The position numbers and the translations under genes were made by a program. Shown piece after piece: positions 1 to 64,000 of a stretch of 64,000 bases of DNA (positions within the stretch are counted from its first letter, which is position 1; each line of letters opens with the position of its first letter). A model generated the notes under the pieces. That model searched no databases, was not told the origin of the DNA, and saw only the letters and a list, made by a program, of their open reading frames with translations. This DNA is from Coffea arabica (lineage: Eukaryota; Streptophyta; Magnoliopsida; Gentianales; Rubiaceae), in contig NC_092317.1 of NCBI RefSeq assembly GCF_036785885.1, positions 8,620,501 through 8,684,500 of the forward strand. The letters are read 5' to 3'.

Positions 1-390
1 TGATAATTTAGAGTCTGTATCTTCTATTATTTCTTTGTAACTAGTTAAACAATAAAGTACCATTAGATATAATTACCTATTTACCATGATCACCATTTGT
101 CTCCCCATAATTTACATATTCCGTTTTTGTTATCTAATGCGATTCCACTAAAAAAAAAAAAAAAGTACTAAGTTCAAACTTTACAACATGGTAACCTTTT
201 CAACTGATGTCTATATTCAGAAACTCCCTTTACGTCCATAAACTTCATATGTACACACTCCCTTTTACTTACTCTTTTTTTTTTTTTTAATTTTCTGGTT
301 TTTGGGGGGTGGCGGCGGCGGCGAGGGAAGTAACGTATAAATGGAGTAACAAATTTTAAGCTATTTGGAGTAGAGAAGCAAAAGTTAAAG
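1..390. other. intergenic, no gene seen
   Basis: AT-rich sequence with A and T runs and one GGC-repeat patch near 310-325. No open frame of substance, no RNA gene and no clear element end is visible. Confidence 0.6.
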
Positions 391-545
391 GATTAATCTT
401 TCCTACATTGACATTGTATACACTATCAGCGTTGGATGAATGACAATTATACAAAATTTGAATTTGAAATTTAACTTTTGTACACATGTTATGAATCAAA
501 CGGTGATTGTGTATACAATGCCAGTGAATATAAGATTTACTCAAA
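388..545. repeat. short inverted-end element, family S copy 1
   Basis: About 160 bp that starts with GGATTAATCTTTCCTACATT and a TATACACTATCAGCGTT block, and ends with the inverse pattern (GTATACAATGCCAGTGAAT, then AAGATTTACTC). Related copies lie near 25930-26085 (inverted), 37378-37540 and 42640-42765. The shared ends and shared core (AAATTTGAATTTGAAATTT) point to a MITE-like non-autonomous DNA element. I could not fix a target-site duplication, so the superfamily is left open. Confidence 0.55.
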
Positions 546-3176
546 GTTAAATAGCTTTTGAAGGGCTCATAAACAGTAGCTTCTTTGGAATCAAGTTATT
601 CTGAATTGCAGAGGGTATATTTTGCAATTCTGTTCAATGAATTTGATTAAACTACCACCGATAATTGGACTTAATTGCTATACATTACATTTCCTTACAG
701 GAGAACATTAATTTGCTGGAAAGCAGAGGGACTGGTTAGGTATATATTATGGTGAGTTCAGTCGAAAGTTAAAAGACGTTCTGGTTCCTAAATCATCAAA
801 TTGATAGCTCCATTCACTCTAAAAGCCGTTAATAATAATAATAATAATGGGGCATTTGCTAATTAGTTAGAGTCTAAATAGTTTTAAAAAGAAATTTCAA
901 AGCTCGGTCTCAATGACATTTGCTAATGAGTAATCCTTAAAATTACATATAAAACGACTGATAACAACAAAATCCATGTCAACGGAAGAAATTAACTTCA
1001 ATTTCAAGGGAACCAAGTCAATTGGGTTCTTGGTTGGTATTTTATGGGGATTGACTGATATTGCACTCTTTTCCTCCCAAAAGGGCATTGGTACAAACAA
1101 CCAGATCAAAGCAAACAATTACCTGGTTGAAAAAAGTGAAAATGCCCAGATGCAAAAGTACAAATCTGGGGAACATTTGCGCCCAGTTCTCTAATTTGGT
1201 GTCATCCACAATCCACATGCCTCGAAATTGTATTCACATGGGTTTTCTACCCATTCTGTTGGCGACCAAGTGACCATGGTTCATGCACTCAACTTACTTT
1301 TGGAAGCGTAGGAAATAGGACTTGTCCTAGTCGCTTGGCCCAGTCGTACTAAGATTTTTCATTTTCTGAGTAGAAAAAAGTTCGAGTGGTTTGATTTCGA
1401 TCACCATCACGATCAGAACATGAATCATAGATCGCTTACAATAGTTTTTAAAGAATGCTCGTTTATATAGTTTTCATTTCATAGATCGCTCGCAAGAATT
1501 TTTATAGATTGCTCATTTATATAGTTCTCATGTCGACAATGAAATTCGAATATACGATCTTTTATATGAAAGTTCTCCGTTCTTACCGAATCAACTTGTA
1601 TTGGCAGTGCTAAGATAGAGTCCCGCATAATTAATTGGAGGCATAGCAAGACAACCAAGACAAGTTCCCTAATTCCCTATCTGCTTATCCTTTTGCCTTC
1701 CCTTTTTTCTTGTTTGATTTTGTATTTGGTCCTTGTCTTGTCTAGTTATTTTTATCTTTATCTTTCTCCAGATGCTTTATACCGAGTAATAACATACATA
1801 TCAAATTTGTTGCAACAGAGCTAGTTGCTTAATACTATTTATTTGTTTCCTAAATCTTGTAAAAGCTCCTAGTTGATTTTTTTTTTTTTTTGTCTTTTTG
1901 ACAAATGTAAAAGGACTTTGTTATGAGATAATTAACTCACATCTGAAATAGCCCCCACCTATCTGGTCATACTAGCAAATTAATTACCGAAAAAATGGAG
2001 TACTAGAATAAGTTAAACATGGACTTCCCAACAAAAAAAAAAAAAAACATGGACTTCCTTTGTTTAGTTAATTACATCATTCTTCAAGAAAAAAACTGAA
2101 ACCACAAATTATTCTTTGTTATAAGATGACTAAATCAGGTCTGAACTAGCCCCAGCTATGTGATCATAATTAGTTAAACATGGATTTCCATTGTTTAGTT
2201 ACATCATTCTTCAAGGCAAAAAAACTGAAATTACAAGTTATTCTTTTAGTCCATGACATGGTCGATAGAAGTCTTCTTGTATAAAAAAAAAGGTATATTT
2301 ATCAATTGCAATTAATATAAAGTAGAAAAATTTTGCAGAAAGGTCTTTGCAGTTACATGGCTAAAATGGTGTTTGATGTCACACATGTTGAAGCATTAAA
2401 ACCAATTTTTGAAAAAAGAAAAAGAAAAGCATTTCAAATTTGAACTCAGTAATAAGGAGTCTGGAGTCAGCCATATCGCAATCCAACTTGGGCTGCTAAA
2501 CTATGACTGTAGACGTTATGGAATAAAGGCAGGAAAGATGTCACTGAAAATGAGGCAAAAATAAGGTAAAAATTGAAAAAAAAAAAAAAAAAAAGAGAGA
2601 AGAAAACATAGATGGATCGATCGAAGTAAGCACTGATTGAATATAACTTCTTTATTACATAGATGGATGTACAGTTTATAATGAATTATAATGTGTTCAA
2701 AAGCTATTTTATCATTTTCAAATGATTGCACTGACAACTGTTCCTATCTTTCAACTGATAGTAGTATGATTATGAAATCGGTTTGCAGAAAAATTCGAAA
2801 CTGGTGCTCTTTGTTGGCAGGATAATAATGGATGATCATAAGCGATTGCATTTGCATAACAAAACACATAAAAAAAGAATAATCTTGTATTGTTGTGAAG
2901 GAAATGTGATGGTTTTTGAGATTGATTTCTGCTGCCTTTGCTTGAAGTTGATGTCAGTAAATTCCTAATAGTAGAATCAGAAAATAGAGGGGTAAAAAAA
3001 ACAGAGACCAGGATTTTGTTACTTCTCAAAGTTTGTACTGTTAAGGTTGATTTTTCACCAGCATCCCATTTCAATTTTGAATCATTTTTCAAATTTGAAC
3101 ATTCTCCACTACTAGCGGTTGATTATCTGGCAATTCTTGACATGGAGTTCTTGCATTTAGAATTTTTTCCATTGCC
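546..3176. other. intergenic with local duplications, no gene seen
   Basis: No credible gene. The short open frames here (up to about 110 codons) have low-complexity or unfamiliar products and overlap one another on both strands. An imperfect local duplication lies at about 1428-1531: two blocks with CATAGATCGCT, a GCTC step and TTTATATAGTT. A second, longer one at 1915-2255 is listed separately. Confidence 0.5.
1915..2255. repeat. imperfect tandem duplication
   Basis: Two diverged units, about 1915-2110 and 2111-2255. Both run from CTTTGTTATRAGAT through a 'CTGAACTAGCCCCAGCTAT'-like block and AAACATGGAYTTCC to a TACATCATTCTTCAAG block. The first unit carries an extra stretch around 1975-2045. 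This looks like a local duplication with later indels. No coding potential. Confidence 0.65.
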
Positions 3177-3373
3177 AATTAGCTAAACATTGGCCCCTCG
3201 GGTCGGCTCAGCTGGTGCTGGGTAGCCTCATTAGGTCCTGGCAACGTGTGGTCCCGATTCGACTCCTTCTATGTATCTTGGGGGTGGGTGCACAGGCACA
3301 GGAAGATTAGTCCGAAAGGGATACTCCCTGTGATGACAAAAAAAAAATAAAATAAAAAATTAGCTAACCATTG
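3177..3373 (+). repeat. tRNA-derived SINE with target-site duplication
   Basis: The body runs from about 3193 to 3357. It has a pol III A box (GGCTCAGCTGG near 3214), a B box (GATTCGACTCC near 3257), and an A-rich tail ending in AAAATAAAATAAAAAA. It is flanked by a 16-bp direct repeat, AATTAGCTAAACATTG at 3177-3192 and AATTAGCTAACCATTG at 3358-3373, with one mismatch. The A and B boxes, A-rich tail and long flanking repeat together define a SINE inserted by LINE machinery. The low divergence of the flanks suggests a fairly recent insertion. Confidence 0.85.
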
Positions 3374-4177
3374 AAGCTTCTAGTTGAGATCAATTAGCCT
3401 CAAATTTGATTCAGCAAGTTAACGTAGTCCAGGAAAAGCTAGGTTACAAATGGCAAAAAATGTGATCAATTTTGGAGATTGAAAGCAAGAGAGAAGTTTA
3501 AACTAAAAAAAAAGAAAAGAAAATGCACGAGTCATGCTTGATCAAAGGTTAGTTAAGGACAAAACTTAGAGAACCTATGACTTAGAACAAAGTAAAAATT
3601 TTTGTCAAGTCCTAGCAAGCTGCTGAAATCATAAATCCTATAAAGAGCTTAATGGCTTTGTTTGTTGACGTAACAAATAACAATGAGGACTGGGCAACGG
3701 CAGGACTCGTAGAATTTTTTCCACTATCAGATTCAGGGTAATAACTGTGTGGAGAAGGATATGTCAGACATTAAAAAAAAAAGGAAAAAAAAAAACTAAC
3801 TAATTAACTTTCATTTTAGTTGAGAATTTTCTACTATTATGTTCACTAATGTCACTACATGTTAAGCCTTGGAAAGTCGAGGAAATGAATTAGTCTACCA
3901 TATCGCATGCTAGTGCATGTCCTATGGAACTGCGCGCGGTAACCATCCAATTGAAACGAATCATTGGTCTTTGGTGGTTACAGAGCAAAGGCAACTGCAC
4001 ACGGACTTGATAGTTGATAATTGATCCCAAAATTGGATGTAAACTAAGTTACAGAGATTTATGCTTGATCGCAACTAGTATAAATAATAGGTGCTGAAAA
4101 TAAATGATTACCAAACAATTTTCAGAACCATAGAGCTCAAATTCCTTATCCTTTGAACTTCAATATAGCATCACAAG
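3374..4177. other. upstream region of the first BAHD copy
   Basis: AT-rich, with no gene seen. A TATA-like motif TATAAATA lies at 4079-4086, about 92 bases before the ATG at 4178, and could have been the promoter of the now broken BAHD gene. Confidence 0.45.
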
Positions 4178-5480
4178 ATGGTTGCAAGAATGGAAATGAT
4201 ATCCCAAGAAATGATTAAGCCATCAGATCCTACACCTGACCATCTAAGAAACTACAACCTGTCCTTCCTAGACCAAATCGCACCATCTCATTACTTTCCT
4301 CTAATCTCTTTCTATCAATCTACTCAAAACTGCAACCTTGATCATTCCCAAATATCTCAACGACTGAAATCTTCATTCTCTTCTGCCTTAACCAAATTCT
4401 ATCCACTTGCAGGGAGGATCAATGGAACTCTCTCCATTGATTGTAATGATGAGGGGGCTTCCTACATTGAAGTACAAGTTCATGATCAACTATCGGAAGT
4501 TATGAAGTATGGCAAAATTGAGGATCTAACTCAATATCTACCTCTGAATCCCCATGGTGGTACGAGTGATATCGATAATAGACCGTTCAAATCAATTTTT
4601 TCGATTGTAAAGGGATAGCTATTGGAGTGTGTATGTCACATAAAATTGCAGATGGAACATCTTTGGTTATGTTCATGACGTCATGGGCTCAACCATGCAT
4701 GGGGGATAATGCTGGATCTGTCTTGCAGCCTGATTTCAATTTGGCTAGCCAATATTTTCCACCTAAAAACTTTTCTCTTCTTGGATCTAAACCTCATGAC
4801 TCGAGGTTCAAGGAGCAAAAATTTGTTGCAAAAAGACTTGTTTTTAATAATGAAAAGTTGTCAAAACTCAAAAATGTTTATCTCCTCAGAATCTGATGTA
4901 AAAGAAGCCACTCGAGTTGAAGCTGTCACTGCTTTTCTTTGGAAACGTTTCGTGGATGTCGGAAAAGCTAAAATAGGAGGCAAAACCACGTTTGCTGCGC
5001 TGCATGCTTTAAATTTGAGGCCAAGAGTGAAGCCACCCTGTTCAGAGCATACTTTTGGAAATCTCTGGAGGTTTATTCTTGCATTTTCATCTTCTAATCA
5101 GAGTACCACCACTGAATATGAGGACTTAATAATCCAACTGAGAAATGGGATTACAAAAGTTAATAGTGAATGTCTCGAATATACACAGAACAAAGAGAAG
5201 AATTGGGATTATATCATGAGGTCATTGGGATTGTTCTCCAAGGGAGAGATGGATATTTGTACATTTAGTAGTTGGTGTAGATTTCCTATTTATGAGGTGG
5301 ATTTTGGGTGGGGGGAAGCCTCTTTGGGTAAGCACAACAGCCATTCCTTTCAAGAATGCTGTGATTTTGACGCCTACAAGAAGTGGTGATGGAATTGAAG
5401 CATTGGCGAACATGGTTGAAGACGAATTCGAGATGATTCAACATGATGAGGAGTTCATTTCAGTTCTTGTTCATGCATGA
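4178..5480 (+). pseudogene. BAHD acyltransferase, broken by three indels
   Basis: A former intronless BAHD acyltransferase, a family that moves acyl groups from acyl-CoA to an alcohol or amine in the cytosol. The ATG at 4178 opens a frame with the family's N-terminal IKPSDPTP block, the YPLAGR block and SIDCNDEG. The catalytic HKIAD box follows at about 4639 and the DFGWG box at about 5299. The frame is interrupted three times. Near 4585 there is a 7-base loss compared with the neighbour at 6894 (cc[attagct]gttcaaatc). A small indel lies near 4880. An extra G sits in the G run of the DFGWG codons near 5313. No in-frame nonsense change is seen apart from these shifts, so it is either a young pseudogene or partly a product of assembly error. 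The last segment ends at 5480. Confidence 0.85.
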
Positions 5481-6893
5481 TGTTGTTCCATATTATGTGA
5501 TCAAGAATGATGCCGAGGCTTGCCTTCCAGATTTACTCTTGTAATGTAACTACTCTTTGGACCCTTTCAATTTTACACTGATTGTCACTCTGCATACCAA
5601 ACTTCTAATTGATATGGATTTCCAGCTTAGTAGATTTTGTGCTTCAGCAAACTCAATTGGCTGTGAATTTATTTATTCATTTTTTATATCACTCACTCAG
5701 ATTACAATTTCAAATTTACATTGAACAGAAAAGTTGCAGTATTGCACAAAAACAGAAACACACAAGGAAGAGACAGAGAGGAATGGAAGGGAAGGATAGT
5801 GTTGTGGTTTAGGAGTAAATAAGATATATCCTCATATCTTGACAAGATTTTAAATTAGAGGTGAGTAGATGAATGATGAAGGGCACGGAATGAACAACAA
5901 CAGCATTCAAGGAATCAGAAAAATATTGCAAAATGAAGAAATCAGAAAAATGTAGCAAAATAAAGAGAAGGATATTGTTGTGGTTTAGGAGTAAATAAGA
6001 TACATAATCATATCTTGACAAGATTTTGAATATTTTGGAATGTATAATAAAATTTGGAACGTATGAATTACGGGTGAGAATGGGATTACATGACTAATGA
6101 AGGGTATGAAATGCAAAAAAAAAAATTGGGTTATAGATCCACCAAAGAAACCTATAAATAAACCTTGGAGGCTTGACTGAAACCGTTTCTGTCAACACCA
6201 ATTATTTTCTTGAAATTTTGTAGTCGAATGTTGCTTACAATCATTGGCATATATTATTGGTCATTTTCCTTGGCGAGTTTGTTTAAAATGCCAAATCTAT
6301 ACACCTCTCAATTCTAAACTCAAGCTCTGGTACAACATTCATTCGTAATTGTACAAATAATCAATCAATAGATTAAAGGTATAGATTTAGGATTTAATCC
6401 CTCCATTTCTTGGGCAGAATATTGGGATTGCTGCTGATCTGAAAGTCCAAGCAGATGGCATAGCTGTCAACCTTATCCTTTCTATTATTCTTTATGAAAC
6501 ACGTACATTAAAGAATCATAAAAGCTAATGGCAATTCCGAATAGGTCCATTTTTGAGTACCTCAGCACTCTCAAATAGATTTCCACTTGCTCGTATAATT
6601 AAACAGCATCAAACAATCACTAACCACTAAATTCCCAAAAGGAGTTAATCATTAAAGTGCTTGTTATCTTTCCAAGAGCAATTATGGAGCATTTGTTATT
6701 GGTTTCAAAGATTACAATCTCTCTCCCTTGATAATTTAGCCTGTAAAATATGATAATCTTCCCTTGGTAGTGGATGCAATCTTTATTTCGTTTGAAAATT
6801 CGTGCCCAAGGACTTGTGCAAGGTTGGTTTCCTAATGCTACCCATAAAACTGCCTCATTATTTCAGAAGTGATACTTGTGATGAGCAAAAATA
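5481..6893. other. intergenic between BAHD copies 1 and 2
   Basis: No gene seen. It contains a direct repeat pair (listed separately) and AT-rich sequence. A CCTATAAATAAACC motif near 6149 is more than 700 bases before the next ATG, so it is a weak promoter candidate. Confidence 0.45.
5791..6115. repeat. direct repeat pair upstream of BAHD copy 2
   Basis: The block GAAGGATAGTGTTGTGGTTT...GACAAGATTTTAAAT at 5791-5855 recurs at 5968-6032 with only a few changes. It is followed in both copies by weaker matches (GGTGAG, AATGATGAAGGG against CTAATGAAGGG). The unit is about 177 bases. This is a diverged tandem duplication, non-coding as far as I can see. Confidence 0.75.
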
Positions 6894-8159
6894 ATGGCAC
6901 AGGTAGAGATAATATTGAAGGAGTACATCAAACCATCTTCTCCAACACCCCTTCAACTCAAACATCACAATCTGTCCTTCATTGATCGTCTTCCAACGCC
7001 AATCTATCTTCCCTTCATACTATTTTATCAAAATCATGCTTCATCTGATCGCTCCCTAATTTCCCAGCAGCTAAAACTGTCCATATCTCAAGCCTTAACC
7101 AAGTTCTACCCCTTAGCAGGAAGGATACAGGATGACGTTTTCGTCGATTGTAATGATTCAGGGGCTTTATTCATCGAAGCTCAAGTTCGTTCTTCCCTTT
7201 CAGAGGCAACTCAAAACTTTGTAATTGAGGAATTCAACCATTATCTGCCAATAAAGCCTTACGAAATTATTGAGAATAGTTTGAGAAATGATGTCCCATT
7301 AGCTGTTCAAATCAGTTTCTTTAAGTGTGGAGGCATGTCTGTTGGAGTTTGCATATCGCACAGAATAGCTGATGCATTATCTGTCGTGATGTTCTTGAAT
7401 TCATGGGCTGCTATATGCAGGGGTAGCGACGATAGTGAGATTCTGAAACCAAATTTTGATCTGGGATGCCTTCATTTTCCTCCTCCAGAAGATGTCCCTA
7501 GAGCCCCTCTTATATCAGTTGCAGATAAACAAAAGATTGTTGCAAAGAGGTTTGTATTCAGCAAGGAAAGGCTGGAAAGAATCAAAGAACTAGCTTCATC
7601 AGACTCCACTTCTACAATAAAGGATCCAACTCGAGTAGAAGCGCTTTCCGCTTTCATATGCAAGAATTTCATTGAGGTAAATCGGTCAAAACTTGATTCT
7701 GAAACCATGTTTGTTGCAATCCATAATGTGAACTTGAGACCAAAAATGAAATTACCACACGATGAATTCGCCTTTGGGAATGTTTCCCTACCTATTTCTG
7801 CCGTGTTGATGCCCGAGATGGAGAAAGAATGCCATAATTTAGCGGGACATTTGAGATATGCAATAAGAAATGTAAATGATGATTTTGTGAAAAATGTTGT
7901 TCAACAGAGAGAGCCTTATCTGAGGATTTTGAGTGAAACAAGGAAACTTTTGTCTAAGGCAGAGATGTGTTATTGTAACTTTACCAGCTGGTGTAGGTTT
8001 CCTGTATATGAAGTGGACTTTGGCTGGGGAAAGCCTTTTGCAATTGGCACGGCAGCTGTGCCTAGGAAAAACACCATAATTTTGATGAGTACCAAATGTG
8101 GTGATGGAATAGAAGCAGTGACGGAGCCAGGATTTTTTTTTTGGGGGGGCCAAAATTGA
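6894..8159 (+). CDS. BAHD acyltransferase with transposon-altered C-terminus
   Basis: Predicted cytosolic acyl-CoA-dependent acyltransferase of the vinorine synthase-like BAHD group. The substrate is not deducible. The single exon encodes 421 aa. It shows IKPSSPTP at residues 13-20, a YPLAGR block, FVDCNDSGALF, the catalytic HRIAD (H156, D160) and the structural DFGWG (375-379) followed by KP. The frame is whole up to GDGIEA. A 231-bp element then inserts and supplies a foreign tail (VTEPGFFFWGGQN) and a stop. The original last exon sequence continues after the element in its old frame and stops at 8432-8434, so about 24 native C-terminal residues are lost. Both catalytic motifs remain, so activity is possible but unproven. 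BAHD C-terminal ends usually form part of the second domain's fold. Confidence 0.85.
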   Translation: MAQVEIILKEYIKPSSPTPLQLKHHNLSFIDRLPTPIYLPFILFYQNHASSDRSLISQQLKLSISQALTKFYPLAGRIQDDVFVDCNDSGALFIEAQVRSSLSEATQNFVIEEFNHYLPIKPYEIIENSLRNDVPLAVQISFFKCGGMSVGVCISHRIADALSVVMFLNSWAAICRGSDDSEILKPNFDLGCLHFPPPEDVPRAPLISVADKQKIVAKRFVFSKERLERIKELASSDSTSTIKDPTRVEALSAFICKNFIEVNRSKLDSETMFVAIHNVNLRPKMKLPHDEFAFGNVSLPISAVLMPEMEKECHNLAGHLRYAIRNVNDDFVKNVVQQREPYLRILSETRKLLSKAEMCYCNFTSWCRFPVYEVDFGWGKPFAIGTAAVPRKNTIILMSTKCGDGIEAVTEPGFFFWGGQN

Positions 8160-8359
8160 AATTCCATTCAAAGATGACTAATTCATATATATATATATAT
8201 ATATATCAACTCTCATAATATAAACTAAAATTGAAAAAATTTAGGGGGGGCCAATTTTATTTTACACACATATTTACATATTATGAATTAAAATTCTCAA
8301 AACTTAGGGGGGGCCATGCCCCCCTCTGCCCCCCTTGGCTCCGTCATTGAATAGAAGCA
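8107..8359. mobile_element. 231-bp MITE (Mutator-like) inside the BAHD gene
   Basis: The element runs from 8118 to 8348. Its ends are inverted: GTGACGGAGCCAGG at the left, and a right end whose complement reads AATGACGGAGCCAAGG. G-rich and C-rich tracts lie just inside, and there is an AT repeat in the middle. It is flanked by a perfect 11-bp direct repeat GAATAGAAGCA at 8107-8117 and 8349-8359. An 11-bp target duplication with inverted ends fits Mutator-like non-autonomous elements best. The perfect flanks indicate a recent insertion. It carries no open frame of its own. Confidence 0.85.
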
Positions 8360-8434
8360 TGGATTAACATGGCGGAAGACCATATGGAGTTGCTCCCAAG
8401 TGACTTTCTTTCACTTGCAAATCATGATTTTTAG

Positions 8435-9939
8435 AGACGAACATGGTGGCATGGATTGTGAACTCTCATGTCTGAGTAAATAGCTACTAGTTTTAAAGGA
8501 TTGTGGCACGTATGTTGTACCCAACATAGTCACTGAACAACAAATTCCATTTGTGGAAAAAAGTGATTTCGATTTCCATCCAATTTTAATTGGCCCTTAT
8601 CTCAGTTTCTGTCATAATGATTTCTCGTTTTATCATCACTGCGAATTGTGGTTGTAACTTGCAAGAAGTGGAGTATCATTTGTAGGTAAACTAAAAGAAT
8701 GTGTAAAACTGTAAATGCCTATCCCTTGTTTTTTTTTTTTTGCTTTTAGCAATTTGATAGACCAGTAAAGTGTGCAAATTATGAGGCAAGAAAAGGATTT
8801 TAGGTAAAAGGAAAATTTTAGGTAAAGTGCTATTCTCTTCAAAGACACGTCCATTTTCTTGAACGACATAATATAATCATTCATAGATTGAATTCACTTT
8901 GGGAAAGATTTCAATATTTACAAAGGAAAAGGAGAAAGGGAAGAGAGCTGGTTTGAGAGTCGAGTCAGTCGACTGAGTCTAATGTCCCTATCAATTGAGT
9001 TGAGTTCTGAAGAAGAGCTGAAAATTCATTTTTAGGCGTTTGTACTTTATTGGGAAAACATACAACTTAATGATGAAAAAAAAAGCAAAAAGAAAAGACC
9101 ATGATGATGAGGGAACCCAACTTGACTGAGTAACCAATTATATGGTTGGATTGAGCTTCAATAGGTTCTACAGAGTCGGGCCTAAAGTGGAAAGTGAGAT
9201 TCTAAGTGATTATGGCCTTGGGAAATCAGCGGCCTAAGGTTGGAAATGAGGAACTTGGCAACAATCAGGTTTCACCTAAGTTTAATTTCCCTTTCAGCCT
9301 CCGTATATAGTCGATCAATCTACCGGAGTCTTAAGTATCGGAGGCCATTAACTGGTGTCCGCAGGCCTAGATCTTGATCATCCATTGTAGATTAATTAGA
9401 TCAGATTTGGCATCTCCCGTCCCGTTTCTCTAGTTACTTTTTTTTCTAAAGTGTAAATAAAAGATTTTAAATTTAGGATCTTTTACTTACCATCCAAAGG
9501 AACCGGAGAAATGGAACCGTCTCCTTTCACCATTTACATTGATACGTCTTGATTAACCAATATCATTAAAAAAGGAAGCATCTTCGTGCCAATGGTCTTT
9601 CAAAAAAAAAGGACAAAAAATTGTGCTAGGGAAGCATGTTCATAGGGATGACTTATAACTGGAATTAACATCTAACACAAACATAAAATAGGATGTGATG
9701 ATTGGTCACGGAGCTAGTATTATTTTTCATCTGGCGCAAATAATAGCAAGTTGTGCACTGGCAAGAAAATCTTGGCCAGTTGACTCGGGATAACTTGACC
9801 GTTTCTATCCGTATTGAAAACTTCTCGAGTTCTCGGTGACTCTCGGCTGAGTTCTAGGCGATCTATGTATTTCGAAGTGATTTTGTCCCGGTATCAGAAT
9901 GGAGAGCTCCGTTTTGGTGATGACTCGGCAGAGTCTTTG
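8435..9939. other. intergenic, no gene seen
   Basis: AT-rich at first, then more mixed from 9100 to 9560. No credible coding frame, RNA gene or element end was recognised. Confidence 0.5.
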
Positions 9940-9944
9940 AACCA

Positions 9945-10275
9945 TGGCATGAACTTGAGCTTCAACAAAACGGCACCTGAGCCTTTGCAATTAACTTAAA
10001 AAAATTTGGCATTGACCCTTCCAGCTAAAGGGTAGTATATTGCTAGTGCTTCTAGTAAAGACTGTTTTAGATGCTGGGATCTTTGGGATTCATCAATATT
10101 TGATGATGACTCGTGATTTTGGTGCTTATTGCAATTGATCTAGAAAGGACAGCTTTAAAGTCCTTACTATCATGGGGTGTTGGACATGATGGTTTGATAA
10201 ACTCCTTTGATATTACCACAATTTCCAGCATCTTTCTTACTTACTGATGTCTAGTCTACTATTATATGAGCCCTG
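9945..10275 (-). pseudogene. 5' fragment of a BAHD gene
   Basis: Read on the minus strand from an ATG at 10231-10229, this opens with MLEIVVISKEFIKPSCPTP. That is clearly related to the start of the gene at 18474-19820 (MEVVSEELIKPSSPTP). An extra base after DFK then shifts the frame, and an internal piece around the FFYQN block is missing. Homology resumes through the CCTTCCAGCTAAAGGGTAG region (the PLAGR block) and ends near VEAQVHA at about 9945. The rest of the gene, including the HxxxD and DFGWG boxes, is absent. The match extends upstream of the ATG (TTATATGAGCCCT against TTGAGCCCT), so the remnant derives from genomic duplication, not retroposition. Confidence 0.8.
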
Positions 10276-13135
10276 AAAAAATTGTTTTTTTTCCGGCTAC
10301 TGAAGTAGAATCCATAAGGACTCGATCGGACCGTGTAGCAAGTTGCAGGTTACTATTAATTGCAGTTTTCATTAAATTAATGGCAATGATGCCATGTTTC
10401 CACCCTCCAAAATATTATAATTAGGAGTTATCTTTCCTCCCCGTGCATTAACGGACTTTCCACTTTGTACCCTAACTTGTATCCGATTTTTATTTTGATC
10501 ATAAATTGCAATTTTAGATATATCGCATTCAAACTCACGAATTTGATCCATTTCAGTCTAATCGTTAACATCTTAAGCAAAACAAGTGGCAGTAAGATGA
10601 CTTATCTTTCAAAAAGTATATACTACAAGATTTGGCATGGCATGTTAAACTAATTATGTACATATGAATGTATTAGGGAGAGGAAATCTAAATAGACTCA
10701 CCTCCAATCATTGTTATCAAGCACAAGTTAATTCCTTCTTGTGTCTTTGATTCCTTCTTATTTATTCTAACAAATCAAAATATGTAGAAGAAGAAGAAGT
10801 TAGAGCAAGGAGTTTCTTACATATGCCTAACCAAAAAGTGCATGTTAAAAGAATACCACAGGTTATTTATAGATTACGTTAGAGACCCTTACTGGCAAGT
10901 ATTTAAATCCCAAGGATTTTCTTCCATCAAAAAAATCTTGCCATAATCCATAACCTTTTCTGACTAATTGATTGATTGATTTGATTGGTTAAGATATTGA
11001 TTAACAGAAAATACCAATAAATCATTAATAAACGGGAGATACTAATTAATTATTGACAAAATATCAATCACCTAATTAGGATATCAATCACTTTAAAATC
11101 AATCATGTGGATCATAATTATCTCTAAAAGGGACGAGTCTTACATGGCAAACATGAATCTCAACTTCTTGCTGGCATAAAGCATGGTTTATATTGTAACC
11201 CAAAATTCGATTAGCACATCACAGTCAGTCGCACAATAACTAAACCATGGGATCAACCTAGCTTGCTTCTTTCTCTTCAGGCTTTGCTTTGAGGGGGTGC
11301 TAGAGCTTTTTTCTCCCCTACCTCAAAAGGATGCTTAGGGCTGTGTTATTCCATACCTCACTAAATATCCCAGATAAATTAGCCGCATTGGTCAAATGAA
11401 TTAAAAGGACAGTTTGGTGCGGTGTTATTTATCAGAAACAAAAGACCATTTCTACACCGTCTGACAATTTTCTTGTGAAATCGATATATCTTATGAAAAC
11501 CGCAATGCTTGAACGAACAAGACAGTTTCATGCAGTTTCATGTGAGTTGATTGAACTACCAAACATTTTTTTATACCACATGACAACTTTCGTATGGAAA
11601 ACGATATCTTATGGAAGCCGTAATTTTACCAAGAAAAATATATATATTGATGAAAATCTTTGGCTCAAATTGTGATCAAATCTGTAGACATTTGTTTTTT
11701 CCTTTGGCGTATTCCAGTTAATTTAGTACTATTAAATTAATGGGCACTTGGTTTCGAGTGAATTGTTGATTAGTCATCACAAATTAATAGGTCCCAGTTC
11801 TAGAATGGGTATACATACAAATTTCACTTTATTTACTCGTGAGCAAGGCCAGCAATTAAGTTGATCATCAAATTATTAACTTTGATAGCTGTTGTTCACT
11901 TAATTTTTTTTTTAGACAAAAACGTCACTCAACTTTTAAAAATGTGATTTTTTTTTTTTTTTTATCTTTCTGTCTATTTTTGGAGTTAAATCAACCAAAA
12001 ATGTAGTCACATGATGTTCACGTCTAAGGTTTTCAAGGCAAAATCGTCTAAAGGAAATTGATCCAATTGAATGAATTCATCCTTTCACACTTTATTTTCC
12101 CAAGGCTCATTTCCACCATCACCATCTTCCCCCCTCCCTCTAAATCATGGCTACCATCACCACCAACTGCCAATTATGCATCCATTCGGAAGAGGGGAAA
12201 CGCCAGAAAAGACCATTCTACAGTTACTTCTCTTTTTATTATTTATCATTTACTTCCTCACCAATAATGGTAGTATTTTTTTAAAAAGAAATATTGACTG
12301 TGTGATATGAACTATGAAGGTCTAGACAAGCCAAACGTCAATAAGGTTTATATCATCTCTAAAATCTCAAACATGAAAAATAGAAAAAAAAAAAGAAGAA
12401 ATGATTGTCATTGCTATGCTTTGCTTCATTTGTTTCTTCTCATGACCGCAGTTCTCTTCTTCCCCTCTTCGCTTTCTAATTAAATCTGTACTATTTCGGA
12501 TCAGGGCCTCATAAGTTCCATTTCAAACAAGTTTTTCTCTCAAGTAGAGGTGAAGTATAAACAAATGGGATTTTGGTATTGAAAAAAATATATATATATC
12601 CGATCGTCAACTGGTTTGAAATAAAACTTGTGACGCTGGTGATCCTATCCAAGGACATGCACACATGCTTTTCCTTTGTCCTATCTGTCATCTCATCTGA
12701 AGGCTGAAGCTGCCGGAGATCAGGCTGGACCTGAACCAACAGCTTAACCTGCTGCAAGAATTGCTCAACCAGCACTAAATTACTTCATGCTGTGCGTATT
12801 ACCCTGGTAATGCATATCATCATATCTTAACCTTTTCTTTTATCCTTTGTTGCTGTAGCATTTTCACTTCCAAACAGGCTCCAAATACAGGAAATTTTTG
12901 TTTCTAATTTCAAAACATAAAAATAATTCCCCTAAAAAAAAGAAGAAAGGAAAAGTGCAATCCAGTGCAAACAATTCATCTTCAAGAATTTGGGCTAAAT
13001 ATTCCTGTATAATTTCATTGAGGACAAGATTTTATCGACTGAATCAGCGTGATAAATAAATTCTTAGATATATAGAAATTTCAAGGTTACAGTTTTTGAC
13101 ATATTTCCCACCCTCTCTGTCAAGAACCATCAAAA
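10276..13135. other. intergenic, no gene seen
   Basis: Mostly AT-rich. Around 11450-11635 there is an imperfect direct repeat: two blocks with 'TGACAA(T/C)TTTC(T/G)T(G/A)TG(A/G)AA' and TATCTTATG(A/G)AA. Short open frames at 12058-12310 and 12509-12775 (minus) encode nothing I recognise. A TATA-like TAGATATATAG at about 13065-13075 lies about 65 bases before the BAHD ATG at 13136. Confidence 0.45.
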
Positions 13136-14551
13136 ATGTGTGACACGACCAAATTCAACCGGAAGCCATTGCAGCATGTTGAGGTCCTGACCAAGAAACT
13201 CGTCAAACCATCGTCCCCAACACCAAATCGCCTGCAAAACTACAAATTATCCTCATTTGATCAGCTAGCTCCTCGGTCACTTGTGCACCTTGTTTACTTT
13301 TACGAAAATAATGATAGTTGTAAGGGCAATCACGACGAGGCTGGAGTTGTCCAGAGGCATGAAATACTTCAAATTTCGCTGGCAGAGACGTTAAGTCACT
13401 TTCGCCCGCTTGCTGGAAGGATTTCGGATGATGGGAGGCGCTCAGTTGATTGCCAAGATCAAGGAGCTTTATACATAGAAGCAAAGGTGAATTGCCAGCT
13501 TAATCAGTTTCTGAATCAAGCGTATGAAGATGTTGAACTTCTTGCAGATTTCATTCCTGATGGCGGTCTGAATGGCGATGGTGCATTATTGAAGGTACAA
13601 GTCACTTTCTTCCTGTGTGGAGGGTTTGCTCTAACTTGCAGCATATCACACACGGTAGCTGATGGATTCACTGGTTGTACATTCTTCGATGAGTGGGCAA
13701 AAATGTGTGGACATGGCAAGGATAATAACAACATTTGCGATATTAAGTGCCTAAGTTTCAATTTAGCTTCAACTTTTCCATCTAGAGACTTGCCTGCAGT
13801 GCCTCGTCCTGTGCTAAGACCTTCAGCTAAGGTTGTAAGTAAGCTGCTTTTGTTCGATGAATTTGCAATAAAAAGCTTGAAAAACAAAGTCATCGAGGCA
13901 ACGAAAAGCAGTACTACAATTACAGCTCTGCATGATGATATAGATGCATCGGTGGAATTTCGCCCTTCAAGGCTTGAGGTTGTCACTGCATTCATCTGGA
14001 GGGGTCTTATCCGTGCTGCTCAGAAAAGACATGGGTATTTAAGAGCTTCTATGACAACAATCTCTGTAAATTTGAGAGGGAAAACAGCTCTAGGAATTGA
14101 AGATAACTCTTTCGGCAACCTGTTTGTGGCTGTTCCTATAAAGTTCATCCCCGATGAAACCAAAATGGAGTTGCATCACTTTGTGCAGTTAATCAGGACA
14201 ACATTGCAGGAAGCACGTAATGTCTACACGAAAGCATCCTCAGCAGATGAGATTTTCTTAATGGTTCAGAAGTTTCAGGACCAAGTACAAAAGGAGCTAG
14301 GAGATAAAGAAGTGGATACTCGGCTTTCCACAAGTTTGCGCAGGTTCCCCCTATATGGAGCTGATTTTGGTTGGGGAAAGCCGTCATGGATTATTCTTGG
14401 TAATGTCGGAGGACGTCCTGAGATGTTTTGTTTGTTGGACACCAAATGTGGCACTGGAGTTGAGGTTCGCGTAAACCTGAATGAGGTTGAAATGCCAATC
14501 TTTGAATCTGATCCAGAAATTGTGTCAGTCACATCCGTAGCTGCAAGATAG
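13136..14551 (+). CDS. BAHD acyltransferase, intact, divergent member
   Basis: Predicted cytosolic acyl-CoA-dependent O- or N-acyltransferase. The single exon encodes 471 aa, slightly long for the family (about 430-460). It shows LVKPSSPTP near residue 22, FRPLAGR, SVDCQDQGALY, the catalytic HTVAD (H172, D176) and DFGWG (410-414) followed by KP. Both key motifs are canonical, and no indel or early stop is seen. It differs from its neighbours by an acidic insertion before the YIEAKV region and a longer loop after the mid-protein KLLLFDEF block. Its C-terminus reads VRVNLNEVEMPIFESDP instead of the EAWxNMxEDEM pattern of the others. It may therefore represent an older lineage rather than a recent tandem copy. 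The acceptor cannot be read from sequence. Confidence 0.92.
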   Translation: MCDTTKFNRKPLQHVEVLTKKLVKPSSPTPNRLQNYKLSSFDQLAPRSLVHLVYFYENNDSCKGNHDEAGVVQRHEILQISLAETLSHFRPLAGRISDDGRRSVDCQDQGALYIEAKVNCQLNQFLNQAYEDVELLADFIPDGGLNGDGALLKVQVTFFLCGGFALTCSISHTVADGFTGCTFFDEWAKMCGHGKDNNNICDIKCLSFNLASTFPSRDLPAVPRPVLRPSAKVVSKLLLFDEFAIKSLKNKVIEATKSSTTITALHDDIDASVEFRPSRLEVVTAFIWRGLIRAAQKRHGYLRASMTTISVNLRGKTALGIEDNSFGNLFVAVPIKFIPDETKMELHHFVQLIRTTLQEARNVYTKASSADEIFLMVQKFQDQVQKELGDKEVDTRLSTSLRRFPLYGADFGWGKPSWIILGNVGGRPEMFCLLDTKCGTGVEVRVNLNEVEMPIFESDPEIVSVTSVAAR

Positions 14552-15043
14552 CATCAGTCCTTATTGGTTTGGCGACTCTTCTCCAAGAATCGATCATCAC
14601 ACAACTTCCTTTCTGATCATAAAGTCTGATCGAGCATTATTACTTAATTCAGATTCGGTAACTTTGTCGTGCTTGTTTCCTTCTTTATTTTCCTTTGTTG
14701 CCCCTGTTCACTGTGTTGTTTTCTTATTCAAAATATGTGGGACTACTAAGCAGGATGTTCATAGTTTGGCAAGAAGTAAAAAATCGGGATCCAATCTAGA
14801 TTGGATTTGGAATTTCGATAAAATGGAATTCAGAAAACCCAAAATATAATATTTGGTAAAACTGTTTGGGAATGGGTATTAAAAATACATTATCGAATAA
14901 TCAATTACCAGCTATATTATTGATATTTTTGTAATAAAATGATATATATATAATTAAATAAAAGAGTGAATCTTAATATAATATTTGGTTTTATGCAATT
15001 CTATTGTATAAGTGCAAGTTTTGCATGATTATATTATATACAC
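14552..15043. other. 3' flank of the third BAHD gene
   Basis: AT-rich. No second gene seen. It probably includes the 3' untranslated region of the BAHD gene. A (TA)n-rich patch lies near 14940-15040. Confidence 0.4.
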
Positions 15044-15823
15044 GGGATAATTTCAGAACCCTCCCTTGAGGTTTTTGACAATTTCACCTAGTACTCTTGA
15101 AATTTTCAATATTACACATACCGCCGTTGGTCCTACAAAATGACGATAATAGGCTTAACATATTAATATTTTTCATGCAATTAAACAATCCATTCCTAAT
15201 CTTGTTTATATGAATGCATCAGACAATTAGATATTTAATGGAACAAAAATAAATTCCACTCATGGAATAGCCAATCGTGTTCTAAACACAATAATAACAT
15301 ATTAAAAATTAATTTCGGCTTTGCTTGGAGGATCTAGAGATGAATAAAAGAAAATATAAATTGGGTTTAAAAAAGATAGGGGTGGTATTGGTACTCTAAT
15401 ATTTGAGAGATATGATGTTATATTAATGCAGTCATTGAAATTTTTTGAACTTAACAGTGCAAATTTTTTTTAATTTCAATTGAGGTTTTAGAATTTAGGG
15501 ATTGATGGTGGTAATGGTTATGATTATAATGGAACTAATTTAAAATGTGGTAATGTGTAAGGTTTAAAATAGTGGAAATGAAGGTTGAAAATGAGTTTGA
15601 AATTTTATGCTTGTTCCATAATTTTTAAAGAATTTTGTAAGAAGGTAAAATGAACTTCACAATTTGATGAGAGCATTTTGGGTTATTCATTCAAAATTTT
15701 GACCATTAAATAGTTTTTGTTATGAAAACGGTAAACTCGAGGGAGTTATATGTAATTTTTTAAATATCAAAGGAACTGGGTGAAATTGTTAAAAACATTA
15801 AGGGATGTTTCTAAAATTATCCC
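15044..15823. repeat. family G inverted-end element, copy 1
   Basis: About 780 bp. The left end reads GGGATAATTTCAGAACCCTC followed by CCTTGAGG. The right end is the inverse, ...GGGATGTTTCTAAAATTATCCC. A possible diverged flanking repeat is ATACAC against ATAGAC. There is no coding capacity. The same ends occur in the copy at 34978-35913, where the flanking repeat is clean. Confidence 0.75.
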
Positions 15824-15861
15824 CATAGACGACAATGATTAAAGTTCAATGCATTTGTGTT

Positions 15862-16573
15862 TCTCAAAATTTCATAAACCTCCCTTGAGGTTTCTAACAA
15901 TTTCACTATGCCCCTTTGAACTTTTAAAAATCTTACCTAGCTCCCTTATTTGGAACTTTTATGTAACAAGTAAGCCCAATACAAAAAGAAATGTTCAAAT
16001 TAAAAAATAATTGTTGGAGAGAGAATGTAATGTGGCAGCAAAAATGCCTTTGCTAACTGTTACAACTATTTGTTTTGAGAAACTGTTAAATGAATTAAAA
16101 CTTGGCAAACAAAAAGCGAAAACCTAGAGGTAAATTTCAAAAATATGTAGCAAATGTATTGGCAAAGTTTAGATATCAGACTAACCAATAGCTAAAATTG
16201 CGAAGTAACTCAGCCAATTATAAAGGGCAAAATCAAAAGCTTAAAAAAGTTAAATTGTATGACACTTATTTTCTTTAATAGTATATAACTACTATTAGAA
16301 AAGTGTGCCATTTGGATTTGGAGGAGAAATTTGCACCAATTTGTTAAAACCAATTGGCCAGTATTTTATTTTTTTCTTCAAATATAGTCCAATAGTTTTT
16401 TTTTAGGAATTGTTTAGTTAATATCGCGAAACATTGAGAATATAATAGTAATTTTGCCACACGTTATGTCATTGATGGGTCCTAATTCTCTGTAAAGAGA
16501 GCTAGTGAGATTTTCAGATGTTGAAGGGAGATAAGTGAAATTGTCGGAAATCTCATGACATCGAAATTGTCCC
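15862..16573. repeat. family G inverted-end element, copy 2 (diverged)
   Basis: It begins about 40 bases after copy 1 with a decayed left end (AAAATTTCATAAACCTCCC, then TTGAGGTTTCTAACAATTTCAC). It ends with GTGAAATTGTCGGAAATCTC...GAAATTGTCCCC. The ends are more divergent than in copy 1, so it is probably older. Two members of one family lie almost back to back here. Confidence 0.65.
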
Positions 16574-16789
16574 CTTATGTTATACTAGTGGTTGAGAAAA
16601 ATTTGGAATTACGTTATGCTGATTATCTTGCCAAGTTGGGATTGAAACCGGATTTTAGTTTGACTGTGTTTACGCCACCTCCGGTTACGCAATCTCCGGA
16701 CTCTCGCCAGAGGCTTATATTCCAAGGTTACTTTCCAGTTGTCACAAGAAAGACCACTAATCCATTCTACGTTCAATAAAATTAAAATT

Positions 16790-17055
16790 TGAAACTGAAT
16801 TCTAAAATTTGAAGGTTAAATTCATTAAATTATTGAATTGTTAAGTATTAAATATAATACATTTGAGTACATATCACATTCAGTGATAAATGAATAGTTT
16901 ATCACTTAATTTGGGCGTAAGTTTTGACTAGAAAATTCAGTGTCACTTAATTAATTCAGATATTTAATTTTTTGTTATCAAACGGTTTGAATATATTAAG
17001 ATCTGAATCCATTAAATTTAAGTACTGAACTGAATTATCAAACAGGATCTAAGTA
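16790..17055. repeat. AT-rich non-autonomous element, family T copy 1
   Basis: The block from ATTTGAAACTGAATTCTAAA to GAATTATCAAACAGGATCT matches, in inverse orientation, the sequence at 22028-22202 plus 22939-23040. Shared segments include CAGTGTCACTTAATTAATTC and ATTGAATTGTTAAGTATTAA. It has no coding content. The class is not resolved. Confidence 0.55.
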
Positions 17056-17085
17056 TCGCATGTCCAATGCAAATTTAGTTATATG

Positions 17086-18261
17086 CAAGAAACTATGTTT
17101 TCAGACTAAGACCAGGTATCGATTCGGCCGAGTTCAGGGGTCAATGAGTTCGATCGGATTCAATCGGAGGTCGAATCGAATGACGTCATAAATATATATT
17201 AATGATAAATAATTAAAATAACATATAAAATCCCCTTTAAATTGGTGGTTTACAACTTTATATACATATCTAATGAGTTTAGATTTAGTCCAAAAGGACT
17301 GCACTTAAAGAATTTAAAAGTTATAGGTAAAATTGTAGTTTAAAAAAATATAATGGGTTGATTTTATACTTATTAAAATAATATGGGGTCAAATTGATAT
17401 TATTAAAAAAATTTTGAAACTACCAAACCTAATGGAATGTAAGCCACCACCCCTTGTTCCTTTGCTTTTCACTTTTCTTAGTTTCTTCTTCTTCCTCCCA
17501 TTCACGCAACTCCTCTTATCCTTTATGCTCTTCATTTCTCCTCCCATTCACTTCACCGTAACTCTTTTCTTTTTCTTTATCCCTCAAAAATCAAACACAC
17601 ATGAAAACTCTATTATTCTTTGTTATCTTCCTTTTTCCCTCCTCTCTGTTCTCTTCCCTTCTTTACTCTATTCTTTATTTTTCCTCCCATTTGATTTCAA
17701 ATATTTCAAGAACTAATTCACAGGAAATCGGGCTTAGAAAATTTAGGGAATTAATTTTTTCTCTTCATCTGGCTAGTTACTTTGTTTCTTTTAGAGTTGG
17801 TCAAAGATTAAAGCATGGAAAAAAGTAAAGAAAAAACCAAAATTAACTCAAGATCTTGTTCAAGGCTGGCATCAAGTATTGTATCAGATATTTGATCACA
17901 AATCTTGTCTAGAGGGCCCTTATTTACAGATTTAGAGGTGAATAAGAAGGCATCTATTCTCTAAACCTTGAAAAAAGACAAGCCTAACAGCAAAGGTAAA
18001 TAAGGAGAGATTTGGTTGGAAATTTTTTATCCACACTCCAGATGCTTGCAAGGAAGGAGTACAATCGGAATGGAGAAATAAAGAAAACCGAGTTCTTTCC
18101 GATTTTAGTGGTTTTCGGTCAAATTTGAGTTTTGACCGGATTCGACCGATTTTTTGATTGACGGTATATTAAAGAGACTTGGACCGAATTCTTAGCCAAT
18201 TTCTGGTTCAACCGATCAGACTGATTGGTCCGATCCGAGTCTAAAAACACTTGCGAGAAAC
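17086..18261. mobile_element. hAT-like non-autonomous element, family C copy 1
   Basis: The element runs from about 17094 to 18253. The left end is TATGTTTTCAGACTAAGACC followed by a 'GGTATCGATTCGGCCGAG' block. The right end carries '(GGTTC)AACCGATCAGACTGATTGG' and CCGAGTCTAAAAACACTTG. Flanks CAAGAAAC (17086-17093) and CGAGAAAC (18254-18261) are an 8-bp repeat with one mismatch, as expected of hAT elements. The middle holds pyrimidine-rich and AT-rich sequence with no transposase domain that I can recognise. The open frames at 17414-17828 are low-complexity (Phe/Leu/Ser-rich) and were not called. A second copy lies at 55307-55876. Confidence 0.75.
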
Positions 18262-18473
18262 TGAAGACATAGGAAAGGTGAAAACTTCCATTCCATCCGT
18301 CAAAAGAAAATAAGTACTTTATCTCCTTCCAATTCCAAATAACAGGAGTAACTCGTAGACTTTAACAAGAACAGGACACTAGCGCACAAACAAATAAAAA
18401 CTTTAAATACTTGGAATGATAAATATTTGTTTAAATTCTTGAAGCAGATTTATCATCAATCCTGGCATTGGGA

Positions 18474-19820
18474 TCACTGATTATGGACTCTGGCTGTACT
18501 ATCAGCGGTTGCGAGTGAAAGAAGCTCGTCTGGGATCATAGCCATTTCGTCCTCCACCACGTTAGCCCATGCTTCAATTCCATCACCACAACTTGAATCC
18601 AGGAAAATTACACAATTCTTCATAGGGGGAACTTTAGTGCCCACCCAAATAGGCTTGCCCCACCCATAGTCCACTTCATATACCGGAAATCTGCACCAAC
18701 TGGTAAACTTACAAATTATCATTGGCTGCTTAGCAAGTCGTTCCTTTATATTATTCTCAAAGGTATTCAAATAAGGCACTCCACTTTGAACATGCTTGAT
18801 ATACTCACCATTGATTTTTCTGATTGCGGTCCTCAAGAGCCCTACTAGATCATAACAATATTTTTTATCATGATCATCTTGATCAGACATTGTTAATAAA
18901 GCTGTTGTGGCAATTGCCAAGTTGCCAAAGACTAATCGGTCACCAGGCAAGCTCATTTTCGGTCTTAAGTTCACGCCATGGTACGCGAGAAAATTTGTTT
19001 TGTGATCAACCTTAGCCTGGGTGATGCTGCTTAAATTCTTCCACATAAAAGCTGAAACTGCTTCAATCCGAGTTGGATCCTTTACTGAACTTCCCGAGGC
19101 TGAGGAGGAAGCAAGTTGTTTGAGTGCATCTAACTTTTCCTTGTCGAACACAAACCTTTTGGTGACTAGACTTTCTTTCTCTTCCAGTGACATGAAATCA
19201 TGAGTAGTTAAGGGAATGTTTGCTGGAGGAAAAAGACGCCCTGCTAATTCAAAATCAGGTTGCACAACTTCATCAGCTTGGCTGCGACATGTGGCAGCCC
19301 ATGCATTCATGAATGTCACAAAGGACATAGCATCAGCTAACTTGTGTGAGATGCATACCCCAACAGCCATTCCTCCGCATTCAAAGAAACTGATTTGGAT
19401 ACCTAACATCAAGTTATTCTTGCTAGAAGCATAAAAAGGTTCAAAGGGGAGATATTGGTTCGGTTCCTCTACGGTAGTGCTCTGGATTAATGCTTGTGAG
19501 AGGTGAGCATGAACTCGAGATTCGACAAATAGTGCTCCGGAGTCATTACAATCAACAGAAAGATTTTGATTGGTCCTTCCAGCTAATGGGTAGAATTTTG
19601 TTAGGACCTCAGACAAGGACTGTTTTAGATGTTGGCATCTTTTGGCTTGGTCGATATTGTTTGGGCATGAGGACCTGTTTTGATAGAAGAAGATAAGAGG
19701 AACATAAATGGAGGGCATAAGTTGATCTAGCAAGGACAGTTTTAGGTCTCTACAGGCATGGGGTGTTGGAGATGATGGTTTGATCAACTCCTCTGATACC
19801 ACCTCCATGTTTCCTACCAT
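18474..19820 (-). CDS. BAHD acyltransferase, intact, vinorine synthase-like
   Basis: Predicted cytosolic acyl-CoA-dependent acyltransferase. The single exon encodes 448 aa, a normal length. It shows ELIKPSSPTPH at residues 11-21, FYPLAGR, SVDCNDSGALFVESRV, the catalytic HKLAD (H159, D163) and, in place of the usual DFGWG, DYGWG (384-388) followed by KP. The block order and C-terminal EAWANVVEDEM closely follow vinorine synthase and stemmadenine O-acetyltransferase-type enzymes of Gentianales. Acetylation of an alkaloid-type alcohol is a reasonable but untested guess. A TATA-rich stretch at about 19879-19902 lies 60-80 bases upstream of the ATG. The remnant at 9945-10275 derives from a gene of this subtype, which implies at least one past duplication. 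Confidence 0.93.
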   Translation of the reverse strand: MVGNMEVVSEELIKPSSPTPHACRDLKLSLLDQLMPSIYVPLIFFYQNRSSCPNNIDQAKRCQHLKQSLSEVLTKFYPLAGRTNQNLSVDCNDSGALFVESRVHAHLSQALIQSTTVEEPNQYLPFEPFYASSKNNLMLGIQISFFECGGMAVGVCISHKLADAMSFVTFMNAWAATCRSQADEVVQPDFELAGRLFPPANIPLTTHDFMSLEEKESLVTKRFVFDKEKLDALKQLASSSASGSSVKDPTRIEAVSAFMWKNLSSITQAKVDHKTNFLAYHGVNLRPKMSLPGDRLVFGNLAIATTALLTMSDQDDHDKKYCYDLVGLLRTAIRKINGEYIKHVQSGVPYLNTFENNIKERLAKQPMIICKFTSWCRFPVYEVDYGWGKPIWVGTKVPPMKNCVIFLDSSCGDGIEAWANVVEDEMAMIPDELLSLATADSTARVHNQ

Positions 19821-22027
19821 CTTGCTTGTTGCTATTATTTCTTATGAGATTCTTGAGCCCTCACGTTCCAGCCACTTGGATATATATACACATATATATA
19901 TGTATGGTATCAAACAACCATTTGCGGCAGCGACCAAGTTACTTTCGTCTTGGTTTCCATTATTATAGTAACATGTCTAATCAATGTGCGTGAGAATATT
20001 ATTTAGATGCTTAAAAAATAGAAGGAAACATGATGGGAATTGTCCGACTGATTAACTTGGTCTTAATTAGAAGGATCATTATGCACGACTTCTTTCTTTT
20101 TTGTCAACCATTTAAAGTTTGAAGAACATTTTAGCTAAAATATTTGAAATCAAGTTCATGCGTCCCTAAGATTCTAAACTTGACATTGGGTGTATCCTCC
20201 ATTGGTTAATTCAGCAGGTAGAGTGCTTAGTTATAAGTACGAGGAAAAAGTCTCGCCTCTTGAGCTAACACTTGCGGTAGGGAGTCCAATAGCTTGATTG
20301 ACTTACGAACCTAGCTAGTTTTGATCCTATTTGCTATAAACTTGGACTAAATCTAATGGGGTTAATAATCTGAGGTTTTCAATTTTGAAATCAAATTTAT
20401 GGATGAAAACTATAAGTTACTGCACAATTTTTAGTTGTCTTAATCACTGTGAATTATCAGTGTCTTAATCCCTTATGTCTATAATATAGGGGATAAAGAA
20501 AGACATTAACCCGTCATTTGGTACGCGGAAATGCCCATAATGAAAAGGTCTTTCCGCCTAGAATGCATTTCCATCAAGAATGATGAGGAAAATTTTTTTA
20601 TTATTCCAGGGTTTGGTAGACAAGTCAGAATAGAATGTTTATTAAGTTTCCATTGTTTGGTATAATTAATATTTAGATGTCAGAATAGAATTTACCAAAT
20701 ATAAATTTGACTTATAGCCCAAAATTAGTTTATAGGACGTAATATGTCTTATTACTCTTTGTTTTATTTATTCTATAATAGTATTTTGATATTTTTACTT
20801 CAAAAATAAATGAAGATCGATATCCAAATTCTTTAATTGTAATACTTAATTCATTCTAATATATAGATTTTCAAGTTAAAATTTTGAATTTATTAGCAAT
20901 AGAATTAGTAATGTAAAATATAAATTACATGAAGTCAAACAATTATAATTTATTTTTAATCTATGTTCAAGTTTGATAAGATTAAAAAAATTCTTGCACA
21001 TTTGTTCAAAAGTCAAAGAAAAAGGTATCTTAAAACATTTGTTTCCTAAAATACAATTGAAAAATTATTTTAAATACAAGAAAAATTAATTATTATGAAT
21101 AATTACATTCAAATATTAATTGAGCTCACAAATAACCTAAGATATCATAATGCCATATAAAGATTTATAAGGATAAATTTGACATCCTACTATTGAGACA
21201 TTCTAGGATAAAGGTGAAAAGGCTTTCCCTAAGGTTTTTGGATGAATGAGATTTCAGCAAAAAGTTGGAATGAGTTCTTTAGAGTAAAAGACCTTTTTCC
21301 ATTTAAATGAACAATATCAAAGGCTGGACTAGAATGGACAACTTGAAAAGGTCTTTCCTGTACGTGCACCAATTCTTAGCCTCTACACTAGAAAAAACAT
21401 TTGCTTCATAAAAATTCATGGGAGAACCACCCCTACAAAGAAATAATGTTTTAGGACCAACAACCGTATATATGTCCCAATTCAGATTGTAATCACACAC
21501 TTAATTCACATTCCATGATCCATCACATGATTTACTTGCATTTTAACGACAATATAACCTACCTTCCACATTAAAGAACTAATTTTAGTGTGGAAAAGGT
21601 CAATACTTAACATCCCCTTGTAGCTATATTTTCATTCTCCTGGTCTCCTATATATCTAATCACAAATTTTCCATGTGAAAGATGCTAAATAATTAGAGTT
21701 TCCATTAGAAATAATTAAGGTCCATTAATAGCCTTCCTCAACTTGCTGGCTTTTTTATAATAATAACATATATGTCTGATTGCGTGGGAATATTGAGATG
21801 CTTTGATAACAGATAAAAACGCCATAGGATCCCCCTAATTGGACTAGGAAACTTCTGACCAATGATGGGTTGCATCACCGGATATGGAGCCTCACAAATT
21901 TTAATTCTGTAATGATTTTAAAATGTGTATCAACGGAAATTAAAATATACTGTTAAAGAATAATTTTCCGCATCTTAAGTGATGCATATTACGTAAAATG
22001 CATGTTTTCTAGTTTGACACTCAAGTC
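19821..22027. other. intergenic between BAHD copies 4 and the nested element
   Basis: No gene seen. At 20188-20340 there is a weak tRNA-like stretch (TTAATTCAGCAGGTAGAGTGC), possibly a decayed SINE, without a convincing B box or flanking repeat. From about 20513 to 21300 the sequence is AT-rich with element-like ends (TTTGGTACGCGGAAATG; AAAGGTCTTTCC) that I could not pair. Confidence 0.4.
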
Positions 22028-23040
22028 TAAGGTCTTGTTTGATATTCCAATTCAACACTTAATGGGCTTAAATTTGAACATGTTAAAATGCGTTTGATAA
22101 CTAAAAATAAATCATTTGAATTAATTATGCTAAGTGACACTAAATTTTCTAAACAAAACTTACTCCAAAAAATAAATGATAAAGTATTCATGATATGAAT
22201 TCCTCCACGATGGCGAAATTCATCCCCCACAACCCCACGATCTTGATGAAATTTTCCAGGTTTTGAATGGCGAAATCCCTTTTAGATCCAATCTAATCGT
22301 CTAAGTTGCGAACAATCTTGATACGATTTCAACCAGCGACTTAACGAATTAGTGAACCTCAGAATGTGGTTGAACAGCGCCACAAACAAGCTCGATTCTT
22401 GTTTGATAAACCAAGATGAACTCTTAGAAAGTTTCTAAGATATTCAAGGGTGCTTGCAAAAAGCCAAGAAAATCACTCTTAATTATTAAGAGTAAAAATC
22501 TATTTTTGTTGTTGGTTATGAAGCTATTTATAGATTTACATACCTCAAACCCTAACAAGACTAGGAATTTGGAATTTGGCTCACAAGACTCTTTATGAGC
22601 GAAAATAATAGCTAAAATTATGACTAAAAATGGCAAGGCTGCTTTGTTTAAGTCACTTGCTTATTCTACTAATTCAAACGACAAAATTTGGTAGCTATTT
22701 GAACACGTGAGGCTTGAATCAACTTGTAACTCGAAATGCTTCGTTCATGGGTCTTGATCCTCGAGTCGAAATAAAGTCACGTACTCCGAGCTACCTTCAA
22801 ACATCGAGTTACCTTCTTTAGCCTCTTGTATCGCGCGTACCAAAACATTCAATTGCTTTTTCATCCTTTTGGCACGACTCGCGTGATTGGTCCGGATGGT
22901 ATTACCACTCCCTCGATAGTAACTTGGATGACCGCATCAATTCAATTATCACTTAATATGATATACACTCAAATATATAAGATTTTGTATTTAACAATTT
23001 AATAACTTAATAAATTCAAATTTCAGATTTGATTTCAGAC
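22028..23040. repeat. AT-rich element, family T copy 2, interrupted
   Basis: The outer parts, 22028-22202 and 22939-23040, match the 16790-17055 copy in inverse orientation. The two halves are separated by a 736-bp insertion that is listed on its own. Without the insertion the two halves read continuously, as in the first copy. Confidence 0.65.
22198..22943 (-). mobile_element. LTR-retrotransposon fossil, Ty3/gypsy-like, nested
   Basis: The insertion at 22203-22938 is flanked by a 5-bp direct repeat AATTC (22198-22202 and 22939-22943), the size left by retroviral-type integrases. Read on the minus strand it contains what looks like the end of an internal region, resembling the basic tail of plant Ty3/gypsy polyproteins. 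This is followed by LTR-like sequence with a CTATAAATAG promoter motif. It is a small, broken remnant with no paired LTRs and no coding capacity. It is younger than the element it interrupts. Confidence 0.5.
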
Positions 23041-24502
23041 TTTAGTAAACCCCCCTATATGGATTGATCTTAATGAACAAAACCCCCCAAAATAATAATA
23101 ATAATAATAATAAAACTTCTCATGGTTACCGAGCTAATTTCCTAAGAAGCCTCAAGACATGGCTCATGATTGATAAATGGATAAACGCTGTGCCTCACAC
23201 ATTGGGCCGTCTTCCCATGATTTGAGGCCAGCAATCCTTGTTGTTATTGGACTTTACGGCAGACATTGAATCCTTTTACGGGACGCCTTCGTTGGGCCAA
23301 GCTGCCAACCTTTGATTTGTATTTGATCTCCGCTCAAGCTAGAACAAAGTCAACGCTCTTCATTTCCTACACGGTCGAAGACATCGTGTGCACTAATCCC
23401 CAACCCACCCCCTTCTTTTCAAAAATAAAAGGATATGTGTCTTTCTTGCTGTAAATTTAATATTTGAATCCTGATCATTAGAGATGAAAAGGATGTGGAG
23501 AGACGTGGAAGGATAAAAATGTCATAAAAAAATCCTTGCTTTTGAACATTTAATATTTAAAAGTTGACTTGTAGTTATTTATTTATGAAATTTTTAATGT
23601 CACCGTCACTTTAAGTACAAAGGCTTCGTTTAGGGTTGCCGTACCTTATAAAAAATTATTGCTTATACAAGTGCTTTTAACAAAAGTATTTTTAGATTAC
23701 CAAAATATTACTCAATTATGTCAATTTTTTTAATGTCATAAACTAGACGCATCTATGCACCATCTCACAAAATTGGCTGCCTAACTCTATTATGCACCAG
23801 GTCCATAATAGAGGGTCTCATTTATATCACTTCTTTGCTTATACTCGGACGTGACTAGTGTTAATGATACTCTACCTTTTAACCAGATTAAAAGAGTCTT
23901 ACCATCTTAAATATCACGTGTTATTAGAAGAAGTAAAAATAAAAAGAACTAACATTGGTATATTATGTAGTATGGATATTATGTATTTTTTACGGTGTTG
24001 CTTAAAGCTTTAAACATTTTTCTTCCCAAATCTCCAGCTTCAATGAAAATGCAGAATATTCTATTCCTTGCATTCATTTCAGGTAAAATGTACAAATACA
24101 GTACAAAGCAACTTCAAGAAGTCCATGAACCACGGCTTTCCACGTAGCCTGAAGAAAATCCACTACTAAAATTAACACATGTGAAACAAGTTTCAAAGCC
24201 AGGACCTTATGAGGCAGATAAAGCACAAGAACCCTTCTAGCAGTAGACTAGCTACCTTGATAGATGACATCCTGAGCATGCAAAAGTTGTTTCGCATGTG
24301 CTTGTTTAGTTTAGCAAAGGAAGAAAGTAGTAAACGCAGTAGAGAATTAAGTTCTCATGCCTATGGCATTTTAGTGGATGAGGAGTGGAATCTCATCAGT
24401 GCTAGATGAGCGCTATTTGTACAGTTTCCTTCGAGCCTAGGAATGGAAATCTTCTAACGTTTCGAAAAAAAAAAAAAAGAAACAAGTTCCTGAATAAACT
24501 AA
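23041..24502. other. intergenic, no gene seen
   Basis: It holds an AAT microsatellite at about 23090-23112. The open frames at 23266-23454 and 24209-24409 have no recognisable product. The 3' part probably includes the 3' untranslated region of the minus-strand BAHD gene. Confidence 0.45.
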
Positions 24503-25798
24503 TCAATTCACAGTCAATAGGTCCACTTCCTGCTCAAATTTGGCCATTTCCTTTTCAGCCATTACTATCCAGGCTTCGATGCCACCAGGAGATCTTGAAT
24601 CGAAGAGGAAGACGTGATTTTTACAAGAAAAACTTGTACTACTCACCCAAATGGGATTTCCCCATCCAAAATCGGCCTCAAAAATTGGAAATCCACACCA
24701 GCTGCTAAACCTAACACCATGCACATCTTTCCGAACCAAAAATCTTCCAACCTCATTGAAGTTATTCTCTGCAACTTCACATCCATTTTCACCTAATAGT
24801 TTTTTACCATAACTTTGGTTTATTTTTCCAAATGCTTCCCTGATTTTGTCCACCAACCCAATCCAATCTTTAGCGGCTGCACCACTTGTTACAGCATGCG
24901 CCATTTGGAAGATATTACCGAAAGAAGTATCCGGCAGTGGTGGGATCATTCTTTTTCTCAAATTCACTGGATGGGATATAACGGATGTGCCATTTTCTTC
25001 CACCGCATTTGCAGCCATGCAAGACTTCCATATATATGCTGATACAACCTGGACTCTTGTTGGTTTTGCCCCGGGCCAACGAGCCATGGCTTTTGATTTA
25101 AGTAATTCGATCACCGGGGCATCGAAAACAAACCTTTTTGTTACAAACTTTTCGACTGGAGTTTGAAGCGGTGGAGTTTCTGGATCAGGCTCAAAATCAG
25201 GAGTTTTTCTTAAAGGAAAAATAGGTGCAGAGTTAAAGACAGGCTCTAATACCATACTGCTTAAACCCCAAGCTTTCGCGGCCGTGGCAGCCCAAGCTTT
25301 GATAAAAGAGCAAATGCTCCATCCATCTGCAATCCTGTGCGAGTGGCATATACCAATGGCTAATCCTCCACATTTGAAGAAGTTAACTTGTATGGCTAAC
25401 AATTCTCTTTCATCCGTTACTCTGCCACTCGACTTGCAAGGGCTGAGATGATCAAGAATTTGGATTTCCGGACTTTTAAGAAGGTCTGAAAGATGACCAT
25501 CGACTTCAGCTTCCGCGTATAGGATCCCTTGATCGTTGCAATCAATCAAGGTCTGGCCCTTGATTCTTCCAGCCATAGGGTAGAAGTGAGTTAGAGTTTC
25601 TGATAAAGATGTCTTCAGCCATTTGAAGATTTGAGATTGTTTGACGTTGCTGGTTTTCTGTGCAGAATAGTAGAGAATGAGAGGTATGTAAAAATGTGGT
25701 ATTTGGCATTCTATGAAGGAGAGTTTGTAATCTCTACGCTCAGCTGGGGTTGGAGAAGATGGCTTGATGAGCTGTGTGGTTACTATGTTAACCTTCAT
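24503..25798 (-). CDS. BAHD acyltransferase, intact
   Basis: Predicted cytosolic acyl-CoA-dependent acyltransferase. The single exon encodes 431 aa. It shows QLIKPSSPTP at residues 9-18, FYPMAGR, LIDCNDQGILYAEAEV, the catalytic HRIAD (H154, D158) and DFGWG (376-380) followed by NP, where KP is usual. FSSWCGFPIFEADFGWGNP is the local block, and the C-terminus keeps EAWIVMAEKEM. No indel or early stop is seen. It shares the family core with the neighbours but is clearly diverged from the 18474 gene, so it is not a very recent copy. An AATATAATTA motif about 50 bases upstream of the ATG could be its TATA element. The substrate cannot be assigned. Confidence 0.93.
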   Translation of the reverse strand: MKVNIVTTQLIKPSSPTPAERRDYKLSFIECQIPHFYIPLILYYSAQKTSNVKQSQIFKWLKTSLSETLTHFYPMAGRIKGQTLIDCNDQGILYAEAEVDGHLSDLLKSPEIQILDHLSPCKSSGRVTDERELLAIQVNFFKCGGLAIGICHSHRIADGWSICSFIKAWAATAAKAWGLSSMVLEPVFNSAPIFPLRKTPDFEPDPETPPLQTPVEKFVTKRFVFDAPVIELLKSKAMARWPGAKPTRVQVVSAYIWKSCMAANAVEENGTSVISHPVNLRKRMIPPLPDTSFGNIFQMAHAVTSGAAAKDWIGLVDKIREAFGKINQSYGKKLLGENGCEVAENNFNEVGRFLVRKDVHGVRFSSWCGFPIFEADFGWGNPIWVSSTSFSCKNHVFLFDSRSPGGIEAWIVMAEKEMAKFEQEVDLLTVN

Positions 25799-25929
25799 TG
25801 TGCAACTTGTAGGTTGATTTGAGTGTAATGTACGAGTCCAAGACTAATTATATTGGCCTTGGATCTTGTGCTCCAACTATTCATGATAATATAGAAAACA
25901 AGCATTTAATAGTAGAAAAAATCGTATAT

Positions 25930-26085
25930 GCACTGACACATTAGATATATCATTACCCTCGATAGATACATATTATATATCCAAAATTCGAATTTTAAAT
26001 TCAAATTTATAATTTTTTCATTTATCAAACGCTGATAATATATACACTATCATTTTATAAAAAAAAAAATTAATCCTTAAATAGT
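25930..26085. repeat. short inverted-end element, family S copy 2
   Basis: This matches the copy at 388-545 in inverse orientation: CAAACGCTGATAATATATAC, ACTATCATTTTAT and AATTAATCCTTA at its right end, and CCAAAATTCGAATTTTAAAT in the core. Confidence 0.5.
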
Positions 26086-29000
26086 AATGGATACAATAGA
26101 TTTAAAACATAAGATGTTAATAAAACCTAGGTTTTCCTATTCTCGGTACCTTAAGGGTATAGAATAAGCACATAAAAAAACAAGATGATGGACTCACCAT
26201 AAAACTTTGATCTTTACATTCCCATCATAAATTTAAATATTTTTCACATAGAAATATATAAGTTTCATCTTTTATTCCGTGCCGATTGGATACAGAATAG
26301 AAGAACACAAACACACGTGTACTCTACTTAAACACACATTGAATTGGCAAACACTGTTTAATAGAAAATTTTTCAAATATATTCCGATAAATGTACCTTT
26401 ACTCAAAAAAAATAAGGTATTGCAATCAAGAAGATGAATTAGTGTATAGAGACATTTCAGTTGAGTGTGGCAAGTACAACGTAAACTTTTTATTTTTTAA
26501 GTTTTCTCGCTCTTAATTATCGAGTTCAAGATTTCAATTCTACACTTGACAAAAATGCGATTCTAAGCCATCTCTCTTCTAACCATTGGGCAAACTCCAG
26601 TCATAGTATATAACTATTAATTAAACTTAAATACTAGAACGGAACGTCAATTTATTTGCTGATCGAATCAATTTAACATCGCCTAAGTACTCTAGCATGC
26701 TTCATGACTCATGAGTGATAAAAGATTTGGTACGTACTTCAATATATCATCCAGGTATAAAACAATTTAGAAGTGGGAATAAATTGTTTAGTTTTTCATG
26801 TAGAACCTATTGACTTGGTCAGAATTGCTTAGGCTATATTCCGATCGAGCACTCAATTGTATAATGTGCAACGACCAATAGTACCATATCTCTTTCTGTG
26901 CATTGACTAAAGATGCAAATCACCAACCTTGGAAGATATGCAATCCAAAAAGAACACAGTTTTATAGTACTTGGCAGACAAAATCTCATCTGAATCCACG
27001 TGAAAAAGAAAAAAAAAATAATTGATGTAGAATCTCAGTTGGGCATTTCTCCGTTACCATTACGAAGATTATAATTCAGGGAATACAACAAAATTTTTTA
27101 ACATTTTATTTAATCACCTTTTTATCTCACGTACACATTTTCGAAGTGTCACAATAAAATTTTTCTGCAAGCAATCCTAAAAACAGCAATCGAAGCAGGA
27201 CCTTTATTTCCTCGTATATTTATTTGTTGAGTTTGTTTTCATATATATTCAATTCCATTTCAAAAGCCTATTTAGGAGGGTAATTAACTAGAAGTATGCT
27301 GTCCTAGTTCTAAATTTGCACCTTGATTACTGATATAATGTGATAGAGAAAGATGTTTGTAAATTTTCTGGTGGCTTACCAAACTTATCATGACAACAAA
27401 TGCAATAAATTAGCTCATCCATAAAACATCTAAAAACCTAATGATTCACGGGAGGTAAGTAGAACATCTTTTCATGCAAGAAATGAATCATAGGTTTCAA
27501 CATACAAACGTGACATGTCGGAGACCTTGTTAATCTTTGTGCTATATTATTTGTCATTATCCTTATACCATCACCAAACTCGCTCATAAATCTGAAAAAG
27601 TCAATAAAATTAAATTAAGTATCTCTGGTACTAAGCCTGACATTAATCTGAGATTGATTAAAAAAAATTGCCTAGTTTCATCACCTCTGTCGAAAGTAGA
27701 AATCTAGTGGTTGTCACCTTCAGATTTACTCCAAGTGATAATAAAAAAAAATTACCTCAACTTCTGATTGACTTCACGAAGCTAGCTATGCGGCTTTGCC
27801 TACATGATAGGGAAGCCTGTTTACCCAAAAATGTAGATTAGGAGAATCAGGACTCAAACGCTTGTTAAGTTTGTTTGTAAATGTGAAAAGCAGCAAAATG
27901 ATTGTAGTACAATATCCCCCCAAAAAATGGCAATATTGTCAGAGCAACAAATAGCCACTTGAGCAAATTTTGCAATATTATGGATTGCATTACCAATCGT
28001 TAATTGAACACTGCATTTTGAACAAGGATGGATAGAGTTGTTTATTAAAGCAAAAGTTGCTATTAGGTTCACAATTCGAATCCTTAACCTGACAATTGAG
28101 GGTAGAAAAAGGTGTGAGGAGGGGAGTGAGGGTTAGATCGGATGGTATGATTGGAGGAATTGTAAGTAGAAGTTCATGAGTTCAAAATCTCCTATTTATT
28201 ATAAAAAATGCCTACCATATACAATTAGTGCTTAAACATTTGTCATCTTTAAAATGATTACAATTTGAGAAGAGAACCATACATACATACATACATACAT
28301 ATACCAATACACAATACATGTTTTCACGAAAAGAATGAATAAAACAAATATTCTCAATTAGCAGATCAATCTTGATTATAAGCATTTTTCATGTCTTTGT
28401 CAAATAGATTTTTTTTTTAATAGTTTTGCATGTTTGAAAGGTTTTAAGGAGATAGTCCACAAGCATCTACACATATCATATAATCATTCCCCTGAGTTTA
28501 ATACTTTTTCATTTTTGAATTTCCTCTGAGTTTTGTACTTACTCCCCTAGTTTTACCAAGACATATTTGCGATTTTTACCTTTGATTAATGCTAGGGAAA
28601 GGCATATAGATATTGGGCGTTGGGGTATGGTAAGCCCGAAATCGACACCTAAACTACTCCCATGCGTAACTTTTTACGTATGCTCTTTGAATAAAGGTCT
28701 ATTGTCGTTTGCTTGAATCGTTGAATTTATTGGTTGAAGATTTGATTGATCTAACAAAAGATTTCAGCTGTCATCACGTTACAGTGTTCTCAATTTTTTG
28801 ATGCTCTTTATTGATGTAGCATTGACTTTTCTTTTCTTTTTTTTTTTATCCGTTTACATTTTGCGCTGAAAGATGAATCAACATATTCGATACTCGAATC
28901 AAATTTGGTTAGGTAATAATTCATTCGAGTTTGATTCACAAACTGATCAAGCCAAAATTGAACAACATTTTATATTCGATAACTTTCAAATCTGAAAAAA

Positions 29001-29655
29001 ATAAAAAGTTCATTCAAATTCGATTTGACAAATAAATAAGAAGTTTGAACAAAATTTTATACTCGTTAAAATAATCAAACAAGTTTGAATACTTAAGGTG
29101 TTCGAATTGATTGGATTCATTTACACCCCTATTTATGTTTTAAAATCCAAATTTGTGTATTCGGCTAGTCCGTTGTTTAATGCACCACATCTCACAACTA
29201 AAACCAGCTCCATAAGTGAATTCTACTTTCGTTGCAAAAAAATGTCTATTTGATAAGCCCTATTGATTCATTGAACATTTGGTTTTGGATTCAAGATGAG
29301 CTCTCTTATTACTGCTTAGCAATTACAGTTTTGTTCAGATATTTTCGAAGTCCTATTCCAAAGTAGTCTGTTACAAAGCATATAGTTTCGTGTAAATTCC
29401 ATGTGAAATAAGTCCATTTTTTTTAAAAAATGACCCGTCTTCATCAAACCTATCGTCACTATTACTTTAGATTTTAGTTGCATTTGGTGAAGCAAATTTA
29501 TTAAGAGTGAAAATTCGTATTTAGTTAACAACATTTTCATTATCTTTTTGTTATATGGAAATGAACAATACGCAACTATTTTGCTACTCTCAAAAGCTTT
29601 GCTTAGAAATAATCTTTGAAAGATGTGATTTAAAAAGTGAAACTAATATATCATT

Positions 29656-29846
29656 GGGTCTGTTCGGATTGAAGATTTTGTGGAATTTTTTTTTTTTGAA
29701 AATAAAAATGTAACACTTTTTCATATGTGATGTATGTCAAATTAAAAGATCATTAGAGAAAAAAAAAAAGTGATCGAAAAACGAGTCTACAATGCAATTT
29801 TTTTTTTTTTTTTTTTTGATAAAAAAGTCTCAATCCAAACAGAACC
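29656..29846. repeat. short inverted-end element (MITE)
   Basis: The left end GGGTCTGTTCGGATTGA pairs with the right end TCAATCCAAACAGAACC (complement GGTTCTGTTTGGATTGA). The element is 191 bp with long A and T runs inside. A flanking repeat could be as short as ATT, which is not diagnostic. Confidence 0.65.
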
Positions 29847-30064
29847 ATTAACGTCTAACCCAATTAAAAAAAAGCTCAAGTGGACTTGAATAGCTCAGCC
29901 CAACCCAACCCAAGCCCAATTATCTTCCCGCCCTGATTAGCTATCATCTTCCGCGCCAAAAAAGTCAAAATAAAATCAAAAGAAAAAATAGACTGGGAGG
30001 AGGGAGGAGGGAGGAGAGAGGAGAGAGAGAGAGGGGGGAGGGTTTGGGGCAGAAGAAATCAGAG

Positions 30065-31343
30065 ATGTTGGGGAGAATTAGAAGAGCTTCAATTAGCTCT
30101 CTGGAACTATTAGAGATGGAGGAAAGGCCATCTCCCAAATTGATCAAAGACGACCCTCTCTCCATCTATGGTAAATATCCCACTTTCTCCTCATCCTCCT
30201 TTGTTTCTTTCTTTAATTTGTTTCTAATATTACTGCAACCATTCGATTTCTTGATTCTTTTTTTTTAATTTTCTGCTATTAAATGGTTTAATGTCTAATT
30301 GTTATGAGGAATTAGGATGATTCTTTGAGACGCTTTTAGGATCTGATTTGATGAATGAGGTTTTTTTTTTTGGGGGGGGGGGGGGGGGGGATATTTTTTA
30401 AGTCTTTTTATGGGTCTGCTGAATTAAGTAGGAATGGTATACTGGGATAAGAAAATGGTAAACAAGTTTTAATTTTTTGATCACTTTACTTTTAATAGTA
30501 GTAAGGTACAATTAGATGTGCAAACTGTACAAATCATAACCTTGTGCAGTTGATCTGTTTCTTCGTATATTGAACGTTGTTATGAAGAGGGCTGTCCTTA
30601 AGTTCCATTTGCTTGTGGTAGAATGAAGACTGGAGAGGCGTTAGGCATAATTTTCACACTAAAAAGAGAACCCTTGTTTAGAATCAGCAGTTATCAAGAA
30701 TGAAAAAGAAATAAAGAGAAAGTTCTGGGCAGATAGAAAGAATTGAAGCTAAAATGACTACTGACTACTATAGGGCATGAATGAGACTACAATTTGACAG
30801 ATTTTTTTTTTCTTTCTATTTTTTCCCCTTTTCCTTTTTCATAGGATATATGTATGATAATTTTCTCTGCAGAATAGCATTAATGTATCACAATGATAAA
30901 TGATGGATGACGATTCGACTTCTTGGTTTCCCTTTATTTCAGAGAGCACTCTTATGAAGCTCAGAGAAGGCTCTCTACGTTGTCAAAGCCTGCCCCCAGC
31001 CGAACCCTCTTGCCTGGATGTCAGTTGCAGCACAGCAAGTGATCCTCCTGCAACAATTGGTGATGATTGTTCTTCCACTGATTTATCTCCTCTGTCCAAT
31101 GCAGATCAACATATACCTAGGAGCTCAACGACACGAAGGGCCAAAAATTTGTCCGTTCTTTTCCTGTTTTCTAAATATAAGAGTCCTAAAAATGCTCCTA
31201 ACTCATCGGAAGAGGATGCCATGACGTTAGAGAACGTATGCTCTTCTGCTTGTGCTTCTTCCACTGACAGCATTTCTCAATTCACGAGCAGCCACAGACA
31301 GCACTTGCCTGAGGAATGCTTTCATTCTGGGATGATTCAATAG
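30065..31343 (+). CDS. small two-exon gene of unknown function
   Basis: Exon 1 is 30065-30170, with a donor at GTAAAT. Exon 2 is 30943-31343, with an acceptor after a pyrimidine tract ending TTTATTTCAG. Joined, they give 168 aa in one frame, with DDPLSIYESTLMKLREGS at the junction (about residues 29-46). The N-terminus is basic (MLGRIRRAS). The rest is rich in Ser, Pro and acidic residues, with paired Cys and no domain, signal or membrane segment that I recognise. The continuous sense across the junction is the main support. Retaining the intron would introduce stops. I have a vague sense that DDPLS(I/V)YE-type N-termini recur in plant proteins of unknown function, but no function is claimed. 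A GA-rich tract just upstream is typical of plant 5' leaders. ATG 30065 was chosen because the preceding frame has no ATG. Confidence 0.7.
30361..30391 (+). repeat. T run followed by G run in intron 1
   Basis: A stretch of T joins a run of about 19 G within the intron of the small gene. Length is likely to vary and to be error-prone in sequencing. Confidence 0.7.
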
Positions 31344-32705
31344 CAAGAAAGAATAAAACATAACTGCAACCTAATTTTACAATGTTGTATTACTTTCATT
31401 GGCAGGTGATAAATAATGTAGTTCCTATTTTTTAAACAAATGACTTTAATTTGTTGCATCAAGGATTTCAGCAAGGCTTCTGGAGAATGATGCTCTCAAG
31501 AGTTTGAACCATAAGATTCCCCATTTGGCTTTTGGCCAGCTGCTGCACTTATCCTGAGAAAGAGCTGTAAAATGCTTAAACAGGCTAAAGAGGATATCTG
31601 AGATGGAGCAGCCCTTTGTAACTGCTGAAATGAAGATTATTCTTGTTGTATGTCATATTACCTGTCGTATGTATTTCACCTAATGGATAACCAGGCAGAA
31701 TACCGTGTTATTCCTGTCTTTTGATTATTTGATTTATTTCTCTTTTCTCTTTGGTGTGACAACTTCATTTCTTGTACTCGACCGTGTCTTAAATCTGTAA
31801 ACTAATAATAGCATTTACTCCCTAGTTTTAGACTTGTAATTCGAGATGAACTATTTGTGCCAATTATAGATTATAGCATTTTAATTTGGCTTAATAAATT
31901 ATTGAATGTCTCTCTTTGAGCATAACTTTTGCCCTGAGCAGCAGGTACAAGCGTGCAAGGAGCAATACAGTTATGCAGTGATTGTTCATACCAGATGTCC
32001 ATACAATCATCAAAGGCATCGTATATATCCTTCTTTCTGAGCTCTGCCCAAGAATAACCTTGGCCACCTAAGCCTTTGGATCACAGCTTGGATGACACCA
32101 GCAACAATTTGTACTGAACTTAGTGGTTATATTGTATCGAGCAAAAACAGCAAACTATTCTGGGAACAATGTAATTAATTAAGTATCATCACAAGGGAAT
32201 ACTTATCTACGCTTGACAGATTTGCACTATTCAGCTTTTATCTTAAATCCTTGACTGGCCCAAAAAAGAAAAAAACTTGTCAGGCATTATGAACACAGTG
32301 CAGAATGAATTTGGATGTACAATGGAGTTTGCAGTCTATACTCTGCATACATGGCATACAGATCTCGCGGTAGGTGCTCTGCTTGCATGCCTCTATACAG
32401 ACCAAATGTTCATCTTTTGGGCTTTGCTGAGGGTTACCATTTTCATAGCAGGACCCTGCACATTCTATCTAAAAGGAATTGAAGCAATACTGCAAAACTT
32501 GATAAAAAGAAATGTATCTTTTTATTTCTTTCTGTTCTCATTTCACTGATACATAAAAATATGTGGAGTTAATATGCAAAATTATGCGTGGAATCGCTGC
32601 AACAATAGAGGTAGAAAACTCAATTAATCTGCCTTCTAGAGGTGGCTGTTGCCTGTTGGAGTAACCTCCCAAAACAAAAATAACTCGTGACAATGTGACT
32701 AAATA
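31344..32705. other. convergent 3' flanks, no further gene seen
   Basis: This lies between the stop codons of two convergent genes and holds their 3' untranslated regions. An open frame at 32277-32549 has a hydrophobic, unfamiliar product and no supporting context, so it was not called. Confidence 0.45.
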
Positions 32706-34870
32706 TCATTCAATCACCCATGGTTCTTGAACTGGTATCCATTCACATATTTCGCCTTCTTTGAACCACAGACCTGCAGGAGGGACAAACAAGATGAATA
32801 GTGAGGGAATCACTACTGAACACAAGTTATGTTCTTCAAGTTGGTCCATATTCGTATAGGGACTTCTTTCAAGGCAAGTACCATTTCAGATGAAAAAAAA
32901 ATAGAGCTCAAACAGCAAACCATTCATCCTATGTCCATCCTTACAATTTCATTACCAAAAATCACCATTCTGGTTACCATGCCATATGAGACAACTTAAA
33001 CTAGTCTGCTCTCTAACCTATACATTTATGAACTTGTCAGACACAAATTTGTCAGATGCAAAATGCCAGCAGTTTCTATCAAGAGTTATGCATTTGTAAA
33101 CAACATTGGAGAATGAGGGATGGGATAGCCTAGAGCAGCCTATTCATTGTGATGTATTAAGGTTCTCTGACATTAAATGGGCTTGCCATGTGAATGTACA
33201 TGCACAAAGACAGACTGACATCGCATTTGCACCAAAATAGATTATTAAAATGAGATGATAAATGTCAAGATTTCCATAAATTGAAATTCAAATAGGAAGT
33301 ACAAACACATAAGACCAACTTCAAGCCGTATAGAGAATAGCATCCTTGGAGGACTTTGATTTATCCAAATTATCAAACTCATACAAATTTACTTTATCCT
33401 TTATCCAACTTTAATGAATTTCCTTTTATCAAATGATAAATTATGTAAGAAATATCAGAATCATCTAAGCAAATCACATCAATGCATCAAAACTGCATAG
33501 CGTTACCTATTTCACGCTTGCCATTCTCAGGGCTATCACTACCATGAACCACATTCCTGTCCACAAAGATCGCCAAATATTAGTATTGGAGATTGTTGCT
33601 TAGAGAACCCAAAAAAAAAAAAAAGAGTCCATATCTATTCGACATCAAGTTCCAAGCTTATCAGATTAAAGATAGAAAAAACTAGGACCTAACCTTCCTG
33701 TTTGTACAGCCAGATCCCCTCTGATTGTGCCTGGTTCAGCTTGAAGAGGATTTGTAGCTCCTATCAGTTTACGAGCAGATGCAACCACACCAACACCCTC
33801 CCATGCCTAGCCAACAATATAACATTTTTTAAAAATGTTCATAGAATCCCATGATTTCTAGATTTATTTATCTGCAAATTTAACAAGTTGTTTAAGAGGA
33901 TGAAGGCTAAAACAAGGACATACCATACAAACAACAGGACCAGAAGTAATGTAATTGATTAATTTGGGGAAGAATGGCTTCGACTGCAGCTCCTTATAAT
34001 GCTCCTATATCATCATAAAAGTTCATAAAACAAAGAACACAAACTGCTTAGTTTTAAAATTAAAATCCGAAGAACAGTCAAGCTGGAATCTACTATCAAA
34101 ATTGGTCTCAGATTAGGCCAATTACACTTCATTTGTTACAGGCTGCTGCCCAAAAAGGACAAAAAGGAGAAAATTCAAAAAGTCAAACCAAAAGGGCAGA
34201 TCCTAAGTCGGCCTTTCTTGACACATGTAAAGCTTCAGAAAGCAAACCTCAGCCAATTCCTTGGGGCATCGAAAAAGCTTCAACCCTGTTAGCTTAAACC
34301 CTTTTTTCTCAAATCTTGAAATTATCTCCCCAACCTAAATTCAGCCCAAATTTTCCCAAATCAAAAGATCGTGATAAAACTAATAATCAAGAAGTAAACT
34401 TTATAATGAAAGATACAACAAGAAGCTTACAAGACCACGTTGAACACCATCTGGCTTAACCATAATATAAGTCTGCTCGACTTCCTGCACCCAAAATCAA
34501 GGTAAAAATTGTAAAAATTTCTCAACTGGGATCCCCATATTACTCGAAATACTTCTTGTCTTAAAGGTATACAGAAAACTTCAAATAATTGTAGTACCAG
34601 GGAAGCAACTAAGTGAGGAAGGAAAACGTGGGTTTTGCGTGAGTTTTTGGGCGCATGGGGAGAAGATTTGGGGCATGAGAATAGATGGGATGGTGGCTGA
34701 AATGCTGCTAGATTCCGGTGGAGGGTGAGATTGGAGGCTGAGTAGGATAAACTGACTGAATTTCTAGCCGTTAATGAGCTGACCGAAGAAGAAGAAGAAG
34801 AAGGTAGGAAGCATGCAACACGAGGGCTGGGGATGGCTCCTCCCAACGCTACAGCCAAAGTCTCCATCAT
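32706..34870 (-). CDS. NDPK2: nucleoside diphosphate kinase, chloroplast type
   Basis: It transfers the gamma-phosphate between nucleoside triphosphates and diphosphates through a phosphohistidine. Seven exons are read on the minus strand: 34598-34870, 34431-34484, 34248-34334, 33924-34004, 33694-33806, 33507-33556 and 32706-32773. They join to 241 aa with consistent phases and GT-AG borders. Residues 1-91 are Ser/Pro-rich and poor in acidic residues, like a plastid transit peptide. The kinase core begins [18 protein letters not shown] and contains the active-site block [12 protein letters not shown], with the catalytic His at about 207. It ends [19 protein letters not shown]. The core follows Arabidopsis NDPK2 more closely than cytosolic NDPK1, so the plastid isoform is favoured. 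A mitochondrial location (NDPK3 type) cannot be fully excluded. The stop is TGA at 32706-32708. Confidence 0.93.
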
Positions 34871-34969
34871 CTGTTTCCCTGTCCTGAGGTAGCAGCGTAT
34901 AAAATTGAATTGGAGAAAGATGCAATTGCAAATATTCCCTTGGGAGCATAGCCAATATTTTTTTTATCA

Positions 34970-35921
34970 TATTATCAAGGGATGATTTCAAAATCCTCCC
35001 TTGAGGTTTCTAACAACTTCATTGACCTCATTTGAGGTTTGTAAAATTACACTAGGCCCCTCTGAAGTTAAGATTTTGATAACAAAATCAGTCCAAATCA
35101 GAAAAAATATCATTAAAAAAGTACTTTGAAAAAAGAGGTAAAACTCTTATTCCACAAATGCCCTTTATGTTTGTATACAAGTTGTATTGTAAAGGAATAA
35201 AAAATATATTAATAAAAGTGAAGGAAGGTAAATGCAAATAACAAAGAAACAAAAATAAGTAAACTTTCTCTACAAAGTTAAATCAACGACTAGTGCATTG
35301 GATTATAACGGCTATTTTTTTTAGGTCTTTACCATTTTGCATATAAAGGCAACAAGAAACATTAACATGGATCTCATTTTCACTTCAAGTAGCAAAATTT
35401 GGGGCAGAAAAATAGTGATTTTGTGTAGATTTCGCAAGTTGAAGGTGAAGCATAGGTGTAGAAACTATAGCCCTATCAAACTACAAGAGGAAATCATAAA
35501 ATTCACTTGCATACTTTAGCATCAAGAACAAATATTGCAAGTACAATCGCAAGGCAACTATGAAAATTTTTAAGAGTACAAAACATCCAAACAAATTGTT
35601 ATTTGGTGTATCAATCTCTGAGAGTGAACAAATATTTGATACATCAATTGGCAATATTTTGTAATTGCAAGTTATTGTTCATCATTAAAAAGTTTTCTAA
35701 TAGCTATTTTCGTTATTTAGTTACTAACAATTAATTAGTTCCCTAATTACTTAATTGCTAGATGTTAGTTTCCAATAAGACATAATATCTTAGGGCACAT
35801 GAGTAATTTTGCTCTGATAAGACACTATAAGAAAGGTTAGTGTTATTTTGCAAATCTCAAGGGCAGCGAGTGAAATTGTTAGAAACCTCAAGGGAGGTTT
35901 CTGAAATCATCCCTATTATCA
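34970..35921. mobile_element. family G inverted-end element, copy 3, hAT-like
   Basis: The element runs from 34978 to 35913 (936 bp). The left end AGGGATGATTTCAAAATCC, continuing CTTGAGGTTTCTAACAA, is matched inversely at the right by TTGTTAGAAACCTCAAGGG, GGTTTCTGAAATCATCCC. It is flanked by a perfect 8-bp repeat TATTATCA (34970-34977 and 35914-35921). It has no recognisable transposase, so it is non-autonomous. It lies about 100 bases upstream of the NDPK2 start codon and may affect that promoter. Confidence 0.85.
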
Positions 35922-36180
35922 GTTGGTACTCTTTCTCTTTTCTTTTCTTTTTTTTTCCCTCTTTCTATTTTAGGTATTCTTGGGGTTCAAATTGTCTGTA
36001 GCAAATGGGAAGTCAATTATTACCCAAAGATAAAAAAACAAAAAAAAAGTAGCAAGTCAATGGTCATGTATTATTGTACGAGTGATAGGTGGAGAGGGGA
36101 ATTTTCATCCAAATGTTACCAATGGAGCTCTTTATTTAGGTAGTTGATCCATTAAAAAGTAAGATATCTTATACTAATGT

Positions 36181-36450
36181 TTAGGGCAATGGCACAAACA
36201 GTTACTAAATTATTAGGCTTTTTGGTTTTGGTTACTCTAACCAAAAATGATCATTTAACTAATAAAAAAGTAAAATCTTTTTGTCGCCATAACTAGTAAA
36301 TTCTTACATTTTTAGTCACTCAACTAATGAAAATATACACTTTTTGGTCATAAAATGTATGTTTTAATTAGTTGAATTCCCATTTAAATATAGTGACCAA
36401 AGGAGAGAATCCGAAATAGTTTGATGACAATTTGTGCCATTTACTCTAAT
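36181..36450. repeat. inverted-end element (MITE)
   Basis: The left end TTAGGGCAATGGCACAAAC pairs with a right end ATTTGTGCCATTTACTCTAA (complement TTAGAGTAAATGGCACAAAT). The interior is AT-rich and repeats 'TAGTCACTCAACTAAT'-like phrases. No clear flanking repeat. Confidence 0.6.
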
Positions 36451-37377
36451 CTTCGTTTCGGATAAAATGACGATTCAAATTATGACTTTGTGACGCCAAA
36501 TATTAGTATCAAGAATTTCTCATAATGAATACATTCAAGATTGTTTAAAATAAGTTGATTTTACGGATATTTGGAAATGGAAAGATAGTTGAGGTACCTC
36601 ATTCAATTTTGCCATAGCGCAAATATTTGAATTTTGATCACTAAATTAGTCACCTAAAAAAGTATATCGACTTTCTTTTTTTAGAGAATAATAGAATGTA
36701 AAATGAATGTTAATATAGCAGCAATTTGTGAAAGATAAAGATGTGGTTCCAAAATGCGTTGATCACGTAGTTACAAAATTTTCACCTCATAGTGACTTAT
36801 CCACACAAACCCCATGGTCGATGAAAATTGATTAACAATCATAGTTCTATTAAGTTAGGCATACCAAGAGTTGCCAAAAAGACGCTCAATGACATGCGAG
36901 GAAATTTAGCAAATACTTGAAAATGCTTCATCTAATATTTTCTTTTGCATTACATTGCATGAATATGCAATAGGCCAGAGTAGAGAATCTACTGAATAAT
37001 TGGTTCGAAGCTGTGTTGTTCACCGGCAGCGGATGATATGCTAGATTTGCCTAGTCAGACTGAAAAAGAAAGAAGAAAGATGGCTGTTTGTTGGAAGAAT
37101 CAACTACTTCTATCAAGCATCCATCGCAGAAGATCATTTGGCCCTGTTACATTTGAGAAAACTTCACCCGACCACTGCAGTATATTCCTGTTTGATCTTA
37201 TTCTAGTTCGATATTTTAGATTCTCTCGTCTTGGATAGTCAAGAAGTAGTTTGTTTTTTCTTTTTCCTTTTGTGGGAGTGGGGGATGTTCATGTTTAACT
37301 ATTTCATGTAATAACTTAGAAGACAAAGTGATGCACAGTTCATGTTGTCAATAGAACACAAAAGTAATAATAACAGA

Positions 37378-37540
37378 GTAAATTTTTTACGCACTGTTAG
37401 TGTATACACGAACAGATATAGATACATTATCAAATAATCGAATTTCAAATTTAAAATTCACGTTAAGTATAGATGACATATATCCACATCTATTAATATA
37501 AAAAATTCATTACACTGATAGTGGATAAAAACTCAAGGAT
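37378..37540. repeat. short inverted-end element, family S copy 3
   Basis: GCACTGTTAGTGTATACACG at the left and ATTACACTGATAGTGGATAA at the right, with CGAATTTCAAATTTAAAATTC in the middle. It shares core and ends with copies 1, 2 and 4. Confidence 0.5.
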
Positions 37541-37843
37541 CTAGCTCGAAACCAATTGTCTCAATTAAGCTGGACAACAGTTATATGTGTTTTAGCATAA
37601 TGGTTTTTCAGATGACAACTTTTGTTGAAAAAATTTCAACTGGTTTCATCATGCTTTAATCCCTTCTCTTTTTTTTGCTTCTATATATGGAATGCATTTG
37701 ATACACATCTAAAACGTGGGCTTCACAAATTTGATGTTTTTTCTTGATTTATTAAATGAAGATGGCCTCCAAAACTGAGTGGCTGTAATATATTTCCCAA
37801 GTCCACCAGCGGTGGTGTGCTGACAACGAGACTTCCCATAAGA

Positions 37844-37886
37844 TCCCACATCGACGAGAAAGTAACTAATTTCCACCTTTATCTAA
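37844..37886 (+). promoter_or_regulatory. plant U-snRNA promoter: USE and TATA-like box
   Basis: The upstream sequence element TCCCACATCG at 37844-37853 is an exact plant USE core. The TATA-like TTTATCTAA lies at 37878-37886, 24 bases downstream, and the U6 start follows 22 bases later. The spacing between USE and TATA is what pol III-transcribed plant U6 genes use (pol II U-snRNA genes have about one helical turn more). The box deviates from the usual TTTATATA. Confidence 0.85.
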
Positions 37887-37908
37887 TTTTGTCCTCCAAC
37901 AAAGGCCC

Positions 37909-37928
37909 GTCCCTTCGGGGACATCCGA

Positions 37929-37960
<32 letters not shown>

Positions 37961-38010
37961 GGCCCCTGCGCAAGGATGACACGCACAAATCGAGAAATGG
38001 TTCAAATTTT
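37909..38010 (+). ncRNA. U6: U6 spliceosomal snRNA
   Basis: It starts GTCCCTTCGGGGACATCCG, contains the ACAGAGA box (ATACAGAGAAGATTAGCATGG) and the AGC/ISL region (CCCCTGCGCAAGGATGACAC), and ends in CAAATTTTTT, the pol III terminator. The body is 102 nt, the normal plant length. Near the 3' end it reads AAATGGTTCAAAT, where I recall AAATGGTCCAAAT in most plant U6 genes. This is one substitution outside the catalytic core. With a USE and a TATA-like box at the proper spacing, it is probably expressed rather than a retropseudogene. Confidence 0.95.
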
Positions 38011-39056
38011 TTGGGCAATTTTACACATACCCCAACCCAGGTCATTTTACCAAAACACCCACTTTATTTGTTCAGCTTTCCAGACTAGGAGTATTTTCTT
38101 CGGCCCCTTCCAAACTCCTAGTTGGTCTCCATTTTATTCAAATTTTGTTTTCTTTTCAGTCCCATCCCCTGGATTTATAGAATTATTGTGCTATGATACA
38201 TTTAATTTTTGACCGTCAACTTTAGAGTGTGTTGTGTTATTTCTGGACACGATTGTAAGCGTGACATTCTACAGGTTGATTATTTATTTCTTGAATTTAA
38301 TCTAAGATCGATTGAGCAAATCGGCACTTTAATTTTTTTCCGTTCGTTTTAATTCAACTTGCGAAATTAGTGACCAATCCCCTAGTATTCATATTTACAA
38401 ACTGCTAAATATGCTACCTGGTGTTAAATTATTTGTTGGTACTTCTATTTGCAGTTTAATCTTGGTTTCTTGTACTATTATTTCCTTCACCTTGCCTTTT
38501 TAATAGTTCTGTAATTTGTTCTTAGAACCTCTTGTTTCATGTCAAAAGTAGGACATTTACTTTGAGATGGAGAGAATAGTGAAGCACATCTTTACTAGAG
38601 CAAGTTGTTGTTGCAGCCATGTCTGACATGTTAATAAAATTGACATGGCTAAACGAAAAAATAAACTACAATTAGCCAGGGCCATTTTGGCCATCAATGA
38701 ATCAGAAATGTCCCATCTGTACATCAAAACTCAGTCAGTAAGCAGTTCAAACCACCAATACTAGTTTATTTCATCTTTTCATCACCTCAACAGGTCACAC
38801 TAGTTGTCCCTTTCTTTTTCTTTTTTTTTTTTGGTATGGGATAATATTAAGGTCACACACTATTCAGAAGGCTTATTTTCACTCCAAATTCAGTGACTGT
38901 AATCACTGAATCTTGTTGCAGATGATCACTCACTGCTTTTATTAGAAAAGCTCCCAATTCCCACTAACCAGCTGGATTGCTTTATTTTGGCATAGCAACT
39001 TGAATGCAATCTTCATGAGTGGTTAAGTGGAATATGTTGAATTGGGAAGCCATAAT
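38011..39056. other. intergenic between U6 and the GRAS gene
   Basis: No gene seen. The part next to 39056 is probably the 3' untranslated region of the GRAS gene. Confidence 0.45.
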
Positions 39057-40643
39057 TCAGCATTTCCAGCATGAAGTTGCAATGATGGGCTTTGATTTCC
39101 AGCCAAGAACCAAGCAGCCCTTCTCTTCCACAATGGTATAACCTTCACAAGAATTAGTCTTTGCCAACCATTGCTTAGCCTGTGCTATCATCTTGATTGG
39201 CGCAGCCTGAAATCCGGCGCGGCTCATCCTCCTCCTCCACTGATCCACCCTTTCATGCCTTTCGAGCCTAGCAGGCCCCTCACAGCTCACAATGTTCTTG
39301 ATTTCCTCCGCGAAGTAGAACTGCTCCATCTTAGCACGCCTAGTGTCATATTTAGGCAGCAATGCGTCGAGGGAGTCAAAAATTGCAGAGTAGTAATGCA
39401 GTGCTTCCATAAACCTCCCAAGAAAAAATGGTCCATTGTGACTCGAGTCCTGTTCAACAAGAACCAAAACCTTTGGTGAAAGTTCATGAATTATCTGCAA
39501 TACTGAGTTGAGAGCCCCTCTACTCTCTTTCACCACACAATGCAGCTGAAGGATGCTATTAACCACAAGGACTTCACCATCAAGCACCTTAATATCTTGA
39601 GGCTTCAGGTTTTCCAAGTTGCTTTCCACCACTGAAAACTCCAAATTTATTCCAAGACTGCGTGCATAGGCCTCAAGCTCATCTCCTATGACCTGGAAAC
39701 GTTCCACGGACAGGCCAACTGCAGTGATCCTGAGGCGTCGAGGAGGTTGGCCACCACGATTGGCGAGGCTCTGAATCAGCCTACGCCATTGGTGGCCATG
39801 AGGCAAACCAAGGGTCATCCCCAAGTCCACCACGTGGACTAAACACTCTCCCTCAAAGGCTTCCAATATGGAAGAATTCGCAACATAGTGGCCAAACCGT
39901 ATGTACGGGCAAGTTTCATAAACAAGGCATAAAGCCTCTTCCCTTTTATCTGAATTAACATCCATGATATTCATCTTTGGTACAACATAGCCCACTGTCC
40001 CCAGTGGTTGAACCAATGCCAGCCGGTCAGCCAGTCCCTGCACGAAACAGGAGGCCACACGCTGGAAGGAAGATCCAAAAACCAATGCTTTGGCTCGAAG
40101 TTCAGATAATAGGACAGAGGCATGAGTCTTGTCCCTGCAAGCTACAGCTTCAGCACAAGAAATGAGGAGTTGGACTAATTTCATCCCATCTCCGTTATCG
40201 TCTTGATCTTCATTTCCAGCATCCTGATCAGAACCACTGATGGCCTCTTCAACAGCCTCTGCAGCAAGGTACCTTTGAGTGTAAGTCCAAATGTGATCGC
40301 GAAAATGATGCCTCCCGAGGCTGTTAACACTGTTGGTACTACTCGTACGATAAATGCCTCCACTTCCAGAGCTCGAAAAGCTGCTGGAGCGGGAGTAACT
40401 GATAGAACTGTTATCAGTAGAATCAGTACAGTTAACAGTTCTCTTCAGCCTCTTCTGGTCACCAGTCTCATCAGACAATGTAGGAATCCAGAGAAAGGAT
40501 GCATTTTCCAACATTCCCAGAAAAGGCTGGCACATTGGGGAAAATGATGTTCTGAAACCTGGATCAAAAAATCCTGCATCAGACACCTCAAAATTGCACT
40601 CATCATTATATGATTCAGCAGGGTCCAAAACACCAGGGGCCAT
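39057..40643 (-). CDS. GRAS-family transcriptional regulator
   Basis: A plant-specific nuclear regulator. The single exon encodes 528 aa from the ATG at 40643 (MAPGVLDPAESYND). The open frame extends further upstream but without an ATG, and a TATATAA box lies about 75 bases before this ATG. Residues 1-153 are variable, with Ser-rich and acidic stretches (a run like SSFSSSGSGGIYR). The GRAS domain covers about 154-528: the first leucine-rich part (VQLLISCAEAVACRD), the VHIID motif as VHVVD at 269-273, the second leucine-rich part, the PFYRE region (IKNIVSCEGPARLERHER) and a SAW end with GYTIVEEKGCLVLGWK. The N-terminus lacks DELLA and TVHYNP motifs, so it is not a DELLA protein. The subfamily is not assigned. 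Confidence 0.92.
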   Translation of the reverse strand: MAPGVLDPAESYNDECNFEVSDAGFFDPGFRTSFSPMCQPFLGMLENASFLWIPTLSDETGDQKRLKRTVNCTDSTDNSSISYSRSSSFSSSGSGGIYRTSSTNSVNSLGRHHFRDHIWTYTQRYLAAEAVEEAISGSDQDAGNEDQDDNGDGMKLVQLLISCAEAVACRDKTHASVLLSELRAKALVFGSSFQRVASCFVQGLADRLALVQPLGTVGYVVPKMNIMDVNSDKREEALCLVYETCPYIRFGHYVANSSILEAFEGECLVHVVDLGMTLGLPHGHQWRRLIQSLANRGGQPPRRLRITAVGLSVERFQVIGDELEAYARSLGINLEFSVVESNLENLKPQDIKVLDGEVLVVNSILQLHCVVKESRGALNSVLQIIHELSPKVLVLVEQDSSHNGPFFLGRFMEALHYYSAIFDSLDALLPKYDTRRAKMEQFYFAEEIKNIVSCEGPARLERHERVDQWRRRMSRAGFQAAPIKMIAQAKQWLAKTNSCEGYTIVEEKGCLVLGWKSKPIIATSCWKC

Positions 40644-40717
40644 CTTTTTCTTTTCCTTTTTTTTTTTTAATGATAATTTGTGAGGACCTTGAAAGAACCA
40701 TTTAACCACCAGGGCTG

Positions 40718-40726
40718 GTTTATATA
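40718..40726 (-). promoter_or_regulatory. TATA box of the GRAS gene
   Basis: On the minus strand the sequence reads GCTATATAAACC, about 75 bases upstream of the chosen ATG. It supports the start at 40643 rather than the longer open frame. Confidence 0.6.
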
Positions 40727-42639
40727 GCAAGATACAAACTCCCAATTTTTCTTGTTCGTTAAACACAATAAAGTTTGTCAAATACTTTAATGCCAAAAAT
40801 AATATTTAAACGATTTTCTCTATTAAAATACATAGAGCAACTAGAACAAAATGCAATTAAAGTCTGTTTTGTACACCTTCCTAATGTCTTGGAGGTTTAT
40901 ATACTTTGTACTTTGCTACCTTCTAGAATCAGGGTTCGTGATTAATTTATTATATATAAATTTTTGCGACTCGAGGTTTGTGAATCCTGCAATTAAATAT
41001 GATGGCTTTATGAAATAGTAGAAAAGAATGATGGTTCTATTTCTATTGGCTGATGAGTTTTACAATTTGCATGCTTCTTTGTACTTTCTTTATTTCTCTG
41101 TTTTTTCCTTCTTTTTTATTCACTTTTCTGTCCACTCCTCATTTGTTGATGCCCTAAAGTATGATAACAATAGTAACAGTACCACGAATAATTAGAATGA
41201 TTCTCATTATGACGTTAATTAATGATCATTATGATGAAAAAAAAATTGAGTATGATGATAGCATTAGTAACAGTAATTTTGAAGGCCTAATACTTGCAAT
41301 CTGGACAAAGAAAATTTAGTCTCACCTTTTTAGTTTGTATTTGCAGAATTTACATATGTTTCTCTTTTTCCTTGAAATGGAAAACACTTGACAAGATGAT
41401 TAAGCATATTGGTGAGTAGCTCATCATCTGGAAAGTACTCAAGACTTGTTTCTTGAGTTATCAATCCAATCTTACTTTTAGCATTGCTCGAATGCTATGT
41501 ATGAACTCCACAATCTGAGAGAAGCTGACAAATAAAACAATGAACATAAAAAGACTTTTAAAACATCTCATATATGAAAATCAGGGAGGCTAAGAAAATT
41601 GCCATACTACTCTATTAATCATACATCACATCACACCACATTTTTGGCCAAAAAAAAGTACACTGTTCTTCGAGGGAATGCCTAAAATGTAACAAAAGTC
41701 GGCTCTAAATCATACTATTTCATTACAGCACTAAAATATCTGTGCATCTTCTAAACTTAAATCAGTAATTTTTGGTGGAAGGTGGGGGTTTTCTTCATTG
41801 GCAATGAAGCTTTAAACCAATGGAATAAAAGTTTCAACATTGGCTTCAAGAATCGGCATTAAGGATTTTATTCAGCCGGCCCGCATTGGGGAATGAAGTA
41901 ACTAGGAAACATAATTATTATTTTTTCTGGGAATCGCATAGTTACTTCCATTTCTCCTAATTTTATATTCTTTCTTGATTTATAAAATGCAAGGCATCTT
42001 TGTACGGTTTTGGCTTGTAGTATTTGGATATTAGCATCCATCATTAATTCCTGTCGATACAATCTCGGTAGTATATTCTTTTTCAATTCATACTCCAACT
42101 CCCAACAAGAATTCTGTTGTGTAAATTTATGCTTTATACATCTGCTTATAGCAGTCTTCAAAACTGAAGATTTTAAACAGCTTAAGCAATGATTGGTGAA
42201 GATTAAGAAACAAATAACTAAAAAATTACAGGTAAATGTGACCTTTTGCTTTATTTACTATAAAATAGTTGCAAAAAGCTTCATAGTTTCTAGATTGATA
42301 ACAAGAAAACCCTCTTAATTAATGAGTTAATTAATACTGAGTGCATATTGCATGTCAATATCTAGCTCCAACTCAAGTTTACACCACTTGAAGCTTGAAA
42401 TCCCTTGATGGGCTATGAGAAAGATGGCAAGGGCAATCTCTTATTTGTTCATAGAATTTAATTTTGAAGTCCCTCCTGAAGGTTACATTACCTGATCAGC
42501 AAATATTGTGACATTTCTTTAAATTGTAGTACTAATTACTCATCAAGATCCAGCTCAACTCATTTTACTCAATTTTCAAGAGCTTTGATAACTTACCTTA
42601 GAATGGCTGGGGATTTGATCTCGTAAACTTCAAAGAATT

Positions 42640-42765
42640 AATTTTAAATATATTGACAGTGCATACACTGCAAAATTTAGATTTTAAACTCAAATTAGAT
42701 TATAGGTCGTGCATCTAATGATGAAAGTGCATATGCCATCAGTATATTGAAGATTAATCCAATGT
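42640..42765. repeat. short inverted-end element, family S copy 4
   Basis: TATATTGACAGTGCATACAC at the left, with TTTAGATTTTAAACTCAAAT in the core and CCATCAGTATATTGAAGATTAATCC at the right. It is truncated relative to the other copies. Confidence 0.45.
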
Positions 42766-43260
42766 GAGCTAATTATGCTTTCTTTCTTTCTTCAAGTATC
42801 ATTCATAACCGAATTTGACAATGAATCCTTGCTTCCATCTTGTTTAGTGAAAGCCAATTGTCAATTGAAGTAAATTCAAAGGACTCGCAGATGTCAAGAA
42901 TAGAGAGTTCTGACAAATTTCATAATAGAATATTCTATCTTCTACATTTATGCTTACAGGTTAACAAATTTTTCTGCATGTCATTTTGTGATAAGTCTGC
43001 TATTCGATCTTATTTTTTTCTCCCATCCTTTTGTTCTTTTGCAAATTTGATTATTATCAATGTCCAGATGGCACAAGAGTACCCAGCAGATGAATCTGTT
43101 GTTTTATCATAATGCAAGAAAAAACTTACCATGGATTGGAGATGTTTAAGATCATGCACAAGCAAAGGAGCAAGAAAGCCTAATTTTGTTTACCAGCTTT
43201 TGTGATTTGTCTCTCTTTATTTTTATTTTTTTTCTGACATCGAAATAATTCCTCCTCTTC

Positions 43261-43935
43261 AGGGGTGTCTGACCCATGAAACAAAATGCCAATCCGACCT
43301 GTAAAAATCGGATCAATCATTTTATGATCCGCATCTGAATCTGCTAATGCAAATATCTAGATATTGGTATTCACAATATGCAAATCCAATTTAAAATTTC
43401 TTTTAAAAAAAGTTATAAATTCCAAAGATAAGATGAAATATAAATTGTATTAAAGTTTCAAAAATATCATGCAAGTGATTTGTTGGACTTACGTGAGCTT
43501 TTAGTCATTAAAAAAAAAAAAGAGTTTTTAGTCAAAATTAATCTTTTTTTTTTTTGGGTTGCAATATAAAGTAACTTCCATAAATTTTTTTTTTCCTTAT
43601 TTTGATACGAACAAATAAGATTCAATACATTTAAGATTTTTTTAATCCACAAATTATAAGGCAATTTGTTTAAAAACTTAATATCATATGCAAAGAAAAC
43701 TTATTTTGAAAGAGGACATAGATATAAAAATGAAAAATAAGATAAATTAGTGTATTTGATATATAAAAAATACTTTATGGATCGAATATCCGCAGATCAC
43801 AAAAAATATATATATTCGAATCTGACCCGCATAACTTCTTTATTCGGATATGATCCAATTCGCATGTAATCCGACGGATCGGATCGGATCATATCATCGG
43901 GTTTTTCGAGTCGCCGGGTCAGGATGCCCACCCCT
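43261..43935. repeat. hAT-like inverted-end element
   Basis: The left end AGGGGTGTCTGACCC pairs with the right end GGGTCAGGATGCCCACCCCT (complement AGGGGTGGGCATCCTGACCC). An AT-rich interior is bordered by '(GGATCGGATC)'-type and CCGACCTG phrases. The ends look like the AGGGGTG termini of plant hAT elements. No 8-bp flanking repeat is visible, so it is either old or its ends are slightly misjudged. Confidence 0.6.
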
Positions 43936-44354
43936 ACCAGTCCTCTCTCCAATGTTGCCTGTTTGGCATGAACCGTATTCTGCTCCATGCTATTCATCAA
44001 TCAATACCTCCAAATGGGACTGCAAAAACTACAACACAAGCTGGAGGATCTCATGCTAATAGTCAGGTCACAAAAGTAGTTTCCACAAATGCAGAATATT
44101 GATCTTGGATGTCAGTCTATTACAGAATACTGATTTTGCCTGTGTCATGGACAAGGAACTGATTTGGTGCCATACAATTTAGCATTGGCACCTACAATTA
44201 GTGGTTGAGCATCAGCAATGAAAAGCATCACATCAATTTCTAAATCAGCAAGTGTACAGTTACTAGTGTATTACAATAGACTTTTTATCTATACCAAGAA
44301 TGATAGATGTCTCAAATTTTTTTGTAAACCGCCTGCTTTTCTTCATGTGTTATT

Positions 44355-47300
44355 TTACTGTCTCCGAAATATCCTTCTGAGGTACCCGCGTCTACGTCCT
44401 CGTCTTGAATTTTTATCTGCACCAGTACATGAAAAAGCCCAAAAAAAAATAAGCAACACATGAAAAATGTTAATGAACTTTGAACTCGAAAGCTGCTGTT
44501 GTGGGGTGACACACTGCCAGACAGAAAAGAAAATAACTCAAAGTCTGGAGCAACTGTAATTTAGGGACAGACGGTAAAAGTTGCAGAATTAAAAAGATTT
44601 ATTAACACAGATTTAGCATCATATTAACTTGAACAGTTTAAATATCAGAATAATTTTACAGAAGGGAACTTGTAAGCCTGTTATATAGACAAATTTTACA
44701 TTTCTTAGACCCGGCCAACAGCATGGAAATGGCATTGCTTGATAGGGCCTGCTCAGTGCAAAGCACACTATGAAAATGAACACCAGCAAACAAAATTGCT
44801 AACATTATAAGTGAAACCTAAATTGGACATGATGTATTATCGTGCATTGGCAAGAAGCACCAGCAGCAAATTACTACACTCCCATTTTGGCCCCATGAAA
44901 CACCAATTCTAGAAGAGACAAATGTTCTGACTTAGAAATATACCTGGTAGCCTGCCCGCACGACACAGAGCTTCTTCAGCAATAGGTTTCCATTGCTCAG
45001 CACATGAATAATTAATTCCCATACCGACACTGAGCCCCCTCAAAAGATGCACAGTACGAAGAACAGAAAATAGTTCTTCTGGAAAAGCCTGTCATCATCA
45101 TATCACAGCAGGACAATTACAATTTTGGAGCATAACTTGCAATCATCAACCGATTCTTAAAACACTGCAAGAACCAGTTTCTAACATATCAAGTTTATCA
45201 TCTTCACGATTCGAGAGTCCCATAATAGCTTATCATACATCAAGAAACAGCTACAGTAATGAAATATCATTCTTCTTCTTCTTCTTTTTTTTTTGGGTAC
45301 ATATCTAACATTTGAATCATCTCAAGTCATATCTCTACATAATACTGAATAGATTCCAAATTTAAGGCATGTATAGACATATGCAAAGAGAAATTAAGCC
45401 AGACTTAACCTCAGAATCTAAGTTAGCAGAATAAGGAATTTTTTTCATTACAGCTAAATCATTTTTAGAAGTATTTCCTTCAATGTCAAATAACATAGAA
45501 CAACAAGAACAAAAATCAAAAGTTAGAGTGAATACTCATGAGCAGAGTTTACAGTCCCTTTTATCACCCAAAAAAAAAAAAACTATGTTCCTGGAAATGA
45601 GACTTTCCAAGTGTAGGAACTTTGTAGGTTTAAATTGCATTGGGAAGACATAAACTACGAAATTTGCAAGATTAGGCCCGAAATTATTGATATTGTTGAG
45701 GTCAACTTATAATAATTCTTAAGGGGGGTTATGATATGAAGAATCCAACCTCTGCTTTGAAAAAAACAATAAACAAAAAGCAATGCTCAGTTCCCAAATT
45801 AGAAATGGAAAGATTGGCTTGCTTCCAGTATGGATCAAGAAGTCCTCTAGATAAGTTACAATTTAAAAGTGGATAATATGCCCAAACATGAGATGCTCTA
45901 TCCTTGCTGAAAATATTGTTCCCACCACATTAGTGGTCAATACAGCCCAAACTTAAAAATTTAGGCCACCCCTATTTGATGCCCTGGTATAAATCCAATG
46001 CTTTGACAACCCATTCCCATTAAAGAAAATAGATACCAAGCCGCATCAATCCTACCAGCCCTTTTAAAGGATATAAAGTGAGGGAGAAGAAAAAAACTGT
46101 TCAAAATTCAAGCGAATATGGGCACCAAGCCTGGCAATTTGAAGGATCCTCTTAATGTTACAGCTTAATCTTGCTTCTCTTCTCCCTCTTTGCAACTCCA
46201 CAATTTTGGAGCTCAAGATGTGCAAAATGTGGATTAAAGCCCGTCTTGCCACATAAGGCATGGAGATTCTATGGATGCTTATAAGACCTTAATTACGGTA
46301 CCATTACTAACCTGACTTAAGCATTTCAGGCTAATGCTCTAGACTTTTCTGCATCATGCGCGGAGATTTTATGAATGCTCATAAGACCTCAGTTATAGTA
46401 CTACTACTTACCTGACTTGAGCATTTCAGGCTAATGCTTTGGACTTCAAGTTGTTAGGCCTGCAATCAGCCAGATTTAATTTATACAAGTGCTGGCTACC
46501 TGCCAGAAGAGTGAGAACCAAACTCTTTCGAGAACCAAGCGGTATACCCTAGATCATGAGGCCATATAAAAACCTGTACAAGCCATGTCCAGGATTCTAC
46601 ATCTCCTATTGTGATTAGGATGCTTGACCTGTGATAAATGCTGATCGTGATACAGCATTTGTCCTGTGTACATTAAGCCTTAGTTGAGAACGTATGAATG
46701 GTATATATGACTGCATGAGCATATAATAAAAACTAAGGCTGGTGGTTAGGTTACAAGACTTCTTGCACCATTGCTGAACGCCACCTTACAGACTGAGTTA
46801 AACCTAATGTGAGTTTCAAACTTGCTGCTGAATTAGCTTATAAAGGAGAAAGGGAAATTTTTACAATTGTTCTTAAGAAGATCTAAAGTGACTTAATATT
46901 CCAGTAAACACAATAGTCTCAACAAGCAATTAGCATCAAGAAACTGGCATGTATCGCTCTACTAAAAACAGTACAAACCTCCACAGAAATTCTTTTTATT
47001 GAAGAATCTTCTGAAAAAGGCTGCAACATCATGACTCCAGGAGGTAGTTTTGTATCAAACATTGTCGTTGCCAATTTAAGCATTTCATTCTGCTCATCCT
47101 CACACTTCGTCAAGGTAATTATTCCAAGCTCCCTAGTACAGACACAGAAGATGAGGCAGTGTAAGAGATTTAAGGTTGTATTTCACAACATACTAGACAG
47201 AAGAATTACCAGTTCATTTCTTCAGGCCAGGAATAACTTCCAAGATAGTTTTGATTGTTCAATATATAACTGTTCCTTTTCATATCTGCCTCTGTTTTCA

Positions 47301-50300
47301 ATTTTCGTTTTTTCTTTTTCCAGTGAATTTCAACATCTGCTAATGTTATGACTATTAATTATCACTTAAACTGAACACACAACACCAACGTTTAGAGAGG
47401 GTAATAGCACCTGAAGCTCTCTATTGCCCTTAAAGGATCCTTATCCGCAATTGCAAGAATTAGATTAGCATATCCAAGCCTCAGCTGATTAGGGAGATCC
47501 TTCACTTGCCCATAATCAAGTAAAGCAACCTAAAAGAGCATCCAAAAAAGATCCATTTCCCGTTAATAGACAGAATGGATGATCTGGAAACACTGTCAAA
47601 ACAGAATAAAAGAGAGTAGAAATGTTCAACTTGCCTCTGAACCTCGACATATCAGAATATTTCCTGGATGAGGATCAGCATGAAAGAAACCACTCTTCAG
47701 AATCATCTGTCCATATGCAAGTGTCAAACTTTTCAGGATATTCCTGCATTTGGCAGCAGATGTTACGTCTTTATTATTGTTTATTCCACTGTCAAAGTAG
47801 CTACAAGCAAGGATTAAGGATAAAATGAAATTACTTTTGTAGGTAAAATGAAATTACTTTTGTAGGTTATCCATCATATACATAACAGTGCTAGTGAAAG
47901 TACGTATGTATATCATGAAACATGAAATAAAAGGATTATGAAGTTTATCCCCATCACATCCAGTTAATATAAGTTATGGATGTCAGTCACTGACAAAAAT
48001 AACAAACTCCAGTTGAATTGTTGAACAGTTTTGTTAGCAATATGCAGAAATTTCTTCCAAAAGCCATCTATGAAAATATGCATGGTAGCAAGCTATATTT
48101 TAAAAGCGTAGATGACAAATTCAGAAGTTTAGCATCCCTCACTAATTTGAGCTACCCTGTAGATAGAGGTTTAACCGTTGTTTTAAGAACTCTTGCAAAT
48201 TAATAACACTGGCTTATGTTGATGGTTTCCACCATCCATCAAAATTAAGGTCCTGACATATCTTATCCCTGTTAATTTTGCACCCCTTACCAATTTGAGC
48301 TACGCTGTAGATAGAGGTTTAATTATTGTTTTATGAACTCTTCCAAAACAATAACACAGCCATATATTGATTATTTCTGCATTCCATTATAATTTAGGTC
48401 CTGGGATATCTTACCCCTGTCAATTAGGACAAAGTCCGTGAGATGATTCCTAGAGATCTTTCATCAAGATAAGCTCCAAACTTAGTTGCTTGCCACATCT
48501 CTTGTTCCCCACAAAAATAAGTTCATATACTTCTTTTGACATAAGATTCAAAATGGAGATGTATTTAAATGGCTATTCTCTCTTCAACAGGTTACCAAAT
48601 TATCTCATCTTCCCTATCTTCTTTTCCTTCTTCATCACTTTTCCCAACAGTAGCATGTTACCACATATAAGGGTCACTTCTCTCCAACTCTCAGGACCAA
48701 ACTCTACAGTTGTCTGATTGCAAAATGTCTTAAGTTTTAGTATCATTCCAATTGCGAAAGTAGATTTGTCTTTTCAAGGAGAATTATGTGCTTTTGGGAA
48801 GTGAGGAAACTTCTTAACAAGTTCTCTAATAGCAGAAGGTACCTTAAAAACTATCTTCTTATGAAACTAAGAAACCTAGGTTCAGTCCAAAAAACATTTT
48901 CCATGTTTTTGCACGGCATTAGATAATTCACCTATTTACTGAAATTAGTAGATTGAGGCCTAAATTTTCTAAGCATTTTATTCAACCAAGATAGTTTCAT
49001 AAAATTGCAGTTATTCCCGAAGGCTACTTGTTTCATAATTTCATAACTTTGAACTCAAGATGGAGCTGAGTAACAAACACAGACTCAATACAAGTAAAAT
49101 TTGTTCCCAGGAATGGTTTTTGACAACGATTTCCATAAACATCTCTTCTAAGAAAACTATAGATATTAGTATCAGCTCAAAAAGAGAAAGTACCACTCCA
49201 CTCTAAAATAAGCAGAATAATAGTCAGTAACCATCCATATTTCAGGTTTCTTATACTTCACTCAGCTAAAGTAAAGCAGATTTCCTTTTAAAACAATCAA
49301 TTATGTGTGAAATAATTTGGTTCAGATTGGAGAAAAGACCACTACAAGATGCATCCTATGCTACCTCTTACAGATTTGTCCAGAACTATCACAGACCAGC
49401 ACTCTACTCATTTACGAAGAAGGCTTAAAAACTCTGTGGAGTTTTAAAAAAGTTGGGAGGGGGAGAGACAGATCAAAGACTTCCTGATGTGTCCACCAAA
49501 CGTTACACAAGAATGGTGCAGATATCACAAAGTTACAGAAATAATGGAAGTAAAAAGCTACAATCACAACACCAATGCGCACAATCACAAAAAAATCAGG
49601 CAGAACAAAAATAAAAGAACCATACTCTCTAGGTAATCTAAGGGCTTACTGCTTTGCTGCTGCTGCTACCTTACCAGCAGGATTAATGCCTCTTTTCGCT
49701 ATCTCATCTCCAAGTTTCATAATGGGGATTCCATTAATACATTCCATTACCAAAACCTTCCTACAATGACAATTCAATCAAACTAAGTTGAGTTTTCAAA
49801 TTTTGATCCCAAAAAAAAAATCTAATGGAATTAAATGTACCTAGTGACCAAATTCCGCACCACGCGAGGCACCGAAACAGGGCTCTTTTTGTTGTTTGCA
49901 TATAAGAAATTGCGAATTCTTTCCATAGCATCAGCCTCTCTCAAGAAGTTGAACTCATATCCAATCTGTTGTGGAAAAGATGAAATCAATTAGCATCAAA
50001 CAATTGATCAAAGAGAAAGATCATAGTTATGCACTTAACAATATATAGAAAGGCAATAAGACATAAATGTAAAGAAATATCAACTGAACAAGAGATGTGT
50101 CAACATGTGATATGATATGATCAGAGGGAAATGAAACAACAAAATAAAAGACAGTGTAGCATATGAATTGAAATTGGAACACATGACATGAAAGGTGACC
50201 AAACTTCTCTAGAGTAAGACAGAATAGCAAATTCAGGTGTACTTCACAGTAATTAAAAGCAATTTTTTTATCAAAGGAAGTTGAAGTAGAACTTCAAACT

Positions 50301-52603
50301 AAGAGAGTGCTCACTAATTAGTGCACCTTATAGGAAAAGAATGGCATAATGGAGAACTTGGATGAAAAATATAAATAAAAAGTAGGAAACTAAAACAACT
50401 TTAAGACAACACCCCCTCTTCCCCCACCCCACCCCCCCAAAAAAGACAACACCCCTCCCCCTCTCTCCCCAATAAAGTAAAGAAAAAAGTGGTGGCAGAC
50501 AAGGACAGCAGAATGTCTACAGATGATTGTGAAAGAAAAGGAGCTGCATACCTGTTTCTCCATCTCCTTGGTTATAGAATATAAATCAAATTTGATATCT
50601 GTCTTCTGTATAAACAAAGCAAAAGCTTGCAAGTTGTGGATGTCTGTCATCATCAAATGCTGAACCCCAGGGTGTTGCACCTGCAGCAACATATTGACTA
50701 AGACCTCAATCATATTAAAGATGCAGGCAGATTTTCAGTTCTTCTTACCTTGACAACAACATCATTCTTGTCACCCCATAGCCGTGCTCGATGAACCTAG
50801 GTTATACATGACATCAACATGCACGCATTATATCAGTATAGTCTTAAAATAAAAGGATAGCGAGTAAAGGTTAGACCAAAAACTCTGTCAAGTTTACATG
50901 TAACGGTACAATCAGATATTGTTAATCAAGAAGAAACCAACTGCACCATCAGAAAACATGAACAAAAACTTCAAGCACTTTCAGATACTAATTATTCTCC
51001 GCAGGCTGCAGGATCCATCATATTTTTTATTCTGAAACTTTTAACAAAGTGCATCTATAGACTGATAAGGCCCATTTATCATTCAGGAATTATGTTGCTT
51101 AAAATACTGCAGTAACAGTTACAAAAGAAAGAAAAAAATCGGGCCTCAAAAGCAGTAGTCCTACCAACACAGCCTCCTGTCAAAAATTTGAGTTTCATCC
51201 CACTTCTCGGAAAGGCTATCCTAAGTTGTAAACACGCAATTAGATCACGCTGTCACATTTATAAGCCAATCAATCCATCATACTGTAGAATGTTGGATGC
51301 TCCATTTGACATGTACTTAGCAACCCCATTTGCACGACCTGGGTAATAGTATAATAGGGAAACCTGATTTCAACCTTGCTTACTGGAATAGATATCATGA
51401 GCACTTGAATTCTAAATTATAAGTAAAAACAATGTTAACATAAACGATTTATACAACTTTAAGGTCCCACACAGGCTGTTACCATTTGCTATTTCAGAAC
51501 AGACCTAATGCATCCTTTTACTCAACTGCCAACTTAATCACAAGATGAATCAACTTTACTGACATGCATCTCTCGAGGTTCTTCCCAGTTGTTCCATGAT
51601 GATTAGCATTCCAAATTATTTATGTTGAGTACTCACAAAAGAACCATGAAACAAATAAGAAATCATGAAAATTATAAATTTAATGCATACCAACCGAGTT
51701 GAGAGATCATGGATTAAACCTTAAAGATACTTTATTTTGCATTCAGAACTTTAACCTTAAACTTTGTGAGTCTTTAGCTAGCCAAAATAGTGAAGTTGCT
51801 ATATAAACCTGAGCAATTGAAGCTGAACCAAGAGGATTGGCATCAAATGTGTCAAACAACTCGTCAACACTTTGACTAAGCTCCCTCTCCAGCTCAGCTT
51901 TGATCACATTGTACGGCGTAGCTGGAGCTTGATCACACAGTGTGACCAGTCTTCTCACCCATGCAGCTGGTGCCAAGTCAGGTTTCCCAACTATTTGTGC
52001 AACCTATACAAAACATAATCCACCAAAACCATGAAGGAAACAAAAAAAAAAAAAGAACCCAAAATGACAGCCTCCATAAGTCACAAACACGTAGTACCTA
52101 TTTAAACCAAAATCTTTAACTCAGAACAGTGCCATAAGAGCCCAATTACACAGTAAAAGAGTAACCTTTTAAGGCAAACAATAGTCAAAACTTAACAATT
52201 GATGGCTTTTAAGAAGTATAGAAGATTAAAAATTTTAAAGGTGCAATCAACAGGAGTACCTTTAGAAAAAACCCACCAAGATCAGCACACATATTATAAA
52301 TCTTGTCAGCGGCAAGCTCATGCTGCCTCTCCCACATTGCCTCCTGCTTTTTCACATCCTTCTCAAAGCACACTTTAAGTTGAAACACCTGAAAGGAATT
52401 TTCCCCCATTAAACAAAAATGAAAAGTGAAAAAAAAAAAAACAAAATTCTAAGCTAATCCCAATATTAATTCACGGATAGAGAGACCTTATAGCCAGTGT
52501 AGATATCAATAGTTCGAGCCCAGAATTCAAAAGAACGCTGCCAAGGTCTCAACTTTATGGAGAGCTTTTCCTGGAAATCTTTCAAATCAAGCGGCAAAAT
52601 CAT
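44355..52603 (-). CDS. ABC1/aarF-domain atypical kinase
   Basis: An atypical kinase of the ABC1 (ADCK/UbiB) family, whose members act in organelles in quinone and lipid metabolism. Twelve coding exons: 52487-52603, 52260-52388, 51809-52003, 50749-50796, 50552-50680, 49841-49965, 49650-49760, 47635-47743, 47411-47529, 46979-47132, 44944-45088 and 44355-44416. They join in frame to 480 aa. Motifs: KVAQ in place of KxGQ (near 82-85), the Ala-rich GSASIAQ (141-147), the ATP-binding Lys in DVVVK (163), catalytic HADPHPGN (306-313) and LLDYGQ (324-329) for DFG. The C-terminus is strongly basic (NSRRGRRRGYLRRIFRRQ). Exon order and sequence resemble Arabidopsis At4g24810. There is no obvious N-terminal transit peptide (MILPLDLKDFQEKLS), so location is open. 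The intron after exon 8 begins with GC instead of GT. Confidence 0.93.
46262..46450. repeat. tandem duplication in an ABC1-kinase intron
   Basis: Two units of about 103 bases: GGAGATTCTATGGATGCTTATAAGACC... at 46262 and GGAGATTTTATGAATGCTCATAAGACC... at 46365. Both continue to ACCTGACTT(A/G)AGCATTTCAGG and CTAATGCT. Non-coding. Confidence 0.8.
48130..48430. repeat. second tandem duplication in the same gene's intron
   Basis: Two units of about 150-160 bases sharing CT(A/C)A(C/A)(T/C)AATTTGAGCTAC, CTGTAGATAGAGGTTTAA, AATAACAC, and TAGGTCCTG(A/G)(C/G)ATATCTTA. They are the two halves of 48130-48430. Non-coding. Confidence 0.75.
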
Positions 52604-53958
52604 GGTGGTCTCTGATAATCTTCAGCTTCACTAAAAATGGGTTCCTACTAATTTCCTAATGTTTTCCACAAATTCAAGTTAAACTCTGGGGCAGCTGGAT
52701 TTCTGTTATGAACACATACAGGATGTTACAAAAGAAACATGAGCACTGAAACTGAAGAAACTCATTTGGGTTGCATGGTCAAGAATTGAAGATGATTGAG
52801 AAGGTGATAGCATTACATAGTAGTTTGTCCGTGGGATGGAAAATTGTGGCTGAGCAAAGCAAAAGAATTTAGCCACTTTCTTGTGTTTGTGGGAATCATG
52901 GCACCTGTAGGTACGTACTTGGTTTGGCCCGCTTGGTCGAGGGTGAGTGATGAAAAAGTGAGTAAATCGTTAGCCCAGTGCATTTGGCATGAACATAATA
53001 AGTGAATTGTCATATTTGTACTTTCAAAATTGATAGATTGGTGACTTATTCCAGTCAAATTTATAAGGTGACAAGAGATAAAATTTGAGCGTTTTTTGAA
53101 CGTTAGAGGCTAAAATTGATCATTTTAATTCTGAGACACTAAAATTTTATATTCACAATATGCGAGGGATGATTGGTGTAGTTTTTCCTTACATCTTTTG
53201 TTAGTTGATTTTGATACCTCCAATTGCCAACTTTTTAATAAATCAAATAAAGAAGCAATTCTATTCTTTTTTGGGTAATATATTGCTTTTTGCGACGCTT
53301 CATTCTAGGACCACTCCACTTTACAAATGCACCATCCGCCTTTGGGAATCCTCGAGGCTAAATCTTCAGCCCAAAAAAAAAAGTGACAAAAATATTTAAA
53401 TTTCCCAAAACCCTAGCAAAATTATGATTAAACCTTTATACATTTTTTTGGGGTCAATTTAGCAAAGAAAATATGAAGTATGTAACATCCCATGGCTGGT
53501 ATTAAGATATTGAAGCCAACTAATGAATTAGTTCAAGGGGCCATCCAATTTTATGTGGTCCAATATAAGGGGATATATATATATTTTTTTTTTAAGAAGG
53601 GGATTTTATGTGGTCCAATACAATGGGATTTGACTTAGTGCCTTTCCATTCTACGGCATATAATTTAATGTTAAGGGATCTAAACTCAGTTAACCCATCA
53701 CTTAACGTATGGTATAAGACAATCTATTGCCAGTTGATAAAAGGAAAATCAATGCGCATGAGTTGGCACCTTGGAAAGCATCAAATCGGCATTAATTCCA
53801 ATTTCAAGTGTCAAAATGGCAAAAAGTAAATGGATGGTTTGGCTTTTCACTCTCAGATACTTTTTCACCATCCGATTAATGCAGAAATTAACATTAATGA
53901 TTAATCATCCCAGTACAGTAAAATGCTAGTGCAAGGTTAGATTGATTGTGTAACATTT
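52604..53958. other. upstream region of the ABC1-kinase gene, no gene seen
   Basis: The 5' flank of the minus-strand kinase gene and AT-rich sequence beyond it. A partial duplication of 'TTTTATGTGGTCCAATA' occurs at 53548 and 53604. The frames at 52813-53058 and 53608-53829 have no recognisable product. Confidence 0.45.
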
Positions 53959-54130
53959 TTGTTTGGATAGTGTATTATTTGAAATATTATTTGGAATAAT
54001 TACTGTAGCATTTTTTGTGATGTGATGTGTGTGAGATAAAAAGGTGATTGGAAATATAAAAAGATAGGTTGAAAAATGTGTTTGTGATGCAAGCGAAATA
54101 TTATTTAGAATAATTTTGGTATCCAAACAC
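53959..54130. repeat. short inverted-end element (MITE)
   Basis: The left TTGTTTGGATAGTGTATTAT and right TTTTGGTATCCAAACAC are inverted at GTTTGGATA/TATCCAAAC. A subterminal AAATATTATTTGGAATAATT is repeated inversely near 54095-54115. It contains GTGATGTGATGTGTGTGAGA and AAAAGGTGATTGGAAATAT. I recall similar elements as common in asterid genomes, but this is from memory. Confidence 0.65.
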
Positions 54131-54138
54131 TCGAAATG

Positions 54139-54929
54139 CATGTGATTAGGGATGGCAACGGGGCGGGGTTGGGGCGGGGGACCCCTCCCCCGCCCCCCCG
54201 CCCCGTTGCCTATTAGTTCCCCCCGTCCCCCGCCCCATCCCTCGTTTCCTGCTCCCCCCCCCCCGCCCCGCCTTGCCCCGCGGGGTACCCGCGAGGTTAA
54301 TAAAATTTTATTATAATTAAATTTTAATAAATAATCAAGTACTAAAATATCAACACATCACCAAATTATTATTCATTATAATTTTACAATTGAAACTCAT
54401 AAAAACAATCAAACAGAAGTTATTTGAATACAATCCAATATGATGAAATAAATATAACTAAAATAGTCAAGTTTTCACTTTTAGTACAAATGCAATCACT
54501 AATTCTTTATTGTGTTTGTGCTTTTTTTTGAGAAAAAAGTGTTATTCTATTAAGTGTAATTAGAAATTTAGTATAAATGTATTAGTAAATTTAATATAAC
54601 TAATTAATAAATTCTATTAGTAGACATGCATAATTATTCATATAATTGATAATATCAATTCTATTACATAAACTAATATACATTATATAATACATCTAAC
54701 TAATAATATCATTATCATAAGTTTATAACTAATTAACTTACATATTTTTATATATTTTTATATATTTTTATATATATTTTTTTTTTGTTTTGCGGGTGGC
54801 GGAGCGGGGGATGGGGCGGAGGTATACTCCCCCGCCCCCCGCCCCGTTTCTAAGCAGGGGAAAATAATTCCCCCCCGCCCCGAGTGCCCCTCGCGAGCAC
54901 CCGCCCTCATTGCCATCCCTACATGTGAT
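54139..54929. mobile_element. hAT-like element with GC-rich ends
   Basis: The element runs from 54147 to 54921 (775 bp). The ends TAGGGATGGCAACGGGGCGG and ...CATTGCCATCCCTA are inverted, each leading into extremely G- or C-rich tracts, while the middle is about 80% AT. It is flanked by a perfect 8-bp repeat CATGTGAT (54139-54146 and 54922-54929). This is diagnostic of hAT transposition. There is no transposase, so it is non-autonomous. Confidence 0.88.
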
Positions 54930-55298
54930 GGATGGCCTAAGAAGTTAGCTCAGTCGCACGTCTTCAATGTCCTAAAGTAGTGAAAAAAGAGCCACCAACT
55001 TCAATTGATGGCATTATGATTATTACAATTTTCTTGTCAACTGGCACCAACTGTCACTCTGTAAGCGTAACTTTTTCTTGCATGAAAATGAAATGGACAT
55101 AAACCAAAATAAACACCCCATTCCCCCGTCAAGATAGAATTAGAAGTTTTGAATTTTAATCCCTCTACCCTGTTTCCGCTTCTTCAATTCCATCCCTTTC
55201 TTTGCTATAAAAAAAATTTAAAAAAAAAAAAAACCAAAAAGCAAAACAAAATAGTACCAGTAAATGTACAAACTGCCTTTTTGCAAAACTAGCCAGTG
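54930..55298. other. intergenic, nothing recognised
   Basis: Mixed sequence with an A run near 55205-55240. No gene, RNA or element end seen. Confidence 0.45.
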
Positions 55299-55884
55299 CC
55301 TACTCCTATGTTTTCAGAACCAGACAGGGTATCGACTTGGTCAAACTCAGGGGTCAGGGGTCAATAGGTTCAACCGAGTTCGATAGGGGTTGAACCGGAT
55401 GACGTTATAAATAAAAATTATTTAAAAATTAAAATATTATATGTAAAATACCTAATAACATGTTAATATTAATAAAGGTATATTCATATATATTTGATGT
55501 TTCAAATATATTTAACAAGAAAATACAAAGAAATTAGAACAATCAAATAGCAATTTATATTATTTAATGAGCATTAACAAGTTTAGAATTAAAATTATGG
55601 ATTTAATTGAAAAATAACACCAAACTTTAAGAAAATATTGATAAAGTATGAAATATTTGAGGTATATTAATAGTTTTTAACAATCTAGGGGTCAAAACAT
55701 AATATTAAAAAAGTTTGAGTTTTTTTTTTAAATGCTGATTGAACCGAAAAATCCGGTTTTCCCGGTCAAAACCGGATTTTTACTTACCCGATTTTTTAGC
55801 ATAACTCGAACCGGACACTTGGCCGGTTCCCAGTTCGATCGAACCGGTCGGTCCTGTCCGAGTTTTAAAACACAGGCCTACTCC
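55299..55884. mobile_element. hAT-like non-autonomous element, family C copy 2
   Basis: The element runs from 55307 to 55876 (570 bp), with ends TATGTTTTCAGAACCAGACA and ...CCGAGTTTTAAAACACAGG. The subterminal regions are rich in CCGGTT/AACCGG and GGTTGAACCGG phrases. It is flanked by CCTACTCC at 55299-55306 and 55877-55884, a perfect 8-bp repeat. It has the same structure as the longer copy at 17094-18253. The low decay of the flanks suggests it is younger than that copy. Confidence 0.82.
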
Positions 55885-55889
55885 AATCC

Positions 55890-56410
55890 CACTGAATATG
55901 GCAAGCTGGGTGTGGATGCTCCAGCCGAGGTGACACAACCCAACATGTGTTTGATCGAGGTCATTCCCCATGTCTTCGTCCTCCTAATTTCACCTCGGTC
56001 AGTTGGATCCATTTAGTTATTCGGTATCTGGTACTTACAGGCAAAAGTTGACAAGTGTCAGACAAGTTGATATGACTGCTACCACTGTCATACCCAGACC
56101 TATCTCTGATACCACTGCCCTAGGCTCACTCCTTGTAGATAACGAGGAGTAGGTTCCATCATTCCTCTTGTCGATTTCCTCACTATAAATACTCCCCTCC
56201 ATTTGAGAGGGGAGAGAGGATTTTGGCTTAGTTTCTCTCTTGCTTATAACTTGTCCAACTAGTACCGCTTTTACTCCTAATCCCTTGCATAACTGACTTT
56301 AGCATAGAAGCTAGATCGGGAAACAAAGCTCCGATTATGTCTCTATCTTGACAGGTATGCATGTGTCGTAGACTGAGTTCATTAGTTTGGAAATCACCTT
56401 GTCGGAAAAA
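55890..56410 (+). mobile_element. possible LTR-element fossil (LTR-like sequence)
   Basis: The sequence has the look of a plant LTR: a CACTATAAATACTCCC promoter near 56184, then a pyrimidine-rich stretch, and a downstream ACTGACTTTAGCATAG phrase like those in Ty3/gypsy LTRs. No partner LTR and no coding region are seen nearby, so it would be a solo or truncated, broken remnant. The borders are uncertain. Confidence 0.35.
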
Positions 56411-56994
56411 AAAAAAAAAAAAAAAAAAGAGGAAAAAGCAACTTTACAAATGATTACTGGAAGGTAGCGAGCGCTTTAACATAATTTAGATGCTGCATTT
56501 GACAGGATGTTGGGTCCAAAAAAGAGAGTTGATCATAATGCCATTGTCCTTTCTGAATGATTTTAATCACTTTCGGGGTTTAATCTTTGGGTTCGACATA
56601 ATTGACTTGGATTGGACATAATTTTGATGTCGTCATAATACAAATTACTTGCGCATTATTATTATTATTATGAGAGTCTCTCCAGCCTCCGTACAATTAA
56701 TTATATATAAAATCAGGACCAAACCTAATTTCAGCTGATATTAAACTGTGTAGCAACTGCTTTAACCTGGAAAAGGAAAACAAACTTTCTATCCACGCCT
56801 CAAAGCACATTTACTGAAGGCCGTACAGCAATAAAAATAGCAGGACGCCTGCTCCTGCTATGAATGCTGCTTAACGATTTTGCATAAGAAACTAGTGACA
56901 AATACCGAACCGATCCATTGGTTATCTTGCCTTGCAGTTCTGGATTCTCCTCCCCATCTCTACATAGAGAGGGAGAAAGAGTTTTTTTTTTGTT

Positions 56995-57034
<40 letters not shown>

Positions 57035-57484
57035 GATACCCACCGGAAGTGTATTCTTTTCAACTTAGACAACCACAGGAAGTAACAAGTAGCTAAAAAT
57101 TGAACAATAAATGATCGAGGGGTTCTGCCTCAGAGGTTACAAAGAAAGAAGATCGTTACATCCAGTTACACATTTGCTAAGAACTAAAATCACTGAGGCA
57201 CGAATTAACCATCGATCTGAAATTTCAAATGACGCGATCATTCTCCGTTGTCTACTCGATTTTAACACAATAGTAAAAGAAGGCACAAGCAGATCCGTCC
57301 AAAGATTGCATAAAGGTGATAATTTTTTTAAGACTCAATAATGATCTGAAATAGTCCACCAAGTTCCAGGGAAAGAACTGAGGACATCCCGCTAGAAATA
57401 CATCAGATGACTAGTCAAGAACTTCAAGGCATAATTCCCCCAATTGCCATGTCATCACCCAAAGCAAAACAACAGTTACATAAC
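56411..57484. other. intergenic, no gene seen
   Basis: An A run near 56407-56429 and the long G run at 56997-57033. The 3' portion, next to 57485, is probably the 3' untranslated region of RPN7. Open frames that cross the G run (poly-Pro or poly-Gly products) are artefacts of composition. Confidence 0.5.
56997..57033 (+). repeat. 37-base G homopolymer
   Basis: An uninterrupted run of G preceded by a T-rich tract (GTTTTTTTTTTGTTTT) and followed by TGATACC. Its length is unlikely to be exact in any assembly. Confidence 0.9.
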
Positions 57485-60400
57485 TCATAGATCAATGACA
57501 CGAGAGAGCTTCTGAATACGATTCAACAAGAAATCTCCCTGCTTGATGGTTGCCTGGTAGAGGGCATTCTTTGCATCCGGACGATTAGTTTCTAGCACAC
57601 CTGCTACTTTATCGATCTTGCAGTGTAGCTTTCCAGCGGCAATAAAGCGGGACAGCTCCCTGCAGAAGAATTAAATACCCAAACATCAATTTATTTGTAT
57701 AATGGCAGTAATTTGAAGTTACAGGTAAGAGCTCATAGGATCAAGATACATGACAAACTTACAAGTCAATGAAATCCACAGTCACCCCAAATGCTTTTGC
57801 CATAGCATCAATGGTAACACTCTTGTAGGACTCGAGGAATTGTGAATAAACCACACTTCTAACCTCCCTCATGTAATACCGGAAGTGTGGGTACAAGTAC
57901 CGGTCCAATTTAATATACTCAGTTAAGCCAGCTGAAAGTCATTTGAATAAATTGAATAAGACAAACTGTAAATAAGTGACAAAACATTGGTCCAAACTGT
58001 GATAGTTCAACAGAGGAGACGGTGGTTTGTGTGAATAGCAGAAACACTGAAGCAGATAACTATATCAGATTATTTAACAATTACTACTTAATAGAAAATT
58101 AAAGAAAAAGAGAAGAATTTTAAAAAATCCTTAATCTAGAAAAGTAGTAGCTAGCTCAAATCTGAACAAACATATACCATATTAATTTGTCACATATTTA
58201 AGCAGCGTGGAGCCAGTCCCTAAGAACAACCCAAGTCCAATCTGCAGCACACGTCAGTCTGGGGAAGGAGGGAAGGCTGGATTTGACATTATATGTTCAA
58301 GAGCCTATGCCCTTAAAGGTCCTCTTTTCTATCGAGAATGAGGTATTTCATAAATATGTTTGTAAGATAGTGACATAAATTAAACAGCATTTATACTTAC
58401 CAAAAGCAGAGAAAAATGATTTATATTGACAATCATAAAGTGAGTTCAAAAACTCTGACAAAAATGGGATTTTCCCAATAACTGCCAAGATCTCTGGGGC
58501 ATCAACAACCTGCCACAAACAGCACAGGCACCATAAGTTCTACTTCATCCCTTTTATCATCTTCCAGAAAAAGATGAAAAGTATTAGAATGTCATCAAGG
58601 GGATGTGGTTAGACAGGAATGAAAATATGATTGCTTGATCTACAATTGAACCAGAATCATCTTAAAAAAAATGAATACCTTCTGTTTCAGGGAAACTCTG
58701 TCTAGTGATATGATGCTTGTAAGGACAGTGTAAAATATGAAGGTGTCATAGGTAAAAAGTTCGTAAGTCGTAAAAGTTGAAATGGAATCGAGAAAAAGAT
58801 TTGCTGCTTTCTTGAAGTTACGTGTTGACATGCAGAACAAGCCCTCATACACCTTCAACCTGTTCTTTCTTTCCCAGTCACCTCCTTCTTCAAACAAGCT
58901 GCAAACCACAAGTCAAGAGCAAATATTAAGGAAAACTGGAGCACACTAAGCTATAATATAAGTGTGTATATATTATTGAAGATCAATATATAAATATCCT
59001 TTACTTCTTTGCTTTATCAATACTCTTTGATATGAGATCAAAGTCCATATAGAAGAAACCAATCTGCAGAGTGTGAAAAACTAGGTCCATCTTTTGGCCA
59101 ACTGCAACTGTTTTACTTTCTGTGACTTTGAGCTGCTCAAGTGCCTTCTCCTGGATTCATTGTGAAGCAAATATCCAAAAAAATGGTTAAATCATGAGGA
59201 GGGATATGGAGGTGCAATGATGGAAAAACGTTCACTTGTCTACCTTATCACTAATTCGGATGTAAAACAAAGATTTGGCCAAATGAGCTTCTCTAACTTC
59301 ACTTTCTCCCAAGTTCTCCTCCGCATCAGCAATCCTAGAAAGTAGATGAATAAAGACTAAAGAAGTGCCACACAAAAATAGCATATGGAGCTATATAAGC
59401 AGGAAAAAAATCTACTCATGCCAACTCACGGAAAGACCTCATAATGAAGAATTTGTGCACCTATACACCAAAAGCTAAGGAAATGAGGAAAAAAGACAAA
59501 CAGCAAAATATATATCACTAGGCACACTCTTGTCACAATGACATATTGGAATAACCATCAGCTACAAATTTTAGTCCTAGTAACAAGAACCAGCGCATAA
59601 GTATCAGATTGACTGCCTGAAGGGAGATTTTTTATACACAATTACCACTAAAAACAGCAATTGAAGGACATGAGGGCTACATAGCATGTAATATCTAACA
59701 AGGATTACATAGCGACATCTAATACTTCACAAGTCAGGTCGATATTTAAGCCTTATGAGTAGTAGTTCTTACTTTCTACTTTTTTAAGGAAAATTCTAAC
59801 ACAAAAGAGTAGGAACAAGGGAAAAAATGAAAAGGTATAAAGAATTGCCAAAAAGGGGTGACAGGAATAGTGCATAAAACGGGGCAGACTCTCTAGTCCA
59901 TTTTGACAAATAAGAGATGCCAAAATCCTATGGTTCATCATTCAAATGTATGAGTGATATCTAATTGCCAGTTTTACATTTTCATCTGCATAAGCTAACC
60001 CAATTTTTTTTAAAAAAAAATTATATGCAACTAGAAATTGAGATAACAAATCACACAGTTCACTCTAATTTGTTTGTAATTGTGTGCACAAACTTGTATC
60101 ATCTATATTGAGGGAGGATCAACATAAGAAGACGTTGCTTCTTTTGACATTCCTACATGTTTGGAGTTTCATGTGCATTTAATATCATAACACTAGAGAC
60201 CACCAGTTCAAAAGCCATCTTTCCATACCATATCATCAAAAGACAGTTTTCAATACTCATTTGATGAAGAGCAAGCAAACCAGGACTGTCTTCTTTTCAC
60301 ACACCTTTTTAACGTACTAAGAATCAATAAACAAATCAACAAAAGAAGCACCTTCACCTCTCATTTGAGTTGAACCTTACATGTGACAGCATAAGAACCG

Positions 60401-61311
60401 GCACTGCAATGTTTCAGAATTAACGTCTAAAACCAATTAAACCTACTCTTTGCCAGAATGAAACTAATTATCAATAATATTCATCCTATTGTATCTAGTC
60501 GGAATGCCTGACACCGACAAAACATTTAAGGCAAACACTAAAAAGTTAAACCGGAAGTTGCATAACAACTACATTCAAAAAGCAGGTTAAGCAATACAAA
60601 TATACGTGCACTAAGGCAGCATTTTACCGAGCCTTGCAGCAAAACTAAGACATCAGGTTAAAAAATTGCCGAACTCAAGCAGCTAGTCTACAGAAACATA
60701 CAGAAATGACGTTACAAAACGTAATCTTTCAGGACTAGGAAATCATAAGCTATTCTCCGTTCCCCAAATCCACTAAACTAATAAACAGACCGCAGACCTC
60801 TGATACTAAACGGTCCAATTATTCAATAAAACCTACACTAACAATGCCAACAAAATTCGGAAAGCTAGTAAAATTGAAAAAATAAATTAGTCCAACGAGA
60901 ATCTGAAATTTACTTTTCATCAAGCTGCTTGAGTTCCTCGTCAATCTTAGCACGCATCGAATCCAGCACCTTTTGATTCAAATTCAAAACCCCATTTCCA
61001 ACTAGGGTTTCGTACAACGGCGCCATATCTGAATACAATCCCACCATAAATCAAATTAATACTCCTTAACAAACAAAACCCAAGACATATAAACACAAAA
61101 CACCTAATTTAACTGAAAAATATAAACCAATCAAAAAAAGTACATATATCTAAATTACTCAGAAGCCAAATTTACCATCTGAAACGACGGCGTTGTAAAC
61201 TTCATCCCGGAGGCGAACTTTCTCGATGTCGTCGACATCTGGGTGAGTAAGCAAGAAGAGTTTGTTGGCGAGAATCAGGTGGGGTTGCTGCTTGCCCTCT
61301 TGATTTTCCAT
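57485..61311 (-). CDS. RPN7: 26S proteasome lid subunit RPN7 (PSMD6)
   Basis: A non-ATPase subunit of the 19S regulatory particle lid, acting in ubiquitin-dependent proteolysis in nucleus and cytosol. Eight exons: 61176-61311, 60914-61028, 59244-59334, 59005-59150, 58679-58898, 58401-58509, 57763-57931 and 57485-57659. They join in frame to 386 aa, essentially the Arabidopsis length. The N-terminus is [19 protein letters not shown]. The middle holds TPR-like helices (for example [19 protein letters not shown] and [17 protein letters not shown]). The PCI domain occupies roughly residues 190-360 ([33 protein letters not shown]). It ends [14 protein letters not shown], as in other RPN7 proteins. 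All splice sites are GT-AG. It looks intact and is the kind of gene under strong constraint. The intron between exons 2 and 3 is the largest (about 1.6 kb). Confidence 0.96.
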
Positions 61312-62702
61312 CTTCTTCTTCCTTTTTTTGATTTTTGGGGTTTCTTTTGGGTTCTTATTCTTCTTTTTGATGTTGGAGTTCAGAGCCTGTATGCTTGTGG
61401 AGAGGGCAACTGAAAGGTGCTGGCTAGTGCCTAGTAGGACTAAAATTTCAAGGGAAAGAGAAAGAAAAGGCTTGAATTACACTTACCTCCCCTAATTTTT
61501 CATATTTATAGTTACATCCTTAACTTTTGTTTAAAACTAAGATTATTTAACTTTAAGAGCAAATAAGTATAAAAAAAATTTGTATTGCTCTTAATATATG
61601 GTTAAACAAGGTCTTATTTTACACTTTTGTTTGAAAATGTATGCTTTTTATGCGTTCAATTGGTCCCTAAATATAAAATAAGTTTCTTCCCAGGACATAA
61701 AATTTTAGTAAAAAATATTTGTTACAGCCTATTAGGACTTGTGTATTACAAGAAGAAGTAATATGGGCAAAGTTGAAAGAGATTTTAATCTAATAGCTAA
61801 TAGTTAAGTTGAGATCCCCAACATTATAGATCCTAGATAAAAAAAAATATAGGCAAAGGATCTAATTACTATAGCATTTATGTCTCACAAGTTAATTGAA
61901 TATTGACATATTAGAAACATTTAAGTTACAAGGAGTATATAATTATTTACTTTGTTAAAACTTCGTTGAATTGTCAAAAATTGCCTTCTATGTTAAAGAG
62001 TTTTTACAACATTGTGGGAGGACTTCTTGATGGTTTGCGCAAGAAAATATCCATTCAATTGAATCATTTAGAGATTGAGAATATCAATCACCCATTATTT
62101 TAGCACGCATGCAAGAAACGTCGACCACCCGTTATTAGCTACATATTATGTGAGTTGCAATCTTAGGATGATTCAAGTGTCCAACTAGCAATAATATGCA
62201 CGAGTAAATAGATGCAGTAAGTTACTTGGCTAGGAAATTACCATTATCCATGTAACTTGAAAGAAAGCGATACAAGAAATTCCTATAAATTTATGAACAT
62301 CAACTTGTCAGTTAAAACAGCATTTGCATATGGAATTGTAACAAAATACCATAATATATTGTGAAATCTCAAGCTTGAAATGGAAATCCATCAGCTACTA
62401 AAGTGGAATTGGATCACTTTCATGCCTTGAGAATTCAGAATGCAGAATGGACATTTTGATACTGCCAAATACAAAGTGAAGCTTCAATTGAAAACAACTA
62501 CGCTAACGGTTTCCCAACTTCAACTAAAACTCTCTACTCTCAACTTGAGATCATATACACACGAACCACACAAGAACTGCTGCTTATCGACCGAAAAACG
62601 AAAAAAGAAATGATGCTTTACCAAAACTTGGGATTTTCAAGCGATTTAGACCAAGAAAACATAAGTTAGAAGCCAAAGAAGAATACACAGAGAGCAGCCA
62701 CA
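61312..62702. other. RPN7 promoter region and intergenic, no gene seen
   Basis: The 5' flank of RPN7, then AT-rich sequence. The part adjoining 62703 is probably the 3' untranslated region of the coiled-coil gene. No other feature was recognised. Confidence 0.45.
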
Positions 62703-63439
62703 CTACAAAATATTTGGGAGGTGAGAATCCAATCTTTGCTGCAATTCCTTGATTTTCATGGAGAGCTCAGACTTCTGCTCCTTATAGTTCTGCAAAAGGT
62801 AGTCTTTTCCATCTATAACTTCCCTCAACTCATTAACTTCCCTTCGCAGCATTTCAATTTTGTCACTGTTTCTGTCTTTCTCCAACGAATCCAAATGTCC
62901 CTCAACTTCGGAATACTCATTCAAATGGCCATTCCTTAGTTCAGCAGGCCAAACAGGTGCAGAGGTAGGCTTATCACCACAATTGTCTTGTCCCACACAA
63001 TGATCTGCAATTACTTTCCTCAACCTCTGTATTTCTCTCTCTGAGTCAAACAGATCTCTGTTTGCAGCATCTAGCAGTGCTTGCAGCTGGGTAGAGTGTG
63101 TTAGCTGAGTGCTGAGGGAATTCTGCAGTTCTACAATCTGATCTTGCATCTCTATTATCATGTCATCCCGTCTCTTCAGCTGTTGCCTCAGCTTCTGAAT
63201 CACTTCTCGATTACTGAAAATGTCAGAACCAGCTTCAGAGACGCAAGGTGAATCAGAACTGTTAGAATGGTGGAATGGTTTCTGAGGAAGCTCAAGGCGG
63301 TCAGGAGATGATGCCCAGATTACCCCATTCTCTTTGCTGAACTCAGAAGAAGAAACTTTAACAAGAGGTAATGCCATTTCAGGTTCTGACAGAACTTGGC
63401 CATTGCGCTGCTGTTTGATCTCCATCACATTCACAGATC
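62703..63439 (-). CDS. coiled-coil protein, last exon only (partial)
   Basis: The terminal exon encodes about 245 residues and ends at a stop at 62703-62705. It begins after an acceptor (ATTAATGAACAG, then GATCTGTG), so the protein continues from upstream exons that lie at or beyond the right edge. A start at the internal ATG 63425 is possible but less likely. From about residue 75 of this exon product on, the sequence is heptad-rich (VIQKLRQQLKRRDDMIIEM; LQALLDAANRDLFDSEREIQ), and a second coiled coil follows near the end (IEMLRREVNELREVI; KIKELQQRL). The N-terminal part is Ser-rich. It looks like a structural or scaffold protein. I do not recognise the family with confidence. Confidence 0.75.
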
Positions 63440-64000
63440 CTGTTCATTAATCAATTACCAGAAATTACACAAAATGAACCATGGAATTATATAGGGACAT
63501 AAATAAAATCCTGAATACATCCAGAATCAGCAAAAAGGTCTTTAAGTTTTCATGGAACCACATAAAAAAATTTTTGAGGATATATTCCTTATAATACCAG
63601 AAAGACGAGAATCTAAGATGTGAAGCAACCACTCCACGAAGAACAGCAGCAAGACCAATATAAACTTAAAAGAAGGTGGAGGTAAACATATACCGGACAA
63701 TCAATATTCAGGAGAAATTTAAAAGACAAAAAGACCCAAAAAAAAACCGTTTTTCATCTTTGAAGTGTCAATTCTATGAAAATTGTGCAAAACAAGCAAA
63801 TGCATCTTATTTCTCGGACATAGTTATAAGGATACCCCCACAAGTATGAAACAGCACCGATTGCATGCCCTACCAAAGTGTGCATCAAGCAACAACCATG
63901 TTCAGCTGGAGCAATAACCTATATACCAAAAATCTGAATGGATATTTGTTCTAAAAAAGGAAAATAACTTCCAGCTGAAGGGGAATTAAGGCTAGAGAAA
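63440..64000 (-). other. probable intron of the coiled-coil gene
   Basis: Upstream of the terminal exon acceptor. AT-rich, with no further exon that I can support before the window ends. Confidence 0.45.

Follow-up and report, generated by a model that had tools for sequence, protein, structure and literature searches.

In Brassica nigra, the BniHAT-1 and BniHAT-2 families expanded in one of several related genomes and have one and three members in exons (PMC7385995). The coffee MITE described below is likewise short and A+T-rich, carries an 8-bp target duplication and is one-sided in its spread; the two are likened without sequence comparison, and they differ in size (234 bp versus 673 and 666 bp) and in setting, as the coffee comparison concerns two subgenomes within one allotetraploid, unlike the related genomes of BniHAT (PMC7385995). 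Maize Ds1 (PMC3260210) shares with the coffee MITE its non-autonomous hAT character, its 8-bp duplications, its ability to mutate genes and its scant internal likeness to an autonomous element; the ends differ (C/TAGGGATGAAA in Ds1, CAGTGACGGAGCCA in coffee), and the mobility of the coffee element is presumed. Furthermore, longer relatives of the coffee MITE, unlike Ds1, carry DUF4371 together with a hAT dimerisation domain. For the interrupted gene, the best solved relative of the 421-residue product is vinorine synthase (2bgh), covered in a review (PMC10585174), which matches host residues 3-408; the 421-residue 2bgh chain runs 26 residues past the end of the match (395). Literature retrieved for Coffea arabica and vinorine synthase contained nothing on this BAHD gene, judged by titles and the starts of abstracts, and no title among the matches listed on coffee insertions of MITE or hAT type concerned this MITE family.

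An interrupted BAHD gene and its uninterrupted homeolog

The window, a 64,000-nucleotide stretch of contig C8 (bases 8,620,501-8,684,500), contains a host gene whose open reading frame (6894-8159) encodes 421 amino acids closing in VTEPGFFFWGGQN. The protein matches the BAHD transferase family (PF02458, E 2.2e-74), and the Transferase domain with HXXXD and DFGWG by which such enzymes are recognized was found in the gene, HRIAD and DFGWG both lying in retained codons as the earlier note had indicated. We assign it to the BAHD acyltransferases, a family whose criteria include acyl-CoA-dependent acyl transfer. The present frame lacks the native C-terminal segment past G-I-E-A, which is a feature of the BAHD relatives examined rather than a formal criterion of the family. 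Excising the insert in silico restores a 432-residue frame with a stop at 8434 and the native end WINMAEDHMELLPSDFLSLANHDF; the net exchange at the C-terminus is 24 native residues for 13 element-encoded ones. The cut-off codons now lie out of frame, 3' of the new stop. Ala408 is kept because the CA at 8116-8117, which belongs to the element by its family boundaries, equals the original bases. The features are as follows.

6894-8117, plus strand: the 408 retained codons of a vinorine-synthase-like BAHD acyltransferase, an intronless frame with HRIAD and DFGWG (from open reading frame, domain and homeolog comparison)
8108-8115, plus strand: left copy of the target site duplication, AATAGAAG (36-copy comparison)
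8116-8349, plus strand: putative non-autonomous hAT element (MITE), 234 bp, 64.5% A+T, CAGTGACGG...CGTCATTG, with 0 substitutions against the 36-copy majority
8116-8129, plus strand: left terminal inverted repeat, 14 bases, 93% complementary to 8336-8349
8118-8159, plus strand: new C-terminus supplied by the element, VTEPGFFFWGGQN, with stop TGA (8157-8159), the frame being set by the T10G7 tract at 8133-8149
8139-8153, plus strand: internal repeat TTTTGGGGGGGCCAA, first of three (repeat search)
8240-8254, plus strand: internal repeat, second of three (repeat search)
8303-8317, plus strand: internal repeat, third of three (repeat search)
8336-8349, minus strand: right terminal inverted repeat, 14 bases, pairing with 8116-8129
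8350-8357, plus strand: right copy of the target site duplication, AATAGAAG (36-copy comparison)
8360-8434, plus strand: cut-off native C-terminus, 24 codons WINMAEDHMELLPSDFLSLANHDF and stop (8432-8434), with 75 of 75 bases equal to those of the homeolog

A DNA search with each flank returned one close match apiece, at C7:9122926-9124449 and C7:9124439-9125033, and the two matches share an 11-base overlap, made up of the bases that stand on either side of the insert on C8. The C7 copy (L025) is an uninterrupted 432-residue ORF with a single copy of the target and 97% amino acid identity. C7 carries the window's BAHD genes with their order kept, which identifies C7 and C8 as homeologs. These observations, an exact empty site on the homeolog among them, confirmed the proposal of the earlier note that a MITE sits inside the coding sequence and supplies the tail, and that the pre-insertion frame continues intact to 8434; the final 75 bases of this frame are the same in both copies. 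The ancestral C-terminus, which the earlier note considered still readable, is observed rather than guessed because the C7 homeolog keeps an empty site and an intact gene.

Across the 408 retained codons, 24 differ from those of C7, 13 silently and 11 not; over the whole joined frame, the NG86 estimates for the pair are dN 0.012 and dS 0.048. When the majority state among seven paralogs was used to polarise the substitutions, several of the votes being narrow, 6 nonsynonymous and 9 synonymous changes fell to the C8 copy and 3 and 4 to the homeolog, with three ties. For five of the six nonsynonymous changes of the C8 copy, four to seven of the seven paralogs agree with the homeolog, although these numbers are too small. 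Relaxed selection in the C8 copy was considered and set aside, with no difference shown between 6N:9S and 3N:4S. No disabling change was present in the 408 codons upstream of the insert, where many of them, with the insertion fixed, would have spoken against the reading of the earlier note, and we rejected a pseudogene formed by older decay.

Boundaries, class and spread of the element

An 11-bp direct repeat surrounds the insert at 8107-8117 and 8349-8359, and from it a 231-bp element with a perfect 11-bp target duplication had been read. The repeat exists, but the copies of the family place the boundaries elsewhere. A genome search with the element gave 1016 candidates, of which 40 matches were scored; four of these (L082-L085, covering query positions 44-231 only) did not enter the boundary analysis, which leaves 36 copies, among them L077, whose right end was set by the end motif as its alignment stopped short. 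Perfect 8-bp duplications flank 34 of the 36 full-length copies, which have the ends CA(G/A)TGACGG...CGTCATT(G/A); the two imperfect cases have 2 mismatches (L057) and 5 (L008). Under these family boundaries, full matches occurred at neither 7 nor 9 bases in those copies. By this comparison, the element is placed at 8116-8349, with a length of 234 bp and an 8-bp target duplication. The apparent values of 231 and 11 bp are explained by three extra matches that we attribute to chance: the target is preceded by a base identical to the final G of the element and followed by two bases identical to its initial CA. The insertion itself is not a chance pattern, given the exact homeologous empty site and the 8-bp duplication in 34 of 36 copies.

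The copies begin with CA (36/36) and end with TG (35/36), termini typical of hAT elements. Two longer relatives provide further information. L086 (1,462 bp) has both ends in common with the MITE and retains a remnant hAT dimerisation domain (PF05699, E 3.8e-10); its flanks match directly over 7 bases, and over 8 only when the final G of L086 is assigned to the target. L091 (C12:23818660-23822200) has its first 42 bases in common with the MITE at 97.6% identity, one end being present within the 3.5 kb read, and its two open reading frames, 559 and 276 amino acids long, carry DUF4371 (PF14291) and hAT dimerisation (PF05699) domains. The DUF4371 domain of L091 is divided between the two frames. 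With its 234 bp, multiple copies and lack of a transposase of its own, the insert has the properties of a MITE, and the 8-bp duplication, the ends and the longer relatives with hAT transposase domains make a non-autonomous hAT element its best interpretation. A Mutator origin was rejected: MITEs of Mutator (MULE) type have 9- to 11-bp target duplications, whereas the duplication here is 8 bp across copies and the 11 bp is unique to the chance matches of this site.

The copy in the BAHD gene shows no substitution over 234 positions relative to the majority of the 36. Ten of the 36, this one included, are without substitution, and the other 35 carry 69 together, or about 2 each, in a copy set skewed to young members because matches were ranked by likeness to this copy. 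Length variation among copies falls mostly in the AT repeat and the T/G tract. One 21-base end pattern has 134 exact matches, some within longer relatives. Consistent with the earlier note, the insertion is recent, as indicated by its lack of substitutions against the copy majority and by the empty homeologous site.

The scored matches are distributed unevenly, with 38 of 40 (this copy included) on whichever contig of a numbered pair is the richer and 2 on the poorer one, a bias not reached in 20,000 random 50:50 placements; the contig pairs were inferred from BAHD gene matches, except C13/C14 and C17/C18, which were paired by number only. No scored match fell on C17-C20, and C21 and C22 have one each. 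For a second copy on C8 (L002, C8:1711764), the homeologous C7 region lacked an element match, and the bases adjoining the site did not align. Joining the empty sites of the 36 copies gave frames of 31-193 codons within 290-bp flanks (121 here, limited by the flank), a range in which genes are not separable from chance. We interpret the MITE family as young and its closest copies, lying mainly in one subgenome, as a subgenome-biased burst; the empty homeolog and the contig-pair bias together suggest that most of this burst came after the two parental lineages had separated. The merger of the parental genomes of C. arabica has been dated to 350-610 thousand years ago in a study that also addressed insertion polymorphisms (PMC11018527). 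Compared with the C. canephora HCT structure 4G0B, whose origin is given in PMC13119808, the HCT exon of C7 has 298 of 299 identical residues and that of C8 has 297 of 299; this one-residue difference is a weak hint that C8 comes from C. eugenioides, and no conclusion is built on it. Being biased to one subgenome, the hAT MITE family may provide insertion markers in coffee.

Probable consequence for the encoded enzyme

The comparison with other BAHD genes drew on the 30 best of 103 BAHD-like matches; as the present gene is one of the 30, it covers the best 29 of 102 others. ORFs inspected by eye reached the C-terminus in 25 of these 29 loci, and all 25 extend at least 20 residues beyond G-I-E-A, with W as the next residue in 21; two of the 25, L034 and L035, are parts of genes that are disrupted at another point. 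The remaining four comprise L036 and L043, with no long ORF, L051, whose ORF lacks the C-terminus, and L031, which stops before the end of DFGWG. AlphaFold models predicted from alignments of four window BAHD proteins had a mean pLDDT of 34.5 for the truncated protein and 41.5 for the paralog at 18474-19820, too low for any use. In the part of the literature on the BAHD C-terminus that was consulted, we found no published test of a BAHD enzyme cut at this point, and the functional cost is for that reason inferred from conservation.

Collectively, a hAT MITE making an 8-bp duplication has recently entered one homeolog of a tandem BAHD gene just before its last 24 codons; longer hAT relatives that share its end probably mobilised it in trans. 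The insertion, the empty homeologous site, the shifted frame and the element-encoded stop are seen directly in the sequence. Any protein made from this copy would be without the conserved segment after G-I-E-A, and we propose that the plant tolerates this loss because the complete enzyme is still encoded by the homeolog on C7. We estimate a probability of about 0.72 that the truncated copy is non-functional or strongly impaired, a damaged homeolog backed by an intact partner; without the segment, folding or activity is most likely ruined. The earlier note had left the choice between a null allele and a new protein variant. Loss or strong reduction of function is favoured because the homeolog is intact and the C-terminal segment is present in 25 of 25 ORFs, and 'allele' is not quite the right word for a comparison between homeologs of one accession.

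Among the alternatives, a stable, active truncated product, perhaps changed in specificity and with the 13-residue tail as its new C-terminus, would fit the intact family motifs and the 408 of 432 codons kept. The frame is intronless, so its premature stop may escape exon-junction-dependent decay, and the transcript may survive to give truncated protein. We nevertheless consider such a variant unlikely, as the replaced segment is kept in every examined ORF that reaches the C-terminus and the tail hangs on the T10G7 tract: 10 of the 14 other lengths tried alter the length of the product by 7-20 residues, and the length of this T/G tract differs among copies.

Removal of all or part of the A+T-rich element as a new intron, restoring a near-native C-terminus, is quite unlikely. 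There are 15 GT-AG or GC-AG choices (donors at 8060-8329, introns of at least 60 bases) that keep the frame to the native stop, and pairing the GT at 8101 with the AG at 8354 would drop only four residues, GDGI; moreover, going by the title of Wessler's 1991 work, Ds1, also a hAT element, is reportedly spliced from exons. The figure of 15, however, is a bare enumeration of dinucleotides, without splice-site scoring or a chance control.

It is highly improbable that the element arrived in a gene copy that had already fallen silent or become dispensable, so that the insertion had no consequence. Other members of the cluster are indeed broken, both the window copy at 4178-5480 and the C7 counterpart of 18474-19820, but the 408 codons have remained open at a homeolog dN/dS of about 0.25, and the cut-off part is identical to the homeolog, although its 75 bases are too few to decide. 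Misplacement of the element during assembly, conceivable for a repeated sequence with homopolymers, has a practically negligible likelihood, as a misassembly would hardly mimic a perfect 8-bp duplication at the family boundaries and an exact empty site.

Probable impairment of the C8 copy by a real, recent and well-resolved insertion is of a familiar kind, damage to a redundant gene copy, and the case is clear but ordinary. The surprise is small; what gives the case value is its exact empty homeolog together with the reciprocal pattern described below. One genome holds a before-and-after pair, with the exact empty site as control, for duplicate-gene loss in a shared nucleus. Its importance would grow if the truncated enzyme proved active or if expression differed between the two copies.

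Reciprocal damage and other members of the cluster

The BAHD cluster in the window has five members, including a broken copy. Upstream of the truncated gene, 4178-5480 (plus strand) is a frame-broken BAHD copy whose C7 match is 96% identical over 336 bases, and three further full-length BAHD-like ORFs lie at 13136-14551 (plus), 18474-19820 (minus) and 24503-25798 (minus). The gene at 18474-19820 is intact in the window, and its C7 homeolog (C7:9169618-9175809; L034, L020, L096, L097) is split at about codon 107 by an insertion of about 4.8 kb. A direct repeat at the two ends of that insertion is 96.9% identical over 254 aligned bases, and the gene sequence overlaps by 6 bases around it; the ends are LTR-like, and the overlap is such as an LTR-type insertion would leave. 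In each homeologous cluster a different BAHD member has thus been lost or damaged, though with two genes only this may be coincidence. It is very doubtful that the clusters are dividing their enzymes between the subgenomes by reciprocal transposon damage with the MITE-tailed product as a working altered enzyme.

A second homeolog pair with one C-terminus lost was observed in L031 (C4:34022368-34026492) and L030 (C3). Homology to the C3 copy breaks off at L031:2628, inside DFGWG, and the exact 10-base end motifs of the MITE are absent from the fetched L031 stretch. Elsewhere in the window, a long ORF of 579 amino acids lies at 39057-40796 (minus strand); it resembles a GRAS-family protein.
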